This document shows, in pieces, positions 1 through 64,000 of a stretch of 64,000 nucleotides of DNA. The DNA is from Xinfangfangia pollutisoli (GTDB lineage Bacteria > Pseudomonadota > Alphaproteobacteria > Rhodobacterales > Rhodobacteraceae). Positions within the stretch are counted from its first letter, which is position 1. Each line of letters starts with the position of its first letter. The stretch spans positions 1 to 64,000 of the forward strand of contig NZ_JAICBZ010000008.1 of NCBI RefSeq assembly GCF_020179405.1, read 5' to 3'. The translations under genes were made by a program, and so were the position numbers. The notes beneath the pieces were generated by a model, which saw only the letters and a program-made list of their open reading frames with translations, made no database searches and was not told where the DNA came from.

Positions 1-129
1 GCGCATTGGGCGCGGGTGGACGCCCTGCCGCGCACCAGCGTGGGCAAGCCCGACAAGGCGGCGATGCGGCGGATGCTGGCCGCCGGAGAATTGCAGATCG
101 AACGGACCGGCCAGTCTGCGCCGGCCTGA
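1..129 (+). CDS. AMP-forming acyl-CoA synthetase, C-terminal end only
   Basis: Only the last 42 codons lie in the window; the frame is open from base 1 to TGA at 127-129. The segment LPRTSVGKPDKAAMRR matches the C-terminal lid of AMP-forming acyl-CoA synthetases (ANL superfamily), where the Lys of the T-x-x-G-K motif serves the adenylation step. The crotonase gene starts 51 bp downstream on the same strand, so the two probably form one operon that activates a carboxylic acid to a CoA thioester and then processes it. The substrate cannot be told from this fragment. Confidence 0.75.
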   Translation, partial: AHWARVDALPRTSVGKPDKAAMRRMLAAGELQIERTGQSAPA

Positions 130-180
130 CGCCGCGCCGCCCCGGGGCGGCCGGCTCCACGGGTTTCAAGGGAGGAAAAC

Positions 181-1011
181 ATGAGTGCCAAGGCAGAGGC
201 GGCGGATGTCGTCACATGCGAAATCCGCGACACGGTCGCCTGGCTGACGATCGACCGGCCGAAGAAGATCAACGCCCTGTCCTCGACCGTGGTCAAGGCG
301 CTGACCGGCCATGTCCAGGCGCTGCAGACCGATGACCGGGTCAAGGTCATCGTGCTGCGCGGGGCGGGGGCGCATTTCTCGGTGGGTTACGACATTGCCG
401 AAGAGGTCGAAGTCGGGTTGGCCCGGCCGGAAGACTGGCATGGCGCGCTGTCGAACAATGTCGGCCTGTCGATGGCGGTCTGGGCCTCGCAAAAGCCCAC
501 GATCGCGGCGGTCGATGGCTGGTGCCTGGCCGGCGCCTGCGAGCTGGCCATGGCCTGCGACATGATCATCGCCACCGACCGCGCCCAGTTCGGCGAGCCG
601 GAAATCCGCTTCGGCTCGGGCCCCGTCACCCTGCTGATGCCCTTTGTCCTGGGCCAGAAGAAGACGATGGAACTGCTTCTGACCGGCGACACCATTCCCG
701 CGGCCGAGGCCGAACGTCTGGGCCTGGTGAACCGCACCGTCGCGCCCGAGGCGCTGGACGCCACGGTCGATCAGCTGGCCCAGAAGATCGCGCTGACGCC
801 GCTGATCACCCTGCGCCTGACCAAGATCGCGCTGACCCGCGCCTATGAGGCGATGGGCCTGCGCAACGCGGTGAATGTGAACCTGGATCTCGCCGCCACG
901 CTGAACGCAGCCCAGGCGCCGGAAAAGACCGAATTCGTCACGCGCGTGCGTGAACAGGGCCTGCGCAAGGCGCTGGATTACCGCGACAGCCGCTATGGCG
1001 CTTTGACCTGA
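181..1011 (+). CDS. Enoyl-CoA hydratase/isomerase family protein (crotonase)
   Basis: A 276-aa crotonase-fold enzyme acting on CoA thioesters in the cytoplasm. Oxyanion-hole segments are visible at residues 61-72 (GAGAHFSVGYDI) and 112-121 (DGWCLAGACE). Both acid/base glutamates of classical enoyl-CoA hydratases are present, Glu121 in GACELAMACD and Glu141 in GEPEIRFG, and they are 20 residues apart as in rat crotonase (Glu144/Glu164). This favours hydration over a pure isomerase or decarboxylase role, but the substrate is unknown. A strong AGGGAGGA ribosome site lies just before the ATG. It sits between an acyl-CoA synthetase and a ThDP enzyme, so it probably acts in the same catabolic route. 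Confidence 0.85.
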   Translation: MSAKAEAADVVTCEIRDTVAWLTIDRPKKINALSSTVVKALTGHVQALQTDDRVKVIVLRGAGAHFSVGYDIAEEVEVGLARPEDWHGALSNNVGLSMAVWASQKPTIAAVDGWCLAGACELAMACDMIIATDRAQFGEPEIRFGSGPVTLLMPFVLGQKKTMELLLTGDTIPAAEAERLGLVNRTVAPEALDATVDQLAQKIALTPLITLRLTKIALTRAYEAMGLRNAVNVNLDLAATLNAAQAPEKTEFVTRVREQGLRKALDYRDSRYGALT

Positions 1012-1021
1012 GGGGGCGGCA

Positions 1022-2839
1022 ATGAAGGATCAGAAAATGGCCGAGACCGCGACCAGCCTGCATATGGGCGACATGCTGACCGAGATGCTGATCGCCTATG
1101 GCGTCGAGGTGGTGTTCGGCATGCCGGGCGGGCAGACCTGCGGCCTGTATGAAGGCATCGCCAACCGGCGCGACCGGATCAACCATGTGCTGGTGCGCGA
1201 CGAGCGCAACGGCGTTTATGCCGCCGATGCCTATGCGCGGCTGACCGGCAAGCCCGGCGTCTGCGACGTGACGGTCGGCCCCGGCGCGACCAAGCTGACC
1301 GATGGCTTCGTCGAGGCGCTGAACGCCTCGATCCCGCTGATCGCCATCGTCGGTGAATTGCCGCGCGACTGGCTGCCCTTGAAGGCCAAGGGCGTGGCCA
1401 GCCAGGGCTTTGACCAGCTGAGCTATCTGAAGTCGATCTCGAAAGAGGCCTTCCTGGTTCCCACCCCGCAAAGCTTCCCCGAGATCATCCGCACCGCCTG
1501 GCGCATCGCCACCTCGCCGCGGCCCGGGCCGGTGGCGATCATCGTGCCGCATGACATCATGGATCACCCCTGGGACCCGGAAACCCAGCCGATCCTGATC
1601 GACGACCGCTATATCCGCGCCCCCGCCCATCGCGCCCGCGCGCTGCAGGCCGATCTGGCGGCGGCGGCGGCGGAACTGGCGGCGGCGGAACGGCCGCTGA
1701 TCGTAGCCGGCGGGGGCGTGCATGCCTCGCTTGCCTATGACGAATTGCGCCAGCTGGCGCAGGTCAGCGGCGCGCGGATCGTCACCTCGCTGTCGGGCAA
1801 GGGGGTGATCGACGAACATGACCCGCTGGCCATGGGCGTTTTGAACCCGATGGGGTCGAAGGCCGCGCTGGACATCGCGCCCGAGGCGGATCTGATCTTC
1901 TGGTGCGGCTCCAAGGCCAGCCAGAACACCGCCAACAACTGGACGCTGCCGACCGCCAGCCAGGCCACGATCACGCTGGATGACGACCCGCAGGAACATG
2001 GCCGCACCTTCCGGCCCACGGTGGCGCTGTTCGGCGACATCCGCGAAACGCTGCGCGATCTGATCCCGATGCTGACGCCGCGCGAAAACCCGGCCTGGGT
2101 GGCGCGCTGCAACGAGGTGCGGGCGGCGCAGCAGGCGATCATCCGCGCCGACTGGGAGAATGAATCGACCCCGATCCATCCCGGCCGGGTCCTGCGCAGC
2201 GTGGCGCAATTGCTGAAGCCCGAGGATATCGTGATCTCGGATGCCAGCTTCTCGTCCGGCTGGATCGGGCAATATCTGCTGGCCCAGGGCGCGGGGCGGC
2301 ATTTCCTTTATGCCCGCGGCCAGGGCAGCCTGGGCTATTCGGTTCCGGCCTCGCTGGGGGCTGCGATGACCCGGCCCGAGGCGCGGGTGCTGACCGTGGC
2401 GGGCGATGGCGGATCGTCCTTCTATATCGGCGAATTGGCGACCCAGGCGCAGCACAAGATGCGGGTGGTGAACCTGATCTTCAACAATGGCATCATCGCC
2501 TGGCTGCAGATGTGGGAGCAGATCTATTACAACGGCACCCGCCTGTCGGTGGATCTGGAATCGAACCATGCCAAACCGTCCTATGCCGCGGCCGCGGCCG
2601 GGTTGGGGCTGAAGGGCATTCTGGTGGAACGCCCCGACCAGATCGAGGCGGCGCTGGCCGAGGCCTTCGCCTATGACGGGCCCTCGGTCGTCGAGGTGCG
2701 CAGCGATCCGGTGGCGACCCCCATCCACAGCCTGCGCCGCCGGCTGCAGAACCCGGCCAAGGAAATTCGCCGCCCGGGCAGCGTCTACCAGTTGCGGCAA
2801 TGGAAGGTTTCGCCTTCTCTGGCGAAAAAGCAGGACTGA
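1022..2839 (+). CDS. Thiamine diphosphate-dependent enzyme, acetolactate synthase-like
   Basis: A 605-aa protein with the full three-domain architecture of ThDP decarboxylase/carboligases. The cofactor-activating glutamate is Glu61 in RDERNGVYAADAYAR, the central domain spans about residues 200-340, and the C-terminal ThDP/Mg motif GDGGSSFYIG (about 461-470) ends with FNN near 488. The family includes acetolactate synthase, glyoxylate carboligase, oxalyl-CoA decarboxylase and 2-hydroxyacyl-CoA lyase. The sequence does not single out one of these. It starts 11 bp after the crotonase stop and is followed 5 bp later by dhaK, so a shared operon is very likely. Because its neighbours are CoA enzymes and a triose/tetrose kinase, C-C cleavage or ligation of a short hydroxy-keto compound is a reasonable guess. 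Confidence 0.85.
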   Translation: MKDQKMAETATSLHMGDMLTEMLIAYGVEVVFGMPGGQTCGLYEGIANRRDRINHVLVRDERNGVYAADAYARLTGKPGVCDVTVGPGATKLTDGFVEALNASIPLIAIVGELPRDWLPLKAKGVASQGFDQLSYLKSISKEAFLVPTPQSFPEIIRTAWRIATSPRPGPVAIIVPHDIMDHPWDPETQPILIDDRYIRAPAHRARALQADLAAAAAELAAAERPLIVAGGGVHASLAYDELRQLAQVSGARIVTSLSGKGVIDEHDPLAMGVLNPMGSKAALDIAPEADLIFWCGSKASQNTANNWTLPTASQATITLDDDPQEHGRTFRPTVALFGDIRETLRDLIPMLTPRENPAWVARCNEVRAAQQAIIRADWENESTPIHPGRVLRSVAQLLKPEDIVISDASFSSGWIGQYLLAQGAGRHFLYARGQGSLGYSVPASLGAAMTRPEARVLTVAGDGGSSFYIGELATQAQHKMRVVNLIFNNGIIAWLQMWEQIYYNGTRLSVDLESNHAKPSYAAAAAGLGLKGILVERPDQIEAALAEAFAYDGPSVVEVRSDPVATPIHSLRRRLQNPAKEIRRPGSVYQLRQWKVSPSLAKKQD

Positions 2840-2843
2840 GACC

Positions 2844-3836
2844 ATGGTGATCAAGAAGGCTATCAACGATCCCGAAAACCTGGTGCGCGAGATCGCCGAG
2901 GGCGTGGTCTTCGCCGCGCATGGGCGGGTGCGGCTGCTGGAGGATCTGCCGGTGCTGGTGCGCACGGCGATTGAACCCGGCAAGGTCGGCATCGTGGTCG
3001 GCGGCGGCTCGGGGCACGAGCCGATGTATCAGGGGCTGATCGGCCCGGGCTATGCCGATGCGGTGGCCTGCGGCAACATGTTTGCCGCCCCCACGCCCGA
3101 TGTGATCCTGGCCGCCACCCATGCGGCCGATCAGGGCAAGGGGGTGCTGTATCTGCAGGCCAATTATGCCGGCGACAACATGAATTACGAAATCGCCGCC
3201 GAACTGGCCGCCGATGACGGGATCGTCACCCGCACCGTGCGGACGGGCGAGGATGTCTCGATGGCGCCGGAACTGGGGCGCCGCGGGCTGGCGGGGTCGT
3301 TCTTCACGCTGAAACTTGCCGGCGCAATCTGCGGCACCGGCGCCGATCTGGACCAGGCGGCCGACCTGGCGCAGCGCGTGGCTGACAATCTGCGCTCGCT
3401 TTCCGTGGCCTTCTCGCCCGGCTCCTTGCCCGATACCGGCGAGAAGACCTTCGAGATCGCCGAGGACGAGATCGAGGTCGGCATGGGCGTGCATGGCGAG
3501 AAGGGCGTGGCCACGCTGAAGATGGCCAAGGCCGATCCGCTGACCGATCTGATGATCGACAAGCTGGCCGGCGACTACCCGCTGGCCGCGGGCGACCGGG
3601 TGGCGCTTCTGGTCAATGACATGGGCGCGACCACGCTGATGGAACTGTATGTCGTCACCCGCCGCGCCCATCAGCGCCTGGCGGAAAAGGGCATCACGGT
3701 GGTCGATACCTGGATCGGGCCCTATTGCACCACGCAAGAGATGGCGGGCTTCTCGCTGACGCTGTTACGCCTGGATGCCGAGATGGAGGCGTTGCTGGCG
3801 CGGCCGGCGGCGAATGAAAGTTTCCTGCGACCCTGA
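2844..3836 (+). CDS. dhaK: Dihydroxyacetone kinase subunit DhaK-like
   Basis: A 330-aa DhaK fold protein, full family length. The substrate-binding motif GGGSGHEP lies at about residues 53-60, and His217 in GMGVHGEKG corresponds to the histidine that forms a covalent hemiaminal with the carbonyl substrate (His218 in Escherichia coli). DhaK needs DhaL, encoded next, as the nucleotide-binding partner. Start ATG is 5 bp after the upstream stop. In many Rhizobiales and Rhodobacterales such pairs act on erythrulose or other tetruloses rather than dihydroxyacetone. There is no DhaM/PTS phosphotransfer gene nearby, so ATP is the likelier phosphate donor. Confidence 0.9.
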   Translation: MVIKKAINDPENLVREIAEGVVFAAHGRVRLLEDLPVLVRTAIEPGKVGIVVGGGSGHEPMYQGLIGPGYADAVACGNMFAAPTPDVILAATHAADQGKGVLYLQANYAGDNMNYEIAAELAADDGIVTRTVRTGEDVSMAPELGRRGLAGSFFTLKLAGAICGTGADLDQAADLAQRVADNLRSLSVAFSPGSLPDTGEKTFEIAEDEIEVGMGVHGEKGVATLKMAKADPLTDLMIDKLAGDYPLAAGDRVALLVNDMGATTLMELYVVTRRAHQRLAEKGITVVDTWIGPYCTTQEMAGFSLTLLRLDAEMEALLARPAANESFLRP

Positions 3837-3859
3837 GCGGGCGCATGAGGGAGGATGGA

Positions 3860-4483
3860 ATGGAAGCGACGCAGAAGGCCGGCTTCAAGGCCGGGCTGGC
3901 CGCCGCCGCCGAGGCGGTGGTTGCGGCCAAGGATGTGCTGACCAAGGCCGATCAGGCGATTGGCGATGGCGATCATGGCCTGGGCATGGCGCGCGGCTTT
4001 CGCGCCTTTGCCGAGGCGCTGGCGAAACAGGAAGGCGGCGATGCCGCCGCCAGCCTGCAGGCGGGGGGGCGGGCGCTGATGATGTCCAGCGGCGGCGCCT
4101 CGGGCGCGATCTTCGGCACCTTCTTTCAGGCCGCCGGCAAGGCCCTGCCGCCGGGCGATCTGCCCGAACCCGCCGCTCTGGCCGCGGCCTTCGCGACCGG
4201 GCTGCAGGCGGTCCGCGATCGCGGCAAGGCCAAGGCCGGCGACAAGACCATGATCGACGCCGCCGAACCCGCCATCGCGGCCCTGGCCGCCGGACCGCAG
4301 GATCTGGCCCTGGCCCTGACCGGCATGGCCCGGGCGGCGCGATCCGGCATGGATGCCACGCGCGACATGGTGGCGACCACCGGCAAGGCGCGGGCGCTGG
4401 GCGAACGCTCGCTGGGCCATCCCGATCCGGGCGCGATGACCTTCACCCTGTGGTGCGAGGCGCTGGCCGCGCGGATGGGCTGA
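3860..4483 (+). CDS. dhaL: Dihydroxyacetone kinase subunit DhaL-like
   Basis: A 207-aa DhaL nucleotide-binding subunit. The three Mg-binding aspartates are Asp31, Asp36 and Asp38 in DQAIGDGDHG, matching the family's D-x4-D-x-D pattern, and the glycine-rich lid appears as MMSSGGASG. I chose the ATG at 3860 because a GAGGGAGGA ribosome site ends 4-5 bases before it; the in-frame ATG at 3845 overlaps that site. It partners the DhaK encoded immediately upstream to phosphorylate a ketose. A tetrulose or triose substrate is possible. Confidence 0.9.
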   Translation: MEATQKAGFKAGLAAAAEAVVAAKDVLTKADQAIGDGDHGLGMARGFRAFAEALAKQEGGDAAASLQAGGRALMMSSGGASGAIFGTFFQAAGKALPPGDLPEPAALAAAFATGLQAVRDRGKAKAGDKTMIDAAEPAIAALAAGPQDLALALTGMARAARSGMDATRDMVATTGKARALGERSLGHPDPGAMTFTLWCEALAARMG

Positions 4484-4596
4484 CGCCCGGTCCCGCCCAG
4501 CGGAACTGCCGCCCATGCTGCGCCTGCGCGCCATGGCATGGGCGGGTCGGGCGCAAGCTGCTATCATGACGCCCGGATGACGGAAGGGGCGCTGCA

Positions 4597-5448
4597 GTGG
4601 ATGTATCGGTGAAACCTGAAACCGAAACCGAAGCCAAGCCGGGCGCGCGGGGGCGCGGCCGGCCGAGCTATGATCTGGAAGATCAGGAAGCGGCCGAGAA
4701 TTTCCGCGCGCTTTGCGCGGGCTTCGTGCTGGACCGCACCGCCCCGGCGCCGCTTTGGGTGCAGCTGAAGAACCAGATCGGTGCGGCGATCCGCGAAGGC
4801 AACCTGCCGCCCGAATCCCGCCTGCCCTCGGAACAGGCGCTGTGCAGCCTGCTTGACGTCTCGCGCCCCGTCGTGCGCGCCGCGATCCGGGCGCTGTCAG
4901 ACGAAGGCAGCGTGGTGAAACTGCCGCGCAAGGGCATGTTCGTCTCGCCCGAACGGCGCCAGACCGACTTTCTGAACGCCAATATCAGCGTTTTCGGCGA
5001 TATGGCCGCCAAGGGGATCAGCGTTTCCACCGATACGCTGGAATTCTTCCGCGCCCCCGCCAATGCGCGCGAACGCCAGGTCTTCAACCTGCCCGAGGCC
5101 GGAACCGTCATCCGCCTGCGCCGGATGTACCGGATGGAAGGCCATCCGATCACGCTCAGCTGGATCTCGCTGCCTGGCCATCGCGTGCCGGACATGGAGA
5201 AGCTGGATATGACCAACCGTTCGCTTTACGAAACCCTGCGCACGGTCTTCGGCATCGAGGTCCGCCGCGCCGAACGCTGGTTCACCGCCGAAATGCCCTC
5301 GCCCGAGGCGGTGAAGCTGATGAAGGTCGATGCCCATCAGCCGATCATCGTGATCGAATCAATCGCCTATGATCAGGCCGGCGAGCCGGTCGAATTTTAC
5401 ACCGCCTATTACGATTCCAACCATGCGCGGATCCATATTTCCGTTTGA
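4597..5448 (+). CDS. GntR family transcriptional regulator with UTRA domain
   Basis: A 283-aa protein with an N-terminal winged helix (about residues 45-115, including PSEQALCSLLDVSRPVVRAA) and a C-terminal UTRA effector domain (about 135-280), i.e. the HutC subfamily of GntR repressors. The start is GTG with weak upstream signals. An N-terminal Lys/Arg-rich extension (GARGRGRPSYD) precedes the HTH. HutC-type regulators bind sites built on TGGT...ACCA, and a perfect palindrome of that kind lies at 5508-5523 just downstream, so it probably controls the aldolase/ABC/kinase genes that follow. The ligand is likely a phosphorylated or free intermediate of that pathway. Confidence 0.88.
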   Translation: MDVSVKPETETEAKPGARGRGRPSYDLEDQEAAENFRALCAGFVLDRTAPAPLWVQLKNQIGAAIREGNLPPESRLPSEQALCSLLDVSRPVVRAAIRALSDEGSVVKLPRKGMFVSPERRQTDFLNANISVFGDMAAKGISVSTDTLEFFRAPANARERQVFNLPEAGTVIRLRRMYRMEGHPITLSWISLPGHRVPDMEKLDMTNRSLYETLRTVFGIEVRRAERWFTAEMPSPEAVKLMKVDAHQPIIVIESIAYDQAGEPVEFYTAYYDSNHARIHISV

Positions 5449-5507
5449 CGGAACTTTCCCGTCAGGCGGAACCCTCGGGGGAAGGAAAGCACGCAAAACC
5501 GCCTGTT

Positions 5508-5523
5508 TCTGGTAATAACCAGA
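5508..5523. promoter_or_regulatory. Perfect 16-bp palindrome, candidate GntR (HutC-type) operator
   Basis: The sequence TCTGGTAATAACCAGA is a perfect inverted repeat (TCTGGT-AATA-ACCAGA). It contains the TGGT-N4-ACCA core known for UTRA/HutC regulators such as NagR/DasR. It lies 60 bp after the gntR stop and abuts a TTGACT -35-like element at 5524-5529, a position suited to repression of the aldolase operon. Site and symmetry are seen; binding by the neighbouring regulator is inferred. Confidence 0.6.
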
Positions 5524-5551
5524 TTGACTTTTGGGCCCATGCGCCTAACCT
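5524..5551 (+). promoter_or_regulatory. Candidate sigma70 promoter of the aldolase/ABC operon
   Basis: TTGACT at 5524-5529 is a good -35 match; TAACCT at 5546-5551 is a moderate -10 match with a 16-bp spacer. The pair sits directly downstream of the palindrome at 5508-5523 and about 100 bp before the aldolase start codon. The -10 is weak, so this is tentative. Confidence 0.4.
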
Positions 5552-5654
5552 CGATCTCAACCGGGAAAACCCGGACGCAGACCCGCCAAGGGCCCGCCCG
5601 GTCAGGGCACCCTCAGAACATAACGTCGACGCGCGAACAGGGAGGAGCGCCGAG

Positions 5655-6344
5655 ATGCCGATCGCACCACCGTCGCAGCCGCGGCGCCGATCCTTGATGC
5701 CCGCAGAACGGCCAGAAGACCGGCCAGAAGACCAGATCATCGCCGCCTGCCGCGCGATGAATGCCTCGGGTCTGAACCAGGGCATGTCGGGCAATATCAG
5801 CCTGCGCCAGGGCGATGGGCTGCTGATCACGCCCACCTCGCTGGACTATGACCGGATGCAGCCCGAAGACATCGTCCGGCTGGATGCCGAAGGCCGCCCG
5901 CAGGGCCGCCGCCGGCCGTCAAGCGAATGGCGCTTCCATTACGACATCCTGCGCCAGCGGCCGGATGTGGCGGCCGTGGTGCATGCCCATCCGATCCACG
6001 CCACCGCGATCGCGCTGCATGGCAGGCCGATCCCGGCGGTGCATTACATGGTCGCCATCGCCGGCGGCCCCGAGATCCGCTGCGCGCCCTATGCGCGCTT
6101 CGGCACCCAGGCACTGTCCGATGCCGCGCTGGCGGCGCTGGACGGGCGCATGGCCTGCCTTCTGGCCCATCACGGGCTGATCGCGCTGGGGCGCGACCTC
6201 GATCAGGCGCTGTGGCTGGCGCATGAGGTTGAAACCCTGGCGCGGATGTATCTGGCCAGCCTGGCGATGGGAGAGCCGCCGCGCCTGCCGGATGCGGAAA
6301 TTGCCGGCGTGCGCGCGGCCATGCAGGGTTACGCGCAGGTCTGA
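5655..6344 (+). CDS. Class II aldolase/adducin family protein
   Basis: A 229-aa zinc-dependent class II aldolase (FucA/AraD/RhaD/LerI-like). Family motifs are clear: GMSGNISLR early, the substrate-loop SSEWRFHYDIL, the zinc ligands HAHPIHATA, and a third histidine region LAHHGLIALG. The frame is open upstream to 5445, but the ATG at 5655 carries a GGAGGAG ribosome site 9 bases ahead and gives normal family length. Members cleave or epimerise sugar phosphates, or decarboxylate/isomerise 4-carbon sugar acids. With a PfkB kinase and a sugar importer in the same run, cleavage of an imported and phosphorylated sugar is likely; the exact sugar is unknown. Confidence 0.88.
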   Translation: MPIAPPSQPRRRSLMPAERPEDRPEDQIIAACRAMNASGLNQGMSGNISLRQGDGLLITPTSLDYDRMQPEDIVRLDAEGRPQGRRRPSSEWRFHYDILRQRPDVAAVVHAHPIHATAIALHGRPIPAVHYMVAIAGGPEIRCAPYARFGTQALSDAALAALDGRMACLLAHHGLIALGRDLDQALWLAHEVETLARMYLASLAMGEPPRLPDAEIAGVRAAMQGYAQV

Positions 6345-6447
6345 GACAGGGCTGCCGCCCCGCAGGGGGCGCTGGCCACAAAGTTCCGGTCGGAGGAGCC
6401 GGGGCGAATGGGGGCGGCCCCCGGGCCGCGAAAACTGGGAGGAATGA

Positions 6448-7416
6448 ATGTCAGGACTGAAGATTCTCGCCTTCGGCGGCGCGGCCTTCGCCGCGATGCT
6501 GTCGGCCTCGGTCACCATGGCCGAGGAACTGTCGCTGGAAGGCAAGGTGATCGGCATCACCACCATCCGCTCGGACAACCAGGCCGACCGGCTGTTCTAC
6601 CAAAGCGCCATCGCCGAGGCCGAACGGCTGGGCGCCGAGGTCATCGCGCTGGACGCCCAGTCGAATGACCAGACCCAGGTCAGCCAGATCCAGACGCTGA
6701 TCGCGCAGAAACCCGATGCGATCATCGAGATTCTGGGCAATATCGAAGTGCTGAACCCCTGGCTTGCGCGGGTGAAAGAGGCGGGCATCCCGCTGTTCAC
6801 CATCGACACGACCACGCCTTCGGCCACCAATGTCGTGGCCTCCGACAATTACGGCATCGGCGAACAGCTGGCGCTGAAAATGGTCGCCGACATGAATGCC
6901 AAGGGCAATATCCTGGTCTTCAACGGCTTCTACAGCGTGCCGCCCTGCAAGATCCGCTACGACCAGATGAAATACGTCATCTCGAACTTCCCGGATGTGA
7001 AGGTGATCGAGCCCGAGATGCGCGACGTCATCCCGAACACCGCCCAGCGCGCCTATGCCGACACGTCGGACATGCTGACCAAATATCCGAACGAGGGTGA
7101 CATCTCGGCGGTCTGGGCCTGCTGGGACGTGCCGCTGATCGGCGTGACCCAGGCGATCGACGGCGCGGGCCGCACCGGCATCCGCACCTATGGCGTCGAC
7201 GGCTCGGCCGATTTCATCGCGATGATCGAAGATCCAGCCAGCGCCGCCGGGGCGGTGGTGATCCAGGATCTGGTCGGCATGGGCAAGGCCTCGGTGCAGA
7301 ATGTCGCGGCCCATCTGGCCGGGCAGAAAGTGCCGCCCTTTACCTATGTGCCGCATCTGATCGTCACCAAGGAAAACGCGGCCGAGGTGATCCCGACCCT
7401 GCCCTCGACCGACTGA
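6448..7416 (+). CDS. Sugar ABC transporter substrate-binding protein (ribose-binding type)
   Basis: A 322-aa periplasmic binding protein of the Peripla_BP_4/RbsB group. A Sec signal peptide covers about residues 1-25 (hydrophobic AFGGAAFAAMLSASV, cleavage after TMA). The mature protein begins with a strand typical of RbsB (KVIGITTIRSDNQADRLFY) and contains the hinge-region motif AGIPLFTIDT. It delivers its sugar to the RbsA/RbsC-type complex encoded next. GGGAGGA precedes ATG 6448. The gene is followed by a strong stem-loop (7441-7468), a common device to raise binding-protein levels over the membrane components. Confidence 0.9.
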   Translation: MSGLKILAFGGAAFAAMLSASVTMAEELSLEGKVIGITTIRSDNQADRLFYQSAIAEAERLGAEVIALDAQSNDQTQVSQIQTLIAQKPDAIIEILGNIEVLNPWLARVKEAGIPLFTIDTTTPSATNVVASDNYGIGEQLALKMVADMNAKGNILVFNGFYSVPPCKIRYDQMKYVISNFPDVKVIEPEMRDVIPNTAQRAYADTSDMLTKYPNEGDISAVWACWDVPLIGVTQAIDGAGRTGIRTYGVDGSADFIAMIEDPASAAGAVVIQDLVGMGKASVQNVAAHLAGQKVPPFTYVPHLIVTKENAAEVIPTLPSTD

Positions 7417-7440
7417 GCCGCGCAGGCGCACAAGCCGACC

Positions 7441-7468
7441 GGCCGGGCGGCCCGATTGCCGCCCGGCC
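7441..7468 (+). other. Intra-operon stem-loop after the sugar-binding protein gene
   Basis: Perfect 11-bp inverted repeat GGCCGGGCGGC / GCCGCCCGGCC with a 6-nt loop (CCGATT), between the binding-protein and ATPase genes. There is no T-run, so it is more likely an mRNA-stabilising or partial attenuation hairpin than a full terminator. Confidence 0.6.
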
Positions 7469-7499
7469 CGATCGCATCACCGGGCAGAGGGAGAAACAC

Positions 7500-9026
7500 A
7501 TGCCGCTGGACACACAGTCCGCGATCATCGAGATGCAGGGCATCTCGAAACGCTTCGGCCCGGTGCGGGCGCTGGAAGAGGCGAGCCTGACCATCCATCG
7601 CGGCCGCATCCACGGCCTCGTGGGCGCGAACGGGGCGGGGAAATCCACCATCATCAAGGTTCTGGCGGGCATCCTGCGCCCCGATGCCGGCACGATCCGC
7701 ATCGACGGGCAAGAGGTCACCCGCCTGACCCCGGCGCTGGTCGAAAAGCTGGGCGTGCATTTCATCCATCAGGACCGGCTTCTGGTGCCGACCGCCACCG
7801 TGGCCGAGGCGATCTTTCTGCGGCATGAGCCGCGCATCGGCCCCTTCCTGAACCTGCGCGCCATGCGCCGCCGCTCGGCCGAATTGCTGAAACACTATTT
7901 CGATCTGGATCTGCCCGCCGATGCTTTGGTGCAGGATCTGACCACCGCCCAGCAGAAGATCGTGCAGATCACCCGCGCGCTGGCGCAGGAGGCCAAGGTT
8001 CTGGTCCTGGACGAACCCACCGCCGCCCTGGTCAAGCGCGAGGTCGACAGCCTGTTCCGCGTGCTGCGCCGGCTGCGCGATGACGGGATCTCGGTCATCT
8101 TCATCTCGCATTACATGCAGGAAATCGAAGAGATCTGCGACGAAGTCACCGTGATGCGCAACGGCACCGATGTGGGCGTGGTCGATCCGCGGCAGTCCGG
8201 CATCGACGAGATCGTCGCCATGATGATCAACCGCGACATGGGCGAGATGTACCCCGCCCGCAGCGTCGCCATCGGCGCCCCGGTGCTGGAGGTGCAGGGG
8301 CTGAGCCGCGATGGCAGTTTCCGCAATGTGTCGCTGACCCTGCGCGCGGGCGAGATCGTCGGGCTGACCGGGCTTCTGGGCTCGGGCGTCAAGGAGTTGG
8401 TGCAATGCCTGTTCGGGCTGGACCGGCCCGATGCGGGGCGCGTCGCCATTGACGGGCAAGAGGTGGCCTTGGGCAGCCCGGTGCAGGCCGTGGGCCGGCG
8501 CATCGCCCTTCTGCCCGAAGACCGGCGCGCCCATGGCGTGGCGATGGGCCTGTCGATTGCCGACAACATCGCCCTGGCCTCGATGCAGCGCTATGCCAAG
8601 GGCGGGCTGGTCTCGGCGGCCAAGGAGGCGGCGATCGTCGACGGGCTGATCCGCGACCTGTCGATCAAGACGCCGCACCGGCACAATCTGGTCAGGAACC
8701 TGTCGGGCGGCAACCAGCAGAAAGTGGCCATCGCGAAATGGCTGTCCTGCCAGTCGCGCATCTATGTGCTGGATGAACCCACCGTCGCCGTGGACGTGGG
8801 CGCCAAGGTGGAAATCTACAACCTGATGAACCGGCTGGCGGCCGAGGGGGCGGCGATCCTGCTGATGTCCTCGGAACTGGAAGAGCTGGTGGGCATGTGC
8901 GACCGCACGCTCGTCATCTACCGGGGCGAGCTGATCGACGAATTCACCCGGGCCGAGGCCGATACCGACAGCTTGCTGGCGGCCGCCTCCGGCGCCGCGC
9001 GCAAGACCGCGAGGGAGACCGCATGA
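7500..9026 (+). CDS. Sugar ABC transporter ATP-binding protein (RbsA/MglA type)
   Basis: A 508-aa fusion of two ABC ATPase modules as in RbsA, MglA and XylG. The first module has Walker A GANGAGKST (about residues 41-49) and Walker B VLVLDEPTAALV; the second has the degenerate Walker A GLLGSGVKE and signature NLSGGNQQKVAIAKWL followed by IYVLDEPTVAVDVG. The degenerate second or first nucleotide site is usual for this family. It powers the two permeases encoded downstream. The stop overlaps the next start (ATGA, 9023-9026), which indicates translational coupling. Confidence 0.93.
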   Translation: MPLDTQSAIIEMQGISKRFGPVRALEEASLTIHRGRIHGLVGANGAGKSTIIKVLAGILRPDAGTIRIDGQEVTRLTPALVEKLGVHFIHQDRLLVPTATVAEAIFLRHEPRIGPFLNLRAMRRRSAELLKHYFDLDLPADALVQDLTTAQQKIVQITRALAQEAKVLVLDEPTAALVKREVDSLFRVLRRLRDDGISVIFISHYMQEIEEICDEVTVMRNGTDVGVVDPRQSGIDEIVAMMINRDMGEMYPARSVAIGAPVLEVQGLSRDGSFRNVSLTLRAGEIVGLTGLLGSGVKELVQCLFGLDRPDAGRVAIDGQEVALGSPVQAVGRRIALLPEDRRAHGVAMGLSIADNIALASMQRYAKGGLVSAAKEAAIVDGLIRDLSIKTPHRHNLVRNLSGGNQQKVAIAKWLSCQSRIYVLDEPTVAVDVGAKVEIYNLMNRLAAEGAAILLMSSELEELVGMCDRTLVIYRGELIDEFTRAEADTDSLLAAASGAARKTARETA

Positions 9027-10036
9027 CGATGACCATAGCCGCAGAAACCGCCGCAAAGCCGGCCCGCGCCCGGGGCGCGCTGCGCCGCCAGGGCACCCTG
9101 GTCCTGCGCCTGGGCGCCCTGGCGATGTTCGCGCTGATCATGGCCTGGTTCGCCTTCACCACCCGCGGCTTCGTCTCGCCCGCGAACATCTTCAACGTGA
9201 TCGAGCAGACCGCCGTCATGGGCGTTCTGTCCTTCGGCATGGCGGTGGTGCTGATCGGCGGCGGCACCGATGTGCAGACCGGCGGGATCGACCTGTCGAT
9301 TGCCGCCAATACCGGGCTTTGCGCCGCGGTCTATGCCACGCTTCTGGCCGGCGGCTCGGGCGATCTGGCGGCGGCCGCGGCGGCCATCGGCACCGGCATC
9401 GCGGTCGGGCTGCTGAACGCCTTCGCCGTGGTGCGGCTGGGCATCCTGCCGCTTCTGGCGACACTTGCGGTGATGAACATCGTCGCGGGGCTGGAGCTGA
9501 CGGTGACCGAAAACCAGGTGATCGGCGCCAATTCCACGGTCACCCAGCTGATTGCGACCGGCCGTTTCCTGGGCCTGTCGGTGCTGGCCTGGATCTTCAT
9601 CCTGTTCTCGGCGCTGATGACCTGGGCGATCCATTATTCGCGCATCGGCCTGCGGCTTTACGCCGTGGGCGGCCACCCCGAGGCCGCACGCGCCGCGGGC
9701 ATCAATGTGGGCGCCTATGTCGCCGGCACCTATGCCTTCTCGGGCTTCTGCGCGGGCTTTGCGGCCATCCTTCTGGTGGCGCGGCTTTCGGCCTCGACCA
9801 CGGCCACCGGGCAATTGCTGCTGGCCATTCTGGCCGCGGCCCTTCTGGGCACCGTCTTCTCGCGCCGCTTCGTGCCGACGGCCGGGGGCACGATCCTGTC
9901 GACCCTGTTCATCGGCTTTCTGGCCAACGGGTTCCAGCTGTCGAACGTGTCCTATTACTGGGTCAACGGCGTGCAGGGCGTGCTGATCCTGATGGTCGTG
10001 GCCGTCACCACCTTCGCCAAACCGCAGGGGAAATGA
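9023..10036 (+). CDS. Sugar ABC transporter permease 1 (RbsC type)
   Basis: A 337-aa integral membrane protein of the BPD_transp_2 family with about 8-10 hydrophobic segments. The family's conserved stretch GGIDLSIAANTGLCAA follows GGGTDVQTG, and the cytoplasmic coupling loop appears as LRLYAVGGHPEAARAAGI. The start ATG overlaps the ATPase stop. It forms a heteromeric channel with the second permease, which begins 2 bp after this stop. Substrate specificity is set by the binding protein upstream. Confidence 0.92.
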   Translation: MTMTIAAETAAKPARARGALRRQGTLVLRLGALAMFALIMAWFAFTTRGFVSPANIFNVIEQTAVMGVLSFGMAVVLIGGGTDVQTGGIDLSIAANTGLCAAVYATLLAGGSGDLAAAAAAIGTGIAVGLLNAFAVVRLGILPLLATLAVMNIVAGLELTVTENQVIGANSTVTQLIATGRFLGLSVLAWIFILFSALMTWAIHYSRIGLRLYAVGGHPEAARAAGINVGAYVAGTYAFSGFCAGFAAILLVARLSASTTATGQLLLAILAAALLGTVFSRRFVPTAGGTILSTLFIGFLANGFQLSNVSYYWVNGVQGVLILMVVAVTTFAKPQGK

Positions 10037-10037
10037 G

Positions 10038-11021
10038 ATGCTGAACCTGTCCACCCCCATGCCCATCGAAGAGCGGCTGAAGGCGATTTCCAACTATGCG
10101 GTGATCTTCGCCCTGGTGGTGATCGTCGCGGGCTTTGCCATCGCGGCGCCCAGCTTCCTGACCGGGGCGAACCTGTACAACCTGATCCTGAACAATGTGG
10201 TGATGCTGGCCATCGTCGCCATCGCCATGACGATCGTGGTCAGTTCGGGCGGGATCGACCTGTCGGTCGGCGTCTCGGTCGACATGGCCTCGATGGCCTT
10301 CATCATGCTGCTGAAAGCGGGCGTCTTCGTCGGCACGGCGCTGTTTGCCGGGATCGGCGCGGCGCTGGTCGTGGGGCTGATCAACGCGATCCTGATCACG
10401 CGGCTGCGGATCAGCCCGTTCCTGGCCACGCTGGGCATCCTGTTCATCGGCCAGTCGGTGCAGAAGATCGCCTCGGGCGGCGGCAAGCCGGTCTACCTGG
10501 CCAATGCGAAATTCGCCCCCACCTTCAACGCCATCGTGAAATCCGAGGTCTTGGGCATTCCGACGCCGATGCTGATCCTGGCCGCGATCGCGATCGCCGT
10601 CTATGTGCTGCTGCACAAATCGGTCTTCGGGCGCTATATCCGTGCGCTGGGCGCGCAGCCGGGCGTGGCCTGGTATTCCGGCATCCGGGTGCCCTTCCAC
10701 ACCTCGCTGGTCTATATCATTGCCGCGGGCCTGTGCGGCGTGACCGGGATCCTTCTGTCCTCGACGGTGAAAAGCTATGTGCCGCTGTCGGGCGACGGCT
10801 ATCTGCTGGACGCGATCGGCGCCTGTTTCATCGGCACCACGATTTCGGCGCAGCGCCGGCCCAGCGTTCTGGGCACGCTGATCGGCGTGCTGCTGCTGGC
10901 CGTCACCCGCAACGGGCTGTTGCTGGTGGGCTGGAACTTCTACTGGCAGCAGGTGGGCATCGGGCTTCTGGTCTTTGCCGTGCTGGCGCTCAGCTTCGGG
11001 CTGCGGGGCAGGGGGCATTGA
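10038..11021 (+). CDS. Sugar ABC transporter permease 2 (RbsC type)
   Basis: A 327-aa BPD_transp_2 permease, related to the preceding one (GGIDLSVGVSVDMA near residue 72 and IRALGAQPGVAWYSGI in the coupling loop). The coupling loop is less canonical than in permease 1, so the two half-channels probably have non-equivalent roles. Its TGA overlaps the PfkB kinase start (ATG at 11021 uses the final A), tying transport to phosphorylation in one operon. Confidence 0.92.
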   Translation: MLNLSTPMPIEERLKAISNYAVIFALVVIVAGFAIAAPSFLTGANLYNLILNNVVMLAIVAIAMTIVVSSGGIDLSVGVSVDMASMAFIMLLKAGVFVGTALFAGIGAALVVGLINAILITRLRISPFLATLGILFIGQSVQKIASGGGKPVYLANAKFAPTFNAIVKSEVLGIPTPMLILAAIAIAVYVLLHKSVFGRYIRALGAQPGVAWYSGIRVPFHTSLVYIIAAGLCGVTGILLSSTVKSYVPLSGDGYLLDAIGACFIGTTISAQRRPSVLGTLIGVLLLAVTRNGLLLVGWNFYWQQVGIGLLVFAVLALSFGLRGRGH

Positions 11022-11971
11022 TGGCCAGCTTCGACGTCTCTTGCGTGGGCTTCTATGTCGTCGACATCCTGGGCCGGCCGGTGACCCGGATTCCCGAAGG
11101 CGGGCGGGCGGATTACATCGAGGAAATCCGCATGACCGTGGCCGGAACCGCCGGCGCCACGGCGCTGGATTGCGCGATCCTGGGGCTGAAGACCCGGGCC
11201 GTGTCGCTGGTCGGGCAGGATGCGATGGGCGATTTCCTGGTCTCGACGCTGGAAGGGCGGGGGGTCGATTGCCGCTGCATCGCCCGCACCGACCAGGCCC
11301 AGACCTCGGCGACGATCCTGCCGGTCCGGCCGAATGGCGAACGCCCGGCGCTGCATGTGCCGGGCACCGCGGCGCTGTTCAGCCTGACGCCGGCCGATCA
11401 TCCGGCCGTGCTGGATGCGCGCATCCTGCATCTGGGCGGCACCGGCCTTCTGCGCCGCTTCGACGGCCGCCCTTCGGTCGATCTTCTGGCGGCAGCCAAG
11501 GCCAGGGGTCTGGTCACCACCTTCGATCTGATCCAGGCCACGCCCGCCGTGGCGGCGCTGGTGGCGCCGATGCTGCCTTTCGTCGATTGGTTCGTGCCCT
11601 CGATCGAAGAAGCGCGCGAGCTGACCGGCCTTTCGGACCCGGCCCAGGTGGCACAGGCGTTGCACGATCAGGGGGCTGCCAATGTGGTGCTGACGCTGGG
11701 GGCCGAGGGCGTTTATGCGCGCGCCGCCGATGGCGCGACGCTGCGCCTGCCCGCGCATGACATTCGCGTCGTCGACACCACCGGCTGCGGCGATTGCTTC
11801 ACCGCCGGGGTGATCACCGGCCTGACCAAGGGCTGGGATCTGGAACAGACCCTGCGCTTCGCCACCGCCGCCTCGGCGCGCGTTGCCATGGCGCTGGGCT
11901 CGGAAGGCATGCTCACCTCTTTCGCGGATACCTGGGCGGCGATGGAGATGCTCCCGCTTCGTGCCGCCTAG
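11021..11971 (+). CDS. PfkB family carbohydrate kinase
   Basis: A 316-aa ribokinase-fold sugar kinase. The C-terminal PfkB signature is DTTGCGDCFTAGVI with the catalytic base at Asp258; Cys replacing Ala in the anion hole is permitted by the family pattern. The N-terminal region has the substrate-binding motif TVAGTAGATALDCAILG. It most likely phosphorylates the sugar imported by the four preceding genes, giving the aldolase its substrate. It is the last gene of the run and is followed by a terminator at 12009-12038. Specific substrate unknown. Confidence 0.88.
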   Translation: MASFDVSCVGFYVVDILGRPVTRIPEGGRADYIEEIRMTVAGTAGATALDCAILGLKTRAVSLVGQDAMGDFLVSTLEGRGVDCRCIARTDQAQTSATILPVRPNGERPALHVPGTAALFSLTPADHPAVLDARILHLGGTGLLRRFDGRPSVDLLAAAKARGLVTTFDLIQATPAVAALVAPMLPFVDWFVPSIEEARELTGLSDPAQVAQALHDQGAANVVLTLGAEGVYARAADGATLRLPAHDIRVVDTTGCGDCFTAGVITGLTKGWDLEQTLRFATAASARVAMALGSEGMLTSFADTWAAMEMLPLRAA

Positions 11972-12008
11972 CCGCGCCGGCGATCGCAGGCGATCCCGGC
12001 GGGGCGGG

Positions 12009-12038
12009 AAAGGGCGGGCCGTGGGAGCCCGCCCTTTT
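12009..12038. terminator. Rho-independent terminator, usable on both strands
   Basis: Stem AAAGGGCGGG / CCCGCCCTTT with a 9-nt loop and a TTTT tail on the + strand, between the converging PfkB kinase gene and the monooxygenase gene. The A-run on the 5' side gives the minus strand a T-run too. Confidence 0.75.
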
Positions 12039-12042
12039 CCTG

Positions 12043-13515
12043 TCACGAGGCCAGCGCCGTCTCGGCCGCAGCGTCCAGCGCCGGGCCAAAGCGGTGGAAC
12101 TGCGCCCTGAACCGCTCGACCGCATCGGGCAGCGCATCGGGGCCGGTCATGCGGAACATGATCGCCGTGGTGGCCGAGGCCGCCAGCATCCGTTGCAGCG
12201 CCGCATCGCCCACCCCGGCCGGATCGGTGCCGCACAGCCGGGCAAAGCGCAGCGCCATCTCGTTCTGGTCGCGGTAATCACCGAACTGCGCCTCGGCGGT
12301 GCAGGCCGCCAGCCCCGCCTCAAGCCGCGCCCGCGACGGGGCCGGGATCGCGCCCGACCAGGCATAGGCGATATAGCGCGCCTGCTGTTCCAGCGGCACC
12401 GGATAGGGGCCCTGCTGCGGCCACAGCCCCATCAAGGCCAGCCCCGGCAGATCGGGGTGAAAGGTGAAATCGGCGATGCACAGGCCCTTGGCATCGGCCT
12501 GCAGCGTGCGGGCGATCTCGGGCGACAGGAAGGGCAGGTTCAGATCGAAGCCGGTGCCGATGATGATCGCATCGGCTTCAACCGCGCTGCCATCGGTGAA
12601 GGTGACCGTCTGGCCCTGAACCCGGGCGATCCATGGCCGCACCGCCAGCCGGTTTTCCGCCACCAGATTCAGGTAGTGCTGGCTGCCGGTGAAGCCGGCC
12701 TTGCGGATATCGGGATGCGGCTTCGGCGCGCCATAGCGAGCCGGATCGCCGCCATAGGCCAGCACGAAATCCTGTTGGGCGCGGTCCAGTTCCTCGGCAG
12801 TGGCATGGTCGCGCATCAAGGCGCCGCCGCGGGTGAAGGCGTAATATTCCAACGGCACACCGCGCACCATCTTGGGCATCACATAGCGTTGCCGCCGCTG
12901 CGACAGCACCACCGCGCGGCTGCCCAGCATCGCCAGGTCCGAGGCGATCTCCAGCGCCGAGATCGACCCGCCCGCCACAACGACGCGCTTGCCGCGGAAC
13001 GCCTCGGGCGATTTGTAATGAAAGGCGTGGCGGGCGCCCAATTCGCCGGTAAAGCCCGCAAGCCCCGGAATCGCCGGGATGTTCGGCTTGTTGTAGCGCC
13101 CCGAGGCGATCACCACCCGCGGCACGGTGATCTCTTCGATCCCGTCCCTGCTTTCCAGCCGCAGCCTGTAGCCCCCCGGCACCTGATCCAGCGCCTGCAG
13201 CCTGCTGCCCAGCCGTGCCCCGTCCAGCAGGCCGAACATCTGCGCATAGCGGCGCAGATAGGCCAGAACCTCTTGATTGCGGGGGAAAACCGCCACATCG
13301 GCCGGATAATCCAGATCCGAGAATGAGGTGGTGATCCGCGCCGTATTCGTCCGCATCTCGGGCCAGACGCCCGACAGCGGATTGCTGCCATCCCATTGCC
13401 CGCCGATCCCGTCATGCGCCTCGATCAGCACCGGCCTCAGCCCGCGCTGCTTCAGCCAGCGCGCCGCCGCCAGCCCGGCCGGCCCCGCCCCGATCACTGC
13501 AACCTGTTCCGTCAT
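12043..13515 (-). CDS. Flavin-containing monooxygenase / NAD(P)-binding oxidoreductase
   Basis: A 490-aa FAD/NAD(P)H oxidoreductase of the FMO/Baeyer-Villiger-like group. The FAD-binding Rossmann motif GAGPAG is at residues 9-14, and a second nucleotide motif (VVVAGGSISALEIA) lies mid-protein after the YHYKS-like FHYKSPEAF segment. ATG at 13515 has a GGGAGGGG ribosome site; the open frame extends further upstream but without such a signal. Possible substrates are amines, sulfides or ketones. It is transcribed divergently from the DinB gene, and an AT-rich palindrome lies in the shared promoter region. Confidence 0.82.
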   Translation of the reverse strand: MTEQVAVIGAGPAGLAAARWLKQRGLRPVLIEAHDGIGGQWDGSNPLSGVWPEMRTNTARITTSFSDLDYPADVAVFPRNQEVLAYLRRYAQMFGLLDGARLGSRLQALDQVPGGYRLRLESRDGIEEITVPRVVIASGRYNKPNIPAIPGLAGFTGELGARHAFHYKSPEAFRGKRVVVAGGSISALEIASDLAMLGSRAVVLSQRRQRYVMPKMVRGVPLEYYAFTRGGALMRDHATAEELDRAQQDFVLAYGGDPARYGAPKPHPDIRKAGFTGSQHYLNLVAENRLAVRPWIARVQGQTVTFTDGSAVEADAIIIGTGFDLNLPFLSPEIARTLQADAKGLCIADFTFHPDLPGLALMGLWPQQGPYPVPLEQQARYIAYAWSGAIPAPSRARLEAGLAACTAEAQFGDYRDQNEMALRFARLCGTDPAGVGDAALQRMLAASATTAIMFRMTGPDALPDAVERFRAQFHRFGPALDAAAETALAS

Positions 13516-13627
13516 GTCCCCTCCCTCTTTGCGCAAAAGATGCCGGCTCCTCTTCCGGCCCCGATCCTTGGCCCGCCTTCGGGCCTTGGGATGACTGTTC
13601 CCGAGCCGGCTCTGCCGGTCAAATGAA

Positions 13628-13645
13628 TTCTGAGTATAATCAGAA
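13628..13645. promoter_or_regulatory. AT-rich inverted repeat in a divergent promoter region
   Basis: TTCTGAGTATAATCAGAA: 6-bp arms TTCTGA/TCAGAA around GTATAA, in an AT-rich patch that stands out from GC-rich surroundings, between the divergent monooxygenase and DinB genes. It could be an operator or contain a -10 element. No regulator gene is adjacent, so the role is only inferred. Confidence 0.35.
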
Positions 13646-13739
13646 ATTGCACGAGGCGCGACCGCCGCCCCCCGGCACATCGCCGATGCAATCGCGCCGC
13701 GCGCCGCCTAGGATGACGCCGTACCCAGCGGAGATCCCG

Positions 13740-14270
13740 ATGACAGCCGATCCGATCCTGCCCTTCGTCCAGATGGCCCGCAACAATGCCTGGGCGAATG
13801 AAACCCTGCATGCCGCCCTTCGCGGCCTTGACCCGGCCGCCTTTGCCGCGCCGCGGCCCGGCTTCTTTCCCACGCTCGGCCAGACGCTGAACCACATTCT
13901 GGAAGTCGACCGCTACTATCTGGCCGCGCTGGAAGGCCGCCCGCAGCCCTATGCGCAGATCGCGCGGCCCGAAATCACCGACCCCGCCGCGCTTGCCGCC
14001 GCCCAGGCGGCCGAGGATCGCCGCTTTCTGGCGCTGTGCAAGGCGCTGACCCCGGCGGCCCTGGCCGAACCCCGCAGCACGATCCGCCGCGACGGGCCGG
14101 TGGAGGAGCGGGTCGACCATCTGCTGCTGCATCTGGTGCAGCATCAGATCCACCATCGCGGCCAGGCGCATGTGCAGCTGCACAGTGCCGGCATCGCGCC
14201 GCCGCAGCTGGACGATTTCTATCTGGAGTTCGGCCGCGTGCCGCGCGCCCGGGCCTGGCTGGAGACCTAG
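13740..14270 (+). CDS. DinB family protein
   Basis: A 176-aa four-helix-bundle protein of the DinB/YfiT metal-dependent family. The three metal-binding histidines are recognisable: one in TLNHILEVDRYY, and two in the HLVQHQIHHRGQAH segment. The family includes thiol-transferase-like enzymes and proteins of unknown role, so no reaction is assigned. ATG at 13740 is chosen for a GGAG nearby and because the protein start (TADPILPFVQMARNNAWAN) aligns with the family start. Confidence 0.85.
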   Translation: MTADPILPFVQMARNNAWANETLHAALRGLDPAAFAAPRPGFFPTLGQTLNHILEVDRYYLAALEGRPQPYAQIARPEITDPAALAAAQAAEDRRFLALCKALTPAALAEPRSTIRRDGPVEERVDHLLLHLVQHQIHHRGQAHVQLHSAGIAPPQLDDFYLEFGRVPRARAWLET

Positions 14271-14273
14271 GCC

Positions 14274-15005
14274 CTATTCAGGCCGCAGCGCCACGCGCCC
14301 GGTCTCGGTCAGCAGAAAGGCCTCGCGCCCCTCGATCACCACAGCGCTCAGCGGGCCGCCATAGGCGGCCGAACTGTCGATGTTCAGCCGGTTGCCATGG
14401 TGATGCGGCGCGGGAATGGCGGTATGGCCATGCACGACCAGAAAGCCATGGTCGCGCATGTCTTCCAGAAACGGCTGGCGGATCCAGACCAGATCGTCCT
14501 CGACCTGATCCTCCATCGCCACGCCGGGCCTTATGCCCGCATGCACGAAGACCACATCGCCGATCCGGTGCCAGCAGGGCCGCGCCGCCAGAAAGGCCTG
14601 ATGCGGCTCGGGCACCTTCTTCAGCGCCTCGTCATGCACCGGCGCCACCGGCCGGTCGCCGGCATGGCGCACCCCGTAGGAGACCAGCGTCTCGGCGCCG
14701 CCCAGCCGCGGATGCAGCCAGGAATATTCCGAACGCAGGCCCGGCTCGGGCTCGGTCGGGTCGCGCAGGAAGCGGCTGAACATCCGGTCGTGATTGCCCT
14801 TCAGCACCACCCAGTCGCGCCCGTCCTCGATTCCCTGCCGCAGATGCTCGACCACGCCGCGGCTGTCGGGGCCGCGATCGACCAGATCGCCGACATGGAT
14901 CACCGGGCCCGGCCCATGGATCGCCATATCCGCCGCGATCCGCGCATGGGCCGCCTGAAGAAGGTCAAGATGACCGTGGATATCGCCGATGGCATAGCAG
15001 TGCAT
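14274..15005 (-). CDS. Serine/threonine protein phosphatase-type metallophosphoesterase
   Basis: A 243-aa calcineurin-like phosphoesterase. The dimetal motifs of PPP phosphatases are all present in order: GDIHGH (residues 7-12), GDLVDRGPDS (39-48) and GNHDRM, with later histidines in FVHAGIRPG and VVHGHT. It closely resembles the bacterial PrpA/PP1-like and ApaH-related group, so either protein phosphatase or dinucleotide polyphosphatase activity is possible. It converges on the DinB gene with a 3-bp gap. The 6-phosphogluconate dehydrogenase gene is divergent. Confidence 0.88.
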   Translation of the reverse strand: MHCYAIGDIHGHLDLLQAAHARIAADMAIHGPGPVIHVGDLVDRGPDSRGVVEHLRQGIEDGRDWVVLKGNHDRMFSRFLRDPTEPEPGLRSEYSWLHPRLGGAETLVSYGVRHAGDRPVAPVHDEALKKVPEPHQAFLAARPCWHRIGDVVFVHAGIRPGVAMEDQVEDDLVWIRQPFLEDMRDHGFLVVHGHTAIPAPHHHGNRLNIDSSAAYGGPLSAVVIEGREAFLLTETGRVALRPE

Positions 15006-15111
15006 GCCGCCTGCTTAGGCCCGTGCCGATGCGGTGACAAGCGCGAAGCGGCGGTTCAGCCCGGCGCCCGCCTGTGCTATGTCAGCGCAAACAGTCGGAA
15101 AGGATGCGGCG

Positions 15112-16515
15112 ATGGAACCTGCCCGGATCGGCCTGATCGGCCTTGGCACCATGGGCGCCGCCTTGGCGCTGAACATCGCGGAAAAGGGCCACCGCATCGC
15201 GGTCTGGAACCGCACCGCCCAGGTCACGCGCGATTTCCACGCCGCGGCCGGCGCACTGGCCGACCGCATCCTGCCCACCGATTCGCTTCCGGCGCTGGTC
15301 GCCGCCATCGCGCCGCCGCGCGCGATCATCCTGATGGTGCCCGCCGGCCCCGTGGTCGACAGCCAGATCGCCGCGTTGCGCCCTCTTCTGGCGCCGGATG
15401 ACCTGATCATCGACGCCGGCAACGCCAATTTCCACGACACCGAACGCCGCAGCGCCGAGGCGCAGGCCAAGGGGCAGGCCTTTCTGGGCATGGGCGTGTC
15501 GGGCGGGGAAGAGGGCGCGCGCCACGGCCCCTCGATCATGGGCGGCGGCCCGCGGGCGGCCTGGGACCGGGTGGCTCCGGTGCTGGAAACCATCGCGGCC
15601 CGGCATGACGGCACGCCCTGCGCGACCTGGATGGGCCCGGGCGGGGCGGGGCATTTCGTCAAGACCGTGCATAACGGCATCGAATATGCCGATATGCAGA
15701 TGATCGCCGAGGCCTACGGGCTGATGCGCGATGGGCTGGGCCTAACCTCTGCCCAGATCGCGCCGGTCTTTGCCGGCTGGAACGCGGGCCCGCTGAAATC
15801 CTACCTGATTGAGATTTCCGCCGCCGTCGCCGCCGCGACCGACCCCGAAACCGGCGCCGCGATGCTGGATGTGATCGTGGATGCCGCCGGCCAGAAGGGC
15901 ACCGGCCGCTGGACCGCGATCGAGGCCCAGCACCTGGCCGCCCCGATCCCGGTGATCGAGGCGGCGGTCTCGGCCCGCAACGTCTCGGCCCGCCGTGCCG
16001 AACGGGCGCAGGGCCAGGCCGAATTCGGCGCTGGCCCTCAGCCGCTGGACCTGCCGCTTGCGGATCTGGAAGGCGCGCTGATCGCGGGCAAGATCCTGTG
16101 CTACGCGCAGGGCTTCACCATGCTGGCGGCGGCGTCCGAAAGCTTCGGCTGGGGCGTGCCCCTGCCCGAATGCGCGAAAGTCTGGCGCGCCGGCTGCATC
16201 ATCCGCTCGGCCATGCTGGACGACATGGCCCGGGCGCTGGCCGAAACCCCCGACCGCAACCTGATCCTCGCGCCTGCCTTCGCGGCGCTGCTACACCAGC
16301 ACCATGGCGCGCTGCGCCGGGTGGTGGCAGCGGCGGCGCTCCATGGCCATGCCCTGCCGGCCCTGTCGGCGGGCCTGGCCTGGTTCGACGCGATGCGCAC
16401 CGCGCGCGGCACGGCGAACATGATCCAGGGCCAGCGCGATTTCTTCGGCGCCCATGGCTTCGACCGGCTGGACGGCAAACCCGTCCATCACGGCCCCTGG
16501 GGCGACCACGGCTAA
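15112..16515 (+). CDS. gnd: 6-phosphogluconate dehydrogenase, decarboxylating
   Basis: A 467-aa enzyme, normal family length, converting 6-phosphogluconate to ribulose 5-phosphate with NAD(P)+ in the pentose phosphate pathway. The nucleotide-binding motif IGLIGLGTMG is at the N-terminus, the substrate signature appears as FLGMGVSGGEEGARHGPSIM, and the catalytic Lys lies in FVKTVHNGIEY. The C-terminal tail ends with the RDFFGAHGFDRLD segment typical of the long form. ATG 15112 has an AAAGGA ribosome site. No zwf or pgl gene is adjacent. Confidence 0.95.
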   Translation: MEPARIGLIGLGTMGAALALNIAEKGHRIAVWNRTAQVTRDFHAAAGALADRILPTDSLPALVAAIAPPRAIILMVPAGPVVDSQIAALRPLLAPDDLIIDAGNANFHDTERRSAEAQAKGQAFLGMGVSGGEEGARHGPSIMGGGPRAAWDRVAPVLETIAARHDGTPCATWMGPGGAGHFVKTVHNGIEYADMQMIAEAYGLMRDGLGLTSAQIAPVFAGWNAGPLKSYLIEISAAVAAATDPETGAAMLDVIVDAAGQKGTGRWTAIEAQHLAAPIPVIEAAVSARNVSARRAERAQGQAEFGAGPQPLDLPLADLEGALIAGKILCYAQGFTMLAAASESFGWGVPLPECAKVWRAGCIIRSAMLDDMARALAETPDRNLILAPAFAALLHQHHGALRRVVAAAALHGHALPALSAGLAWFDAMRTARGTANMIQGQRDFFGAHGFDRLDGKPVHHGPWGDHG

Positions 16516-17129
16516 GGGGCTTCGGGGGGCGCTTCCGGGTCGGGCAGCATCGTGTAGGACTGAAAGTTCACATCGCCCGACCAGCGCCAGGCCGCCAGCA
16601 GCCCCTGCGGCCCGGCCTGGAACGCATGCGGCATCCCTGACGGGTGGTGGATCATCTCGCCCGGCCCCCGCCGGCGCTTGTCCGCGCCCGCCCGCCACAC
16701 GGCCCCGCCGGCCAGGATCACATAGGTCTCGTCGGCATCGTGATTGTGAAGCGCGTAATAGCTGCCGGGCCGCTGCCAGAACAACCCGACCAGCAGATCC
16801 TCGCAGCGGATCGGATCGCCTGGCCCCAGCAGAGTGGCCGAAGCGGTGGCCGCCGCCGCCTCGGCGCTTAACTTGCCATCCGCCGGATTGGTCCCCCAGG
16901 GCAGGCAAGGCTGCGCCGCCGCGACCAAAGCCGCCGCCGGATGCGCGCCCGGCGCGGATGCCGTGGCGAAAAGCTCGGCCTCAAACCCGCAGTTCGGCTG
17001 TGCCGCCCAAAGATCGCCGCCCATCGCCCCGCGCAGCAGCGCCGCCGACCGTAAGGCCGCCTCCCGCCCCTCGCCCGCAAAAATCCCGGCCAGGGCCGCC
17101 AGCAAAGCATCCATATCCGCGTTGCGCAT
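16512..17129 (-). CDS. Cupin protein of the DMSP lyase (DddQ/DddK-like) family
   Basis: A 205-aa protein with a C-terminal cupin. It has HNHDADETY, giving His128, His130, Glu134 and Tyr136, and a further His168 in HHPSGMPH. This reproduces the H-x-H-x3-E-x-Y...H pattern of dimethylsulfoniopropionate lyases, including the 34-residue Glu-to-His spacing, and is followed by the family-like LAAWRWSGDVNFQSY. These enzymes split DMSP to dimethyl sulfide and acrylate. ATG 17129 follows AGGGGTGAG; a longer frame to 17219 would overlap the serA terminator. No acrylate-degradation genes are adjacent, so it could instead act on another sulfonium or carboxylate substrate. Confidence 0.65.
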   Translation of the reverse strand: MRNADMDALLAALAGIFAGEGREAALRSAALLRGAMGGDLWAAQPNCGFEAELFATASAPGAHPAAALVAAAQPCLPWGTNPADGKLSAEAAAATASATLLGPGDPIRCEDLLVGLFWQRPGSYYALHNHDADETYVILAGGAVWRAGADKRRRGPGEMIHHPSGMPHAFQAGPQGLLAAWRWSGDVNFQSYTMLPDPEAPPEAP

Positions 17130-17171
17130 GCTCACCCCTGCGATGCCCGCCGCAGCCTCCCGCAACCCGGC

Positions 17172-17208
17172 GCAAAAGAAAAGGGCCAGGAAAATCCCCT
17201 GGCCCCTT
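17172..17208 (-). terminator. Rho-independent terminator of the serC-serA unit
   Basis: GGGCCAGG (17183-17190) pairs with CCTGGCCC (17198-17205) around a 7-nt loop; on the minus strand the stem is followed by CTTTTCTTTT. It lies about 60 bp after the serA stop and before the start of the cupin gene, arguing against a longer cupin reading frame. Confidence 0.75.
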
Positions 17209-17270
17209 CCTCTCTGCAAAAATATCCCACGGGGGCCCGGGGGTGTGAAACCCCCGGCGCTTGCCGCCCC

Positions 17271-18869
17271 TCAAGCCCCTTCGAAATGCAGGGGCTTCAC
17301 CTGCTGGAACATCCCCGTCGCGTTCAGCGTCTCGACCACTTTCGGGTCGATCTGCTGGTCCAGATACAGGATCGCGATCGCATCCTGCCCCACGCCCGAC
17401 CGGCCCAGGGTAAAGTTCGCGATGTTCACCCCGTTCTTGCCCATGGTCATGCCCAGAAGCCCGATGATCCCCGGCACGTCCTCATTGGTGGTGTACAGCA
17501 TATGCTCGCCCACCTCGGCGTCGATATTGATGCCCTTGATCTGGATGAAGCGCGGCTTGCCATCCGAGAAACAGGTCCCCGCGACCGAACGCTCGCGCTT
17601 GTCGGTCACCATCGTCACCTTGATATAGGCGTCGAAGACCCCGGTCTTGTCCTGCCGCGTGGTCGAGATCTGGATGCCCTTGTCCTTGGCCACGACCGGG
17701 GCCGAGACCAGGTTCACATCCGGGTTCTGCGCCTTCAGCACCCCCGCGATCACCGCCTGGTTCAGCGCGGCAATGTTCATGTCGGCGACCTTGCCGTCAT
17801 AAAGGATGTTGATCGCGCGGATCGGCTCGTCCGTCATCTGGCCGATGAAGCTGCCCAGATGGCCCGCAAGCTTGATCCAGGGGCCCATGACGGCCGCCTC
17901 TTCCGCTGTCACATTCGGCATGTTCAGCGCGTTTTGCACCGCACCCGTCAGCAGGTAATCCGACATCTGCTCGGCCACCTGCAGCGCCACATTCTCCTGC
18001 GCTTCGGTGGTGGACGCACCCAGATGCGGGGTGACGACGACATTCGGCAGCCCGAACAGCGGGCTTTCCGTCGCCGGCTCCACCTCGAACACGTCGAAGG
18101 CCGCGCCCGCGACATGGCCCGATTTCAGCGCCTCGGCCAGGGCCTTCTCGTCGACCAGCCCGCCCCGCGCGCAGTTGATGATCCGCACGCCCTTCTTGGT
18201 CTTGGCCAGGTTTTCCGCATTCAGGATGCCGCGGGTCTTGTCGGTCAGCGGCACATGCAGGGTGATGAAATCGGCCCGCGTCAGCAGCTCGTCCAGCTCT
18301 ACCTTCTGCACGCCCAACTGCTTGGCGCGCTCTTCCGACAGGAAGGGATCATAGGCCACCACCTTCATGTGCAGCCCCACCGCGCGGTCGCAGACGATGC
18401 CGCCGATATTGCCCGCGCCGATCACGCCGAGCGTCTTGTTGAACAGCTCGACCCCCATGAATTTCGACTTCTCCCATTTCCCGGCATGGGTGGAAGTCGA
18501 GGCTTCGGGCAATTGCCGCGCCACCGCGAACATCATCGCGATGGCATGTTCGGCCGTCGTCACCGAATTGCCGAACGGCGTGTTCATCACGATCACGCCC
18601 TTCTTCGAGGCCGCCGGAATATCGACATTGTCGACGCCGATCCCGGCGCGGCCGACAACCTTCAGCTTGGTCGCGCCTTCCAGCAGCTTTTCGGTCACCT
18701 TGGTCGCCGAGCGGATCGCCAGGCCATCATATTGGCCGATGATTTCAGCCAGCTTTTCCTTGTCCTTGCCAAGTTTCGGCATGTAATCGACCTCGACGCC
18801 ACGGTCGCGGAAGATCTGCACGGCGGTTTCGCTCAATTCGTCGGAAACGAGAACGCGAGGGCGGGCCAT
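17271..18869 (-). CDS. serA: D-3-phosphoglycerate dehydrogenase
   Basis: A 532-aa SerA of the long type: a 2-hydroxyacid dehydrogenase core, an intervening domain and a C-terminal ACT domain (TNEDVPGIIGLLG) for serine feedback. The NAD-binding motif is GVIGAGNIGG, and the catalytic His lies in PHLGASTTEAQ. It oxidises 3-phosphoglycerate as the first step of serine synthesis. Two adjacent ATG codons follow a GGAG; the second (18869) has the better 7-base spacing and gives the usual MARPRVLVSD start. It follows serC on the same strand with a 66-bp gap, so the two are likely co-transcribed; serB is about 13 kb away. Confidence 0.96.
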   Translation of the reverse strand: MARPRVLVSDELSETAVQIFRDRGVEVDYMPKLGKDKEKLAEIIGQYDGLAIRSATKVTEKLLEGATKLKVVGRAGIGVDNVDIPAASKKGVIVMNTPFGNSVTTAEHAIAMMFAVARQLPEASTSTHAGKWEKSKFMGVELFNKTLGVIGAGNIGGIVCDRAVGLHMKVVAYDPFLSEERAKQLGVQKVELDELLTRADFITLHVPLTDKTRGILNAENLAKTKKGVRIINCARGGLVDEKALAEALKSGHVAGAAFDVFEVEPATESPLFGLPNVVVTPHLGASTTEAQENVALQVAEQMSDYLLTGAVQNALNMPNVTAEEAAVMGPWIKLAGHLGSFIGQMTDEPIRAINILYDGKVADMNIAALNQAVIAGVLKAQNPDVNLVSAPVVAKDKGIQISTTRQDKTGVFDAYIKVTMVTDKRERSVAGTCFSDGKPRFIQIKGINIDAEVGEHMLYTTNEDVPGIIGLLGMTMGKNGVNIANFTLGRSGVGQDAIAILYLDQQIDPKVVETLNATGMFQQVKPLHFEGA

Positions 18870-18935
18870 CATGGGGCTCCTGTATGGGGGAATTGGGGGG
18901 GGGTAGGGGGCGGGGATCACCCCGCCGCCCGCAAA

Positions 18936-20090
18936 TCAGGCCGCTTGCGACAGCGCCGCGATCTCGGCGTTGAAGGCGTATTCGACCCAGGGCATCAGCG
19001 CCTGCACGTCCGAAGTCTCGACCGTCGCACCACACCAGATCCGCAGACCGGGGGGGGCGTCGCGATAGGCGCCGGCATCCAGCGCCACGCCGTCCTTCTC
19101 CAGCCGCTTGGCCACGGCCTTGGCGAAGGCCGCCCCGTCGGTGATGCGCGGATCGGTGAACTTCAGGCACACGCTGGTGCAAGACGCCGTCGCCGGATCC
19201 ACCGCCAGATTGGCGATCCAACCCTTGCCCTTGATGAAATCGGCAATCGCCTTGGCATTGGCTTCCGACCGGGCAATCAGCCCCTTCAGCCCGCCAATCG
19301 TCTTGGCCCATTTCAGCGCGACCAGATAGTCTTCCACGCACAGCATCGAGGGCGTGTTGATCGTCTCGCCGACGAAGATCCCTTCGGAAATCTTGCCCTT
19401 CGAGGTCATGCGGAAGATCTTCGGCAGCGGCCAGGCGGGCGTATAGGTTTCAAGCCGTTCCACCGCGCGCGGCGACAGGATCAGGACGCCATGCCCGCCC
19501 TCGCCACCCAGCACCTTCTGCCAGCTGAAGGTCACAACATCCAGCTTGGCCCAGTCCATGTCCATGGCAAAGGCCGCGCTGGTCGCATCGCAGATCGTCA
19601 GGCCCTGGCGATCGGCCGGGATCGCATCGGCATTGGGCAGCCGCACGCCCGAGGTCGTGCCGTTCCAGGTGAAGACCACATCCTTGTCGAAATCGACCGT
19701 CGCGAAATCGACGATCTCGCCATAGGGGGCCTTCTTCACGGTGGCATCCAGCTTCAGCTGCTTGACCACATCGGTCACCCAGCCTTCGCCGAACGATTCC
19801 CAGGCCAGCATTTCCACCGGGCGCGCGCCCAGCAGGCTCCACAGCGCCATCTCGACGGCGCCGGTATCCGAGGCGGGCACGATGCCGATGCGGTATTCCG
19901 CCGGCACGCCCAGAATGTCACGGGTAAGGTCGATCGCCTCTTTCAGCTTGGCCTTGCCGATGGCGGCACGGTGCGAACGCCCAAGGGGCGCATCAGCCAG
20001 CATGTCGAGCGAGAAACCGGGGATCTTCGCGCAAGGGCCCGAAGAGAAACGCGGATTGGCCGGGCGCGTTGCCGGGGCGGTCAGTGCCAT
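18936..20090 (-). CDS. serC: Phosphoserine aminotransferase
   Basis: A 384-aa class V PLP aminotransferase that converts 3-phosphohydroxypyruvate and glutamate to phosphoserine. The PLP lysine is in [15 protein letters not shown], and the N-terminus ([15 protein letters not shown]) is typical of the alphaproteobacterial SerC type, which differs from the enterobacterial form. The start at 20090 has a GGAAGGA ribosome site. It is the first gene of the serC-serA unit; the promoter should lie in 20091-20442. Confidence 0.95.
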
Positions 20091-20197
20091 GTCTGGTATC
20101 CTTCCAGATATATGCCCTTCGTTGGGGAAGGGTGTCCCGCCGCCGGGACTATCCGCCCTGAGAAAAGACTGCAAGGAAAAAAGGAAGCTGCGCGAAT

Positions 20198-20446
20198 ATG
20201 GGGGAACGTCCGTGCAGATCGACGCGGAACGATGCACGAAGCGCCGCGGGCAAGCCGCGGAAGATCCGCAAAACGGCCTGCGTGGCTTCCGGGATGGCCT
20301 TGGCCGGTTCCACCTCGCGGTCGCGGCTTTCCTCCGCTGTCCCAAGCGCGTGCGGGTGCGCCTCTTGCGGCGGCGCGGGCTGCGAGCGTTGTGGTGGCAC
20401 CGGTGTCGGGCGGCGGGACGTGCAGGCGGAACGGCTGGCGTTCTAA
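20198..20446 (+). CDS. Possible small Cys-rich protein with DnaJ-like CxxCxG motifs
   Basis: An 82-codon frame whose C-terminal third reads [18 protein letters not shown], two CxxCxG motifs like those of the DnaJ zinc finger. It lies in the 352-bp gap between serC and the gspK-like gene, which otherwise shows no recognised gene. Against it: there is no convincing ribosome site, the N-terminal half looks unstructured, and a minus-strand frame (20149-20400) overlaps it. The motif could be chance in GC-rich DNA. The same gap must contain the serC promoter, which I cannot define. Confidence 0.25.
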
Positions 20447-21144
20447 CCGCCGGGCTTCTCGAAGCGCAGCTGCACGCGGGTGATCTGCTCGCCTTCGCGC
20501 GGGCCGGGTCGCAGGACTTTGGCGCGCGGGCGCAGGTCTTCGGGCAGGGTGGAAAGCCGCAAAGTGCCGGTGCGGCCGGATTGGGTAACCAGGCCGGCGG
20601 CCTGTGTCGGGTCGATCCCGAACCGCGCGAGCGCCATCGCCAGCGTCGGAAACCGAGTTCCAGGCGGCAGCGCGGCAAGCGCCGCCTCGCGTGCCCGGGC
20701 ATCGGCGGGCAGCAGGGCAAGCGTCTCGGGCGCGGCGAGGTAAAGTTCAACCAACCCCTCGACATCCTGCACCCGTACCTGCCAGCTCTGCCCGGCCCAA
20801 TCCATCGCGAAGGGGGTGCCGTCAAGCCGCGGCCGTCCGGGCAGCGGCGCGGGGCTGGCCATCGCATCGCCGACCAGCCCGCGGAGCCGATCCGTCAGCG
20901 CATCCTGCGCGGCGCGGTCGTGGAGGTCGGTGGTGAGGCGCGAGAGAAGGCGCAGGGAAGTCTGGCTGCGGGATTGCAGGGCGAGGGTGATCGCGGCGAG
21001 GAGGAGGAGAAGGGCGAGAGTGGGGAGGAGAGCGAAGCCGTGTCGGTTTGAAGGCTCCGACGGACCATTGCCGATTTCCAAAAAATGGAATGACCCATTT
21101 TGACTTGATTTAGGTGACTTTATAGAATCGCGCAAGTCTGTCAA
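20443..21144 (-). pseudogene. GspK-like minor pseudopilin gene with a replaced 5' end
   Basis: From about 21050 downward the frame encodes RHGFALLPTLALLLLLAAI, a prepilin-type leader end (G|F) and hydrophobic helix, then about 190 residues resembling type II secretion GspK (for example [15 protein letters not shown]). Upstream of the leader the base composition falls sharply and no ATG is in frame; the only possible start in the open frame is TTG at 21144, giving an atypical 30-residue extension. The native start therefore seems to have been lost at an island boundary near 21050. No other gsp genes are nearby. Assignment as GspK is by shape of the N-terminus and is tentative. Confidence 0.5.
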
Positions 21145-21210
21145 TAGAAAGTCGGTACAAGCATCGCAACTCCTCCATGTGACAAGAGCTCGAAGTCCCC
21201 GAAGCCGGTA

Positions 21211-21636
21211 TTATGGATCAACCTCCCGCCCATCCACGTAGCGATGAACAGATTGCCACCGCGGCTCCCCCAAGAAATTCCTCAAAAGTCGCTCTGTATT
21301 ATCATGAACTTTATTCCTGTCATGAATTTTAAATACAACAGCGAGCGTCCACACGCGGAACACAGACGCCTCACCCTCAAATTTCACCCGTATCGTTGAG
21401 AGAAGATCTCTTCCTGATTTCTCATGACAACTCAAGCCTGGCGCCTCCCCATACGCCTCGCATGTCATATTACTCTTTTCAAGATAATTTTTTAGGTCGG
21501 ACGATATGGTGTAAGCAGAAGCGCCCGCCCCGAATTCTGAAATTGGTACGGTTAACAACGTCTCGAAGCTCTGCTGGGTACAAGCAGAAACGCCCAACAT
21601 TAAGGCAATTATCGCAATGCACCATTTTTTCATCAT
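21211..21636 (-). CDS. Small lipoprotein, probable immunity protein for the RHS-lipase toxin
   Basis: A 141-aa protein with a lipoprotein signal peptide (MMKKWCIAIIALMLGVSAC, lipidated Cys19) and no recognised enzymatic domain. Its ATG overlaps the lipase-domain stop (ATGA at 21633-21636), the tight toxin-immunity arrangement typical of polymorphic toxins. A periplasmic lipoprotein is the expected form for protection against a lipase that attacks membrane lipids from the periplasm. The gene is AT-rich relative to the rest of the window, with codon use unlike its neighbours, which supports transfer. The immunity role is inferred from position and localisation only. Confidence 0.6.
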   Translation of the reverse strand: MMKKWCIAIIALMLGVSACTQQSFETLLTVPISEFGAGASAYTISSDLKNYLEKSNMTCEAYGEAPGLSCHEKSGRDLLSTIRVKFEGEASVFRVWTLAVVFKIHDRNKVHDNTERLLRNFLGEPRWQSVHRYVDGREVDP

Positions 21637-22235
21637 AAGTGCACCCTTCGGAATGGCTCAAACAAGCCATAATCTATGGCGATTCGAACGGCAATCATGC
21701 TATGCCGGTATCCCGGACGCCATGAGCTGCCTGGACGCATGTGCATCAAAGTGGTGTTCTTCAAAACGCCACCGATTGCTGGTGTAGTTGTCAATGGATA
21801 TCCAACTACTGCGTAATTCTGGACGTCGATAACAGGGTCGAAGACTCGTCTGGCCGTACGCAGGGAAGTGATAAGTGATTCTCCTGCGCTATTGTGCAAT
21901 TTTGCCTCTCTGTAAGGTCCGTAACTCAATCCCCATACTGCCGCCTGAGCGAGCCCCCCTCCTAGAGAATGGCCGGTGAATGAGAGGTCGCCCCCCTGAT
22001 TATAAACGGCTTTTGCTACTCTTCTACCAAGATTTACTGCTTGAACGTACTGCTCGGATGCCCCTGAGAGCTCTTTTCCATTTTGGCGCCAATCAGTACA
22101 GGAGAGGCAGCCCTCAGTTCCGGCGAAAGCGAGTGTATATTCCCCAGTTTCAGTATTCTGATACAGTCTAGCCTTCAGTCCAGTTTCCTCATCGACAAAC
22201 TGGTCCGGATTTAGGCCCATCTCTTTAAGCCCCAA
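21633..22235 (-). CDS. Lipase class 3-like toxin domain of an RHS protein (-1 frame)
   Basis: About 200 aa with an alpha/beta-hydrolase (Fungal lipase-like) signature: GHSLGGGL with nucleophile Ser90, a preceding TLAFAGTEG strand, an Asp-containing FDPVIDVQNYAV segment and a C-terminal YRHSM histidine. The N-terminal stretch GLKEMGLNPDQFVDEETGL resembles regions that link RHS cores to lipase-type C-terminal toxins. It has no proper start (TTG inside the upstream gene) and overlaps the RHS frame in -1, so it is probably the C-terminal domain of that protein, separated by a frameshift. Predicted phospholipase effector; AT-rich composition. Confidence 0.65.
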   Translation of the reverse strand: MGLKEMGLNPDQFVDEETGLKARLYQNTETGEYTLAFAGTEGCLSCTDWRQNGKELSGASEQYVQAVNLGRRVAKAVYNQGGDLSFTGHSLGGGLAQAAVWGLSYGPYREAKLHNSAGESLITSLRTARRVFDPVIDVQNYAVVGYPLTTTPAIGGVLKNTTLMHMRPGSSWRPGYRHSMIAVRIAIDYGLFEPFRRVHL

Positions 22236-23179
22236 CCATCGATAACTCCGAAACCTTCTGGTGCGTCAGTGTCGTTGTCATAGACATCTTCTAAGAGCTT
22301 CGCCCCGTCCTTGTACGTAAGGTTCCCACCCGGATCCATCTTATTAACCGGATCATTGTGGGAATACGCATACCTGTTTGTCCCGACGCCTGGCATGGTC
22401 ACTTCAAACCAGTCGGGCTGGACGAACATGCCCAGCACCGGATCATAATACCTGGCGTTCAGATACTGCAGCCCGGCATCGGCGTCGTAGCGCTCGCCGA
22501 TCCAGCCCTTGGTCTCGGGTGCGGTCTGGCCGGGCGAGAGCCATTCTGACTGCGCGCCGAAGGGCATGTAGACCGCCTTCTCGATGACCTCGGCCGCGGG
22601 CGTGGTGATCGCGCGGACCGAGCCCAGGTGGTCGCGGTGCAGATAGGTCGCCTCGGCCGGGGTCCTGCCGTTCACCAGTTTCACATTCGGATGCGGGTAG
22701 GTGATCACATGTTCGGTGGCCAGCTTCCAGTCCCGGATCTCGACCACGCCAAAATAGACCGTCGCTGGGGCGCTGGCCGGGATCGTCGCGCAATCCTGCG
22801 TGGTCGCAAGATTGTCGATCTTCTTCAGCCGTTTGCCGTCGGCGCCATAGACATAGCAGGTCTTCTTGCCGGCGAATGTCACCGACAGCGGCCGGTTCTC
22901 GCCATCATAGGTTATCACCTTGCCGCCCAGCCCGGTCAGCATGTTGCCATTGGCGTCATAGGTGAAGTCACAAGCGCTCGCGCTGTCGCCCCAGGTGTCC
23001 TGCCGCTTGATCCGCCCAGTGGCGGACCGGGAAAAGCCCACGCCATAGAAGGCGGTCGTGGTGCCGGGCCGCAACCCTGCGATCTGATTGATCCAGCCTC
23101 TGCCTGCGGCGTATTGAATGCTTTCCGTGACCCGATTGGCGTAGGGGGGCAGGGGGGCCGCTTCCTTGCGGAGGCGGAA
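22211..23179 (-). pseudogene. RHS repeat protein, 3' core fragment (5' truncated)
   Basis: The frame is open from 23179 (after a stop at 23180-23182) to 22211. It holds RHS/YD repeats (FTYDANGNMLTG, VITYDGENRPLSV) and the complete RHS core (HRDHLGSVRAIT, GERYDADAGLQYLNARYYDP, GMFVQPDWF, NRYAYSHNDPVNKMDPGGN). Full RHS proteins exceed 1000 residues, so the N-terminal part and secretion signals are gone; a TTG at 23074 is the first plausible start. The core is GC-rich while the toxin tip is AT-rich, the usual RHS pattern. It ends RWA-stop just as the lipase domain begins in the -1 frame. Likely an orphan RHS tip left by recombination. Confidence 0.7.
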
Positions 23180-23322
23180 TCACGCCGCGCGCGGTTGATG
23201 AGCGGGTCCTTGACCCTCGTCTCCTGACCCTGCCGCGCCTTCTGGTCTTCGCCGCGGTTTGGGCGGCCGTGCCGGCCGCCCCTCTGCCTGTGATCGGCGT
23301 CTCGCCGCTGCCGGAAGGCCCG

Positions 23323-23760
23323 TTACTGGACCTGGGCGATTTCCGCATCCATCCGCGCGCGCGCCTTCTTCGGCAGCTTGGCGGTCTGTGCGGCATCAAG
23401 ATTGGCCGGCGCATCGCCGACCTGGATCAGCGCCACCATGCCCATCGCGAAATGCGGCGTGCATTTCACCCCGTACAGCCCGGCCTCGGTCACGGTCAGC
23501 GTGTATTCCTCGTTGATATTGCTTTTGAACGGCTCGACGCCCGCGGGCAGGATCTCTTTGATCGCCTCGACATTGTGGCTCTTGTCGGTCGGGATGAAAT
23601 GGATCGTGTCGCCGGGTTCCGCCTTCACGAAGGCCGGCTCGAACACCATGGCGCCCGCCTGGCCCTTGTTCAGCATGTGAACTTCATGTTCGGCGGCAAA
23701 TCCGGCCCCGGCCAGGGCAAGCACAAGGGCAGGAGCGGCGAGAAGGGTGGCAAGTTTCAT
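23323..23760 (-). CDS. Pseudoazurin, periplasmic blue copper electron carrier
   Basis: A 145-aa preprotein with a Sec signal (cleaved after about residue 22-23, [10 protein letters not shown]). All four type 1 copper ligands are present: His62, Cys100, His103 and Met108, equal to mature His40, Cys78, His81 and Met86 of known pseudoazurins. It passes electrons from the cytochrome bc1 branch to copper nitrite reductase, whose gene lies 2 kb away. A perfect TTGCG-N4-CGCAA box at 23836-23849 suggests induction by an FNR/Nnr-type regulator. Confidence 0.95.
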
Positions 23761-23835
23761 GTCTGATCTCCGATGATGCGGATCGTGGCTTTGATCCGTT
23801 GCAGGCATCTCTAGGCCAAAGTCGCGGCCCTGACT

Positions 23836-23849
23836 TTGCGCGAACGCAA
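23836..23849. promoter_or_regulatory. FNR/Nnr-type box upstream of pseudoazurin
   Basis: TTGCGCGAACGCAA is a perfect palindrome with FNR/Nnr geometry (TTG-N8-CAA, 14 bp). Its centre is about 82 bp before the pseudoazurin start codon, a normal activator position for a leader of about 40 nt. The half-site TTGCG differs from the classical TTGAT/TTGAC. Confidence 0.65.
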
Positions 23850-23906
23850 AGACCAGGAAACATCTTTGCCCGTCCAGGGGCGCGGCCGCGGCAACGGCAG
23901 GGGGCG

Positions 23907-24614
23907 CTAGCCCTGTGGATCGGCGATCCTGGCCAGGCCCGCGGCATCGATCACGGTCAGCTTCTGCCGCCCGCCCTCGACCAGCCCCTGACCCTCCCAG
24001 GCCGAAAGCAGCCGCGAGACGGTGTGCAGGGTGGTGCCGGTCATTTCCGCAATGTCCTGCCGGGTGATCGGAAAGTCGATGCGCGTACCCGCGGCCTCGA
24101 CCCGGCCCGCCTTCTCGGCAAGCCGCAAGACGGCATGGGCGACGCGGCGCTCGACCTCTTGGGTCGACATCTCGCGCAGGCGGGTATGCGCCTCGTCCAG
24201 CCGCTGGCCGATGGTCTGCATCGCGTTGATCGCAAGGCGGGGATTGGTCTCGACCACCGCATCCCAATCGGCCATTGGCCAGGAAATCACCAGCGATTCC
24301 ACCGCAGCCTTGGCCGTGCCCGGATAATCGGGCCGGGCCAGCGCGCGGGCAAAACCGAACAGATCGCCGGGATGGACGACCCGCACCATCACCTGCTGAC
24401 CATCGGCCGTGACCTGGCTGACCTTCAGCCTTCCATGCAGCAGCAGATAGAAGGCCACCGCCTGGCTGCCCTGCTCGAACACCGTATCGCCCTGCAAAAC
24501 CCGGACCGGCGTGGCACGCGCCATCAGACGCGCCAGCGCCGCCGGCTCCATCTGGCGGAACAGCGGAAGATTTCGCACCAGGGAGATGTCGATCGCCACG
24601 CTTTGCGCTTTCAC
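23907..24614 (-). CDS. Crp/Fnr family transcriptional regulator, Nnr/Dnr-like
   Basis: A 235-aa regulator with an N-terminal cyclic-nucleotide-like beta barrel (about residues 15-130) and a C-terminal helix-turn-helix ([28 protein letters not shown]). It lacks the N-terminal cysteine cluster needed for an FNR-type iron-sulfur sensor, so it fits the Nnr/Dnr group (nitric-oxide response) or a NarR-like nitrite sensor. It lies between the pseudoazurin and nirV-nirK genes and is the obvious candidate to act on the three boxes described here. Start 24614 is the first Met of the domain. Confidence 0.85.
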
Positions 24615-24660
24615 TCAGGCCCTTCCCTTCGGTGCCGCAAAACGGGGCAGAATCAAAGCA

Positions 24661-24674
24661 TTGATATTCATCCC
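24661..24674. promoter_or_regulatory. Imperfect FNR-like box upstream of the Crp/Fnr gene
   Basis: TTGATATTCATCCC has one perfect half-site (TTGAT) and a partial second (ATCCC for ATCAA), 47-60 bp before the regulator start. Autoregulation is possible, but the second half is poor. Confidence 0.3.
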
Positions 24675-24742
24675 GGCGCAAATACGCGCGCCAGGGTGTT
24701 CTTATGGCGCCCTGGGGGGGGCGAAAGGCGGCCGGGCAGGTC

Positions 24743-25570
24743 CTAGCCCCGCGCGCGAACCAGCCGAAACCCCAGATTGGCGGGCGGCACGCCCACCGAG
24801 CAGCCGCCCGATTTCGGATCGCGGACAAAGTCGATCATCGCGGCGCGGTGCAGCCCCTCGGCGATATAGATGCCGCAGCTTTCCGCTTCGCGCAGGATGC
24901 GGCCTTCCGCGTCGATCTCGCCCCGGCGCAGGCAGGTCGAGGTCCATTCCCAGACCGCGCCGCCAATGTCATGCACGCCCAAAGCGTTGACATTCAACCG
25001 GCCCACCGGCCGCAATGCGCGGTCCAGATCGCGCGACCGCGCCGATTCGCGCTGATATTCCGCCAGCCAGCGTGTGGCCGGGTTCGCGGGGTCGCTTTCG
25101 ACGCCCAGCGCATCGTCGCGGAACAGATCGGCCGCCGCATAGGCCCATTCCACATCGGTGGGCAGCCGCCAGGTCTGGCCGGTGCGGTCCGACAGCCAGG
25201 CCGCATAGGCCTGCGCATCATACCAGTTCACCGCGGTGACCGGCAGATCGGGATCGGCCGCGATCTGGCCCGGGGCCGCGCAGGCGCCATCGGCCACGCA
25301 GGCCATCCAGTCGCCATGGCTGACCGGCAGGGCCATGATATCGACCGGCGCCGGGATCGAGACGACAACCCGCGGCGCATCCGCCGGCAGCCCGTCCCTT
25401 TTCCATTCGCCGTCAAGACGATGCTCGAACGGGGTGGGATCAAGCCGCACCACTTGCGGCGCCAGCGGCCCGCCAGCCGGCGGCGCGTCGGCCCAACCGG
25501 GCAGCTCAATCTGCACCAGTCCCGCCAGCGCCGCAACGACGACCGAGACGAAAACAAGGCCGGTCTGCAT
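24743..25570 (-). CDS. nirV: NirV, formylglycine-generating-enzyme-fold protein
   Basis: A 275-aa SUMF1/FGE-sulfatase fold protein with an N-terminal hydrophobic anchor or signal ([16 protein letters not shown]). Fold motifs include [39 protein letters not shown] and the C-terminal [13 protein letters not shown]. Proteins of this kind next to nirK are called NirV; their exact role is not established, though maturation of copper nitrite reductase has been suggested. ATG 25570 follows a GGAG. It lies 73 bp after nirK on the same strand, so one transcript is likely. Confidence 0.88.
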
Positions 25571-25643
25571 GGCCGATCTCCGGTGAAAATCGCCCGCTGC
25601 GCGGAACGGCCCGCGCAGCGGTAAGGGTCAATCGCGGATCTGA

Positions 25644-26768
25644 TCAGATCGGGCTGGGCGCCAGGACCTGCATCATCAGATCGTCATTCCAGTCGCCCTC
25701 GACCACCACATGCGCGGCGGCGCCAAGTTCGAACGCCTCGATCAGATTGTGGTTCACATAGGCGTAGATGCCAGGCTGTTCGAAGGTGTAGACCATCAGG
25801 CCCGCCGTGCCGCCGGGGATGAACCAGGTTTCCAGACCGCGCTCGGGCGGGTTGTTGAACTTGCCCGTCGCCCAGACGTAATTGCCATGCCCGCCGATCA
25901 GGTGGGGGCGCGTGTCGCGGTTCGCCTGGCCATGGATGAAGGCCACCGTCTCGCCGACCTTCGCCTTCATCGCATTGTCGCCGGTCAGCGCCCCCACCGC
26001 GCCGTTGAACACGACATGGCTCGGCGTCAGCGTCCGCATCACCGCCAGCACATCTTCATAGCTTTCGCCGGGGCTGTCATATTGCTTCCAGTTGCCCGCC
26101 TCGTCGCGCGGCACGTAGAAATCCTGCTCGCCGATGTAGAAGACCTTGTCATAGGTCACCGGCTCGCCCTCGGGGCCTTTCAGCCCGTCGCGCGGCAGCA
26201 CCATGATCACGCCATTCATCCCCGAGACGACATGCCAGGCCACCATGCCCGGAGGGGCGCAGTGATAGACGAAGACGCCCGGTTTCGTGGCCTTGAAACG
26301 CAGCACCGTCTTTTCGCCCGGATTGATCTGGGTCAGCGCCCCGCCGCCAAGCGCCCCGGTCGAGGCGTGGAAGTCGATGTTGTGCATCAATTCGTTGGTG
26401 TCGGGGTTGATCAGCGTCAGTTCGACATAATCCCCCTCATGCACCACCATCAGCGGGCCGGGCACCGTGCCATTGAAGGTCGAGGCCCAATAGGTGGCGC
26501 CGCTGTCGTCGAGGGTGATCTTCTTCTCGACGATCGTCATCTCGAATTCGACGACTTTCGGGCCGCCGGTGGCCACCTGTTCATGCTCATGCACGAAGGG
26601 CGGATCGACCAGCTTCACCTTCACGCGCGGCAGGCTGGAGATATCGGTCGCGGCGGCCGGGGTCAGAACCCCTTTGGTTTCCGCGGCGGCCTGGCGGATC
26701 TGGGTCATCGCGCCGGCAATGGCGGCGCCGGCAAGCAAGGTACGACGGCTGACGGGCAGGGTGGTCAT
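25644..26768 (-). CDS. nirK: Copper-containing nitrite reductase
   Basis: A 374-aa NO-forming nitrite reductase, the key denitrification step in the periplasm. Type 1 copper ligands are His129, Cys170, His179 and Met184; type 2 ligands are His134, His169 and His340; the catalytic Asp132 and His289 are present. Every position is shifted by exactly 34 from the reference enzymes. The N-terminus has a twin-arginine signal ([14 protein letters not shown]). ATG 26768 follows AGGA. An FNR/Nnr box at 26855-26868 lies about 93 bp upstream, between nirK and the divergent nnrS. Confidence 0.97.
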
Positions 26769-26854
26769 GGCAGGGTCCTTTCGCTGATCTTTCTGAAGCG
26801 GGTCCGGTTGCGATCCGGTTAACGCAACCATGGCCGAACCCGGCGCCTGCTTCG

Positions 26855-26868
26855 TTGCGCAAGATCAA
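26855..26868. promoter_or_regulatory. FNR/Nnr-type box between nirK and nnrS
   Basis: TTGCGCAAGATCAA matches the TTG-N8-CAA geometry with a near-consensus ATCAA half. It sits in the 207-bp divergent region, about 93 bp from the nirK start and 114 bp from the nnrS start, and could serve both genes. Confidence 0.65.
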
Positions 26869-26975
26869 ACGCGGGGGGGCGAAAGGCCCCGTTGCTTGCG
26901 GCAGCACAAAGAGCGGGGCGATTTCCGCACTAGCTGTGGGGGGAAAGCTGACATCGCACAGAAAGAGTCCCAGCC

Positions 26976-28181
26976 ATGACCTTCTCCAAACGTCCCCGTA
27001 TTCCGCGCGGCCTGAACCAGCAGGGGCCGGCGCTGTGGTCCTATGGGTTCCGGCCGTTTTTCCTGGGCGGTGCGGTCTGGGCGGTGGTGACCATGCTGCT
27101 GTGGATCCTGGCGCTGGCGCGCGGCCTGCCCCTGGGCGGCGATTTCGGCGCCGCGCTGTGGCATGCGCATGAGATGGTGTTCGGCTTCGCGCCGGCGGTT
27201 CTGGCCGGGTTCCTTCTGACCGCGATTCCGAACTGGACCGGCAGCCTGCCGGTGTCGGGGCGGCCGCTGATCGGGCTGGTGGCGCTGTGGCTGGCCGGCC
27301 GGCTTGCCATGGCCGCGGCCGGGGCGATGGGCACGGTCCTGGCCTCGGTCCTGGATGCGGCCTTCCTGCCCGTGCTTCTGGGTCTTTGCGCGCGTGAGAT
27401 CGTGCGGGGCCGCAAATGGAAGGATCTGAAAGTGCTGGCCGGGCTGCTTGCCATCAGCCTTGGCAATCTGGGCTTTCATCTGGCCCTGCATCTGGGCGGC
27501 GCGCCGCATCTGTGGCTTCGGGCGGCGGTGGCGGGCTATGTGGCGCTGATCCTGATCATCGGCGGCCGCATCCTGCCCAGTTTCACCCGCAACTGGCTGA
27601 GCCAGCGCGGCGCCGCGCGGCTGCCTGTCGCCTATAACCGCTTCGACATGGGGGTGATCGTGGTATCGGCGGGCGCGCTGGCGGCCTGGGTCGCCGCACC
27701 CGAGGCGCGGCTGATCGCGGCCCCGGCGCTGGTCGCGGCGGCGCTGAACGTCGCAAGGCTGGCGCGCTGGTGCGGGGCCTTGGTCACCGGGGAAGGACTG
27801 CTCTTGGTCCTGCATCTGGCCTATGCCTTTGTCCCGCTTGGCTTTCTTGCCATCGCCCTGGCCGCGCTTGGGCTGGTCCAGCCGGTCTCGGCGCTGCATG
27901 TGCTGACCGTGGGGGTGATCGCCACGATGATGCTGGCGGTGATGACGCGGGCGACGCGGGGCCATACCGGCCGGGCGCTGACCGCCTCGGCCCTGACCAT
28001 TCTGGCCTATTTCTGCCTGTTCGCGGCGGCGCTGGCGCGGCCCCTGGCCGATCTGACCGGCGTGCCGGGGCTGATGGAGGCGTCAGGGGCGCTGTGGATC
28101 CTGGCCTTCGGGCTGTTCCTGCTGGAATATGGCCCGATGCTGGTCCGGGATCGGCGCAAGCCGCGGGCCGCGGCGGGCTAA
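26976..28181 (+). CDS. nnrS: NnrS family heme-copper membrane protein
   Basis: A 401-aa polytopic membrane protein with about 12 hydrophobic segments. NnrS family motifs are clear: YGFRPFFLGGAVWA at the start, LWHAHEMVFGF with conserved histidines, GFLLTAIPNWTG, and GGRILPSFTRNWL. NnrS proteins protect against nitric-oxide stress in denitrifiers; the mechanism is not settled. The gene is divergent from nirK and shares its FNR/Nnr box. It ends in a strong hairpin. Confidence 0.93.
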   Translation: MTFSKRPRIPRGLNQQGPALWSYGFRPFFLGGAVWAVVTMLLWILALARGLPLGGDFGAALWHAHEMVFGFAPAVLAGFLLTAIPNWTGSLPVSGRPLIGLVALWLAGRLAMAAAGAMGTVLASVLDAAFLPVLLGLCAREIVRGRKWKDLKVLAGLLAISLGNLGFHLALHLGGAPHLWLRAAVAGYVALILIIGGRILPSFTRNWLSQRGAARLPVAYNRFDMGVIVVSAGALAAWVAAPEARLIAAPALVAAALNVARLARWCGALVTGEGLLLVLHLAYAFVPLGFLAIALAALGLVQPVSALHVLTVGVIATMMLAVMTRATRGHTGRALTASALTILAYFCLFAAALARPLADLTGVPGLMEASGALWILAFGLFLLEYGPMLVRDRRKPRAAAG

Positions 28182-28207
28182 CCGGCGCCATGGGCCCAAT
28201 CGCATGA

Positions 28208-28233
28208 AACAGGCCCGCATCTGCGGGCCTGTT
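28208..28233. terminator. Bidirectional hairpin between converging genes
   Basis: Perfect 11-bp stem AACAGGCCCGC / GCGGGCCTGTT with a 4-nt loop, between the 3' ends of nnrS and the DUF59 gene. The T-run is short (TTCC), so it may be only partly intrinsic. Confidence 0.65.
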
Positions 28234-28238
28234 CCGGT

Positions 28239-28523
28239 TCAGAAGGCCTGCGCCTCCATCCGGTCTGGCGTCCAGGGCGGATCCCAGGTCAGACAGACCT
28301 CGGCCCGGTCGATCCCCGGCACCGCCAGCACGGCGGCCTCGACGCCCTGGCGCAGCATCTCGGTCAGGGGGCAGCCGCGGCTGGTGGTGGTCATGGTGAC
28401 CTGCGCGAAGCCGCCCGAAAGCCGCGCCTCGTAGATCATACCCATCGCCATCAGGTCGCGCCCGGTTTCCGGGTCGACCACCCCGCGCAGCGCCTGCAGC
28501 AGTCCGTCGCGCGGATCAGTCAT
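28239..28523 (-). CDS. DUF59 (MIP18/SufT-type) metal-sulfur cluster assembly protein
   Basis: A 94-aa protein of the DUF59/PaaD/SufT family: an N-terminal LRGVVDPETGRDLMAMGMIYEA segment and the conserved TTTSRGCPLTEML motif, whose cysteine may bind a metal or cluster. Family members help assemble iron-sulfur proteins. It overlaps the DUF2249 gene by 8 bp, and the membrane-protein gene precedes that, forming a three-gene operon headed by an FNR/Nnr box. Role in repair of Fe-S centres damaged by nitric oxide is an inference. Confidence 0.85.
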   Translation of the reverse strand: MTDPRDGLLQALRGVVDPETGRDLMAMGMIYEARLSGGFAQVTMTTTSRGCPLTEMLRQGVEAAVLAVPGIDRAEVCLTWDPPWTPDRMEAQAF

Positions 28524-29043
28524 CCTGCGCCCCCGCCCGCACCATCAGCCGGTAAGTCTGCCCGTCGCCCGCATAATTCCCCGCCCATTCATGGCCGCGC
28601 TGCGCCAGTTCGGGAAACAGGAACATCGGCTCGCGGTCGAGAAGGGCAAACAGCACCGCGCCGGGCGGCAGCAGGCTGATCTCTTCCAAGATCCGCACCA
28701 TCGGCTGCGGCGGTTCCAGCCCCAGCAGGTCCAGCTCCAGCACCGGATCGGGCCAGAACCCCGCCCCGGGGGCCGAGCCGGGCGCCATGCCCAGATCCGC
28801 CAGCCCCGCGCCCTGCGGCGTGAAGGTCACCTCCCAGACCCCATCCGCGCGCTGTCGGTCGGCGCAGTCAAAGCCGCGATTGGCCATGACGTTGAACAGC
28901 GGCGCCGGGCGGAAGGGCGCCAGCATCCGCAGCGCCTGGCCGCGGCGCAGCCCATCGACCGCCGCCATGATGGCGCCGAACGGCTCTTCGCCGCGGGCCA
29001 GCAGGGGGCGGACATCAAGTTCAAAAGGCGGGTGTGTTGTCAT
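28516..29043 (-). CDS. DUF2249 domain protein
   Basis: A 175-aa protein with a DUF2249 domain in the first half: ELDVRPLLARGEEPFGAIMAAVDGL followed by GQALRMLAPFRPAPLFNVMANRGF, related to TusA/SirA-like folds. The second half (about residues 95-175) has a similar rhythm (LELDLLGLEPPQPMVRILEEISLLPPGAVLFALLDREPMFLFPEL), suggesting a second copy. DUF2249 proteins are repeatedly found in denitrification and nitric-oxide-response loci, but their reaction is unknown. It overlaps both neighbours by a few bases. Confidence 0.82.
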   Translation of the reverse strand: MTTHPPFELDVRPLLARGEEPFGAIMAAVDGLRRGQALRMLAPFRPAPLFNVMANRGFDCADRQRADGVWEVTFTPQGAGLADLGMAPGSAPGAGFWPDPVLELDLLGLEPPQPMVRILEEISLLPPGAVLFALLDREPMFLFPELAQRGHEWAGNYAGDGQTYRLMVRAGAQDD

Positions 29044-30392
29044 CTCTGGGTCTCAGTCTGAAGCGAGGGTTTCAGGAAAACGGGAAGGATCAGGGGCGGC
29101 AGACGGGCCGGCCGTTCGGATTTGGGCAGATGCGACAGGCTGCGGATCGCCACCAGCTCGGACAGGATCAGCAGCGCAGCGATCAGCAAGCCGCCCAGCG
29201 CCAGACGAAAGCCGACATGCGCCCCCGCCAGCAGGCACAGCGCGGCCGCGCCGGCAGACAGGCTCCACAGCGCCAGCGCCCAGGCGGCGCGGCGCGGCTG
29301 GGTCAGCTGCTGCACCAGCGGTACTTTGCGCCGACCGATCAGCGGCGCGAACACCTGGATCCAGGTCAGGAAGGCGGTGATGCGGATCATCTGCGACAAG
29401 GTCAGCGTCGACAGCCAGCCGACCAGCGCGGCAAATACGCCCGCCTCGGCCAGCGCGCCGCCCTGCAGCACCGCCAGCGGCATCAGCAGCACCGCCAGCG
29501 CCAGAAAGCCCAGCGCCACCCGGCTCCAGGCCATGTTCACCTCGGGCACCGGGCGCCGCCTTGCGCGCCAAAGCCGCCGCACATCGTGCAGATACAGCCC
29601 GCAGCCCGCCACCGACACTGCCGAGACGCCGATCAGCACCGGCATCACGCGGCCCCCCGCCGCCAGCAGCGCCAGACCGCCAAGCAGCAGCCCCGCCATC
29701 AGCGCCGCCAGGGCAAAGACGGCATGGCGCTGCCAGCTGGCGCCTTCGGGGGCGATCAGGAACATCGCGAACAGCTTGTAGCTGACCCCGAAGGCCGCCA
29801 CGGTCAGAAAGCCGCCGATGCCGAACAGCAGATGCAGCGGCAAAGCCTGGCTCAGATCGACGACGACGCCGCTGCCTTCCAGCGTCAGCACCATTGCGAC
29901 GCCGCTCAGCCACAGGCCCGCCAGCCCGACCAGCGCCAGCATCACCATCCGCACTTCGGCCAGCCGCAGGGTCTGCCGGGTGACCAGGGTTGCAAGGATC
30001 ATGACCGTCAGCATGGCAAAGCCCGCGCCCAGAAGCGCCGGCCCCAGCAGAAAGAACGGCCGCAGGGTCGCCAGCCCGTTCAGGCCAAGAAACCCGCCCG
30101 CCAGGGCCAGCGTGCCGCAAGAAACCGCCAGCAGGGCTGGCAAGGCAAGCCGCGCATGGGCCAAAGGCCGGGCCGCCAGCACCGGCACGAATTGCACCAG
30201 CGCCCCCAGCATCACCTGCGCCAGCCAGCCCAGGGCGAAAAGATGCACGACGGCCAGCGCCTCGGGCCGGTCAAAGCCGCCGGGGCCAATATCCAGCGCC
30301 AGCGCCAGCACCAGGGCCAGCACAAGCGCGATCATGGCGCTGCCAAACCAGCTGAGCGTCCAGGGCGAAAGCGTTTTTCCCGGCATCCTCAT
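29040..30392 (-). CDS. Polytopic membrane protein of a denitrification-associated operon
   Basis: A 450-aa membrane protein with about 12 hydrophobic helices. Histidines lie at helix ends (VVHLFALGWLAQVMLGALVQFVPVLAAR and LPLHLLFGIGGFLTVAAFGVSYKLFAMFLIAPEG), a pattern reminiscent of heme-copper oxidase subunit I-like or NnrS-like proteins. I do not recognise a named family with certainty. It is the first gene of an operon with DUF2249 and DUF59 proteins, and an FNR/Nnr box lies 48-61 bp upstream, so it is probably expressed under oxygen limitation or nitric oxide. Confidence 0.75.
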   Translation of the reverse strand: MRMPGKTLSPWTLSWFGSAMIALVLALVLALALDIGPGGFDRPEALAVVHLFALGWLAQVMLGALVQFVPVLAARPLAHARLALPALLAVSCGTLALAGGFLGLNGLATLRPFFLLGPALLGAGFAMLTVMILATLVTRQTLRLAEVRMVMLALVGLAGLWLSGVAMVLTLEGSGVVVDLSQALPLHLLFGIGGFLTVAAFGVSYKLFAMFLIAPEGASWQRHAVFALAALMAGLLLGGLALLAAGGRVMPVLIGVSAVSVAGCGLYLHDVRRLWRARRRPVPEVNMAWSRVALGFLALAVLLMPLAVLQGGALAEAGVFAALVGWLSTLTLSQMIRITAFLTWIQVFAPLIGRRKVPLVQQLTQPRRAAWALALWSLSAGAAALCLLAGAHVGFRLALGGLLIAALLILSELVAIRSLSHLPKSERPARLPPLILPVFLKPSLQTETQR

Positions 30393-30439
30393 CCCTCGGA
30401 AATCCGGTCTTGAAGATACAGCGATGCGAAATCCTGTCC

Positions 30440-30453
30440 TTGTTCCGCATCAA
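30440..30453. promoter_or_regulatory. FNR/Nnr-type box upstream of the membrane protein/DUF2249/DUF59 operon
   Basis: TTGTTCCGCATCAA (TTGATGCGGAACAA on the other strand) has one consensus TTGAT half and one TTGTT half with correct 14-bp geometry. It lies 48-61 bp before the start codon of the first gene. The rest of 30393-30658 shows no gene. Confidence 0.6.
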
Positions 30454-30658
30454 ATATCGGCGCACCCGGCCGGACCGATTTGCAAGGGGGCCACGCGGAT
30501 CTTCGCAAGCAGATCCGCCCGAGTCGCGATCAGGGTTAACGAATGCCCTGCGCCGCGCGCGTAGAGACGGAAGGAAGACCGAAGGAAGACGCGAAAAAGA
30601 CCCGTCCACCCCGGCATATCCCGCGGATTAACCCAGCGTTCCCAAGCGTTTGACGGGC

Positions 30659-31738
30659 TCAGCCCGCGCGTCCCGCCCGCACCACCTCATGGACGAAGCC
30701 AAGCTTCGCGATCACCGGCTCGGTCAGGGCGAAAGGATACAGATCGGGCTGGCCCATGGATCGGTTCATCGTGTTCAGCGCCACGGTCAGCGGCGGCCAG
30801 GCATGGATCAGCCGCCCCATCCGCCGCACCCGGTAGGGGTCGAAATCCACCTCGGTGGTCAATTCGCCCTCATCGTCGATGCCCGGGTCGATCTTCATCC
30901 CCAGGGCCGCCGCCGTCTCCAGCGTGTCGACCATATGCAGGTAATGCGCCCAGGTCTCGGCCCAGTCCTCCCACGGGTGCATCGTCGCATAGGACGACAC
31001 GTGATCGGCCTGCCAGCCGGGCGGCGGGCCTTCGGTGTAATGGCGCTGCAGAGCGGCCGAATAATCGGCGGTCTCGTCGCCGAACAGGCCGCGGAACTGC
31101 GCCAGCCGGTCATGGCCGCTTACCAGCAAGTCCCAGTAATAATGGCCGATTTCATGCCGGAAATGGCCCAGAAGCGTGCGATAGGCCTCGCCCATGTCGG
31201 CGCGCATCTTCTCGCGCACGGCATCGTCGGCCTCGGTCAGCGAGATGGTCACCACGCCATCGGCATGGCCGGTCAGCACCCGCTCGGCCCGGCCCGGATC
31301 GTCGGCCAGAAAGTCGAAGACCAGCGGTTCGGGATGGCCGGTGCCGGGCAGGGGCAGCGGCAGGGCCAGGGCGCGCAGCGTGTAGATCAGCCGGCGCTTC
31401 GCTGCCTCGATCTTCTGCCAGCGGGCATGGTTTTCCGGGGCCGACAGATCGGGAACGGTGCGGTTATGCGCGCAGGCCGGGCAGAAATCGGCCCCGGCAT
31501 TTTCATGCGGAATCAGCCAGTTGCAGGCCGACAGCTCCCAGTTTCGGCAAAACCGCCAGCGGCCGGGCCCCTCGGCCCCGCCCTGGGGCTGCGCGCGATA
31601 CCAGGCCGCGCCCTCGGCCTCGACGGCGATCATCTCGGCCGTCTCGGGCAGATAGCCGATCGTCCGCCCGCAGCGCAGGCAGACCGTGTTTTCGAAATGC
31701 AGGACTTGCCCGCAGCATTGGCACTGGAACAGTTTCAT
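30659..31738 (-). CDS. Putative zinc-binding metallopeptidase
   Basis: A 359-aa protein starting with a zinc-ribbon-like segment (four cysteines in CQCCGQVLHFENTVCLRCG), more cysteines near FCPACAH, and then a large domain with HFRHEIGHYYWD, a gluzincin-type HExxH-like motif (HEIGH), with a downstream Glu-containing HPWEDWAETWAHYLH. This matches the family annotated as putative zinc-binding metallopeptidase. Substrate and role are unknown; no signal peptide, so cytoplasmic. Start at 31738 is the Met immediately before the zinc ribbon. Confidence 0.85.
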   Translation of the reverse strand: MKLFQCQCCGQVLHFENTVCLRCGRTIGYLPETAEMIAVEAEGAAWYRAQPQGGAEGPGRWRFCRNWELSACNWLIPHENAGADFCPACAHNRTVPDLSAPENHARWQKIEAAKRRLIYTLRALALPLPLPGTGHPEPLVFDFLADDPGRAERVLTGHADGVVTISLTEADDAVREKMRADMGEAYRTLLGHFRHEIGHYYWDLLVSGHDRLAQFRGLFGDETADYSAALQRHYTEGPPPGWQADHVSSYATMHPWEDWAETWAHYLHMVDTLETAAALGMKIDPGIDDEGELTTEVDFDPYRVRRMGRLIHAWPPLTVALNTMNRSMGQPDLYPFALTEPVIAKLGFVHEVVRAGRAG

Positions 31739-31874
31739 CGCGGCCTCGGCTTTGCGGGGGCAGAACGCGCCCGCATCCTTTCCGTTCCCGGCCCGCTTGA
31801 CCAGCACGATCCGCACTCTGGCGCTTGGCCGGCAAATTCCGTATCCCTGCGCGGCATTGACGAAGGGGTTTGCC

Positions 31875-32750
31875 ATGTTCGCCGTCACGCTTCTGACCAA
31901 TCCCGAAACCCCGGTGCTGGACCGCGCCACGGTCGATGCGCTGTGCCGCGATTGGGGCGGGCAGGGGCTGCGCTGGCTTGAGGCCGGGGTGGCGGCCGAA
32001 TTCCTTGTGGACGCGCTGCCCCAGACCCAGGCGCAGGCCTGGCAGGATCTGCAGGCGCGGCGGATCGACCTGGCGGTGCAGAAGGCCGAAGGGCGGCGCA
32101 AGCGGCTGCTGATCGCCGATATGGATTCGACGATGATCCGGCAGGAATGCATTGACGAATTGGCCGATGAGGCCGGGGTCGGTGCCCATGTCGCGGGGAT
32201 CACCGCGCGGGCGATGAATGGCGAGCTGGATTTCGAAGCCGCGCTGCGCGAACGGGTCAACCTGTTGAAAGGTCTGCCGGAAAACGTGATCGACCGGGTC
32301 TTGCGCGACCGCATCACCCTGATGCCGGGCGGGCCGGTCCTGCTGGCCACGATGCGGGCGCAGGGTGCCTATGCCGCGCTGGTCTCGGGCGGGTTCACCG
32401 CCTTCACCGCGGCCATCGCGGCGCGGCTGGGCTTTCACGAGAACCGCGCCAACACGCTTCTGGTCGAGGGCGGCGTGCTGACCGGCACCGTGGCCGATCC
32501 GATCCTGGGCAAAGAGGCCAAGCTGCAGGCGCTGGAAGAGATCACCGCCCGGCTGGGCATCACGCCCGAGGATGCGGTGGCGGTGGGCGACGGGGCGAAC
32601 GATCTGCCGATGCTGCAGCGCGCCGGCATGGGCGTGGCGCTGCATGCCAAGCCGCGGGTGCAGGCCGATTGCGACATCAGGGTGAATCACGGCGATCTGA
32701 CCGCGCTGCTGTACCTGCAGGGCTATGCGCGCGAAGAGTTCGCGGCATGA
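31875..32750 (+). CDS. serB: Phosphoserine phosphatase
   Basis: A 291-aa HAD-superfamily phosphatase completing serine synthesis (serA and serC are at 17-20 kb). HAD motif I is IADMDSTMI, with the nucleophile Asp and the second Asp two residues later; motif II is ALVSGGFTAF; motif III/IV is VGDGANDLPML. An N-terminal ACT-like region of about 75 residues precedes the catalytic domain, as usual for SerB. The stop overlaps the next gene's start (ATGA at 32747-32750). Confidence 0.95.
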   Translation: MFAVTLLTNPETPVLDRATVDALCRDWGGQGLRWLEAGVAAEFLVDALPQTQAQAWQDLQARRIDLAVQKAEGRRKRLLIADMDSTMIRQECIDELADEAGVGAHVAGITARAMNGELDFEAALRERVNLLKGLPENVIDRVLRDRITLMPGGPVLLATMRAQGAYAALVSGGFTAFTAAIAARLGFHENRANTLLVEGGVLTGTVADPILGKEAKLQALEEITARLGITPEDAVAVGDGANDLPMLQRAGMGVALHAKPRVQADCDIRVNHGDLTALLYLQGYAREEFAA

Positions 32751-33226
32751 TCCTGCGCCCCGCCCGCCCCGAAGATGCGCCCGCGATGGCGGCGCTGCTG
32801 AACCAGATCATCCGCATCGGCGGCACGACCGCGCATCAGCGCGAAAAACCCGCCGCGCAGGTCCGCGGCGATTACATCGACGGGCCCGGGACGCTGTGCT
32901 GCCATGTCGCCGAAGATCAGGGCGATCTGATCGGCTTCCAGGCGCTGGGCCGGAACGCGGCCCTGCCCGAGGATTGGGGCGATATCGGCACTTTCGTGCG
33001 CCCGGGCCTGCAGGCGCGCGGCACGGGTGCGGCGCTGTTTCAGGCGACGCTGGCGGCGGCCCGCGCGGCGGGGCTGCGGGCGATCAACGCCACGATCCGC
33101 GCCGACAATGTGCCGGGCCTAGCCTATTACGCGCGGCTGGGTTTTGTCGATTACGCCCATGATCCCGACTGGGCGCTGGGCGACGGCACCGTCACCGGCC
33201 GCATCAGCCGCCGCTTCGATCTGTAA
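32747..33226 (+). CDS. GNAT family N-acetyltransferase
   Basis: A 159-aa GNAT protein. The acetyl-CoA-binding motif A is VRPGLQARGTGAALFQATLAAARAAGLRAI (Q/R-x-x-G-x-G/A), and the C-terminal motif NVPGLAYYARLGFVDY is typical. It is most like phosphinothricin/RimI-type acetyltransferases. Its ATG overlaps the serB stop and it is probably co-transcribed with it; the substrate is unknown. Confidence 0.85.
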   Translation: MILRPARPEDAPAMAALLNQIIRIGGTTAHQREKPAAQVRGDYIDGPGTLCCHVAEDQGDLIGFQALGRNAALPEDWGDIGTFVRPGLQARGTGAALFQATLAAARAAGLRAINATIRADNVPGLAYYARLGFVDYAHDPDWALGDGTVTGRISRRFDL

Positions 33227-33229
33227 CCG

Positions 33230-33991
33230 ATGTTCGAGCTTGCCGGTCATCTGGTGCTGCTGCTGGTTCTGGCGGCGTTTCTGGCGGGCTTCGTCGATTC
33301 CATCGCCGGCGGCGGCGGGCTGATCACGCTGCCGGCGCTGCTTCTGGTGGGGGTCGATCCGGTGCAGGCCCTGGCCACCAACAAGCTGCAGGGCAGTTTC
33401 GGCTCGGGCACGGCGGCGCTGGCCTATGCGCGGGCCGGCCAGGTGCGCCCGCGCGAGCAGCTGGTGATGGCGCTGATCGCAGGCCTGGCGGGCGGGCTGG
33501 GCTCGGCGCTGGCCTATCTGATCCCGCCTCAGATCTTCCGCGCCGCGATGCCGATCCTGTTGATCGCCGTCGCCGGCTTTTTCGCCCTGCGCCCCGGCCT
33601 GACCGATCAGGACCGCGCCCGCCGCCTGTCGCCCGGTCTGTTCGCCGTCACGCTGGTGCCGGCGGTGGCGCTGTATGACGGGCTGTTCGGGCCGGGCACG
33701 GGCAGTTTCTTCATGCTGGGCTTCGTTCTTCTGGCCGGGCAGGGGCTGCTGAAGGCCACCGCGCATACGAAACTGCTGAACTTCGCCTCGAATCTGGGCT
33801 CGGTCCTGGTCTTTGCCAGTTCGGGCGCAGTGCTTTGGGCGGTGGCGCTGGCCATGTCGGTCGGTCAGGTCGCCGGCGCCGCCCTGGGCGCGCGGCTGGC
33901 CATGCGGGTGGGCGCCCGGGTGATCCGGCCGCTGCTGATCGTCAGTTCCACCGCGATGGCGCTACGGCTGATCTGGCAAAGCTGGGGCTGA
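33230..33991 (+). CDS. TauE/SafE (TSUP) family sulfite/anion exporter
   Basis: A 253-aa membrane protein with about 7-8 helices and the TSUP repeats: FLAGFVDSIAGGGGLITLPALL near the N-terminus and GLFGPGTGSFFMLGFVLL in the second half. Members export sulfite, sulfoacetate or related organosulfur anions. It starts 3 bp after the GNAT stop. Its last 30 bp overlap the 3' end of the convergent zapE gene. Confidence 0.9.
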   Translation: MFELAGHLVLLLVLAAFLAGFVDSIAGGGGLITLPALLLVGVDPVQALATNKLQGSFGSGTAALAYARAGQVRPREQLVMALIAGLAGGLGSALAYLIPPQIFRAAMPILLIAVAGFFALRPGLTDQDRARRLSPGLFAVTLVPAVALYDGLFGPGTGSFFMLGFVLLAGQGLLKATAHTKLLNFASNLGSVLVFASSGAVLWAVALAMSVGQVAGAALGARLAMRVGARVIRPLLIVSSTAMALRLIWQSWG

Positions 33992-35083
33992 GCCCTCGGC
34001 CTCGGCGCGGCCCCAATCCGCCCCCTGCATCTCGCGCAGGCGGCTGGCGGTCCGCTCGAATTCGAAGGCGCCCTCGCCTTCGACATACAGCCGCTCCGGC
34101 TCATCCGCGGCCGAGCAGATCAGCCGCACCTTCGCCTCATACAGCGCGTCGATCAGGGTGACGAAGCGCTTGGCCACGTTGAAGTTCGACGAGGAAAGCT
34201 GCGGGATTTCCTCAAGGATCAGCACCCGCACCGCCTGGGCGATGGCCAGAAAATCGGCCGGCCCCAAGGGTTTGGCACACAGTTCCCAAAAGCTTGCCCG
34301 ACCCACGCCATTGGCGAAGCGCGGCAGAACCACATCGCGCCCGTTCACCGGCAGATGCAGCGGCCGGCCCGCATCGGCGCCGGTCAGATCATCCCAGATC
34401 GACTGGATCGCGCCGCGCGCCTTGCCCGCGGGGTGGAAATAGACCTGCGCGCCCTGCAGCCGGTGCTGGCGATAATCGTTCGGGCTTTCCAGCGCCACCA
34501 CCTGCAGCCGCTCGCGCAGCGTGGCGATGAAGGGCAGGAACAGCGCCCGGTTCAGCCCGTTCTTGTACAGATCCTCGGGCGGCCGGTTCGAGGTGGTCAC
34601 GATCACCACGCCCCCCGCCAGCAGCTTTTCGAACAGCCGGCCCACGATCATCGCATCGGTGATGTCGGTGATCTGCATCTCGTCAAAGGCCAGCAGCCGC
34701 ACCTCGCGGATCACGGCGGCCGCTACGGGTTCAAGCGCATCCTCGACGCCTGTCTTGCGCGCCTCATGCATGCCGTGGTGGATTTCCTGCATGAAGGCAT
34801 GGAAATGCACCCGGCGCCTGGCCACGCCGTCCAGCGCGCCCACGAACAGATCCATCAGCATCGACTTGCCGCGCCCGACGCCACCCCACAGATACAGGCC
34901 CTTGGGCGGCTGCACCGGCCGGGCGAACAGCCCCGCGAACAGGCCGGTGCGGCGGGTGGGATTGGCCTCAAGCCACAGCCGCAGCGCCTCCAGCACCGGC
35001 AGCACGGCATGTTGCGCGGGGTCGGCCCGCAACTGGCCCGCGGCCACCCGGGCCTCGTAAATCTCGGAGAGTGTCTGTCGCAT
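33962..35083 (-). CDS. zapE: Cell division ATPase ZapE (AFG1-like)
   Basis: A 373-aa AFG1/LACE1-type P-loop ATPase. Walker A is [13 protein letters not shown] and Walker B is [18 protein letters not shown]; the family segment [15 protein letters not shown] follows Walker A. ZapE associates with the Z-ring in gammaproteobacteria; in alphaproteobacteria the role is less studied. Length is normal. Confidence 0.92.
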
Positions 35084-35231
35084 ACTGTCGTATACCGCTG
35101 GCCGCGCCCGGTGGAAAGCCGACCCGCTGCAGAGGGAATCGTGCGGAATCGAACGAATTCGGCCCGGCGCTAACGGAATCTACACGCGGCGGGCCCAGTC
35201 TGCGGCAACCCGTGCCATCCATGAGGCCATC

Positions 35232-37160
35232 ATGTCGCGTCTCCGCTCGCTTAAACTTGCCACCAAACTTTCGCTGATCTCCATTGCCATGTTCGTGGTG
35301 ATCGGCCTTGCCGGCTCTCTCGTGGCCGACCACTTCATCGCGAAATTCGCAACGGAACAGTACAGGTCGCAACTCTTCGGTGCGGCCCGGGTCTCTGCGG
35401 AAGTGATGAAAGATCGATATCCGCAGATGGAATTCGCCTTTTCCCATGAAGGCGATCTCGACATTGTCAAGTTCGAACAGCTGCCGGACAACGTGCCGCA
35501 GGACGTGTCCGACTATATTCTCGAAATCTCCGAACAGGACTTCACGCTGTTCAAATACGATCCCTCGGTCGAAGATTTCGTCCGCACGGCCACGTCGATC
35601 CGCCATCCCAACGGCGATCCGATCCTCGGCACCCATCTCGGCAAGGACCATCCTGGCTACCCGCATCTGATCAAGGGCGAATCCTATGTTGGCCCCGCCA
35701 TGGTCGACGGCATCCCGCATGAACTGGACATGACGGTCGTCAAGAACAACGAGGGCCAGATCATCGGCGCCTTCGCCTCGGCCGTGTCGCATGAACAGCT
35801 TTATGCCAGCCTCAATTCGGCCCGCATGGCCTTTGCCGGCGTCATTCTGACGGTCTCGCTGATTGGCGGGCTTATTCTCTATGTGACAAACGGCCGGTTC
35901 CTGAAGCCCCTGGTCGGGCTGACCGCGGTGATCGAAAAGGTGCGGACCGGCGATACCAGCGGCGCGGTGCCGGGTTTGGGGCGCAAGGACGAAATCGGCG
36001 AATTTGCCGGCGGTGTGCAGGCCTGGCGCGAATCGATCGAAGAGGCGAAGCGGCTTGCCGCCGACGCCCAGGCGCGCGAGGCGGAACAGACGCGGGTCGT
36101 GCGCGACATTTCCACCGGGCTTGCCGCGCTGGCCGGGCTGGATCTGACGGCCAAGATCGAAAGCCCGAAATCCGATCCCTTCCCGCAGCGCTATGAAGAA
36201 CTGCGGCAGAATTTCAACGATGTGGTCGATACGCTGGCCGAGACGATGCGCATGGTGCGCGAAATCGCCCAGTCGATCGACGATGGCGCCGCGGCGTTCA
36301 ACGGCATTGCGCAGGACATGTCGAACCGCACCGAAACCCAGGCCGCGACGCTGGAGGAAACCGCCGCCGCGCTGGATGAGCTGACGGCCAGCGTGCAATC
36401 CACGGCCGAGAATGCCGCCAATGCCGATCGCCAGATGGCCGAGAATGGCCGCCAGGCCGAAGAAAGCGGCCAGGTGGTGCGGCGCGCGATCTCGGCCATG
36501 GAACAGATCGAGCAATCCTCGCGCCAGATCACCCGGATCACCGATGTGATCGACGACATCGCCTTCCAGACCAACCTTCTGGCCCTGAATGCCGGGGTCG
36601 AGGCCGCGCGGGCGGGCGAGGCGGGCAAGGGCTTTGCCGTCGTCGCCTCGGAAGTCCGCTCGCTCGCGCAGCGCGCCTCGGAATCCGCGAAAGAGATCAA
36701 GCGGCTGATCAACCAGTCCTCGGTCCAGGTCGAAGCGGGCAGCGCGCTGGTGCATGAAACGGGTGATGCGCTGAACAAGATGATCGAAAGGATCGCCGGG
36801 GTCACCGCGATGATCGGCGACATTGCCGGATCGGCCAAGGAACAGTCGCTGGGCCTGTCCGAGATCAACTCGGGCGTGAAGCAGCTGGATGAGGTGACCC
36901 AGCGCAACGCTGCCGTGGTGGTGCAATCGACGACATCGGCCGATTCGCTGCACGGCGATGCCGGGCGGTTGACCGAAAGCCTGGCGCGCTTCACCGTATC
37001 CGGCCTTGGCGGGGGGCGCAGTGCTGCCGCGCCGCGCCCGGCCGAGGCGCATCGTCCGCCGCCAGCCGCTGCGGCTGGGCTGGATTTCCAGCCCATGCCG
37101 GCCCAGGTGCCCGCCCGCGCGACCGGCACCGATGGCGCCGCCGGTTGGGAAGATTTCTGA
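35232..37160 (+). CDS. Methyl-accepting chemotaxis protein
   Basis: A 642-aa chemoreceptor. An N-terminal helix (about residues 13-32) is followed by a periplasmic Cache-type sensor domain (about 35-195, with a Cache-like [17 protein letters not shown] segment), a second helix (about 198-220), a HAMP region, and the MCP signalling domain. The highly conserved hairpin tip reads [44 protein letters not shown] Pro/Ala-rich tail ends in GWEDF, a CheR/CheB-docking-like pentapeptide (xWxxF). Ligand unknown. No other chemotaxis genes are in the window. Confidence 0.95.
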
Positions 37161-37253
37161 CCTGCGGCCCGGCTTGCGGCCGGGCCGGGCCGCGACGCGG
37201 CCCCCGCCCCCGGGCCCGCCCCATGGCGCGGCGTCGCTGGGTGGGTCCTTCGC

Positions 37254-37670
37254 TCAGACGGGCGGCAGCAATGCCGCCAGTCGCTGCCGCAGCGGATCCG
37301 GCCAGGGTTCGGGCCCGCCGGGGAAACCTGCAAAGACCACGGTCTTTTCCAGGGTGAAGCGGTGTTCGCCCGCGCCATGCGCCTCGATCCGCAGCGCCAG
37401 CGAACTGCGGCCCAGCCGCTCGGGCCAGAGCCGCCAGTCCAGCATCTCGCCCAGCCGCGACGGGCGCAGATAGCTGGCCTGCAGGGCGGCGGTGGGAATG
37501 CCGCGGCCTTCGGCCATCATCGCGGCATAGGAACTGTCCAGGATGTCGTGGAAAAAGCTTTCGGTGACCGCGCTCGCCATTTCGATATAGCGCGGATAAA
37601 AGACGATCCCCGCCGGATCGCAATGGTTCATCTCTACCCGGATCTCGCGCCGATAGACCGCATCCCGCAC
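37254..37670 (-). CDS. Acyl-CoA thioesterase, 4-hydroxybenzoyl-CoA thioesterase family
   Basis: A 138-aa hotdog-fold thioesterase. The YbgC/4HBT motif is MNHCDPAGIVFYPRYIEMASAV, containing the catalytic Asp, and the protein continues with SYLRPSRLGEMLDW. I chose GTG at 37670 because AGGAG lies just ahead of it and this gives the normal length of about 140 residues; an ATG at 37697 is possible. Substrate not determinable. Confidence 0.85.
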   Translation of the reverse strand: MRDAVYRREIRVEMNHCDPAGIVFYPRYIEMASAVTESFFHDILDSSYAAMMAEGRGIPTAALQASYLRPSRLGEMLDWRLWPERLGRSSLALRIEAHGAGEHRFTLEKTVVFAGFPGGPEPWPDPLRQRLAALLPPV

Positions 37671-38216
37671 GGCAAACTCCTGCCCTTTTCGCCGCATCTG
37701 GCGGCATCCGCGGAAGAAGACCCCGGGCGCCGCGGCAAGACAAGGGCCGAAACCGAGGCGGCCCAAGCCTGGCGCGAGGCATCGCGGTCGCGGCCGGCCC
37801 GCTGCAACCCGGCCGTGAAGCCGCGTGCTTCCAGGCCGCGGCGGTCTCGGTCACCGGCCCTTGCGGTTGCGCGCGGCTGCCCTGGCGGGCGACCTGCCTG
37901 TGGCCTGGGCAAAGCCCGGGTGTCGCGGACCACCCGCCGCCTGGGCCCGGGTTCGGTCGGGTCTGGACGTTTGGTCCCCCCGCGGCGGAAGTGTTGTTTC
38001 TGCCCGCGCGGCGGGGGCTGCCGTCGAACTGGGTCGCGGGATGACCGGCAGAGCGGCGCCTGGCGAGGAAACACCGCCGCGATCATCGTCTTCGCGCCCC
38101 TGGCCTGTCGCCGGTACAGCCACCAGCCCCGACCCATCGCACCGGCCGCCACCCCGCCCCGGCGCCGAGGCGTTCCGTCCGGCCGTGGCGGCAAGGCCGG
38201 AGGGTCTGCCGGATGC
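37671..38216. other. 546-bp region with no supported gene
   Basis: Between the thioesterase start and the YcaQ-like gene's 3' end, several frames are open on both strands (for example + 38041-38220, - 37851-38123), but all are rich in Arg, Pro and Ala, lack clear ribosome sites and resemble no family I know. The region may be decayed coding sequence or carry only regulatory signals. Confidence 0.5.
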
Positions 38217-39410
38217 TTAGCCGCGCTGCCAGTCGGGCAGATATTCGACCCGGTCGCAGCCGGCAAAGCGGGCCAGCCGCTGCAACTCGGCCTCCAGCCG
38301 GCGCAGCCGCCCTGTGCCGAACCCGACGCCCGGCTCGGGCCAAAGGCCGCGCACCCGCAGCGCCCCGGCATCGCGATGCGCCTTGACGTCCAGCCGCCCG
38401 ATGAGGCGGTCGCCTTCCAGAAGCGGGAAGACGTAATAGCCATATTGCCGCTTCGGCTCGGGCACGAAGACCTCGATCCGGTAAAAGAAGCCGAACAGAT
38501 GTTCGGCCCGCTTGCGATCGCGCAGCGCCGGGTCAAAGGGCGACAGGATCCGCAGCCGCGTGCCGGGTTCGGGCGGGGTCTCGTCCAGCAGGCCGGGCCG
38601 GCAGAAGACGCGCCGCCGCGCCCCGGTCCAGCCTTCGACCTCGGCCTCGACCAGATTGCCCCGGGCCAGCGCCGCCCGGCACCAGTCTTTCGCCGCCTCG
38701 GGGCCGATCAGCGCCCAATAGCCGGCGATTTCGCCCGAGGTCGCAAATCCCAGCCGGTCCAGCGCCGAACCACAGGCCCAGTCCAGCGTTTCCTCGGCCG
38801 CATGTGCCGCGCCGCGCGCGGCTTCGGGGATCACCCGTTCGGTCAGGTCATAGACCTTCTTGAACCCGTCGCGCCGTGTGACGGCCAAATCCCCCACCCG
38901 CCACAGATATTCCAGCGCGGCCTTCGACGGGTGCCAGTCCCACCAGCCGCCCTTGCCGCGGGTTTCGCCTTCGCCCACATCGCCGCTGCTGACCGGCCCG
39001 CCCTCTTGCACGCGCTTCAGCACCTCGTCGAACTTGTGATGAAACCCGTCGCGCTGCCAGCCGGTCCAGCGTTCGACCAGCCGGTCGCGGTCGCGGGCGA
39101 ACCGGTGTTTCCAATGCCCATAGACCGAGACCGGCAGGATCGAGGCGTCATGCGTCCAGTGTTCCCAGACCAGCCGGTCCTGGTCATGCAGCCGTTTCAG
39201 CGCCGCCGGACGGTAGCTTTGCCGCCGTGACCACAGGATCATCTGATGCGCCCGTTCGACCGTGTTGATGCTGTCGACCTGCACGAAGCCGATCCGGTCG
39301 ATCAACTCGGCCAGCGCGGCCCCCTTCGCCTCGCCCTGGGGCGCTTCGGCCAGGGCATGGCGGTCAAGGAACAGGCGGCGGGCGGTTTGGTTGGGGATCA
39401 GCGTCAGCAT
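38217..39410 (-). CDS. YcaQ-like winged-helix DNA glycosylase family protein
   Basis: A 397-aa protein of the HTH_42/AlkX-YcaQ family, which in Escherichia coli unhooks interstrand DNA crosslinks. The catalytic Q-x-D motif is visible as FVQVDSI (about residues 43-49), and other family features are WEHWTHDASILP, the Trp-rich WWDWHPSKAALEYLW, and RLDVKAHRDAGALRV. Full length. It runs convergent to nothing close, and the ArnT-like gene is divergent. Confidence 0.88.
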   Translation of the reverse strand: MLTLIPNQTARRLFLDRHALAEAPQGEAKGAALAELIDRIGFVQVDSINTVERAHQMILWSRRQSYRPAALKRLHDQDRLVWEHWTHDASILPVSVYGHWKHRFARDRDRLVERWTGWQRDGFHHKFDEVLKRVQEGGPVSSGDVGEGETRGKGGWWDWHPSKAALEYLWRVGDLAVTRRDGFKKVYDLTERVIPEAARGAAHAAEETLDWACGSALDRLGFATSGEIAGYWALIGPEAAKDWCRAALARGNLVEAEVEGWTGARRRVFCRPGLLDETPPEPGTRLRILSPFDPALRDRKRAEHLFGFFYRIEVFVPEPKRQYGYYVFPLLEGDRLIGRLDVKAHRDAGALRVRGLWPEPGVGFGTGRLRRLEAELQRLARFAGCDRVEYLPDWQRG

Positions 39411-39515
39411 CTGCTTAGAACGGGGGTTTCGCGGGGAAAGATCAAGAGGCAGGCTCTGGCATGGCGCCGGGCAAAGGCGCTAGGGCCGGGCTGCAAGGAT
39501 CGGAAGGACACGGGC

Positions 39516-41131
39516 ATGCAGGCCTTGGAACGGCGGTTGCAGGCGCTGCGGGCGCCCGGGGTGGCGGCGCTTTTGCTGGCGGTCACGCTGCTGGCCTATT
39601 TGCCGGGCTTCTTCAGCCTGCCGCCGGTCGACCGCGACGAGACGCGCTTTGCCCAGACCACGCGGCAGATGCTGCAGACCGGCGATCTGATCGACCTGCG
39701 CTTCCAGGACGGGGTGCGCTATCGCAAGCCCGTGGGGATCTACTGGATGCAGGCCGCCGCCGTGGCCGCCACGGGGGAGACCGAGGGCGCGGCGATCTGG
39801 CGCTATCGGCTGCCCTCGCTCGCGGCGGCGATTGCGTCGGTCCTGCTGATGGCGGGGCTGATGCGGCGGCTGGGGGCGCCGCAGGCGGCGCTGGCGGCGG
39901 GGCTGCTGATGGCGACGGTGTTCATTCTGGGCGCGCAGGCGCGGCTGGCCAAGACCGATGCGGTGGTGCTGCTGACGGTGGTGCTGGCGATGGGGCCGCT
40001 GATCTCGGCCTTTCGCGATGACAAGGTCTCGACCGCGCGGGCGCTGCTGTTCTGGGCGGCGCTGGGCGTGTCGCTGCTGGTCAAGGGGCCGATCGGCCCG
40101 ATGGTGCCGGTGCTGGCGATCCCGCTGCTGGCCTTGCCACGGCGCGGCTTTGGCTGGCTGGCGGCGTTACAGCCGTGGCGGGGGCTGTTGCTGCTGCTGG
40201 CGATCGTGCTGCCCTGGTATGTGGCGATCACGATCAAATCGGGCGGGGCCTTCTGGTCCGAGGCGCTGGCGCGCGATCTGATCGGCAAGGTGCAAGAGGT
40301 GCAGGAGGGCCATGGCGCCCCGCCGGGTTTCTACCTGTTGACGCTCTGGTTCAGCTTCTTTCCGGCCTCGGCGGCGCTGGCGCTGGCGCTGCCGCAGCTT
40401 TGGGCCAGCCGCAGGACGCAGGTCTTCCTGATCGCACTGGCCTGCGCCCTGCCGGGCTGGCTGATCTTCGAGCTGACGCCGACCAAGCTGATCCATTACA
40501 CGCTGCCCTTCTACCCGGCGCTGGCGATCGCGCTGGCGGCGGTCTGGGCCCAGGCCGTGGCCCAGCCGCGACGCTGGGCCATGGCCCTGGCGGGGCTGGT
40601 GCTGCTGTTGCCGCTGGCGCTGGTGATCGCCATCGCGGTCAAGGCGGGCGAATTGGGCCCGCACCCTTGGGAGCCGCTGCTGCTGGCCTTTGCGCTGCTG
40701 CTGGCGGGTACGGCGCTGGCGCTGCGGGCCCTGCGAGCGCATCTGCCGCTGGTCACGCTGCTGGCCCTGTGCCTGTCGGGGATCGGGCTGCAGGTGGCGC
40801 TGTTTCCCACCGCCGCGGCCACGCCGGCCTTGTGGCTGACCCGCGATCTGGCCCGGGCGATCCCGGTGACCGAAGCCTGCCCGACCCCCACGCTTTACGC
40901 CGTGGGGATCCGCGAAGCCTCGATGGTGTTCGAATCGCCCGGGCGGGTGGTCTGGGCCTCTCCGGACGAGGCCGCGCGCGCCCTGGTCGAAGACGCCTGC
41001 GCCGTCGCAGCCGTCAGCGCGGCCGAAACCTTCGTGGCGCCGCCGGGCGTGGTGGCGCTGCGGCCCCTTGCCGGAATGAACCTGGGCACCGGCAAACGGA
41101 TGGAGCTGGTGCTGTGGGGCCGGGCGCCGGG

Positions 41132-41135
<4 letters not shown>
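39516..41135 (+). CDS. ArnT-like glycosyltransferase family 39/83 membrane protein
   Basis: A 539-aa membrane glycosyltransferase with about 12 hydrophobic helices. The catalytic loop of GT-C enzymes appears after the first helix as [18 protein letters not shown], with the acidic D-x-D/E motif. A later segment [17 protein letters not shown] is typical of the ArnT/PMT group. It likely transfers a sugar from a polyprenyl phosphate to a lipid or protein at the periplasmic face. GGAAGG precedes ATG 39516. The acceptor cannot be inferred. Confidence 0.88.
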
Positions 41136-42355
<1,220 letters not shown>

Positions 42356-42420
42356 GGCAGATCCTTGGGTCGGGCCTTGCTACAGGCGATCTGAGTATCC
42401 GGCGGATATAGACGATCCCG

Positions 42421-42452
42421 CCGCAAAAGAAAACGCCCCCCGAAGGGGGCGC
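42421..42452 (-). terminator. Rho-independent terminator after the IalB-family gene
   Basis: CGCCCCC / GGGGGCG stem with a CGAA (TTCG on the minus strand) tetraloop at 42434-42451; the minus strand then reads GTTTTCTTTT. A canonical terminator 22 bp after the IalB-family stop. Confidence 0.85.
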
Positions 42453-42473
42453 CGGGTCGCGCGGCAGCGGCGC

Positions 42474-42986
42474 TTACTTGCAGCGCTTGCCCGCGTCTTC
42501 CATCGCTGCAGTAAAGCCGCGCAGCGAGAAGGTGTCCTTGGTCTGGGTGCCCTTGCCCGAGCGCGCGGTGATGACCGCATCGGCCCCGGCCTTCAGCGCC
42601 GCCAGCAAAGCGCCGTCATCGCCCGGCCAGGCCCATTCGCCATCGGTGAACAATTCGAAGGTCTGCCCGCCGACCTCGACCTTGACGGTCGAGCCCGCGG
42701 CGAAAGGATAGCCGCCGGTGAAGCTGACCTCGCCGGGCTTGCCCGGGCGGAAGGTGACGAACAGAAGGATGTCGCCGCGGCGCACCGAGACCGGCTTGCC
42801 ATCGCGCGAATTCACCGTCTCTTTCGGCTTCGAGACGCCCCAGCATTCCTTGGGATTCTCTTCGACAAAGACATTCCAGTCGGTGATCGTATTGACCCGA
42901 TTGGTCGATTCCTGTGCGGATGCGGTGCTGGCGGCTGTGGCCACGATCGCGGCAGCCCAAAGGGCGCGGCGGAAGAAGGAAGTCAT
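42474..42986 (-). CDS. Invasion-associated locus B (IalB) family protein
   Basis: A 170-aa exported protein with a Sec signal (FFRRALWAAAIVATAASTASA, cleavage about residue 24). The mature part has the IalB-family pattern: TDWNVFVEENPKECWGVSKP, RRGDILLFVTFRPG and a C-terminal FSLRGFTAAMEDAGKRC. The family is common in alphaproteobacteria; its biochemical role is unknown despite the name. ATG 42986. It is followed by a strong terminator. Confidence 0.9.
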   Translation of the reverse strand: MTSFFRRALWAAAIVATAASTASAQESTNRVNTITDWNVFVEENPKECWGVSKPKETVNSRDGKPVSVRRGDILLFVTFRPGKPGEVSFTGGYPFAAGSTVKVEVGGQTFELFTDGEWAWPGDDGALLAALKAGADAVITARSGKGTQTKDTFSLRGFTAAMEDAGKRCK

Positions 42987-43167
42987 GTCAGACGCAGCCT
43001 CCAAGCTGTCTTTTGCCTCTGCGCCTTCGCCCGGCAGGTCCGCCCTGTCGGCGGCATTTTTTCGGCTGGCGGGGGCGCTCTGAACCCGATACTCCAGCTT
43101 TACGCAAAAACGCCATTCTGCGAAAGCCCTCTGGGCAGAAAATCGCACATCTGTGAGGGGGGCACGC

Positions 43168-44181
43168 ATGGCCAGAGTCGATGCAGGCGCGGTTCCGGTG
43201 GCTGAACTGTGGCGCGGGGGCGTGCTGGAAAGCACCCATCTGGGCCATGCGGTCATCTGCGATGCCAAGGGGATCGTGGCGCAATGGGGCAACCCGCAGG
43301 CGGTGATCTTCCCGCGATCGTCCTGCAAGATGATCCAGGCCCTGCCGCTGATCGAGACCGGCGCGGCCGATGCGCGCGGCCTGTCCGAGGCGCATCTGGC
43401 GCTGGCCTGCGCCAGCCATCAGGGCGCCGACCTGCATGTGGAAATGGCGGGGCGCTGGATCACGGATCTGGGGCTCAGTGAAAGCGATCTGCGCTGCGGC
43501 GCGCATGAGCCGCTGGATCACGAAGAACGCGACCGGCTGATCCAGGCCGGAAAATCGCCCTGCCAGCTGCACAACAACTGCTCGGGCAAGCATTCCGGTT
43601 TCCTGACCGTGACCCAGCATCTGCGCGCCGGCCCCGAATATGTCGAGATCGACCATCCCTTGCAGCGCGCCATCCGCGCCGCGACCGAAGAGGTGACGGA
43701 CGAGACGATTGCCGGCTGGGGCGTCGATGGCTGCTCGGCGCCGAATTTCGCCATGTCTCTGGCGGGGCTGGCCGGCGCGATGGCGAAATTCGCCACGGCG
43801 CGCGAAGGCCAGGGCGCGCGGCAGGATGCGATGGCGCGGCTGGCGCGCGCGATGGCCACCTATCCCGAACTGGTCGCGGGCGAGGGCCGGGCCTGTACCG
43901 AGCTGATGCGCGCGATGGGCGGCAAGGTGGCGATCAAGACCGGGGCCGAGGCGGTTTTCGTGGCGATCCTGCCGGAAAAGGGCCTGGGCATCGCGCTGAA
44001 GGTGCTGGACGGCAATTCCCGCGCCTCGGAAGCGGCGATCACCGCGCTTCTGGTGCGGCTGGGCGTGCTGGAGGCGGGCCATCCGGCCACGGTGAAGCGG
44101 CTGCATCCGGTGCAGACCAACTGGCGCGGCATCGAGACGGGCGAGGTCCGACTGGCCGAAGGCTTCGGCGCCGGTCTGTAA
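43168..44181 (+). CDS. Asparaginase, Rhizobium etli-type (class 3)
   Basis: A 337-aa asparaginase of the ReAV/AnsA type, unrelated to the E. coli enzymes. Catalytic tandem residues are visible: Ser51-x-x-Lys54 in PRSSCKM, Ser83 in CASHQG, and the metal-binding Cys138 and Lys141 in NNCSGKHSG with Cys189 in DGCSAPNFA. These match the arrangement reported for the R. etli enzyme (Ser48/Lys51, Ser80, Cys135/Lys138/Cys189). It hydrolyses L-asparagine to aspartate and ammonia. ATG 43168 has a GAGGGGGG site. Confidence 0.92.
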   Translation: MARVDAGAVPVAELWRGGVLESTHLGHAVICDAKGIVAQWGNPQAVIFPRSSCKMIQALPLIETGAADARGLSEAHLALACASHQGADLHVEMAGRWITDLGLSESDLRCGAHEPLDHEERDRLIQAGKSPCQLHNNCSGKHSGFLTVTQHLRAGPEYVEIDHPLQRAIRAATEEVTDETIAGWGVDGCSAPNFAMSLAGLAGAMAKFATAREGQGARQDAMARLARAMATYPELVAGEGRACTELMRAMGGKVAIKTGAEAVFVAILPEKGLGIALKVLDGNSRASEAAITALLVRLGVLEAGHPATVKRLHPVQTNWRGIETGEVRLAEGFGAGL

Positions 44182-44235
44182 CGGCGGTGTTACGCCGCGC
44201 TTGATTTGCCGGGCGTTCCACGGCACGATTCTGCC

Positions 44236-44583
44236 ATGAATATGGAAGCGCCTGTTCCCATTCAGGCGGGGCAGGGGGCCGCCGATCCGGTGGCCTTCGA
44301 CCGCCGAGAGTTGTCGGTGATCCTGCGGCTGTACGGCCAGATGGTCGCGGCCGGCGAATGGCGGGATTACGGCCTGTCGCATGGCCGCGAGGCCGCGGTG
44401 TTCGCCGTGTTCCGCCGCACCGCCGAGGTGCCGCTGTACCGGATCGAAAAGCGCCCCAAGCTGCGCGCCAAGCAGGGCATCTATGCGGTGATCGGCGCCG
44501 CGGGTCAGGTGCTGCGCCGCGGCCATGATCTGGCCGCCGTGCTGAAGGTGCTGGAACGCAAGCTGATCCGCCCGATCGACTGA
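44236..44583 (+). CDS. DUF2794 domain protein
   Basis: A 115-aa protein made almost wholly of the DUF2794 domain (FDRRELSVILRLYGQMVAAGEWRDYGLSH...FRRTAEVPLYRIEKRPKL). The family is confined largely to alphaproteobacteria and has no known function. It lies 54 bp after the asparaginase gene, possibly in the same unit. Confidence 0.85.
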   Translation: MNMEAPVPIQAGQGAADPVAFDRRELSVILRLYGQMVAAGEWRDYGLSHGREAAVFAVFRRTAEVPLYRIEKRPKLRAKQGIYAVIGAAGQVLRRGHDLAAVLKVLERKLIRPID

Positions 44584-44692
44584 TCGCCGCCAACGGACTT
44601 GTGCCGGCCGGACTTGCCCCCCACCGGGCTTGCGCAGGCGGGCAAATCGGCCTCTGATCGCGGGGCCGTGGTGCCCTGAGGGGGAGCGTTCC

Positions 44693-45715
44693 TTGTCTTA
44701 CGATGATGTGCCGGCGCAGTGCTTCTGGGGCAAATGCCAGCGCGATGCCGATTTCCTGCTGGATCGGCTTTATGCCCCGCAGATCGCGCTGACGCCGCAG
44801 ACCCGGATCGCCACGGCGGGCAGTTGTTTCGCGCAGAAGATCGGCGGCGCGCTGAAGGCCACCAACGCAACCCTGCTGGATCTGGAGCCGCTGCCCCTGG
44901 GCATGCGCCCCGCGACCGGGCAGCGCTATGGCTATGGGCTGTATTCGGCGCGCTACGGCAATATCTACACCAGCGCGCAATTGCTGCAGCTGGCCGAAGA
45001 TGCCTTTGCCGCCCGGCTGCGCGACGAGGCGATCTGGCAGGCCGATGGGGCCTGGATCGACGGTCTGCGCCCGCGGATCGAGCCGCTGGGCTTTGCCAGC
45101 CGCGCGATCCTGGAAGAGGCGCGGCTGTCGCATCTGCGCAAGGTGCGCGAGATCTTCTGCACCGCCGATCTGCTGATCTTCACCCTGGGCCTGACCGAGC
45201 GCTGGCAGCACCGCCAGACCGGAACGGTGTTTCCGATCTGGCCCGGCGCGCTGTCCCCGCCCCATCGCGATCCTGCGCATGTGTTTGAAAACGCGCGCGT
45301 TATGACTGTGGTGGATGAGCTGGACCGCTTCCTTCGCCTGGTGCGCGGTCCCAATCCGGGCCTGCAAGTGCTGTTCACCGTCTCGCCCGTGCCGCTGATT
45401 GCCACAGCGACCGGCGGCCATGTTCTGGCCGCGACCCAGCGGTCGAAAGCGGTGCTGCGCGCGGCGGTGGACGAGATCCTGCATCTGCATCCGGGCTGCG
45501 ACTACTTTCCGTCCTACGAGATCGTGACCGCCAATCCCCGCGCGCGGTCGGCCTTTCTGGGCGACGAGCGCGAGGTCCGCCCCGAGATCGTCGCCCGGAT
45601 CATGGATCTGTTTCTGGCGGCCCACCCCACGCTGCAGCGGCAGACACCGGACGCGGCGGCCGAAGCGCTGGATCCGGTCTGCGAGGAAGTGCTTCTGCAG
45701 GCGGCCCGGACATGA
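44693..45715 (+). CDS. GSCFA domain protein
   Basis: About 340 aa with the family-defining ATAGSCFAQKIGGAL motif near residue 40 and later TLGLTERWQHRQTG and FTVSPVPLIATATGG segments, which suggest an SGNH-like hydrolase fold. No ATG is near the domain start; TTG at 44693 is preceded by GGGGGAG at a proper distance and is the best start, although an ATG at 44630 is in frame. It is coupled to the next gene (ATGA overlap). GSCFA proteins are often linked to surface polysaccharide modification; the role here is unknown. Confidence 0.82.
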   Translation: MSYDDVPAQCFWGKCQRDADFLLDRLYAPQIALTPQTRIATAGSCFAQKIGGALKATNATLLDLEPLPLGMRPATGQRYGYGLYSARYGNIYTSAQLLQLAEDAFAARLRDEAIWQADGAWIDGLRPRIEPLGFASRAILEEARLSHLRKVREIFCTADLLIFTLGLTERWQHRQTGTVFPIWPGALSPPHRDPAHVFENARVMTVVDELDRFLRLVRGPNPGLQVLFTVSPVPLIATATGGHVLAATQRSKAVLRAAVDEILHLHPGCDYFPSYEIVTANPRARSAFLGDEREVRPEIVARIMDLFLAAHPTLQRQTPDAAAEALDPVCEEVLLQAART

Positions 45716-46497
45716 GGCTGCTGGTCATCGGCAATTCCCATGCCGCCTGCCTGATCGAGGCCTGGCGCGGCGCCGACGGGGCCCATGGTGCGACCGAGGT
45801 CGATTTCTTCGCCCGCGCCGGCACGGCCCTGGGCGAATTCGCGATCGAGGGCCGCAGGCTTTACGCGCCCACTGCCGAAGGTCGGGCCTTTCAGGCCCAG
45901 CTGGGGCAGAAGGCGGAATTCGATCTGGCCGGTTACGATGCGATCCTGGTCGTTGGCCATGAGCTGAGCGGCTTTCGGCTGGTGCGCATCCTGAACCGCA
46001 ATCACGTTCTGGGCTGGCCCTATCGCAACCGGCTGGACATTCCGGTGATCACCGAGCCCTGCCTGCGCGACGCGCTGGACGATTCGCTGGAAGACATCAC
46101 CGCGACGCGCCTTCTGCGCCAGATCGCGCCCGCGCTGTCGGCCGACCGGCAAAGGCTGATCGCGCTGCCGCAGCCCTATCCGTCGCAGATCATCCTGCAG
46201 GGCAAGGCCAAGTCGGTGGGTTTCGTGCGGCTGTGCCGGGCGCAGGTCGGCGCGCAGTGCCGGGCCCTGTTCGAAACGGTGGCGCAGGCGCATCTGGCCG
46301 GCATCGGCGCGGCGTTTCTTCCTCAACCCGACGAGACGGTGGTGGAAGGCCTGCTGACCGGGCAGGACTATACGCTGGGGGCGCGGCGTCTGTCGGATCT
46401 CAGCCAGACCCAGCCGCCGCAGGACGAATTGCATGCCAATGCCCGCTATGGCGCATTGATCTGGGCGCAGGTTCTAGCCGAGCTGGGCGCGGCCTAA
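45712..46497 (+). CDS. SGNH/GDSL-like hydrolase-fold protein, partner of the GSCFA protein
   Basis: A 261-aa protein whose start, MRLLVIGNSHAACLIEAW, carries a G-N-S-H motif resembling the catalytic block I (GDS) of SGNH hydrolases, and whose segment ILVVGHELSG could be a second block. A terminal histidine lies in DELHANARYG, matching block V (D-x-x-H). Acyl-esterase or acyltransferase activity is plausible but not proven. It starts inside the GSCFA stop codon, so the two are co-translated. The 3' end overlaps the DeoR gene's 3' end by 4 bp. Confidence 0.7.
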   Translation: MRLLVIGNSHAACLIEAWRGADGAHGATEVDFFARAGTALGEFAIEGRRLYAPTAEGRAFQAQLGQKAEFDLAGYDAILVVGHELSGFRLVRILNRNHVLGWPYRNRLDIPVITEPCLRDALDDSLEDITATRLLRQIAPALSADRQRLIALPQPYPSQIILQGKAKSVGFVRLCRAQVGAQCRALFETVAQAHLAGIGAAFLPQPDETVVEGLLTGQDYTLGARRLSDLSQTQPPQDELHANARYGALIWAQVLAELGAA

Positions 46498-47291
46498 GCC
46501 TTTAGCGCCGATCGCTCTTCCGGCAGCAGCAGGCCCGCGCCATTGCGGCGCAGCGCCGCGGCCAACTCGGGCCCGGGTTCGCGATCGGTGACCAGCGACA
46601 GGTCGCTGTGCCAGCCGGTCAGCAGCACCAGCGCGCGCTTTTCGAACTTGCTGTGATCGGCCAGCACATAGGACCGCCCCGCGCTGGCCAGCATGGCGGA
46701 ATACACCTCGCCCACGCCCAGCATCGCTTCGCTGATCCCGTCGCGGTTCACCCCCGAGGCGCCGATCAGCACGACCGGCGCGCGATAGCGTTCGACCGCG
46801 CGGATGGTTTCGGGGCCGCAGACCATGCGCTCTTGCGGCTCGAAACTGCCGGGCAGCAGCACGATCTCGATCAGCGGATTCGACGAAAGCTCTAGCGCGA
46901 TCGGATAGGTGGGGGTGATCACCGTGATGCGGCGGGTGATCTCGCGCAGGGCGCGGGCGAATTGCAGCATCGTCGCGCCGCCGCCCAGCAGCAGCGCCTC
47001 TTCCCCCGCCACCTCGTCCAGCGCCCGGCGCGCGATGGCCTGCCGCTCGGCCACGTTCAGGTTGATGCGGTCATTCAGCAGCGGCTCGAAGCGGTTCTTC
47101 GCCACCACCGCGCCGCCATAGGTGCGGCTCAGCCGGCCCGCCTGATCCAGTTCGGCCAGATCCCGGCGGATCGTCTCGGTCGAGACGTCCAGCTGTTCGG
47201 CAAGCTGGTTCACCCGCAGCGCCGGGTTGCCCTCCAGCGCGCCGAGGATGCTGTCCTGGCGCTGCTCCTTGCGGGATTTCATCGGTTTCAC
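46494..47291 (-). CDS. DeoR/GlpR family transcriptional regulator of the BMC locus
   Basis: About 265 aa: an N-terminal DeoR helix-turn-helix (RVNQLAEQLDVSTETIRRDLAELDQAGRLSRTYGGA) and a C-terminal DeoRC sugar-phosphate-isomerase-like sensor domain. GTG at 47291 has GGAAGG 8 bases upstream; ATG 47282 is an alternative. It is divergent from the microcompartment genes, and an imperfect 11-bp inverted repeat lies between them, so it is the likely local repressor. DeoR regulators usually sense phosphorylated intermediates; here a phosphorylated amino alcohol could be the signal (inference). Confidence 0.88.
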   Translation of the reverse strand: MKPMKSRKEQRQDSILGALEGNPALRVNQLAEQLDVSTETIRRDLAELDQAGRLSRTYGGAVVAKNRFEPLLNDRINLNVAERQAIARRALDEVAGEEALLLGGGATMLQFARALREITRRITVITPTYPIALELSSNPLIEIVLLPGSFEPQERMVCGPETIRAVERYRAPVVLIGASGVNRDGISEAMLGVGEVYSAMLASAGRSYVLADHSKFEKRALVLLTGWHSDLSLVTDREPGPELAAALRRNGAGLLLPEERSALKA

Positions 47292-47381
47292 TGGCAACAC
47301 CTTCCGATCTGACGACCCGTATTTGTGTGGAGTCCTGCATCATTGCAACCCGGATGACAAAGTTCAAACGCAAGAAATGAC

Positions 47382-47411
47382 CATCTGCCAACATTTATTT
47401 GTTGCCAGATG
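47382..47411. promoter_or_regulatory. Inverted repeat in the DeoR/BMC divergent promoter
   Basis: CATCTGCCAAC (47382-47392) and GTTGCCAGATG (47401-47411) form an 11-bp inverted repeat with one mismatch around an AT-only spacer (ATTTATTT). Flanking copies of ATGACAA occur at about 47354 and 47421. The AT-rich segment contrasts with the surrounding sequence and is a good candidate operator/promoter for the DeoR regulator. Confidence 0.55.
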
Positions 47412-47451
47412 CAGAATCAGATGACAATCTCCGGTCAAACGGAGGTGCGGC

Positions 47452-48732
47452 GTGTTCAACTACGGATACTTCAGCTTCGAGTCGAAGGCCGAGCTTCTTG
47501 CGAAGTCGATCGAATACTGGAACCCGGGCAAGACGAAGTTCTGGCAGGATGCCGGCATCGACATGGTGATCGACCGGCGCGAGGGATATTACCTTTACGA
47601 CATGTCCGGCCGCCGGCTGATCGACCTGCATCTCAATGGCGGGACTTACAATTTCGGCCATCGCAACGCGGAACTGGTGGCCACGCTGAAATCCGCGCTC
47701 GACTATTTCGACATGGGCAACCACTGGTTCCCCTCGGTCGCCCGTGCCGCCTTTTCCGAGAAGCTGGTGAAGACCGCCGCGCATATGCAATACGCCATCT
47801 TCGGCGCCGGCGGGGCCGAGGCTGTGGAAATCGCGCTGAAGACTGCCCGATATACCACAAAACGCCGCAAGATCGTGTCGATCATCAAGGGCTATCACGG
47901 CCATTCCGGCCTGTCGGTCGCGACCGGCGACGATCGGTTCTCGAAGATCTTCCTGGCCGACAAGCCCGAAGAGTTCATTCAGGTGCCGTTCAACGACATC
48001 GACGCGCTGGACCGCGCGCTTCGCGGCCGCGACGTGGCCTGTTTCATCATCGAGACCATCCCCGCCACCTATGGCTTTCCGCTGCCCGATGACGGCTATC
48101 TGCAGGCCTGTCAGGATCTTTGCCGCCGCTACGGCACGCTTTACATCGCCGACGAGGTGCAGACCGGCCTGATGCGCTGCGGCACGATGTGGGGCTGGCA
48201 AAGCTACGGGCTGGAGCCGGACATGTTCGTGACCGGCAAGGGGCTGGGCGGCGGCATCTATCCGATCTCGGCCTGTGTGGTGACCGAGAAATGCGGCGGC
48301 TGGCTGCATGAAGACGGGGCCGCGCATATTTCGACCTCGGGCGGGTCGGAACTGGGCTGCATCGTCGGCCATCAGGTGATCGACATCCTGCAACGCCCCG
48401 AAGTCATTGCGAATGTGCATTCGGTTGCCGATTTCTTCCGCCGCGCCCTGACGCAGATGATGGCGGCCCACAGCGACATTTTCGTAGGCATCCGCCAGCG
48501 CGGCGTGATCCTGGGTCTGGAATATGACCACCCCGAAGGCGCGGTGGCGGTGTCGCGCGCGCTGTATGAACACGGGGTCTGGGCGATCTTCTCGTCGCTG
48601 GACAAGCGGGTGCTGCAGTTCAAGCCGGGCGTGCTGCTGGATGTGGCGACCTGCCAGGAGATCATCGACCGGATGGAGGCCGCGATGCCGCGTGCCCGTG
48701 CTTTGCTGCGCGACATGCGCCGCGCGGCCTGA
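47452..48732 (+). CDS. Class III PLP enzyme, probable amino-alcohol-phosphate phospho-lyase
   Basis: A 426-aa fold type I PLP enzyme of the class III aminotransferase family. The Schiff-base lysine is Lys263 in VTGKGLGGGIYP; IADEVQTGLMR and GAGGAEAVEIALKTARYTT are family motifs. In this family some members are ammonia-releasing phospho-lyases acting on ethanolamine phosphate or 1-amino-2-propanol phosphate. Given the neighbouring kinase and aldehyde dehydrogenase, a phospho-lyase producing an aldehyde inside the microcompartment is more likely than a transaminase. GTG start with GGAGG 7 bases ahead. First gene of the BMC operon. Confidence 0.82.
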   Translation: MFNYGYFSFESKAELLAKSIEYWNPGKTKFWQDAGIDMVIDRREGYYLYDMSGRRLIDLHLNGGTYNFGHRNAELVATLKSALDYFDMGNHWFPSVARAAFSEKLVKTAAHMQYAIFGAGGAEAVEIALKTARYTTKRRKIVSIIKGYHGHSGLSVATGDDRFSKIFLADKPEEFIQVPFNDIDALDRALRGRDVACFIIETIPATYGFPLPDDGYLQACQDLCRRYGTLYIADEVQTGLMRCGTMWGWQSYGLEPDMFVTGKGLGGGIYPISACVVTEKCGGWLHEDGAAHISTSGGSELGCIVGHQVIDILQRPEVIANVHSVADFFRRALTQMMAAHSDIFVGIRQRGVILGLEYDHPEGAVAVSRALYEHGVWAIFSSLDKRVLQFKPGVLLDVATCQEIIDRMEAAMPRARALLRDMRRAA

Positions 48733-48744
48733 GGGGGAAAGCCG

Positions 48745-50301
48745 ATGCCGATGCAGCTTCACCAGGACGCGCCGCGCCTGCAGGTTCCAGACCGGGCCGA
48801 AGAGACGGCGAAGATGAAGATCGACCGCGCCACCTGGGCGGGGCAGGCCTTTGCCCGATATGACCGGGCGGCGGTGATGCGGATCGCGCGCGCCGTGGCC
48901 GAAGCCGGGCATGCCGCGGCCACGCAATTCGCCGAGGCGGCGGTGGCGGAAACCGGCATGGGCGTGGTGGCCGACAAGGTGCTGAAGAACCAGCTTTCGG
49001 CGCATCCGCTTGTCGATTTCTACGAAAACCTCGATCTGGTCAGCCCGAAGGTCGATGCCGAGCGCCGGATGATCGAACTGCCGCGTCCGGCCGGCGTGGT
49101 GCTGGCGCTGACGCCGGCGACCAACCCGGTCTCGACCCTGTATTACAAGACGATCCTGGCGATCCTGTCGCGCAATGCGATCCTGTTCAGCCCGCATCCG
49201 ATGGCCAGACGCTGCTGCAACGCGGCCGCGGCCCGGCTGGCGGCGGCGGCCGAGGCGGCGGGCGCGCCCTCGGGCCTGATCCAGTGCATCGAAGAGCCCT
49301 CGGTGCCACTGGTGCAGGCGCTGATGGGGTCGGCCAAGGTGCAGGTGATCCTGGCGACGGGCGGCGGGCCGATGGTGCGGGCGGCCTATTCCTCGGGCAA
49401 TCCGGCCATCGGCGTGGGCCCCGGCAATGCGCCGGTCTATGTCGATCCGGGCACCGACCAGACGGTCGCGGCGCGGCGCATCATCGACAGCAAGGCCTTC
49501 GACAATTCGGTCCTGTGCACCAATGAAAGCGTGCTGATCTCGCAAGAGCGGGATCGCAGCCGGCTGGAACGCGCGCTGCGGGCCGGGGGCGCCCATATCT
49601 GCTCCGAGGCCGACGTTGCCAAACTGCGCGACTGGCTGTTCCCCGGCGGGCATCTGAACACGGCCGCGGTCGGCAAATCGGCGGTCTGGATCGCGGGCCA
49701 GGCCGGGCTGCGCGTGGTGGGCACGACGCGGGTGCTGGTGGCGCCGGTGGCGCTGGTGGGCATTGACGAGCCGCTGACCCGGGAAAAGCTGTGCCCGGTG
49801 CTGGGCTGGGCGCTGGTCAGCAGCGCCGCCCATGCCGCCAGCATGGCGCAGATGATCCTGCGGATGACCGGCGCGGGCCATTCCGCCGCGATCCATACCG
49901 ACGATCCGCAGCTGGCGCTGGATTTTGCAAGCGCGCTGTCGGTCTATCGGGTGGTGGTCAATGCGCCCTGTTCGCAGGGGGCCGCCGGGTTCGCCACCCA
50001 TCTGGCGCCGTCCTTCATGATCGGCACCGGCTATTTCGGCCGGTCCTCGGTGGGCGAGAATATCGGGCCGCAGCATCTGGTTCACTGGACCCGGCTGGCC
50101 TGGAATTCCGACCCCTCGGTCAGGCCCGGCGATCTGGACGGGCTGCGGGCGCCCTTCGCGGGGCCCGAGGCCGCGCCCGCAGTCCCGCTGCCCTTCAGCG
50201 CGCCGGCCAGCCGGCCCGTGGGCGAGGGCGGGGTCGATCGCGACCTGCTGCGCGAGCTTATTCTTCAGGAACTCCGTGATCTGACCAGGGGCAAGTCGTG
50301 A
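48745..50301 (+). CDS. BMC-associated CoA-acylating aldehyde dehydrogenase (PduP/EutE type)
   Basis: A 518-aa aldehyde dehydrogenase converting an aldehyde, NAD+ and CoA to acyl-CoA. The catalytic Cys258 lies in KAFDNSVLCTNE, and the nucleotide region has LATGGGPMVRAAYSSGNPAIGVGPGNAPVYVD. After about residue 465 comes a Pro/Ala linker, then the amphipathic tail DRDLLRELILQELRDLTRGK, which has the features of an encapsulation peptide for targeting into the shell. Most PduP enzymes carry this peptide at the N-terminus; C-terminal placement is seen in other BMC types. The stop overlaps the BMC-T start by 4 bp. Confidence 0.9.
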   Translation: MPMQLHQDAPRLQVPDRAEETAKMKIDRATWAGQAFARYDRAAVMRIARAVAEAGHAAATQFAEAAVAETGMGVVADKVLKNQLSAHPLVDFYENLDLVSPKVDAERRMIELPRPAGVVLALTPATNPVSTLYYKTILAILSRNAILFSPHPMARRCCNAAAARLAAAAEAAGAPSGLIQCIEEPSVPLVQALMGSAKVQVILATGGGPMVRAAYSSGNPAIGVGPGNAPVYVDPGTDQTVAARRIIDSKAFDNSVLCTNESVLISQERDRSRLERALRAGGAHICSEADVAKLRDWLFPGGHLNTAAVGKSAVWIAGQAGLRVVGTTRVLVAPVALVGIDEPLTREKLCPVLGWALVSSAAHAASMAQMILRMTGAGHSAAIHTDDPQLALDFASALSVYRVVVNAPCSQGAAGFATHLAPSFMIGTGYFGRSSVGENIGPQHLVHWTRLAWNSDPSVRPGDLDGLRAPFAGPEAAPAVPLPFSAPASRPVGEGGVDRDLLRELILQELRDLTRGKS

Positions 50302-50927
50302 CCGATCTCCGCGCCTTCATCTTCATCGACCAGCTGCAGCCGCAGACCCTGGCCTATACCTCGACCTGGATGCGCGGAACGCTGCCGCGCGCGCGGATGG
50401 CGGCGCAGATCATCGAGATCGCGCCGGGGCTGGATGTCGAGGCGCTGACCGATACGGTGCTGAAAAGCGCCGAGGTGCGGGCGGGGTTTCTGGTGGTTGA
50501 ACGCCAGTTCGGCACGCTGCAGTTCCATGCCCGCTCGACCGCCGAGGTGCAGGCCGGGGCGGCGGCGGCGCTGACGGCCATGGGCAAGCGCCGCGAAGAT
50601 GCCGAAAAGCCGAAGATCATGGCCTCGAAGATCGTGACGCGGGTTGATGACCAGCATGCCTTCCTGATGAACCGCAACAAGACCGGCTCGATGGTGCTGG
50701 CGGGGGAAAGTGTCTACCTGCTGGAATGCCAGCCCGCGGCCTATGCCATCCTGGCCTGCAACGAGGCCGAGAAAGAGGCGGACATCAAGGTCATCGACAT
50801 GCGGATGATCGGGGCGAATGGCCGGCTGTATCTGGCCGGGACCGAAGCCGATGTCAGGAATGCCCGCGACGCGGCCGAGCGGGCGCTGCGCGAGGCGGGG
50901 GCGGTGGATGCGAGGGCGGGCGGATGA
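50298..50927 (+). CDS. BMC-T tandem-domain shell protein 1
   Basis: A 209-aa protein with two BMC domains (about residues 1-100 and 105-205). First-domain features are DVEALTDTVLKSAEVRAGFLVVERQFGTLQFHA; second-domain features are MVLAGESVYLLECQPAAYAILACNEAEKEADIKVIDMRMIGANGRLYLAG. Tandem BMC proteins form pseudohexameric trimers, often with gated central pores that pass larger substrates or cofactors. It closely resembles the second BMC-T at 52007 in its start (LR-x-F/Y-x-x-I-D/E-x-LQPQ). Overlaps both neighbours (ATGA). Confidence 0.9.
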   Translation: MTDLRAFIFIDQLQPQTLAYTSTWMRGTLPRARMAAQIIEIAPGLDVEALTDTVLKSAEVRAGFLVVERQFGTLQFHARSTAEVQAGAAAALTAMGKRREDAEKPKIMASKIVTRVDDQHAFLMNRNKTGSMVLAGESVYLLECQPAAYAILACNEAEKEADIKVIDMRMIGANGRLYLAGTEADVRNARDAAERALREAGAVDARAGG

Positions 50928-51403
50928 GCGATCTGCGCGCCCTGATCCGCGAACTGCTGTCGGAAGAGATCGCCAGCCTGCGCGCCGAAATCCTGGGCGG
51001 GGCGGCGGTCGCGGCCGAGCCTGTCCAGGTGTCGACCGAGGCGCAGCTGACGGAATTCGCCCTGACCATCGCGCGCCGCGCGCAGGCGCCGGGCTTTCTG
51101 GCCGGGCTGGAAGCGGGGCGGATCCGCTTTGCGCCGCAGGGCATGGCCGCCATGCCGGGTCCCGCCCCGGTCGCCGCCGCCGTGCCCGCCCCTGCCCCCG
51201 CCGGGGCGCCGGTGGCGCGGCTGGTCACCACCGTTCCGGCGGGCATTCCCGAATTGCGCAAATCCCTGGTGACCGAGCGCGACATTGCCGCGATCGGCAC
51301 CGACCAGACGCGGCTGCGGATCACCAAACAGGCGCGGCTGACACCCCTGGCGGGCGACGAGGCCCGCCGCCGCGGCATCAGGATCGAAAGGACATTGGCA
51401 TGA
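50924..51403 (+). CDS. BMC-locus accessory protein with N-terminal amphipathic helix and Pro/Ala linker
   Basis: A 160-aa protein not assigned to a named family. Residues 1-27 form an amphipathic helix (LRALIRELLSEEIASLRAEI) like an encapsulation peptide; residues about 75-95 are an Ala/Pro linker; the C-terminal part ends ITKQARLTPLAGDEARRRGIRI, a pattern shared with several BMC accessory proteins such as PduM. Its place between BMC-T and BMC-P genes equals that of an uncharacterised gene in the mycobacterial RMM locus (from memory). It may connect cargo to the shell. Start and stop both overlap neighbours. Confidence 0.6.
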   Translation: MSDLRALIRELLSEEIASLRAEILGGAAVAAEPVQVSTEAQLTEFALTIARRAQAPGFLAGLEAGRIRFAPQGMAAMPGPAPVAAAVPAPAPAGAPVARLVTTVPAGIPELRKSLVTERDIAAIGTDQTRLRITKQARLTPLAGDEARRRGIRIERTLA

Positions 51404-51669
51404 TACGGGCGCGCGTCAGCGGCAGGCTTTGGTCCACCCGCCATATCGGCACGCTTCCCACCGGGGCGCTTCTGGAGGTGGAAACCGAGACCGGCGCGAA
51501 ACTGATCGCCTTCGATCCGCTCGGCTGCGCCGAGGGCGAGGCGGTGCTGATCACCCAGGGCTCGGTCGCAGCTGCCTGGTTCACCGAACGCACGGCGCCG
51601 ATTGACGCGCTGATCATCGGTTCCATCGACGACGCATCTGCCGGGAAGCCGGCCGCGAAACGCAAGTAA
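51400..51669 (+). CDS. BMC-P pentameric vertex protein (EutN/CcmL type)
   Basis: An 89-aa EutN/CcmL/PduN-family protein that caps the shell vertices as a pentamer. Family features: an N-terminal RARVSGRLWSTRHIGTLPTGALLEVE strand, AFDPLGCAEGEAVLITQGSVAAAWF (typical D-x-x-G-A-G-x-G-x-x-V-L region with S-A-A/V), and DALIIGSIDD near the C-terminus. ATG overlaps the upstream stop. Its presence indicates that closed polyhedral shells can form. Confidence 0.92.
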   Translation: MIRARVSGRLWSTRHIGTLPTGALLEVETETGAKLIAFDPLGCAEGEAVLITQGSVAAAWFTERTAPIDALIIGSIDDASAGKPAAKRK

Positions 51670-51681
51670 GGAGGTTTTCAA

Positions 51682-51963
51682 ATGGCTAATCTTGCAATCG
51701 GAATGATCGAAACCAAGGGCTATGTCCCCGCGCTGGCGGCGGCGGATGCCATGGTGAAGGCGGCAAATGTCGAGATCGTCGCCCGCAACGAAGTGGGCGG
51801 CGGGCTGGTCTCGGTCGTGGTGCGCGGCGATGTGGGGGCGGTGAAGGCCGCCACCGAAGCCGGCGCCGAAGCCGCGGCCCAGATCGGCGATGTCACCGCC
51901 GTGCATGTGATTCCGCGCCCGCATGCCGATCTGGCAAAGCATTTCGACGCGCTGAAGGCCTGA
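51682..51963 (+). CDS. BMC-H hexameric shell protein (PduA/EutM type)
   Basis: A 93-aa single-domain BMC protein. It has the canonical start [31 protein letters not shown] and the pore-loop region [29 protein letters not shown]. Canonical PduA has a GSG pore lining where this has GGG, which could alter pore size or polarity. It has its own good ribosome site (GGAGG). Main facet component, expected to be the most abundant shell protein. Confidence 0.95.
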
Positions 51964-52006
51964 GCCGGCACCGCCGGTTCCCGCATGCAGGACAAGGATC
52001 AAGGGC

Positions 52007-52630
52007 ATGACAGAGCTTCGCGTCTATCTTCCCATCGAGGATCTGCAGCCTCAGTTCGCGGCCTATCTGTCCTCGCCCACCCGGGCGAGGGGATATCCGC
52101 CCTTCCGGGGCCAGCATTCGCTGATCATCGAGGTGGCCCCCGCCTTGGCGATCCACCGGGTCACCGATCTGGCGCTGAAGGCCGCGCCCGAGATGGAGCC
52201 GGGGATCCTGTACACCGAACGCCAGTTCGGCCTGCTGGAGCTGCATTCCGACCGGATGGCGGATCTGACCGCCGCCGGCCAGGCGATCCTGGCCGGGATC
52301 GGCGCGGCGCCGGCCGATCAGATGCGCCCGCAGATCCTGTATCACGACATCATCGAGGATCTGTCGGATCAGCATGCGATCATCCTCAACCGCGCGCGCG
52401 ATGCCTCGATCCTGGTGCCGGGCGTTGCGCTGCTGATCTATGAAATGGCGCCGGCGCTTTTCGCCTGCGTCGCGGCCAATGAGGCCGAGAAGGCCGCGCC
52501 CAATGCCGTGATCAACGATGTGCAGATGATGGGCGCGACCGGCCGGCTGTTCATGTCGGGCACCCCCGCCGAAATGCGGATCGCGCGCGACACGATCACC
52601 GCGAAACTGGAGGCGATCACCGGACGATAG
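52007..52630 (+). CDS. BMC-T tandem-domain shell protein 2
   Basis: A 207-aa tandem BMC protein, clearly paralogous to the one at 50298: ELRVYLPIEDLQPQFAAYLSS at the start, RVTDLALKAAPEMEPGILYTERQFGLLELHS in domain 1, and LVPGVALLIYEMAPALFACVAANEAEKAAPNAVINDVQMMGATGRLFMSG in domain 2. Two non-identical BMC-T proteins suggest separate pores for different metabolites. A GGGGCC/GGCCCC hairpin lies just after the stop (52636-52651), before the transporter genes. Confidence 0.9.
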   Translation: MTELRVYLPIEDLQPQFAAYLSSPTRARGYPPFRGQHSLIIEVAPALAIHRVTDLALKAAPEMEPGILYTERQFGLLELHSDRMADLTAAGQAILAGIGAAPADQMRPQILYHDIIEDLSDQHAIILNRARDASILVPGVALLIYEMAPALFACVAANEAEKAAPNAVINDVQMMGATGRLFMSGTPAEMRIARDTITAKLEAITGR

Positions 52631-52711
52631 ACGACGGGGCCGCAGGGCCCCCTTCACGCCCGAGAGGTGGATCAACCATCCGAGAGGCAAAACCAACAAG
52701 GGAGAAAGACG

Positions 52712-53842
52712 ATGATCACGAGACGTCAGTTCTCGCTGGGCGCGGCCGGTCTGGCCGGTCTGTCGGCGTTTTCGATGCCGGGCCGGGCGCTTGCCGAGCG
52801 CAGCAATCAGCTGAATATCCTGTGCTGGGAGGGCTACAATTCCGACACGGTGCTGAACCCCTATCGCGCGGCCCATCCCGGGGCGACGATCCGGGCCGAA
52901 AGCGGCACCTCGGACCCCGAGATGATCAACCGGCTGCGCGCGGGCGAGATCGGCACCTGGGATCTGATCAATGTGAACCAGCCCTGGGCGCGCGGAGAGC
53001 TGATCCGCGATGCCCTGATCCGGCCCCTGAACAAAGAGCGCTTCCTGCCCTGGTTCGACAAGATGACGCCGGAATTCGCCAAGCCCTATGCGCTGGCCTT
53101 CGCCGACAATGGCGATCTGCTGGGCATGCCGCAGCGCTATGGGCCGTTCTCGTTCGTGGTGAACACCGACAGGATCAGCCAGGATAGCGCCGAAGAGCAG
53201 GGCTGGAACCTGTTCCTCGATCCGGCGATGAAGGGCCGCTACGGGCTGCTGACCTATGACAACTGGAACGTGATCCATCTGTGTCTTGCGGCCGGGCTGG
53301 ACCCGTTCAAGCCGGTCGAGGGCGCCGATGCCGACCGCTTCGCCGAAACCTGCCGGCAGATCGTGGCCGGCGCGCGGCTGATGACCGACGATCTGGTGGC
53401 GATGAACACCGCGCTGATCAATGGCGAGATCGACGCCTATTTCACCGGCGGCACCTATACCGCCTCGCCCGCGCGCTATGACGGCGCGACCTTCGTGCGC
53501 GCGATCACGCCGCGGTCGGGGCCGGTCGGCGGCAAGGGCGGCGTGGTCTGGGTGGAACTGACCTCGGCGGTGAACAACCCCGATCCTTCCGGCCTGGCCG
53601 AGGATTTTCTGGAATTCGTGCAGAAGCCCGAGATCTGCAAGGCGGTGGCCTTCTCGGAAGGCACCTACAACCCGATCGCGCAGATGGGCAATCCCGAGGT
53701 GATGGCGCTGTTCGACGCCGAGATGCTGGAGGCGATCCAGTTCGATTCGCTGGAAGCCGAGCTGTCGCGCTGTCTGGAATTCGATGTCGTGCCTTCCTAC
53801 GACGCCCTGCTTGCGGCCTATGTCGCCGCGCGGCGCGGCTAG
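52712..53842 (+). CDS. Spermidine/putrescine-type ABC transporter substrate-binding protein
   Basis: A 376-aa periplasmic binding protein of the PotD family (SBP_bac_8). The N-terminus TRRQFSLGAAGLAGLSAFSM is a twin-arginine-type signal, cleaved after about residue 30 (ALA-ER). The mature start LNILCWEGYNS is characteristic of PotD/PotF. Family members bind small amines such as polyamines; in this operon an amino alcohol (1-amino-2-propanol, ethanolamine) or aminoacetone is a reasonable ligand. ATG 52712 follows GGGAGAAAG. It is followed by a hairpin and the rest of the transporter. Confidence 0.88.
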   Translation: MITRRQFSLGAAGLAGLSAFSMPGRALAERSNQLNILCWEGYNSDTVLNPYRAAHPGATIRAESGTSDPEMINRLRAGEIGTWDLINVNQPWARGELIRDALIRPLNKERFLPWFDKMTPEFAKPYALAFADNGDLLGMPQRYGPFSFVVNTDRISQDSAEEQGWNLFLDPAMKGRYGLLTYDNWNVIHLCLAAGLDPFKPVEGADADRFAETCRQIVAGARLMTDDLVAMNTALINGEIDAYFTGGTYTASPARYDGATFVRAITPRSGPVGGKGGVVWVELTSAVNNPDPSGLAEDFLEFVQKPEICKAVAFSEGTYNPIAQMGNPEVMALFDAEMLEAIQFDSLEAELSRCLEFDVVPSYDALLAAYVAARRG

Positions 53843-53863
53843 GGCCTTTGGCTGTGACAGGCT

Positions 53864-53897
53864 GCCGGGCGCCCTGCGGCCCGGCGGCCCCCTTTTC
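53864..53897 (+). other. Stem-loop after the PotD-like gene
   Basis: GCCGGGC (53864-53870) pairs with GCCCGGC (53879-53885) around an 8-nt loop, followed by CCCCCTTTTCCCC. It could attenuate or stabilise the transcript between binding-protein and ATPase genes. Similar hairpins follow the other two binding-protein genes in the window. Confidence 0.5.
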
Positions 53898-53918
53898 CCC
53901 TTTTGCCTGGAATGGACG

Positions 53919-55007
53919 ATGGTTGCCCAACCCTTCGTGCGGATCGAGAATGTCACCAAGCGTTTCGGCCGCTTCACCGCCCTGGACCGGATCAGCCTGG
54001 ATATTGCCGAGGGCGAATTCCTGACCATCGTCGGCCCCTCGGGCAGCGGCAAATCCACGCTGATCCGGCTGCTGGTCGGGATTGACGACGTCACCGAGGG
54101 CACGATCCGCCTGAACGGCACCCGCATCGACACCATGCCCGCCAACAAGCGGCCCACCTGCATGGTGTTCCAGTCGCTGGCGCTGTTTCCGCATATGAGC
54201 GTCGGGCGGAACATCGAATTTCCCCAGAAGCTGAAGAAGATCGCGCCCGCTGCGCGCAAGGCCCGCGCGCTGGAACTGCTGCGGCTGCTGCGGCTGCCCG
54301 AAGACTATTACGGCAAGATGATCGGCCAGCTGTCGGGCGGCGAGCGGCAGCGGGTGGCGCTGGCCCGCGCGCTGGCCTTCGATCCGCAGATCATCGTCTT
54401 CGATGAACCCCTGTCGGCGCTGGATTACCGGTTGCGCAAGACGTTGGAGAAAGAGCTGAAGGATCTGCATGCCCGCACCGGCAAGACCTTCGTCTACATC
54501 ACCCATTCGCTGGAAGAGGCGATGGTGATGTCGGACCGGATCGCCATCATGAAACGCGGCCGGTTCGAACAGATCGACGTTGCCGAGGCGATCTATTCCC
54601 GCCCGGTCAGCCGCTTCGTCGCCAGCTTCATGGGCGAGGTCAATCTGTTCGAGGCGGCGGAAGAACAGGGCAAGGCGCGCTGGGGCGACGCCGGGATCAG
54701 GGCGCTGTCGGGCGGGCTTGCGCTGCCCGCGGGCTGGCGCGGCGCGCTGATGGTGCGGCCCGAGCTTCTGCGCTTTGTTGCCGAAGGGCAGGGCGCGGAT
54801 TTCACCGTGCAGGGCCGGGTGGTGGCGGAATATGCGCTGGGATCGCGCATCCAATATGCGATCGACACCCTGGCCGGCACGCGGATCACCGTCGAGCGGC
54901 CGTTTGAACAGCGCCTTGCCGCGGGCAGCGACGCGCCGGTCACCCTGGGCTGGGATCGCGACGCGGTCCACCCGATCGCCGAGGAGCCCCGCCATGCAAC
55001 GGCTTGA
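53919..55007 (+). CDS. Spermidine/putrescine-type ABC transporter ATP-binding protein
   Basis: A 362-aa ABC ATPase of the PotA/PotG type. Walker A is GPSGSGKST (about residues 40-48), the signature is LSGGERQRVALARAL, and Walker B is IIVFDEPLSALD. The C-terminal TOBE-like domain (about 250-355) contains LMVRPELLRF. It energises the two permeases that follow; start ATG 53919 has a weak ribosome site and may depend on the upstream hairpin context. The 3' end overlaps the first permease gene by 14 bp. Confidence 0.92.
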   Translation: MVAQPFVRIENVTKRFGRFTALDRISLDIAEGEFLTIVGPSGSGKSTLIRLLVGIDDVTEGTIRLNGTRIDTMPANKRPTCMVFQSLALFPHMSVGRNIEFPQKLKKIAPAARKARALELLRLLRLPEDYYGKMIGQLSGGERQRVALARALAFDPQIIVFDEPLSALDYRLRKTLEKELKDLHARTGKTFVYITHSLEEAMVMSDRIAIMKRGRFEQIDVAEAIYSRPVSRFVASFMGEVNLFEAAEEQGKARWGDAGIRALSGGLALPAGWRGALMVRPELLRFVAEGQGADFTVQGRVVAEYALGSRIQYAIDTLAGTRITVERPFEQRLAAGSDAPVTLGWDRDAVHPIAEEPRHATA

Positions 55008-55848
55008 AAGCCGCCTGGGCTTCCTGTCCGGGCTGCCGATCCTGATCCTGCTGCTTCTGGCCTTCATCATGCCGCTGTTCGTGGTGGCAGGGTTCGCCAT
55101 CATGCCGCAGAAAGTGTTCGAGCTGACCCATCTGCCGGATTTCTCGTCCTTCGCGGTGATCTGGGAACAGGGCTATTACCGCTCGCTTCTGCGCTCGCTG
55201 GGGCTGGCCTTCCTGACCACGGTCATCCTGTTCATCGTCTGCTGGCCGCTGGCTTACGGCATGGCTAAGGTCTTCGGCCGCTTCACCATTGTCATCACGC
55301 TTGCCGTGGTGCTGATCCTGTTCGTGTCGGAAAACATCCGCCTGTTCGGCTGGAGCCTGTCGCTGATGAAAGGCGGGCTGATCGAGGGCTATCTGCGGTC
55401 CTGGACCGGGCTCAGCTTCGAGACGCCGCTGTATGACTGGCCGGTGATCGTCTTCGGCATGGCCTATGTCTATTTCCCCTTCATGCTGTTTCCGCTGGCG
55501 CAGGGCATCAGCCTGGTGCCCGACGACGCCCGGCTTGCCGCCTCGGACCTGGGCGCAAGCCCCGCGCGGATCCTGTTCGAAATCGAAATGCCGCTGGCCG
55601 CCCCCGGCATCATGGTGGGCAGCCTTCTGACCTTCGTGCTGTCGGCGGGGGCGGTGGCCGAGGCAAAGCTTCTGGGCGGGCGGTCGGTCGTGGTGCTGAC
55701 CGACGATGTCGAAAGCGCCTTCACCTTCGCGCAGAACTGGCCGCTCGGGTCGGCGCTGTCGCTGATGCTGATCGGGATCGTGGCCCTTCTGGTTCTGGTG
55801 CCGGTCAGCCGGGTGAATCTGGACGCGATCATGGGGCGGAAAAGATGA
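54994..55848 (+). CDS. Spermidine/putrescine-type ABC transporter permease 1 (PotB/PotH type)
   Basis: A 284-aa membrane protein with six predicted helices. The permease EAA-like coupling motif is ARLAASDLGASPARILFEIEMPLAAPGI. Start ATG lies inside the ATPase gene, and the stop overlaps the next start by 4 bp, so translation is coupled. It pairs with the second permease to form the import channel. Confidence 0.92.
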   Translation: MQRLESRLGFLSGLPILILLLLAFIMPLFVVAGFAIMPQKVFELTHLPDFSSFAVIWEQGYYRSLLRSLGLAFLTTVILFIVCWPLAYGMAKVFGRFTIVITLAVVLILFVSENIRLFGWSLSLMKGGLIEGYLRSWTGLSFETPLYDWPVIVFGMAYVYFPFMLFPLAQGISLVPDDARLAASDLGASPARILFEIEMPLAAPGIMVGSLLTFVLSAGAVAEAKLLGGRSVVVLTDDVESAFTFAQNWPLGSALSLMLIGIVALLVLVPVSRVNLDAIMGRKR

Positions 55849-56639
55849 GATCGGTTTCCAACACCACCCGCATCGCGCTGTATCTGTACGGGCTGCTGAT
55901 CCTTCTGGTCCTGTATCTGCCGCTGGTGTCGGTCGGCTTCGCCTCGGTGTCGAAGGCGCGCTATCTGAGCTTTCCGGTCAACCGCTATACCAGCGAATGG
56001 ATGGTGCAGGCGGTGACCAGCCCGAATGTGCATGCGCTGGTGCTGACCTCGCTGAAGATCGCGGTTCTGGTCACGCTTCTGTCGATGCTGCTGGGCTTTT
56101 TCGGCGCGCTGGCTTTCGCGCGCTTCCAGTGGAAATACCGCCCGCTGTTCCAGAAGCTGATCCTTCTGCCGATCTTCTTTCCCCAGACGGTGCTGGGGCT
56201 GGCGCTGCTGATCTGGTTCTCGGCGCTGGGGGTTCAGCCCAGCTGGAAGACCGCCGTGATCGCCCATCTGGTCTGGATCGCGCCAATCACCACGCTGATC
56301 ATCGCCATTCGCGCCTATGGTTTCGACCCGGCGCTTGAGGAAGCGGCCCGCGACATGGGCGCCTCGACCCTGACCATCCTGCGCGAGGTGACGCTGCCCC
56401 TCTTGATGCCGGGGGTGATCTCGGCCGGGCTGTTCGCCTTCCTGCTGTCCTGGGGGAATTTCCCGCTGTCGCTGTTCACCTCGGGGCTCGATTCGACTTT
56501 GCCGAAATGGCTCTATGCGCGGATGGTCTCGGGCTACACGCCGCAGATCCCGGCGCTGGGCGTGCTGTCGGTGGCCGGATCGGCGGCGCTGATGCTGATC
56601 GGGATCGGGCTGGTCCGCTGGATGCGCCGACGCGCCTGA
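55845..56639 (+). CDS. Spermidine/putrescine-type ABC transporter permease 2 (PotC/PotI type)
   Basis: A 264-aa membrane protein with six predicted helices and the coupling motif LEEAARDMGASTLTILREVTLPLLMPGV. It completes the binding protein, ATPase and two-permease set, all on one strand within the microcompartment gene run. The SDR gene follows after 37 bp with its own ribosome site. Confidence 0.92.
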   Translation: MRSVSNTTRIALYLYGLLILLVLYLPLVSVGFASVSKARYLSFPVNRYTSEWMVQAVTSPNVHALVLTSLKIAVLVTLLSMLLGFFGALAFARFQWKYRPLFQKLILLPIFFPQTVLGLALLIWFSALGVQPSWKTAVIAHLVWIAPITTLIIAIRAYGFDPALEEAARDMGASTLTILREVTLPLLMPGVISAGLFAFLLSWGNFPLSLFTSGLDSTLPKWLYARMVSGYTPQIPALGVLSVAGSAALMLIGIGLVRWMRRRA

Positions 56640-56676
56640 GACCAAGACAAATCATAAAAATCTGGGAGGAACCAAC

Positions 56677-57456
56677 ATGCTGACATCATTGCAGGGCCGG
56701 AGTGTCATCGTGACCGGCGGGTCGAAGGGGATCGGGCGCGGCATCGCGCGGGTCTTTGCGCGGGCGGGGGTGAAACTGACCCTCGTCGGGCGCGACCAGG
56801 CGGCGCTGGCGGCCGCAGTGGCCGAGATGACCGCGGCCGGCGCCATCGCGCGCAGCGCCGTCTGCGATGTCAGCGATTACGATCAGGTCCGCCGCATGGT
56901 CGACGCCGCGGCCGAGGTGCAGGGTGGGCTGGATGTCGTCTGCGCCAATGCCGGGTCCTTCCCGCAGGTGAAGATGGTCGACATGACGCCCGAGGACTGG
57001 GACCAGATGATGGCGAACAACCTGCGGTCGACCTTCCTTTGCGTCAAAGCCGCGATCCCGCATTTCGAACGCGCGGGCAAGGGCCGCGTGATCGTGACCT
57101 CGTCGATCACCGGCCCGGTGACCGGCTATCCCGGCTGGTCGCATTACGGCGCCTCTAAGGCCGGGCAGCTGGGCTTCATCAAGACCGCCGCGATGGAACT
57201 GTCGCGCTACAACACCACGATCAACGCGGTGATGCCCGGCAATATCGTGACCGAAGGGCTGGAAGGGCTGGGCGAGGACTATCTGAAGACCATGGCCGCC
57301 TCGATCCCGCTGAAGCGGCTGGGCGCGGTCGAGGATATCGGCCATGCGGCGCTGTTCTTCGCCTCGGATGAGGCGGCCTATATCACCGGGCAGCAGATCA
57401 TCGTCGATGGTGGCCAGATCCTGCCGGAATCCCTGGAAGCCATCGCGTCGATCTGA
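56677..57456 (+). CDS. SDR family oxidoreductase, candidate 1-amino-2-propanol dehydrogenase
   Basis: A 259-aa classical short-chain dehydrogenase. The cofactor motif TGGSKGIG is at residues 13-20, NAG at 91-93, and the catalytic residues are Asn114, Ser143, Tyr157 and Lys161 (SHYGASKAG). In the mycobacterial aminoacetone microcompartment an SDR interconverts aminoacetone and (S)-1-amino-2-propanol; the location with the same partner genes makes this the best guess. GGGAGGA lies upstream of the ATG. The coenzyme preference cannot be settled by eye. Confidence 0.82.
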   Translation: MLTSLQGRSVIVTGGSKGIGRGIARVFARAGVKLTLVGRDQAALAAAVAEMTAAGAIARSAVCDVSDYDQVRRMVDAAAEVQGGLDVVCANAGSFPQVKMVDMTPEDWDQMMANNLRSTFLCVKAAIPHFERAGKGRVIVTSSITGPVTGYPGWSHYGASKAGQLGFIKTAAMELSRYNTTINAVMPGNIVTEGLEGLGEDYLKTMAASIPLKRLGAVEDIGHAALFFASDEAAYITGQQIIVDGGQILPESLEAIASI

Positions 57457-57469
57457 AGGGGACTGAGGG

Positions 57470-58474
57470 ATGGCCGAACAGTCCATGCCGCTTCAGGCGG
57501 TTTTGCAGCATCTTGACCGGCTGGCGCAGGATGCGCTGCCGCTTTGGCCGGTGCCCCGGGGGGCGACGGCGCGGCTGATCAATGTGTCCGAGAACGCGAC
57601 CTATCTGGTCGAGGCGGGGGCCTATCGGTCGATCCTGCGCATCCACCGCCCCGCCTATCACACAAGGCGGGGCATCGGCCAGGAACTGGCCTGGGCGCAG
57701 GCGCTGGCCTCCAGCGGGCTGGTGAACACCCCGCCGCCGATTGCCGGGCGCAATGGCGATCTGGTGCAAGAGGGCCATGTGCCCGGCCTGCCCGAGCCGC
57801 GGTTCATGGTGATGTTCCGCTTTGCCGAAGGCCGGCAGCCGGATGAGAACGACGATCTGGTCGCGCCCTTTCAGCGGCTGGGCGCCATCGCCGCGCGCAC
57901 CCATCTGCATTCGATGGCCTGGCAGCGCCCCGAACCGCTGGAGCGGCTGCGCTGGGATCATGACGCGGTCTTCGGGCCGCAGGCCAATTGGGGCGACTGG
58001 CGGGCGGCGCCGAATGTCACGCCGCCGATCCGCGCGGTTCTGGAACGGGTCGAGGCGACGATCCGCCGCCGGCTTGACGCCTTCGGCCAGGATCCCGGGC
58101 GCTACGGTCTGATCCATGCCGACATGCGGCTGGCCAATCTGCTGATCCAGGGCGAAGAGACGACGCTGATCGACTTCGACGATTGCGGTCAGGGCTGGTT
58201 TCTTTACGACTTCGCCACCGGCATCAGCTTCATGGAGGATCACCCGCAGGTGCCCGCCCTGCGCGCGGCCTGGGTGCGGGGCTATCGCTCGGTCCGCGCG
58301 CTGTCCGAGGCCGAAGAACGCGAGATCGACACCTTCATCATGCTGCGCCGCCTGGCCTTGCTGGCCTGGATCGGCAGCCATATCGAGGCGCCCGAACCCC
58401 AGGCCATGGCCCCGGATTTCGCCCGGGTCTCGGCCGAACTGGGCCAGGCTTACCTGGCCGAATTCGCCGTCTGA
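57470..58474 (+). CDS. Aminoglycoside phosphotransferase-family kinase, candidate 1-amino-2-propanol kinase
   Basis: A 334-aa APH/choline-kinase fold protein. The catalytic loop is HADMRLAN (His216, Asp218, Asn223) and the metal-binding motif is IDFDD (Asp235, Asp237). In the mycobacterial aminoacetone microcompartment a kinase of this family phosphorylates (S)-1-amino-2-propanol, producing the substrate of the PLP phospho-lyase. An N-terminal amphipathic helix (LQAVLQHLDRLAQDAL) might assist encapsulation. It starts 13 bp after the SDR gene and is the last gene of the run. Confidence 0.85.
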   Translation: MAEQSMPLQAVLQHLDRLAQDALPLWPVPRGATARLINVSENATYLVEAGAYRSILRIHRPAYHTRRGIGQELAWAQALASSGLVNTPPPIAGRNGDLVQEGHVPGLPEPRFMVMFRFAEGRQPDENDDLVAPFQRLGAIAARTHLHSMAWQRPEPLERLRWDHDAVFGPQANWGDWRAAPNVTPPIRAVLERVEATIRRRLDAFGQDPGRYGLIHADMRLANLLIQGEETTLIDFDDCGQGWFLYDFATGISFMEDHPQVPALRAAWVRGYRSVRALSEAEEREIDTFIMLRRLALLAWIGSHIEAPEPQAMAPDFARVSAELGQAYLAEFAV

Positions 58475-58525
58475 CGGCGCCGGGCGGGCGAGGGGCCGGG
58501 CGAGGGGACGGGCTGGGCGGCGCCG

Positions 58526-59410
58526 TCAGCCGGCCCGGTCGCGCAACTGCCCGCCCAGGGCGGTCAGCAGCTCCTGCGCATGCACGCGCAGGGGCTCGTC
58601 CCGGCGGTGAAAGGCGATCAGCGGGATCGGCGGGATCTGGGGCAGGGGCCGCGCGATCAGCCGCGGATCGGTCAGCGCATCCACGGTCAGCCGGTCGATC
58701 ACCCCGACCCCGCCACAGGCCGCGACCATGTGGCAGACGGTCGAGCAGAACGGAACCTGACAGGCCAGCCGATAGTCCAGCCCATGCGCGCGAAAGGCGC
58801 GGCGGATCGCGCCGCCCATCGGCGACCAGTCGGGATCATAGCAGACCAGCGGCTCGTCGCGCAGATCGGTCAGCTCGGGCGCGGCCTGCCGCCCCAGCGG
58901 GTGATCGGCGCGCATCACCGCGTAAAGCGGCACCTCCGCCAGGGTCTGCGCCTCGAATTCCGCGCGCGGCGGGGCGGCCATCTGCATGCCGATATCCGCC
59001 CGCCCGCTGCGCACGTCGTTTTCCGGCTCGCCGATCCAGATCCGCAGGCTGCGCGCCCAGCCGGTATAGCCGGCCCTGGCCAGATGCGGCGCCAGATAGC
59101 CTTCGACCACGGCCGGGGTTGCGGCCAGCGTCACCGGCCGCATCGCATGGCTGCGCAGCGCCTCGATCCGGCTGCGGATCTCGGTCTGGGCGGCAAAGAC
59201 CGCGCCGGTTTCGGCGTAAAGCTCTTGCGCCTCGGCCGAAGGCTCCAGCCGGTTGCCGCTGCGATGGAACAGGCTGAAGCCGACCCGGCTTTCCAGCCGC
59301 TTCAGCCGCGCGCTGACCGCCGGCTGCGACAGGCCCAGGATGCGGGCGGTTTCCACCGTGGTTCCAACCCGCATCAGCGTGCCGAACAGTTCGATTTCGG
59401 CCAGATCCAT
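58526..59410 (-). CDS. LysR family transcriptional regulator
   Basis: A 294-aa LysR regulator: N-terminal helix-turn-helix (ELFGTLMRVGTTVETARILGLSQPAVSARLKRLESRVG) and a C-terminal substrate-binding domain. It is divergent from the serine hydrolase gene at 59509, with direct repeats in the gap, so it probably controls that peptide-related operon. Effector unknown. Confidence 0.9.
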   Translation of the reverse strand: MDLAEIELFGTLMRVGTTVETARILGLSQPAVSARLKRLESRVGFSLFHRSGNRLEPSAEAQELYAETGAVFAAQTEIRSRIEALRSHAMRPVTLAATPAVVEGYLAPHLARAGYTGWARSLRIWIGEPENDVRSGRADIGMQMAAPPRAEFEAQTLAEVPLYAVMRADHPLGRQAAPELTDLRDEPLVCYDPDWSPMGGAIRRAFRAHGLDYRLACQVPFCSTVCHMVAACGGVGVIDRLTVDALTDPRLIARPLPQIPPIPLIAFHRRDEPLRVHAQELLTALGGQLRDRAG

Positions 59411-59416
59411 TATTCG

Positions 59417-59455
59417 TATCCTGATAGTGGGGCGATTATTATTGATTATCCTGAT
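59417..59455. promoter_or_regulatory. Direct repeats in the LysR/hydrolase divergent region
   Basis: The nonamer TATCCTGAT occurs at 59417-59425 and again at 59447-59455, 30 bp apart (about three helical turns), in an AT-rich gap of 98 bp between divergent lysR and hydrolase genes. The layout fits two LysR-type binding subsites on one face of the helix. Confidence 0.45.
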
Positions 59456-59508
59456 TGATCGAAGCGGTCTAGGGTGCCGCGTCCGCCGCGCTGGCGGGCG
59501 GAATTGAT

Positions 59509-60456
59509 ATGGAAGTCCCGATGTTCTTCTCTTCTGCTCCCGATTGGGACCGCGCGGGTGAAGCCGCGATCGCCGAATTGCCGCGCCGCTTCGCGCAGGA
59601 CGGGCTGGAAGACGGGGCTTTCGCGCTGGTCGCCCTGCGCGAGACCGGCGCGCGGGTCGATGGCTTTGCCCATCGCGGCGACTGGCGCTGCTATCCCTGT
59701 TCGCTGGTGAAAAGCTTTCATCTGGTTCATGCGCTGCATGCGCTTGAAACCGGCCGCGTCGCGCCGCATGCCGAATTCGACCGGGCCATGCGCGACATGA
59801 TCCTGTGGTCGTCGAACACCGGGACCAATTACCTGATCGACCTTCTGACCGGCACCACCGGCGACACGCTGCTGTCGGGGCCTGCCTTCGACGCCTGGGT
59901 CGCCGCGCGCGAGGGGCTGAACCGCTGGTTCCGCGATCTGGACTGGCCGGAATTCGCGCGCTGCAATCTGACGCAGAAGCTGATGGACGACCAGCGCTAT
60001 GGCCGCGAGGCGCAATTCGCCGCCTTGCAGGGCGGCTATCTGAACGCGCTGACGCCCCTGGCCACCGCGCGGCTGATGGCCGCGATCTTCACCGGCGCCC
60101 TGCCGCTGTCGCCCGAGGGTCTGGCCCGGGCGCAGTCCCTGCTTCTGCGCGACCGCACCAGCCCCGATGCGGCGCTGCCGCATTTCCAGGTCAGCGAATT
60201 CCTGGGCGGGCATCTGCCCGATGCGGCGCGGATCTGGTCGAAGGCGGGGCACAATCTGTGGACCGGCGACCCCAAGGCCTCGTGGTTCAAGCATGACATG
60301 ATCCGCATCGTGGCGCCCGGGCGGATGCCGGTCACCTTCGTGCTGATGACCCAGGGCAAGCGCATCGCCGACGAGGTGCCCGATGCCTTCCCGCGGATCG
60401 GGCGCTTCCTGTTCGACCATTTCGCCGATGCCGCCCGGCTGCAGGCCGCCGCATGA
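59509..60456 (+). CDS. Serine hydrolase, class A beta-lactamase/DD-peptidase-like fold
   Basis: A 315-aa protein with the three penicillin-recognising motifs in order: S-x-x-K at Ser65-Lys68 (CSLVKSF), S-x-N at 101-103 (SSNTGTN) and K-x-G in WSKAGH. There is no obvious signal peptide, so it may be cytoplasmic, and the third motif is KAG rather than KTG. It may be a peptidase or amidase working on imported peptides rather than an antibiotic-resistance enzyme. It overlaps the iminopeptidase gene by 4 bp and precedes an oligopeptide transporter, which supports peptide use. Confidence 0.75.
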   Translation: MEVPMFFSSAPDWDRAGEAAIAELPRRFAQDGLEDGAFALVALRETGARVDGFAHRGDWRCYPCSLVKSFHLVHALHALETGRVAPHAEFDRAMRDMILWSSNTGTNYLIDLLTGTTGDTLLSGPAFDAWVAAREGLNRWFRDLDWPEFARCNLTQKLMDDQRYGREAQFAALQGGYLNALTPLATARLMAAIFTGALPLSPEGLARAQSLLLRDRTSPDAALPHFQVSEFLGGHLPDAARIWSKAGHNLWTGDPKASWFKHDMIRIVAPGRMPVTFVLMTQGKRIADEVPDAFPRIGRFLFDHFADAARLQAAA

Positions 60457-61478
60457 CCGACGCGCGGCGCCCGCTTTACCCCGAGATCGCGCCCTATCGC
60501 GTGGGGCGGCTGCGCGTCTCGGATCTGCATGAGCTGTATTTCGAGGAATGCGGCAACCCCGAAGGCAAGCCTGTGGTGATCCTGCATGGCGGGCCGGGCG
60601 GCGGGATTTCGCCCTTCCTGCGCCGCTCGCATGATCCGGCGCGCTACCGGATCGTGCTGTTCGACCAGCGCGGGGCCGGGCAATCGACGCCCGCGGGCGA
60701 ATTGCGCGACAACACGACCTGGGATCTGGTCGCGGATATCGAAGCGCTGCGCCTGCATCTGGGGATCGGGCGCTGGCAGGTGGTGGGCGGATCCTGGGGC
60801 TCGACGCTGGCGCTGTGCTATGCGCTTCGCCATCCGGCGCGGGTGACGGAACTGATCCTGCGTGGCATCTTCACCCTGCGTCAGGCCGAACTGGCCTGGT
60901 TCTATCAGCAGGGCGCCGGGATGATCCTGCCCGAGGCCTTTGCCCGCTATCTGGCGCCGATCCCCGAAGCCGAACGCCATGACCTGATCGCCGCCTATCA
61001 CCGCCGCCTGACCGGCCCGGCCGGGCCCGCGCGCCGCCATGCGGCCAGCGCCTGGGCGGGCTGGGAAGGGGCAGCGCTGTCGCTGATGCCATCGCCCGCG
61101 CGGGAAGAGGAATTCGAGGATCCCGCCTTTGCCGAAAGCTTTGCCCGGATCGAATGCCACTATTTCCACAATCGCGGCTGGCTGGATCATGACGGCTGGC
61201 TGATCGCCCAGGCGCACCGGCTGCGCGCCATTCCGGGGGTGATCATCCAGGGCCGCTATGACCTGGTCACCCCTGCCGATACCGCGCTGGCGCTGCATGC
61301 CGCCTGGCCCGAGGCGCAGCTGATGATCATTCCCGATGCCGGCCATACCGGCATGGAACCCGGCATCCAGGACGCGATGGTGCGCGCCTCGGATGCCTTC
61401 GCCCTTCCCGGCAAGCCCGCATCCAGACGGGCGCCTTCCCACCTTCCGGGCGCTGCCCGGGTCCATATCGGAGACTGA
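60453..61478 (+). CDS. pip: Proline iminopeptidase
   Basis: A 341-aa alpha/beta-hydrolase removing N-terminal proline from peptides. The oxyanion motif HGGPGGG and the nucleophile elbow GGSWGSTLAL (Ser) are characteristic; the Asp and His of the triad lie in IQGRYDLVTP and PDAGHTG. About 20 extra residues follow the usual family end. Its ATG overlaps the hydrolase stop (60453-60456), and the binding-protein gene starts 3 bp after its stop. Confidence 0.93.
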   Translation: MTDARRPLYPEIAPYRVGRLRVSDLHELYFEECGNPEGKPVVILHGGPGGGISPFLRRSHDPARYRIVLFDQRGAGQSTPAGELRDNTTWDLVADIEALRLHLGIGRWQVVGGSWGSTLALCYALRHPARVTELILRGIFTLRQAELAWFYQQGAGMILPEAFARYLAPIPEAERHDLIAAYHRRLTGPAGPARRHAASAWAGWEGAALSLMPSPAREEEFEDPAFAESFARIECHYFHNRGWLDHDGWLIAQAHRLRAIPGVIIQGRYDLVTPADTALALHAAWPEAQLMIIPDAGHTGMEPGIQDAMVRASDAFALPGKPASRRAPSHLPGAARVHIGD

Positions 61479-61481
61479 CCC

Positions 61482-63062
61482 ATGACCCTCTTGCGACATC
61501 TGGTTCTGACCGGATCCGTCCTTGTCCTGTGCGCCACCGGCGCCCTGGCCGAGGTGGTGCTGAACCGCGGCAACAATGGCGATCCGGAATCGCTGGATCC
61601 GCACAAGACCTCGACCATCCCCGAGGCCAATCTGATGCGCGACCTGTTCCTGGGCCTGACCGCGCATGACGGCAACGCGACGCTGATCCCGGGCGCGGCG
61701 GAGAGCTGGACCGTGTCCGAGGACGGGCTGGTCTGGACCTTCCATCTGCGCGACGGCGCGCTGTGGTCTGATGGCAGCCCGGTCGTGGCCGAGGATTTCG
61801 TCTGGTCCTGGCAGCGGGTGGTAAACCCCGAAACCGCCGCCGAATATGCCTATATGCTGGCGCCGATCCTGAATGCCGAGGCGATCACCGCTGGCGAGAT
61901 GCCGCCGTCCGAACTGGGGGTGAAGGCGCTTGATCCGCTGACGCTGCAGGTCACGCTGAAGGGGCCGACGCCCTATTTCCTGGAAATGCTGACCCATCAG
62001 GCCACCTATCCGGTCAATCCCGCCAGCGTCACCGCGCTGGGCGCCGATTTCACCAAGGCGGGCAAGCTGGTTTCGAACGGGCCTTTCGTGCTGGAAAGCT
62101 TCACGCCCAACGACCACATCTCGGTGGTGAAGAACGACAAGTTCTATGACGCCGCGAATATCGCCATCGACCGGGTGAACTTCTATCCGACCGAGGATGT
62201 CGCCACCGCGACCCGCCGCTTCGAGGCGGGCGAGCTGGACATGACGCTTGATTTCCCGGCCGAGCAATATGAGGCGCTGAAGGCCAGCCTGGGCGACAAG
62301 GTCAAGGTGGGCCCGCTGCTGGGCACCTATTACTACGGCTTCAAGATGGACAAGGAGCCCTGGTCGAACCCCGAAATCCGCAAGGCGGTGTCGATGGCGA
62401 TCGACCGCGACTATCTGGCCGAGGAAGTCTGGCAGAACACCATGCTGCCCGCCTATACGCTGGTGCCGCCGGGGATCGACGGCTATGAGGTCGCGCCCCC
62501 CGACTATGCCGCGATGACCCAGCTTGACCGCGAAGATGCCGCGCGCGAGATCCTTGAACGCTACGGCTATACCGAGGCCAACCCGCTGAAGCTGGAAATC
62601 CGCTTCAACACCAACGAGAACAACGCCAATACCGCCGTCGCCCTGCAGGAACTGCTGCGTCCGATGGGCATCGAGGTGACGATGATCAACCTCGATATCG
62701 CGGCGCATTACGCGCATCTGGAAGCCAAGGGCGATTTCGACCTGGCCCGCGCCGCCTGGTTTGCCGATTACAAGGATCCCGAGAATTTCCTGTCGCTGTG
62801 CATCACCGGGGCGGGGAACAATTACACGCTGTATTCCGACGCGACCTATGACGGGCTTCTGGGCCAGGCGGGGGTTGAATCCGATCCGGCCAAGCGGATG
62901 GGCATTCTGGCCGAAGCCGAGGAAAAGGGCGTGGTCCAGGATCTCTGCGTGATGCCGCTGATGTTCTACAGCTATCGCGGTCTGGTCTCGGACAAGCTGC
63001 AGGGCTGGGAGCCCAATGTGATGGACATCCACCCCAGCCGCTTCCTGTCGAAGACCGAGTGA
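61482..63062 (+). CDS. oppA: Oligopeptide ABC transporter substrate-binding protein
   Basis: A 526-aa periplasmic binding protein of SBP_bac_5 type. Sec signal HLVLTGSVLVLCATGALA cleaved at about residue 23. OppA-type features are LNRGNNGDPESLDPHKTSTIPE, PGAAESWTVSEDGLVWTFHLRDGALWSDG and SNGPFVLESF. It delivers peptides to the permease encoded 63 bp downstream. A 12-bp perfect hairpin separates the two genes. Confidence 0.93.
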   Translation: MTLLRHLVLTGSVLVLCATGALAEVVLNRGNNGDPESLDPHKTSTIPEANLMRDLFLGLTAHDGNATLIPGAAESWTVSEDGLVWTFHLRDGALWSDGSPVVAEDFVWSWQRVVNPETAAEYAYMLAPILNAEAITAGEMPPSELGVKALDPLTLQVTLKGPTPYFLEMLTHQATYPVNPASVTALGADFTKAGKLVSNGPFVLESFTPNDHISVVKNDKFYDAANIAIDRVNFYPTEDVATATRRFEAGELDMTLDFPAEQYEALKASLGDKVKVGPLLGTYYYGFKMDKEPWSNPEIRKAVSMAIDRDYLAEEVWQNTMLPAYTLVPPGIDGYEVAPPDYAAMTQLDREDAAREILERYGYTEANPLKLEIRFNTNENNANTAVALQELLRPMGIEVTMINLDIAAHYAHLEAKGDFDLARAAWFADYKDPENFLSLCITGAGNNYTLYSDATYDGLLGQAGVESDPAKRMGILAEAEEKGVVQDLCVMPLMFYSYRGLVSDKLQGWEPNVMDIHPSRFLSKTE

Positions 63063-63072
63063 TCCCGTCGCA

Positions 63073-63100
63073 CCGAAGCCCGGGCGAACCCGGGCTTCGG
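63073..63100 (+). other. Strong hairpin between oppA and oppB
   Basis: Perfect 12-bp stem CCGAAGCCCGGG / CCCGGGCTTCGG with a CGAA loop and no T-run. The usual interpretation is protection of the binding-protein mRNA and lower expression of the permease genes. Confidence 0.65.
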
Positions 63101-63125
63101 CCGATCCCGTGAAAGGCCCGCGACC

Positions 63126-64000
63126 ATGGCGCGTTTCGTCCTGCGGCGGCTTCTGACCGCCATTCCCACGCTGTTCCTGATCATCACCATTTCCTTCTTC
63201 CTGATGCGGATCGCGCCCGGCGGGCCGTTCAACCAGGAAAAGGGCCTGAACCCGGCGGTGATCGAGAATCTGAACCGCGTCTACAAGCTGGACCGGCCCC
63301 TGTGGGAGCAATACCTGAACTATCTGGGCAATCTGGCGCAGGGCGATCTGGGCCCCAGCTACACCCGGCCCGAATTCACCGTGGCCGAGATGTTCGCCTC
63401 GGGCCTGCCGATCTCGATCCAGATCGGCGGGATGGCGCTGGTGCTGGCCCTGGTGATCGGCTCGGCGCTGGGGGTGATGGCGGCGCTGAACCAGAACCGG
63501 CCGCTGGATTATCTGGTGGTGGCGACCGCCACGGCGGGATCGACCATCCCCAGCTTCGTGATCGCGCCCCTGTACCAGTTGATCTTCGCGCTGTCCTTCA
63601 GCCTGGTGCCGGTGGCGGGCTGGGGCGGTGGCGCTTTTGTCAACAAGATCGGCCCGGTGCTGACGCTGATGCTGCCGCAGCTTGCCGTCGTGGCGCGGCT
63701 GATGCGCGGGTCGATGATCGAGGCCCTGCGCGCCCATCACATCCGCACCGGCCGCGCCATGGGGCTTTCGGCCTGGTCGGTGGTGGTGAAACACGCGCTG
63801 CGCTCGGCGGTGATGCCGGTGATTTCCTATGCCGGGCCGGCCGCGGCCTCGCTGCTGACCGGATCGGTGATCGTCGAGACGGTGTTCGGCATTCCGGGCA
63901 TCGGGCGCTATTTCGTCGAGGCGGCGCTGGCGCGCGACTATACGGTCGTCATGGGCACCGTGGTCGTGCTGGCGATCTTCACCATTCTTTTCAATCTGAT
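63126..64000 (+). CDS. oppB: Oligopeptide ABC transporter permease OppB, partial
   Basis: The first 291 codons of a DppB/OppB-type permease; the 3' end is beyond the window. The N-terminus MARFVLRRLLTAIPTLFLIITISFFLMRIAPGGPF is diagnostic for OppB, and the coupling motif appears as EALRAHHIRTGRAMGLSAWSVVVKHALRSAVMPVIS. It should be followed by oppC, oppD and oppF. ATG 63126 has a GTGAAAGG-like ribosome site. Confidence 0.92.
   Translation, partial: MARFVLRRLLTAIPTLFLIITISFFLMRIAPGGPFNQEKGLNPAVIENLNRVYKLDRPLWEQYLNYLGNLAQGDLGPSYTRPEFTVAEMFASGLPISIQIGGMALVLALVIGSALGVMAALNQNRPLDYLVVATATAGSTIPSFVIAPLYQLIFALSFSLVPVAGWGGGAFVNKIGPVLTLMLPQLAVVARLMRGSMIEALRAHHIRTGRAMGLSAWSVVVKHALRSAVMPVISYAGPAAASLLTGSVIVETVFGIPGIGRYFVEAALARDYTVVMGTVVVLAIFTILFNL

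Follow-up and report, generated by a model that had tools for sequence, protein, structure and literature searches.

The window analysed here is a 64,000-nucleotide stretch of Xinfangfangia pollutisoli DNA, and its positions 46494-58474 hold a divergent DeoR-family gene and 13 co-directional genes that, judged by open frames and family matches, make up an RMM/AAUM-type metabolosome. An earlier note on this DNA had described twelve co-directional genes and a divergent DeoR gene; the divergent regulator is present, but the co-directional genes number 13. The regulator lies on the - strand and all other genes on the + strand, and open frames and family matches bear out the class-III PLP enzyme, the CoA-acylating-type aldehyde dehydrogenase (AldDH), the SDR, the APH kinase and a shell set of two BMC-T, BMC-P and BMC-H. 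The same gene block is found in 10/394 genomes of the family, the X. pollutisoli genome counted among the ten. A genome scan gave 359 confirmed BMC-T relatives, the best 80 of which were kept, a sample that leans towards close kin; the relatives occur mainly in alpha- and gammaproteobacteria, and the block recurs in further loci. With this recurrence, in the family and in the scan, the block is not a product of chance. Defluviimonas denitrificans DSM 18921 (L072), a culturable relative, carries the entire locus. Five loci (L042, L044, L094, L116 and L027) have as their front end an amidase, a Peripla_BP_4-type ABC system and another APH kinase, and one (L073) has an amino-acid permease and a kinase.

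For each of the four shell proteins, the best natural solved relative is its M. smegmatis RMM counterpart. BMC-T 1 (50298..50927; double-layer, CcmP-like; 5l39, 2e-79; CcmP model, 9e-60), the BMC-P vertex protein (51400..51669; PF03319; 5l37, 1e-26), BMC-H (51682..51963; PF00936; 5l38, 4e-35) and the double-layer BMC-T 2 (52007..52630; 5suh, 3e-83) are the counterparts of MSM0275, MSM0273, MSM0272 and MSM0271, respectively; for BMC-H, 5l38 ranks second after 6ner, a tandem fusion chain. The gene order follows MSM0275-0273-0272-0271, with the gene of a PduM-like protein filling the unnumbered gap (0274), and a search of the whole genome for the BMC domain gave no match beyond the two inside the locus. 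The PduM-like protein has an encapsulation-peptide-like N-terminal helix, a flexible linker and a C-terminal TPLA..D motif, and is proposed to be a shell-cargo linker. PF15953 matches 7/11 of its orthologs (best E 3.8e-5). The window protein resembles PduM of the Pdu microcompartment in a weak C-terminal match to this family, but the match (E 0.0074, 16.7 bits) lies below the curated cut-off of 27, and a fold search against solved structures found nothing at E 0.001 or below (structure model pLDDT 85, pTM 0.45). The gene adjoins that of the vertex protein, as does pduM in the Pdu gene order.

A four-gene ABC importer (52712-56639) and the 159-aa PduM-like protein (50924-51403) are absent from the earlier note. 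The importer comprises a solute-binding protein (52712..53842; weak PF01547 and PF13343 matches, under cut-off) that is 53% identical to a PotD/PotF-annotated homolog on A. fabrum pAt, a PotA-like ATPase (53919..55007; PRK09452 PotA, 4e-86, under the equivalog cut-off), a PotB-like permease (54994..55848, start codon inferred; PRK09497, 7e-30, under cut-off) and a PotC-like permease (55845..56639; PRK09500, 1e-33, under cut-off). The DeoR-family regulator (46494..47300; PF08220, PF00455) is also found beside the PLP gene, in divergent orientation, in many relatives. An imperfect inverted repeat of 11/12 pairs at 47382..47411, overlapping no gene, is a candidate DeoR operator, and its score was reached by 1/100 mononucleotide shuffles. 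Relatives mostly have other best inverted repeats, L043 and L044 partly echoing that of the window, and a DeoR operator common to 34 intergenic regions was not found.

The AldDH (48745..50301; PRK13805, 1e-122; EutH_ACDH, 4e-112) keeps Cys258 in 89/89 orthologs and ends in what appears from its sequence to be an encapsulation-peptide-like helix. The SDR (56677..57456; 6ci8/6ci9, 3e-94), a putative 1-amino-2-propanol dehydrogenase or aminoacetone reductase, shares 150/257 residues (58%) with chain 6ci8, which we take to be the RMM 1-amino-2-propanol dehydrogenase. An NADP(H) signature, K/R17 with R39, is present in 70/70 SDR orthologs. Among the 68 related loci of at least 18 kb, 61 have an SDR at 50% identity or more (62/68 before this floor was set) and seven do not. 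The APH-fold kinase (57470..58474; 6ef6, 7e-77), a putative amino-alcohol kinase, is identical at 135/313 positions (43%) to chain 6ef6, presumably the RMM amino-alcohol kinase, and residues H216, D218, N223, D235 and D237 are kept in 73/73 orthologs. Such a kinase is present in 66/68 of the long loci when the alignment must span at least 200 aa (67/68 on a looser count; 63/65 when the twice-present genomes, L024/L072, L028/L076 and L029/L097, are counted once), as against 0/13 control loci around other class-III genes of the own genome, 5/13 of which are 18 kb or longer. The two long loci without a clear kinase are L050, which has a 151-aa, 26% match, and L114. Since two kinase queries came from amidase loci, the kinase matches in L044, L094 and L073 do not count as independent results.

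The class-III PLP enzyme (47452..48732; PF00202, 5e-67) belongs to a window-type group in which residue 389 is Gln in 36/36 members, where glutamate-type transaminases have a carboxylate-binding Arg; E. coli PatA, GabT and ArgD have Arg at this position. Loss of the Arg is not diagnostic, as 10/13 other class-III enzymes of the own genome lack it, one of these being Lys-type. The window enzyme resembles the class-III phospho-lyases (5g4i, 6tor) in fold class, in kinase partners and in a basic residue at position 391, Lys in the window enzyme (36/36 window-type and 4/4 Lys-type enzymes, 0/15 other enzymes), but differs in having Gln389 instead of Lys, in keeping a transaminase-like Glu201 where Lys-type enzymes mostly have Asp, and in its separate clade. 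In the tree, the window-type enzymes form a clade of their own, apart from the 5g4i phospho-lyase clade; both clades are starred, and window-type enzymes and phospho-lyases are joined at only 84/37 support. The earlier note had called the enzyme a PLP phospho-lyase, yet it falls neither with the characterised phospho-lyases nor with the R. jostii RMM enzyme, and orthology with the latter was rejected on the different clade. Clustering with true transaminases, which that note had regarded as fatal to its proposal, is seen by half: the fold is nearest to the transaminases YgjG, PigE and ArgD, yet the carboxylate Arg is missing. The sequence search gave 4ppm at 4e-47 versus 1e-29 for the ethanolamine-phosphate phospho-lyase 6tor.

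Gene neighbourhoods add to this picture. In the R. jostii RMM locus the PLP slot is taken by a Lys-type phospho-lyase, whose last 31 residues, an encapsulation tail, are common to it and the AldDH; no such tail is evident in the window enzyme. In Vibrio S9_S30 a Lys-type phospho-lyase lies beside the BMC block, and a window-type PLP enzyme is absent from the 20.6 kb. Outside BMC loci, window-type genes adjoin an APH kinase in Pseudomonas and a PF01663 phosphodiesterase in Phyllobacterium and Mesorhizobium. A Lys-type phospho-lyase of the own genome has no kinase within 16.8 kb, and in Tsukamurella the class-III partner of a kinase is Arg-type.

The locus is best read as a metabolosome of RMM/AAUM type that handles a small amino alcohol by a kinase and PLP phospho-lyase route (probability roughly 0.7), with the window PLP enzyme proposed, from sequence comparison, to be an amino-alcohol-phosphate phospho-lyase and aminoacetone or 1-amino-2-propanol as best guesses for the substrate. 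The Pot-type ABC importer would take up the small amine, the SDR, placed outside the shell or at it, would use NADP(H) to convert ketone to alcohol and back, and the APH kinase would phosphorylate the hydroxyl. Elimination of phosphate and ammonia by the PLP enzyme within the shell would give propionaldehyde, which the AldDH would convert to propionyl-CoA; this would exit to the methylmalonyl-CoA route, and the genome has two methylmalonyl-CoA-mutase-family genes. The PduM-like protein would tether cargo to the shell, and DeoR would regulate, perhaps by sensing a phosphorylated intermediate. Whole-genome searches with working controls found neither PduL (PF06130), in agreement with the earlier note, nor EutB (PF06751), and a PduL-based CoA loop and aldehyde supply by EutBC were accordingly rejected for X. 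pollutisoli. With no PduL found genome-wide and an SDR that seems not to be NADH-linked, exchange of coenzymes at the shell, or their passage across it, is required. Family scans found no diol dehydratase among the locus proteins; a genome-wide search for it was likewise without a match, but as its control was equally silent this search carries no weight. Alcohol dehydrogenases and glycyl-radical enzymes were sought by family scans in the proteins of the locus itself.

The apparent use of Lys-type phospho-lyases in the R. jostii RMM slot and beside the Vibrio block supports this route, as do the kinase and phosphodiesterase neighbours of window-type genes outside BMC loci and the basic residue at 391. 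Counted against it are the transaminase-like fold, the much weaker sequence match to 6tor than to 4ppm, Glu201, the low joining support, the kinase-less L050 and L114, the missing encapsulation tail of the PLP enzyme, the kinase-less Lys-type enzyme of the own genome, the Arg-type kinase partner in Tsukamurella and the undiagnostic nature of Arg loss. Of the route in the earlier note, a kinase-coupled PLP step is supported by the contrast between related and control loci, while the route itself is not proven.

The same chemistry may serve another native substrate, ethanolamine or another amino alcohol, aminoacetone/1-amino-2-propanol being the mycobacterial case only. The variable front ends of the amidase loci and L073 point this way, as do kinases beside an ethanolamine permease on other plasmids (Chimaeribacter), but the window SDR, with its identity to 6ci8, would be needless for ethanolamine and an SDR of this kind is present in most long loci; this reading is considered rather unlikely. 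Alternatively, the PLP enzyme could be a transaminase, taking 1-amino-2-propanol to lactaldehyde or aminoacetone to methylglyoxal, with the AldDH forming the acyl-CoA, and transaminase-type schemes of both kinds have been proposed in Axen 2014 and Ravcheev 2019. The nearest folds and sequences, together with Glu201, are in keeping with this, but Gln replaces the glutamate-type Arg throughout the window-type enzymes, the near-universal kinase has no clear job in such a scheme, and enzymes of phospho-lyase lineage hold the same slot in R. jostii and adjoin the block in Vibrio, making a transaminase distinctly improbable. A closed redox loop in which the SDR re-oxidises the AldDH's NADH inside the shell, suggested in the earlier note and as scenario one of Ravcheev 2019, has one operon holding both enzymes in its favour, but is very improbable and was rejected on the NADP(H) signature and the SDR-less loci, to which can be added the NADP+-dependence of the Rhodococcus enzyme given in the title of Kataoka 2006 and the fact that no encapsulation peptide was noticed on the SDR.

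The function of RMM-type compartments is in part conjecture, with three pathway proposals in print. The near-constant kinase, variable SDR and variable transporters suggest that the intermediate shared by these compartments is a phospho-amino alcohol. Tentatively, and at somewhat less than even odds, shell and AldDH would make up an organelle that works without B12 and serves phosphorylated amino alcohols in general, with at its core a third, separately evolved Gln-type lineage of class-III phospho-lyases, with exchangeable front ends and with a Lys-type phospho-lyase doing the same step in the actinobacterial and Vibrio versions. Front ends under this joint reading may be SDR, kinase and polyamine-type ABC, or permease and kinase; amidase, another APH kinase and sugar-type ABC may serve N-acyl amino alcohols. 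Comparative evidence also names a new class-III enzyme clade. If the general reading is true, aerobic proteobacteria of sea and soil possess a compartment for amino alcohols, perhaps N-acylated ones among them, that needs no vitamin B12.

No pathway for this variant was found in print, and the titles listed in literature searches included none on a microcompartment with an amidase or a phospho-lyase. The A. fabrum C58 pAt locus has a homologous ABC system (47-59%), SDR (59%), kinase (43%) and DeoR (40%), but no shell genes are annotated in its 16.8 kb and its class-III enzyme is of the Lys-type lineage. The RMM/AAUM kinship seen in the earlier note holds, as for all four shell proteins, the SDR and the kinase the best solved relative is an RMM chain (for BMC-H, the best natural one). 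RMM1/AAUM (Aut) of Mycobacterium and Rhodococcus matches the locus shell protein for shell protein, in the order of the MSM numbers; it likewise has an SDR, an APH kinase, a class-III enzyme and an acylating AldDH bearing an encapsulation-type tail, and lacks a PTAC. The window differs in its Pot-type ABC importer and DeoR, in place of the amino-acid permease and GntR regulator that Axen 2014 and Ravcheev 2019 give for RMM1, and in a class-III enzyme of another lineage than that of R. jostii. Diol dehydratase genes, by which RMM2 is defined in Axen 2014, do not show among the scanned proteins of the window locus. The locus is a proteobacterial version of the Mycobacterium compartment, apparently with another central enzyme and with feeder genes that can be exchanged. 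The locus type itself has probably been catalogued already as the RMM2 of Sutter 2021, whose two phylum outliers, Epsilonproteobacteria and Ca. Marinimicrobia, both have a phage integrase next to the BMC genes. They resemble the Sulfurimonas and Neomarinimicrobiota MAG loci of the present scan, which share the genes described here and have an integrase elsewhere on their contig.

The reading-frame positions proposed for the amino-alcohol microcompartment locus (46494-58474) were borne out, and family scans identified a DeoR regulator, a class-III PLP enzyme, an SDR, an APH kinase, an AdhE/EutE-type aldehyde dehydrogenase (AldDH), BMC-P, BMC-H and two CcmP-like BMC-T proteins. The earlier note omitted a four-gene Pot-type ABC importer (52712-56639) and a 159-aa small, PduM-like protein (50924-51403) encoded between BMC-T1 and BMC-P. 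The genome contains only two BMC-domain matches, both within the locus, which has a G+C content of 66.3% versus 67.1% in the remaining window. An inverted repeat (11/12 pairs) lies between the DeoR and PLP genes at 47382-47411.

Kinship of the shell proteins was judged by searches against solved structures, counting the best natural matches, all of which were to RMM shell proteins of M. smegmatis: MSM0275 for BMC-T1 (5l39, 2e-79), MSM0273 for BMC-P (5l37, 1e-26), MSM0272 for BMC-H (5l38, outscored by the tandem-fusion chain 6ner) and MSM0271 for BMC-T2 (5suh, 3e-83). The shell genes of the window thus follow descending MSM numbers, and the single absent number, 0274, corresponds to the place of the small protein. 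R. jostii pRHL2 has this same order (AldDH, BMC-T, small protein, BMC-P, BMC-H, BMC-T). The window SDR shares 150 of 257 residues with 6ci8, and the kinase shares 135 of 313 with 6ef6, these chains being taken here as the RMM SDR and kinase.

A tree built from 55 class-III enzymes places the PLP enzyme in a clade of 36 (support 100/99) with its BMC orthologs and enzymes from Phyllobacterium, Mesorhizobium, Pseudomonas and Burkholderia. A second clade of four (100/100) holds the known phospho-lyase 5g4i, one enzyme from the window's own genome and those of the R. jostii RMM locus and A. fabrum pAt, and its junction with the window-type clade is weak (84/37), with long branches. Where the transaminases have their Arg, as seen in E. 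coli PatA, GabT and ArgD, Gln is present in 36/36 window-type enzymes and Lys in 4/4 of the phospho-lyase clade. Loss of this Arg alone is not diagnostic, because it is absent in 10/13 other own-genome class-III enzymes, the Lys-type one among them. Two residues further on, a basic residue occurs in all 36 window-type and all four phospho-lyase enzymes, and in 0/15 other rows. Counting against a lyase are the retention of Glu201 and the nearest folds to the predicted structure (pLDDT 86, pTM 0.88), which are YgjG, PigE and ArgD.

APH kinases, counted only with alignments of at least 200 aa, were present in 66 of the 68 compared loci of at least 18 kb, and in 82/96 loci of any length, many of which end at contig ends; none was found in the 13 own-genome class-III loci used as controls. 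One of these controls, itself a phospho-lyase of the Lys type, speaks against a simple kinase rule. The kinase-less long loci are L050 and L114, the latter from the Olavius Gamma 3 endosymbiont, in which the PLP match is broken into two stretches and the locus may be decaying. An SDR at 50% identity or more accompanies 61/68 long loci and an ABC binding protein 58/68. Outside BMCs, window-type PLP genes adjoin a PF01663 phosphodiesterase or an APH kinase, and on other plasmids kinases of this kind adjoin class-III genes, the Tsukamurella partner being Arg-type. In two plasmid operons (L118:10733-13290 and L119:10733-13269) a window-type PLP gene is accompanied by DeoR, a peptide-type ABC importer and a PF01663 phosphodiesterase; these operons may provide a route for imported phospho-amino-alcohol diesters.

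Alternative front ends were also seen. Five loci (L027, L042, L044, L094 and L116) combine an amidase with an ABC importer of the Peripla_BP_4/BPD_transp_2 kind and a different kinase of weak PF01636 likeness, and no SDR was found in them. In L116 (Vibrio), a Lys-type PLP gene, matching the pAt enzyme at 56%, adjoins the BMC block, and no window-type PLP gene was found within the DNA examined. A further locus, L073, has an amino-acid permease and a kinase. In SDRs, NADP(H) preference is marked by a basic residue (Lys or Arg) within the glycine motif and an Arg behind the second strand; both features, the latter as Arg39, occur in 70 of 70 SDR orthologs. From its sequence, the window-type SDR reads as NADP(H)-preferring, and the title of Kataoka 2006 calls the Rhodococcus enzyme NADP+-dependent.

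In the window AldDH and its orthologs, a linker is followed by a C-terminal helix that looks amphipathic; no comparable tail could be made out on the window PLP enzyme. In R. jostii, AldDH and PLP enzyme coincide in the final 31 residues, with 97 bases of DNA also shared, and the PLP enzyme there therefore bears the same targeting tail, probably gained via local duplication. On pRHL2 (L036:10560-17490) BMC-T, small protein, BMC-P and BMC-H are tandemly duplicated, with the same protein accessions annotated, and this duplication apparently joined the tail of AldDH to the PLP gene. The small protein has an N-terminal helix resembling the AldDH tail and a flexible middle (pLDDT ~58-65), and 7/11 orthologs match PF15953 at the C-terminus, the window protein falling below cut-off. 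PduM is described as aiding binding of the enzyme core to the shell in Salmonella (PMC9132943), and by analogy the small protein may do likewise.

Within the family of the window's genome, 20/394 genomes have a BMC-T match at E <= 1e-10, and the locus is present in 10 of those 20, own genome counted. One family genome (G215, locus L032) has a shell block and AldDH at ~40-70% identity without the window's PLP enzyme, SDR or kinase, and is another BMC type. Window-type PLP genes (E <= 1e-75) occur in 8/385 genomes of the class sample, own included, and all seven others sit within BMC loci. The best 80 of 359 BMC-T1 relatives in named genomes were analysed and, going by their titles, are mostly from alpha- and gammaproteobacteria, with Comamonas, Sulfurimonas and a Neomarinimicrobiota MAG also included. 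Two arrangements recur: a divergent DeoR with a closer PLP enzyme (68-92% identity), and ABC-SDR-kinase upstream with a PLP enzyme at ~55-62%. Near-identical BMC loci in MAGs from different phyla (L096 and L099, whose contigs also bear an integrase gene; gammaproteobacterial L098 likewise near-identical) reflect either recent transfer or mis-binning.

The A. fabrum pAt locus shares ABC, SDR and kinase with the window locus, but has a Lys-type PLP enzyme and no annotated shell. In the literature, RMM1 comprises SDR, phosphotransferase, permease, GntR and aminotransferase, and RMM2 adds a diol dehydratase (Axen 2014); the cluster was found in Actinobacteria, Firmicutes and Proteobacteria, with lactaldehyde routes proposed (Ravcheev 2019); conversion of aminoacetone to propionyl-CoA, and RMM2 in Paracoccus yeei, are cited (Asija 2021); and two RMM2 outliers, from Epsilonproteobacteria and Ca. 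Marinimicrobia, have an integrase beside the locus (Sutter 2021). Because the Sulfurimonas and Neomarinimicrobiota loci carry the window's gene set and their contigs also include a PF00589 gene, the RMM2 of that catalogue probably includes the window locus type, which has thus probably been catalogued already. The window locus is a variant, found in proteobacteria, of a metabolosome that is already known; as far as the literature was searched, what is new is the clade of Gln-type PLP enzymes, the exchange of that clade with phospho-lyases of the Lys type, and the front end with an amidase.
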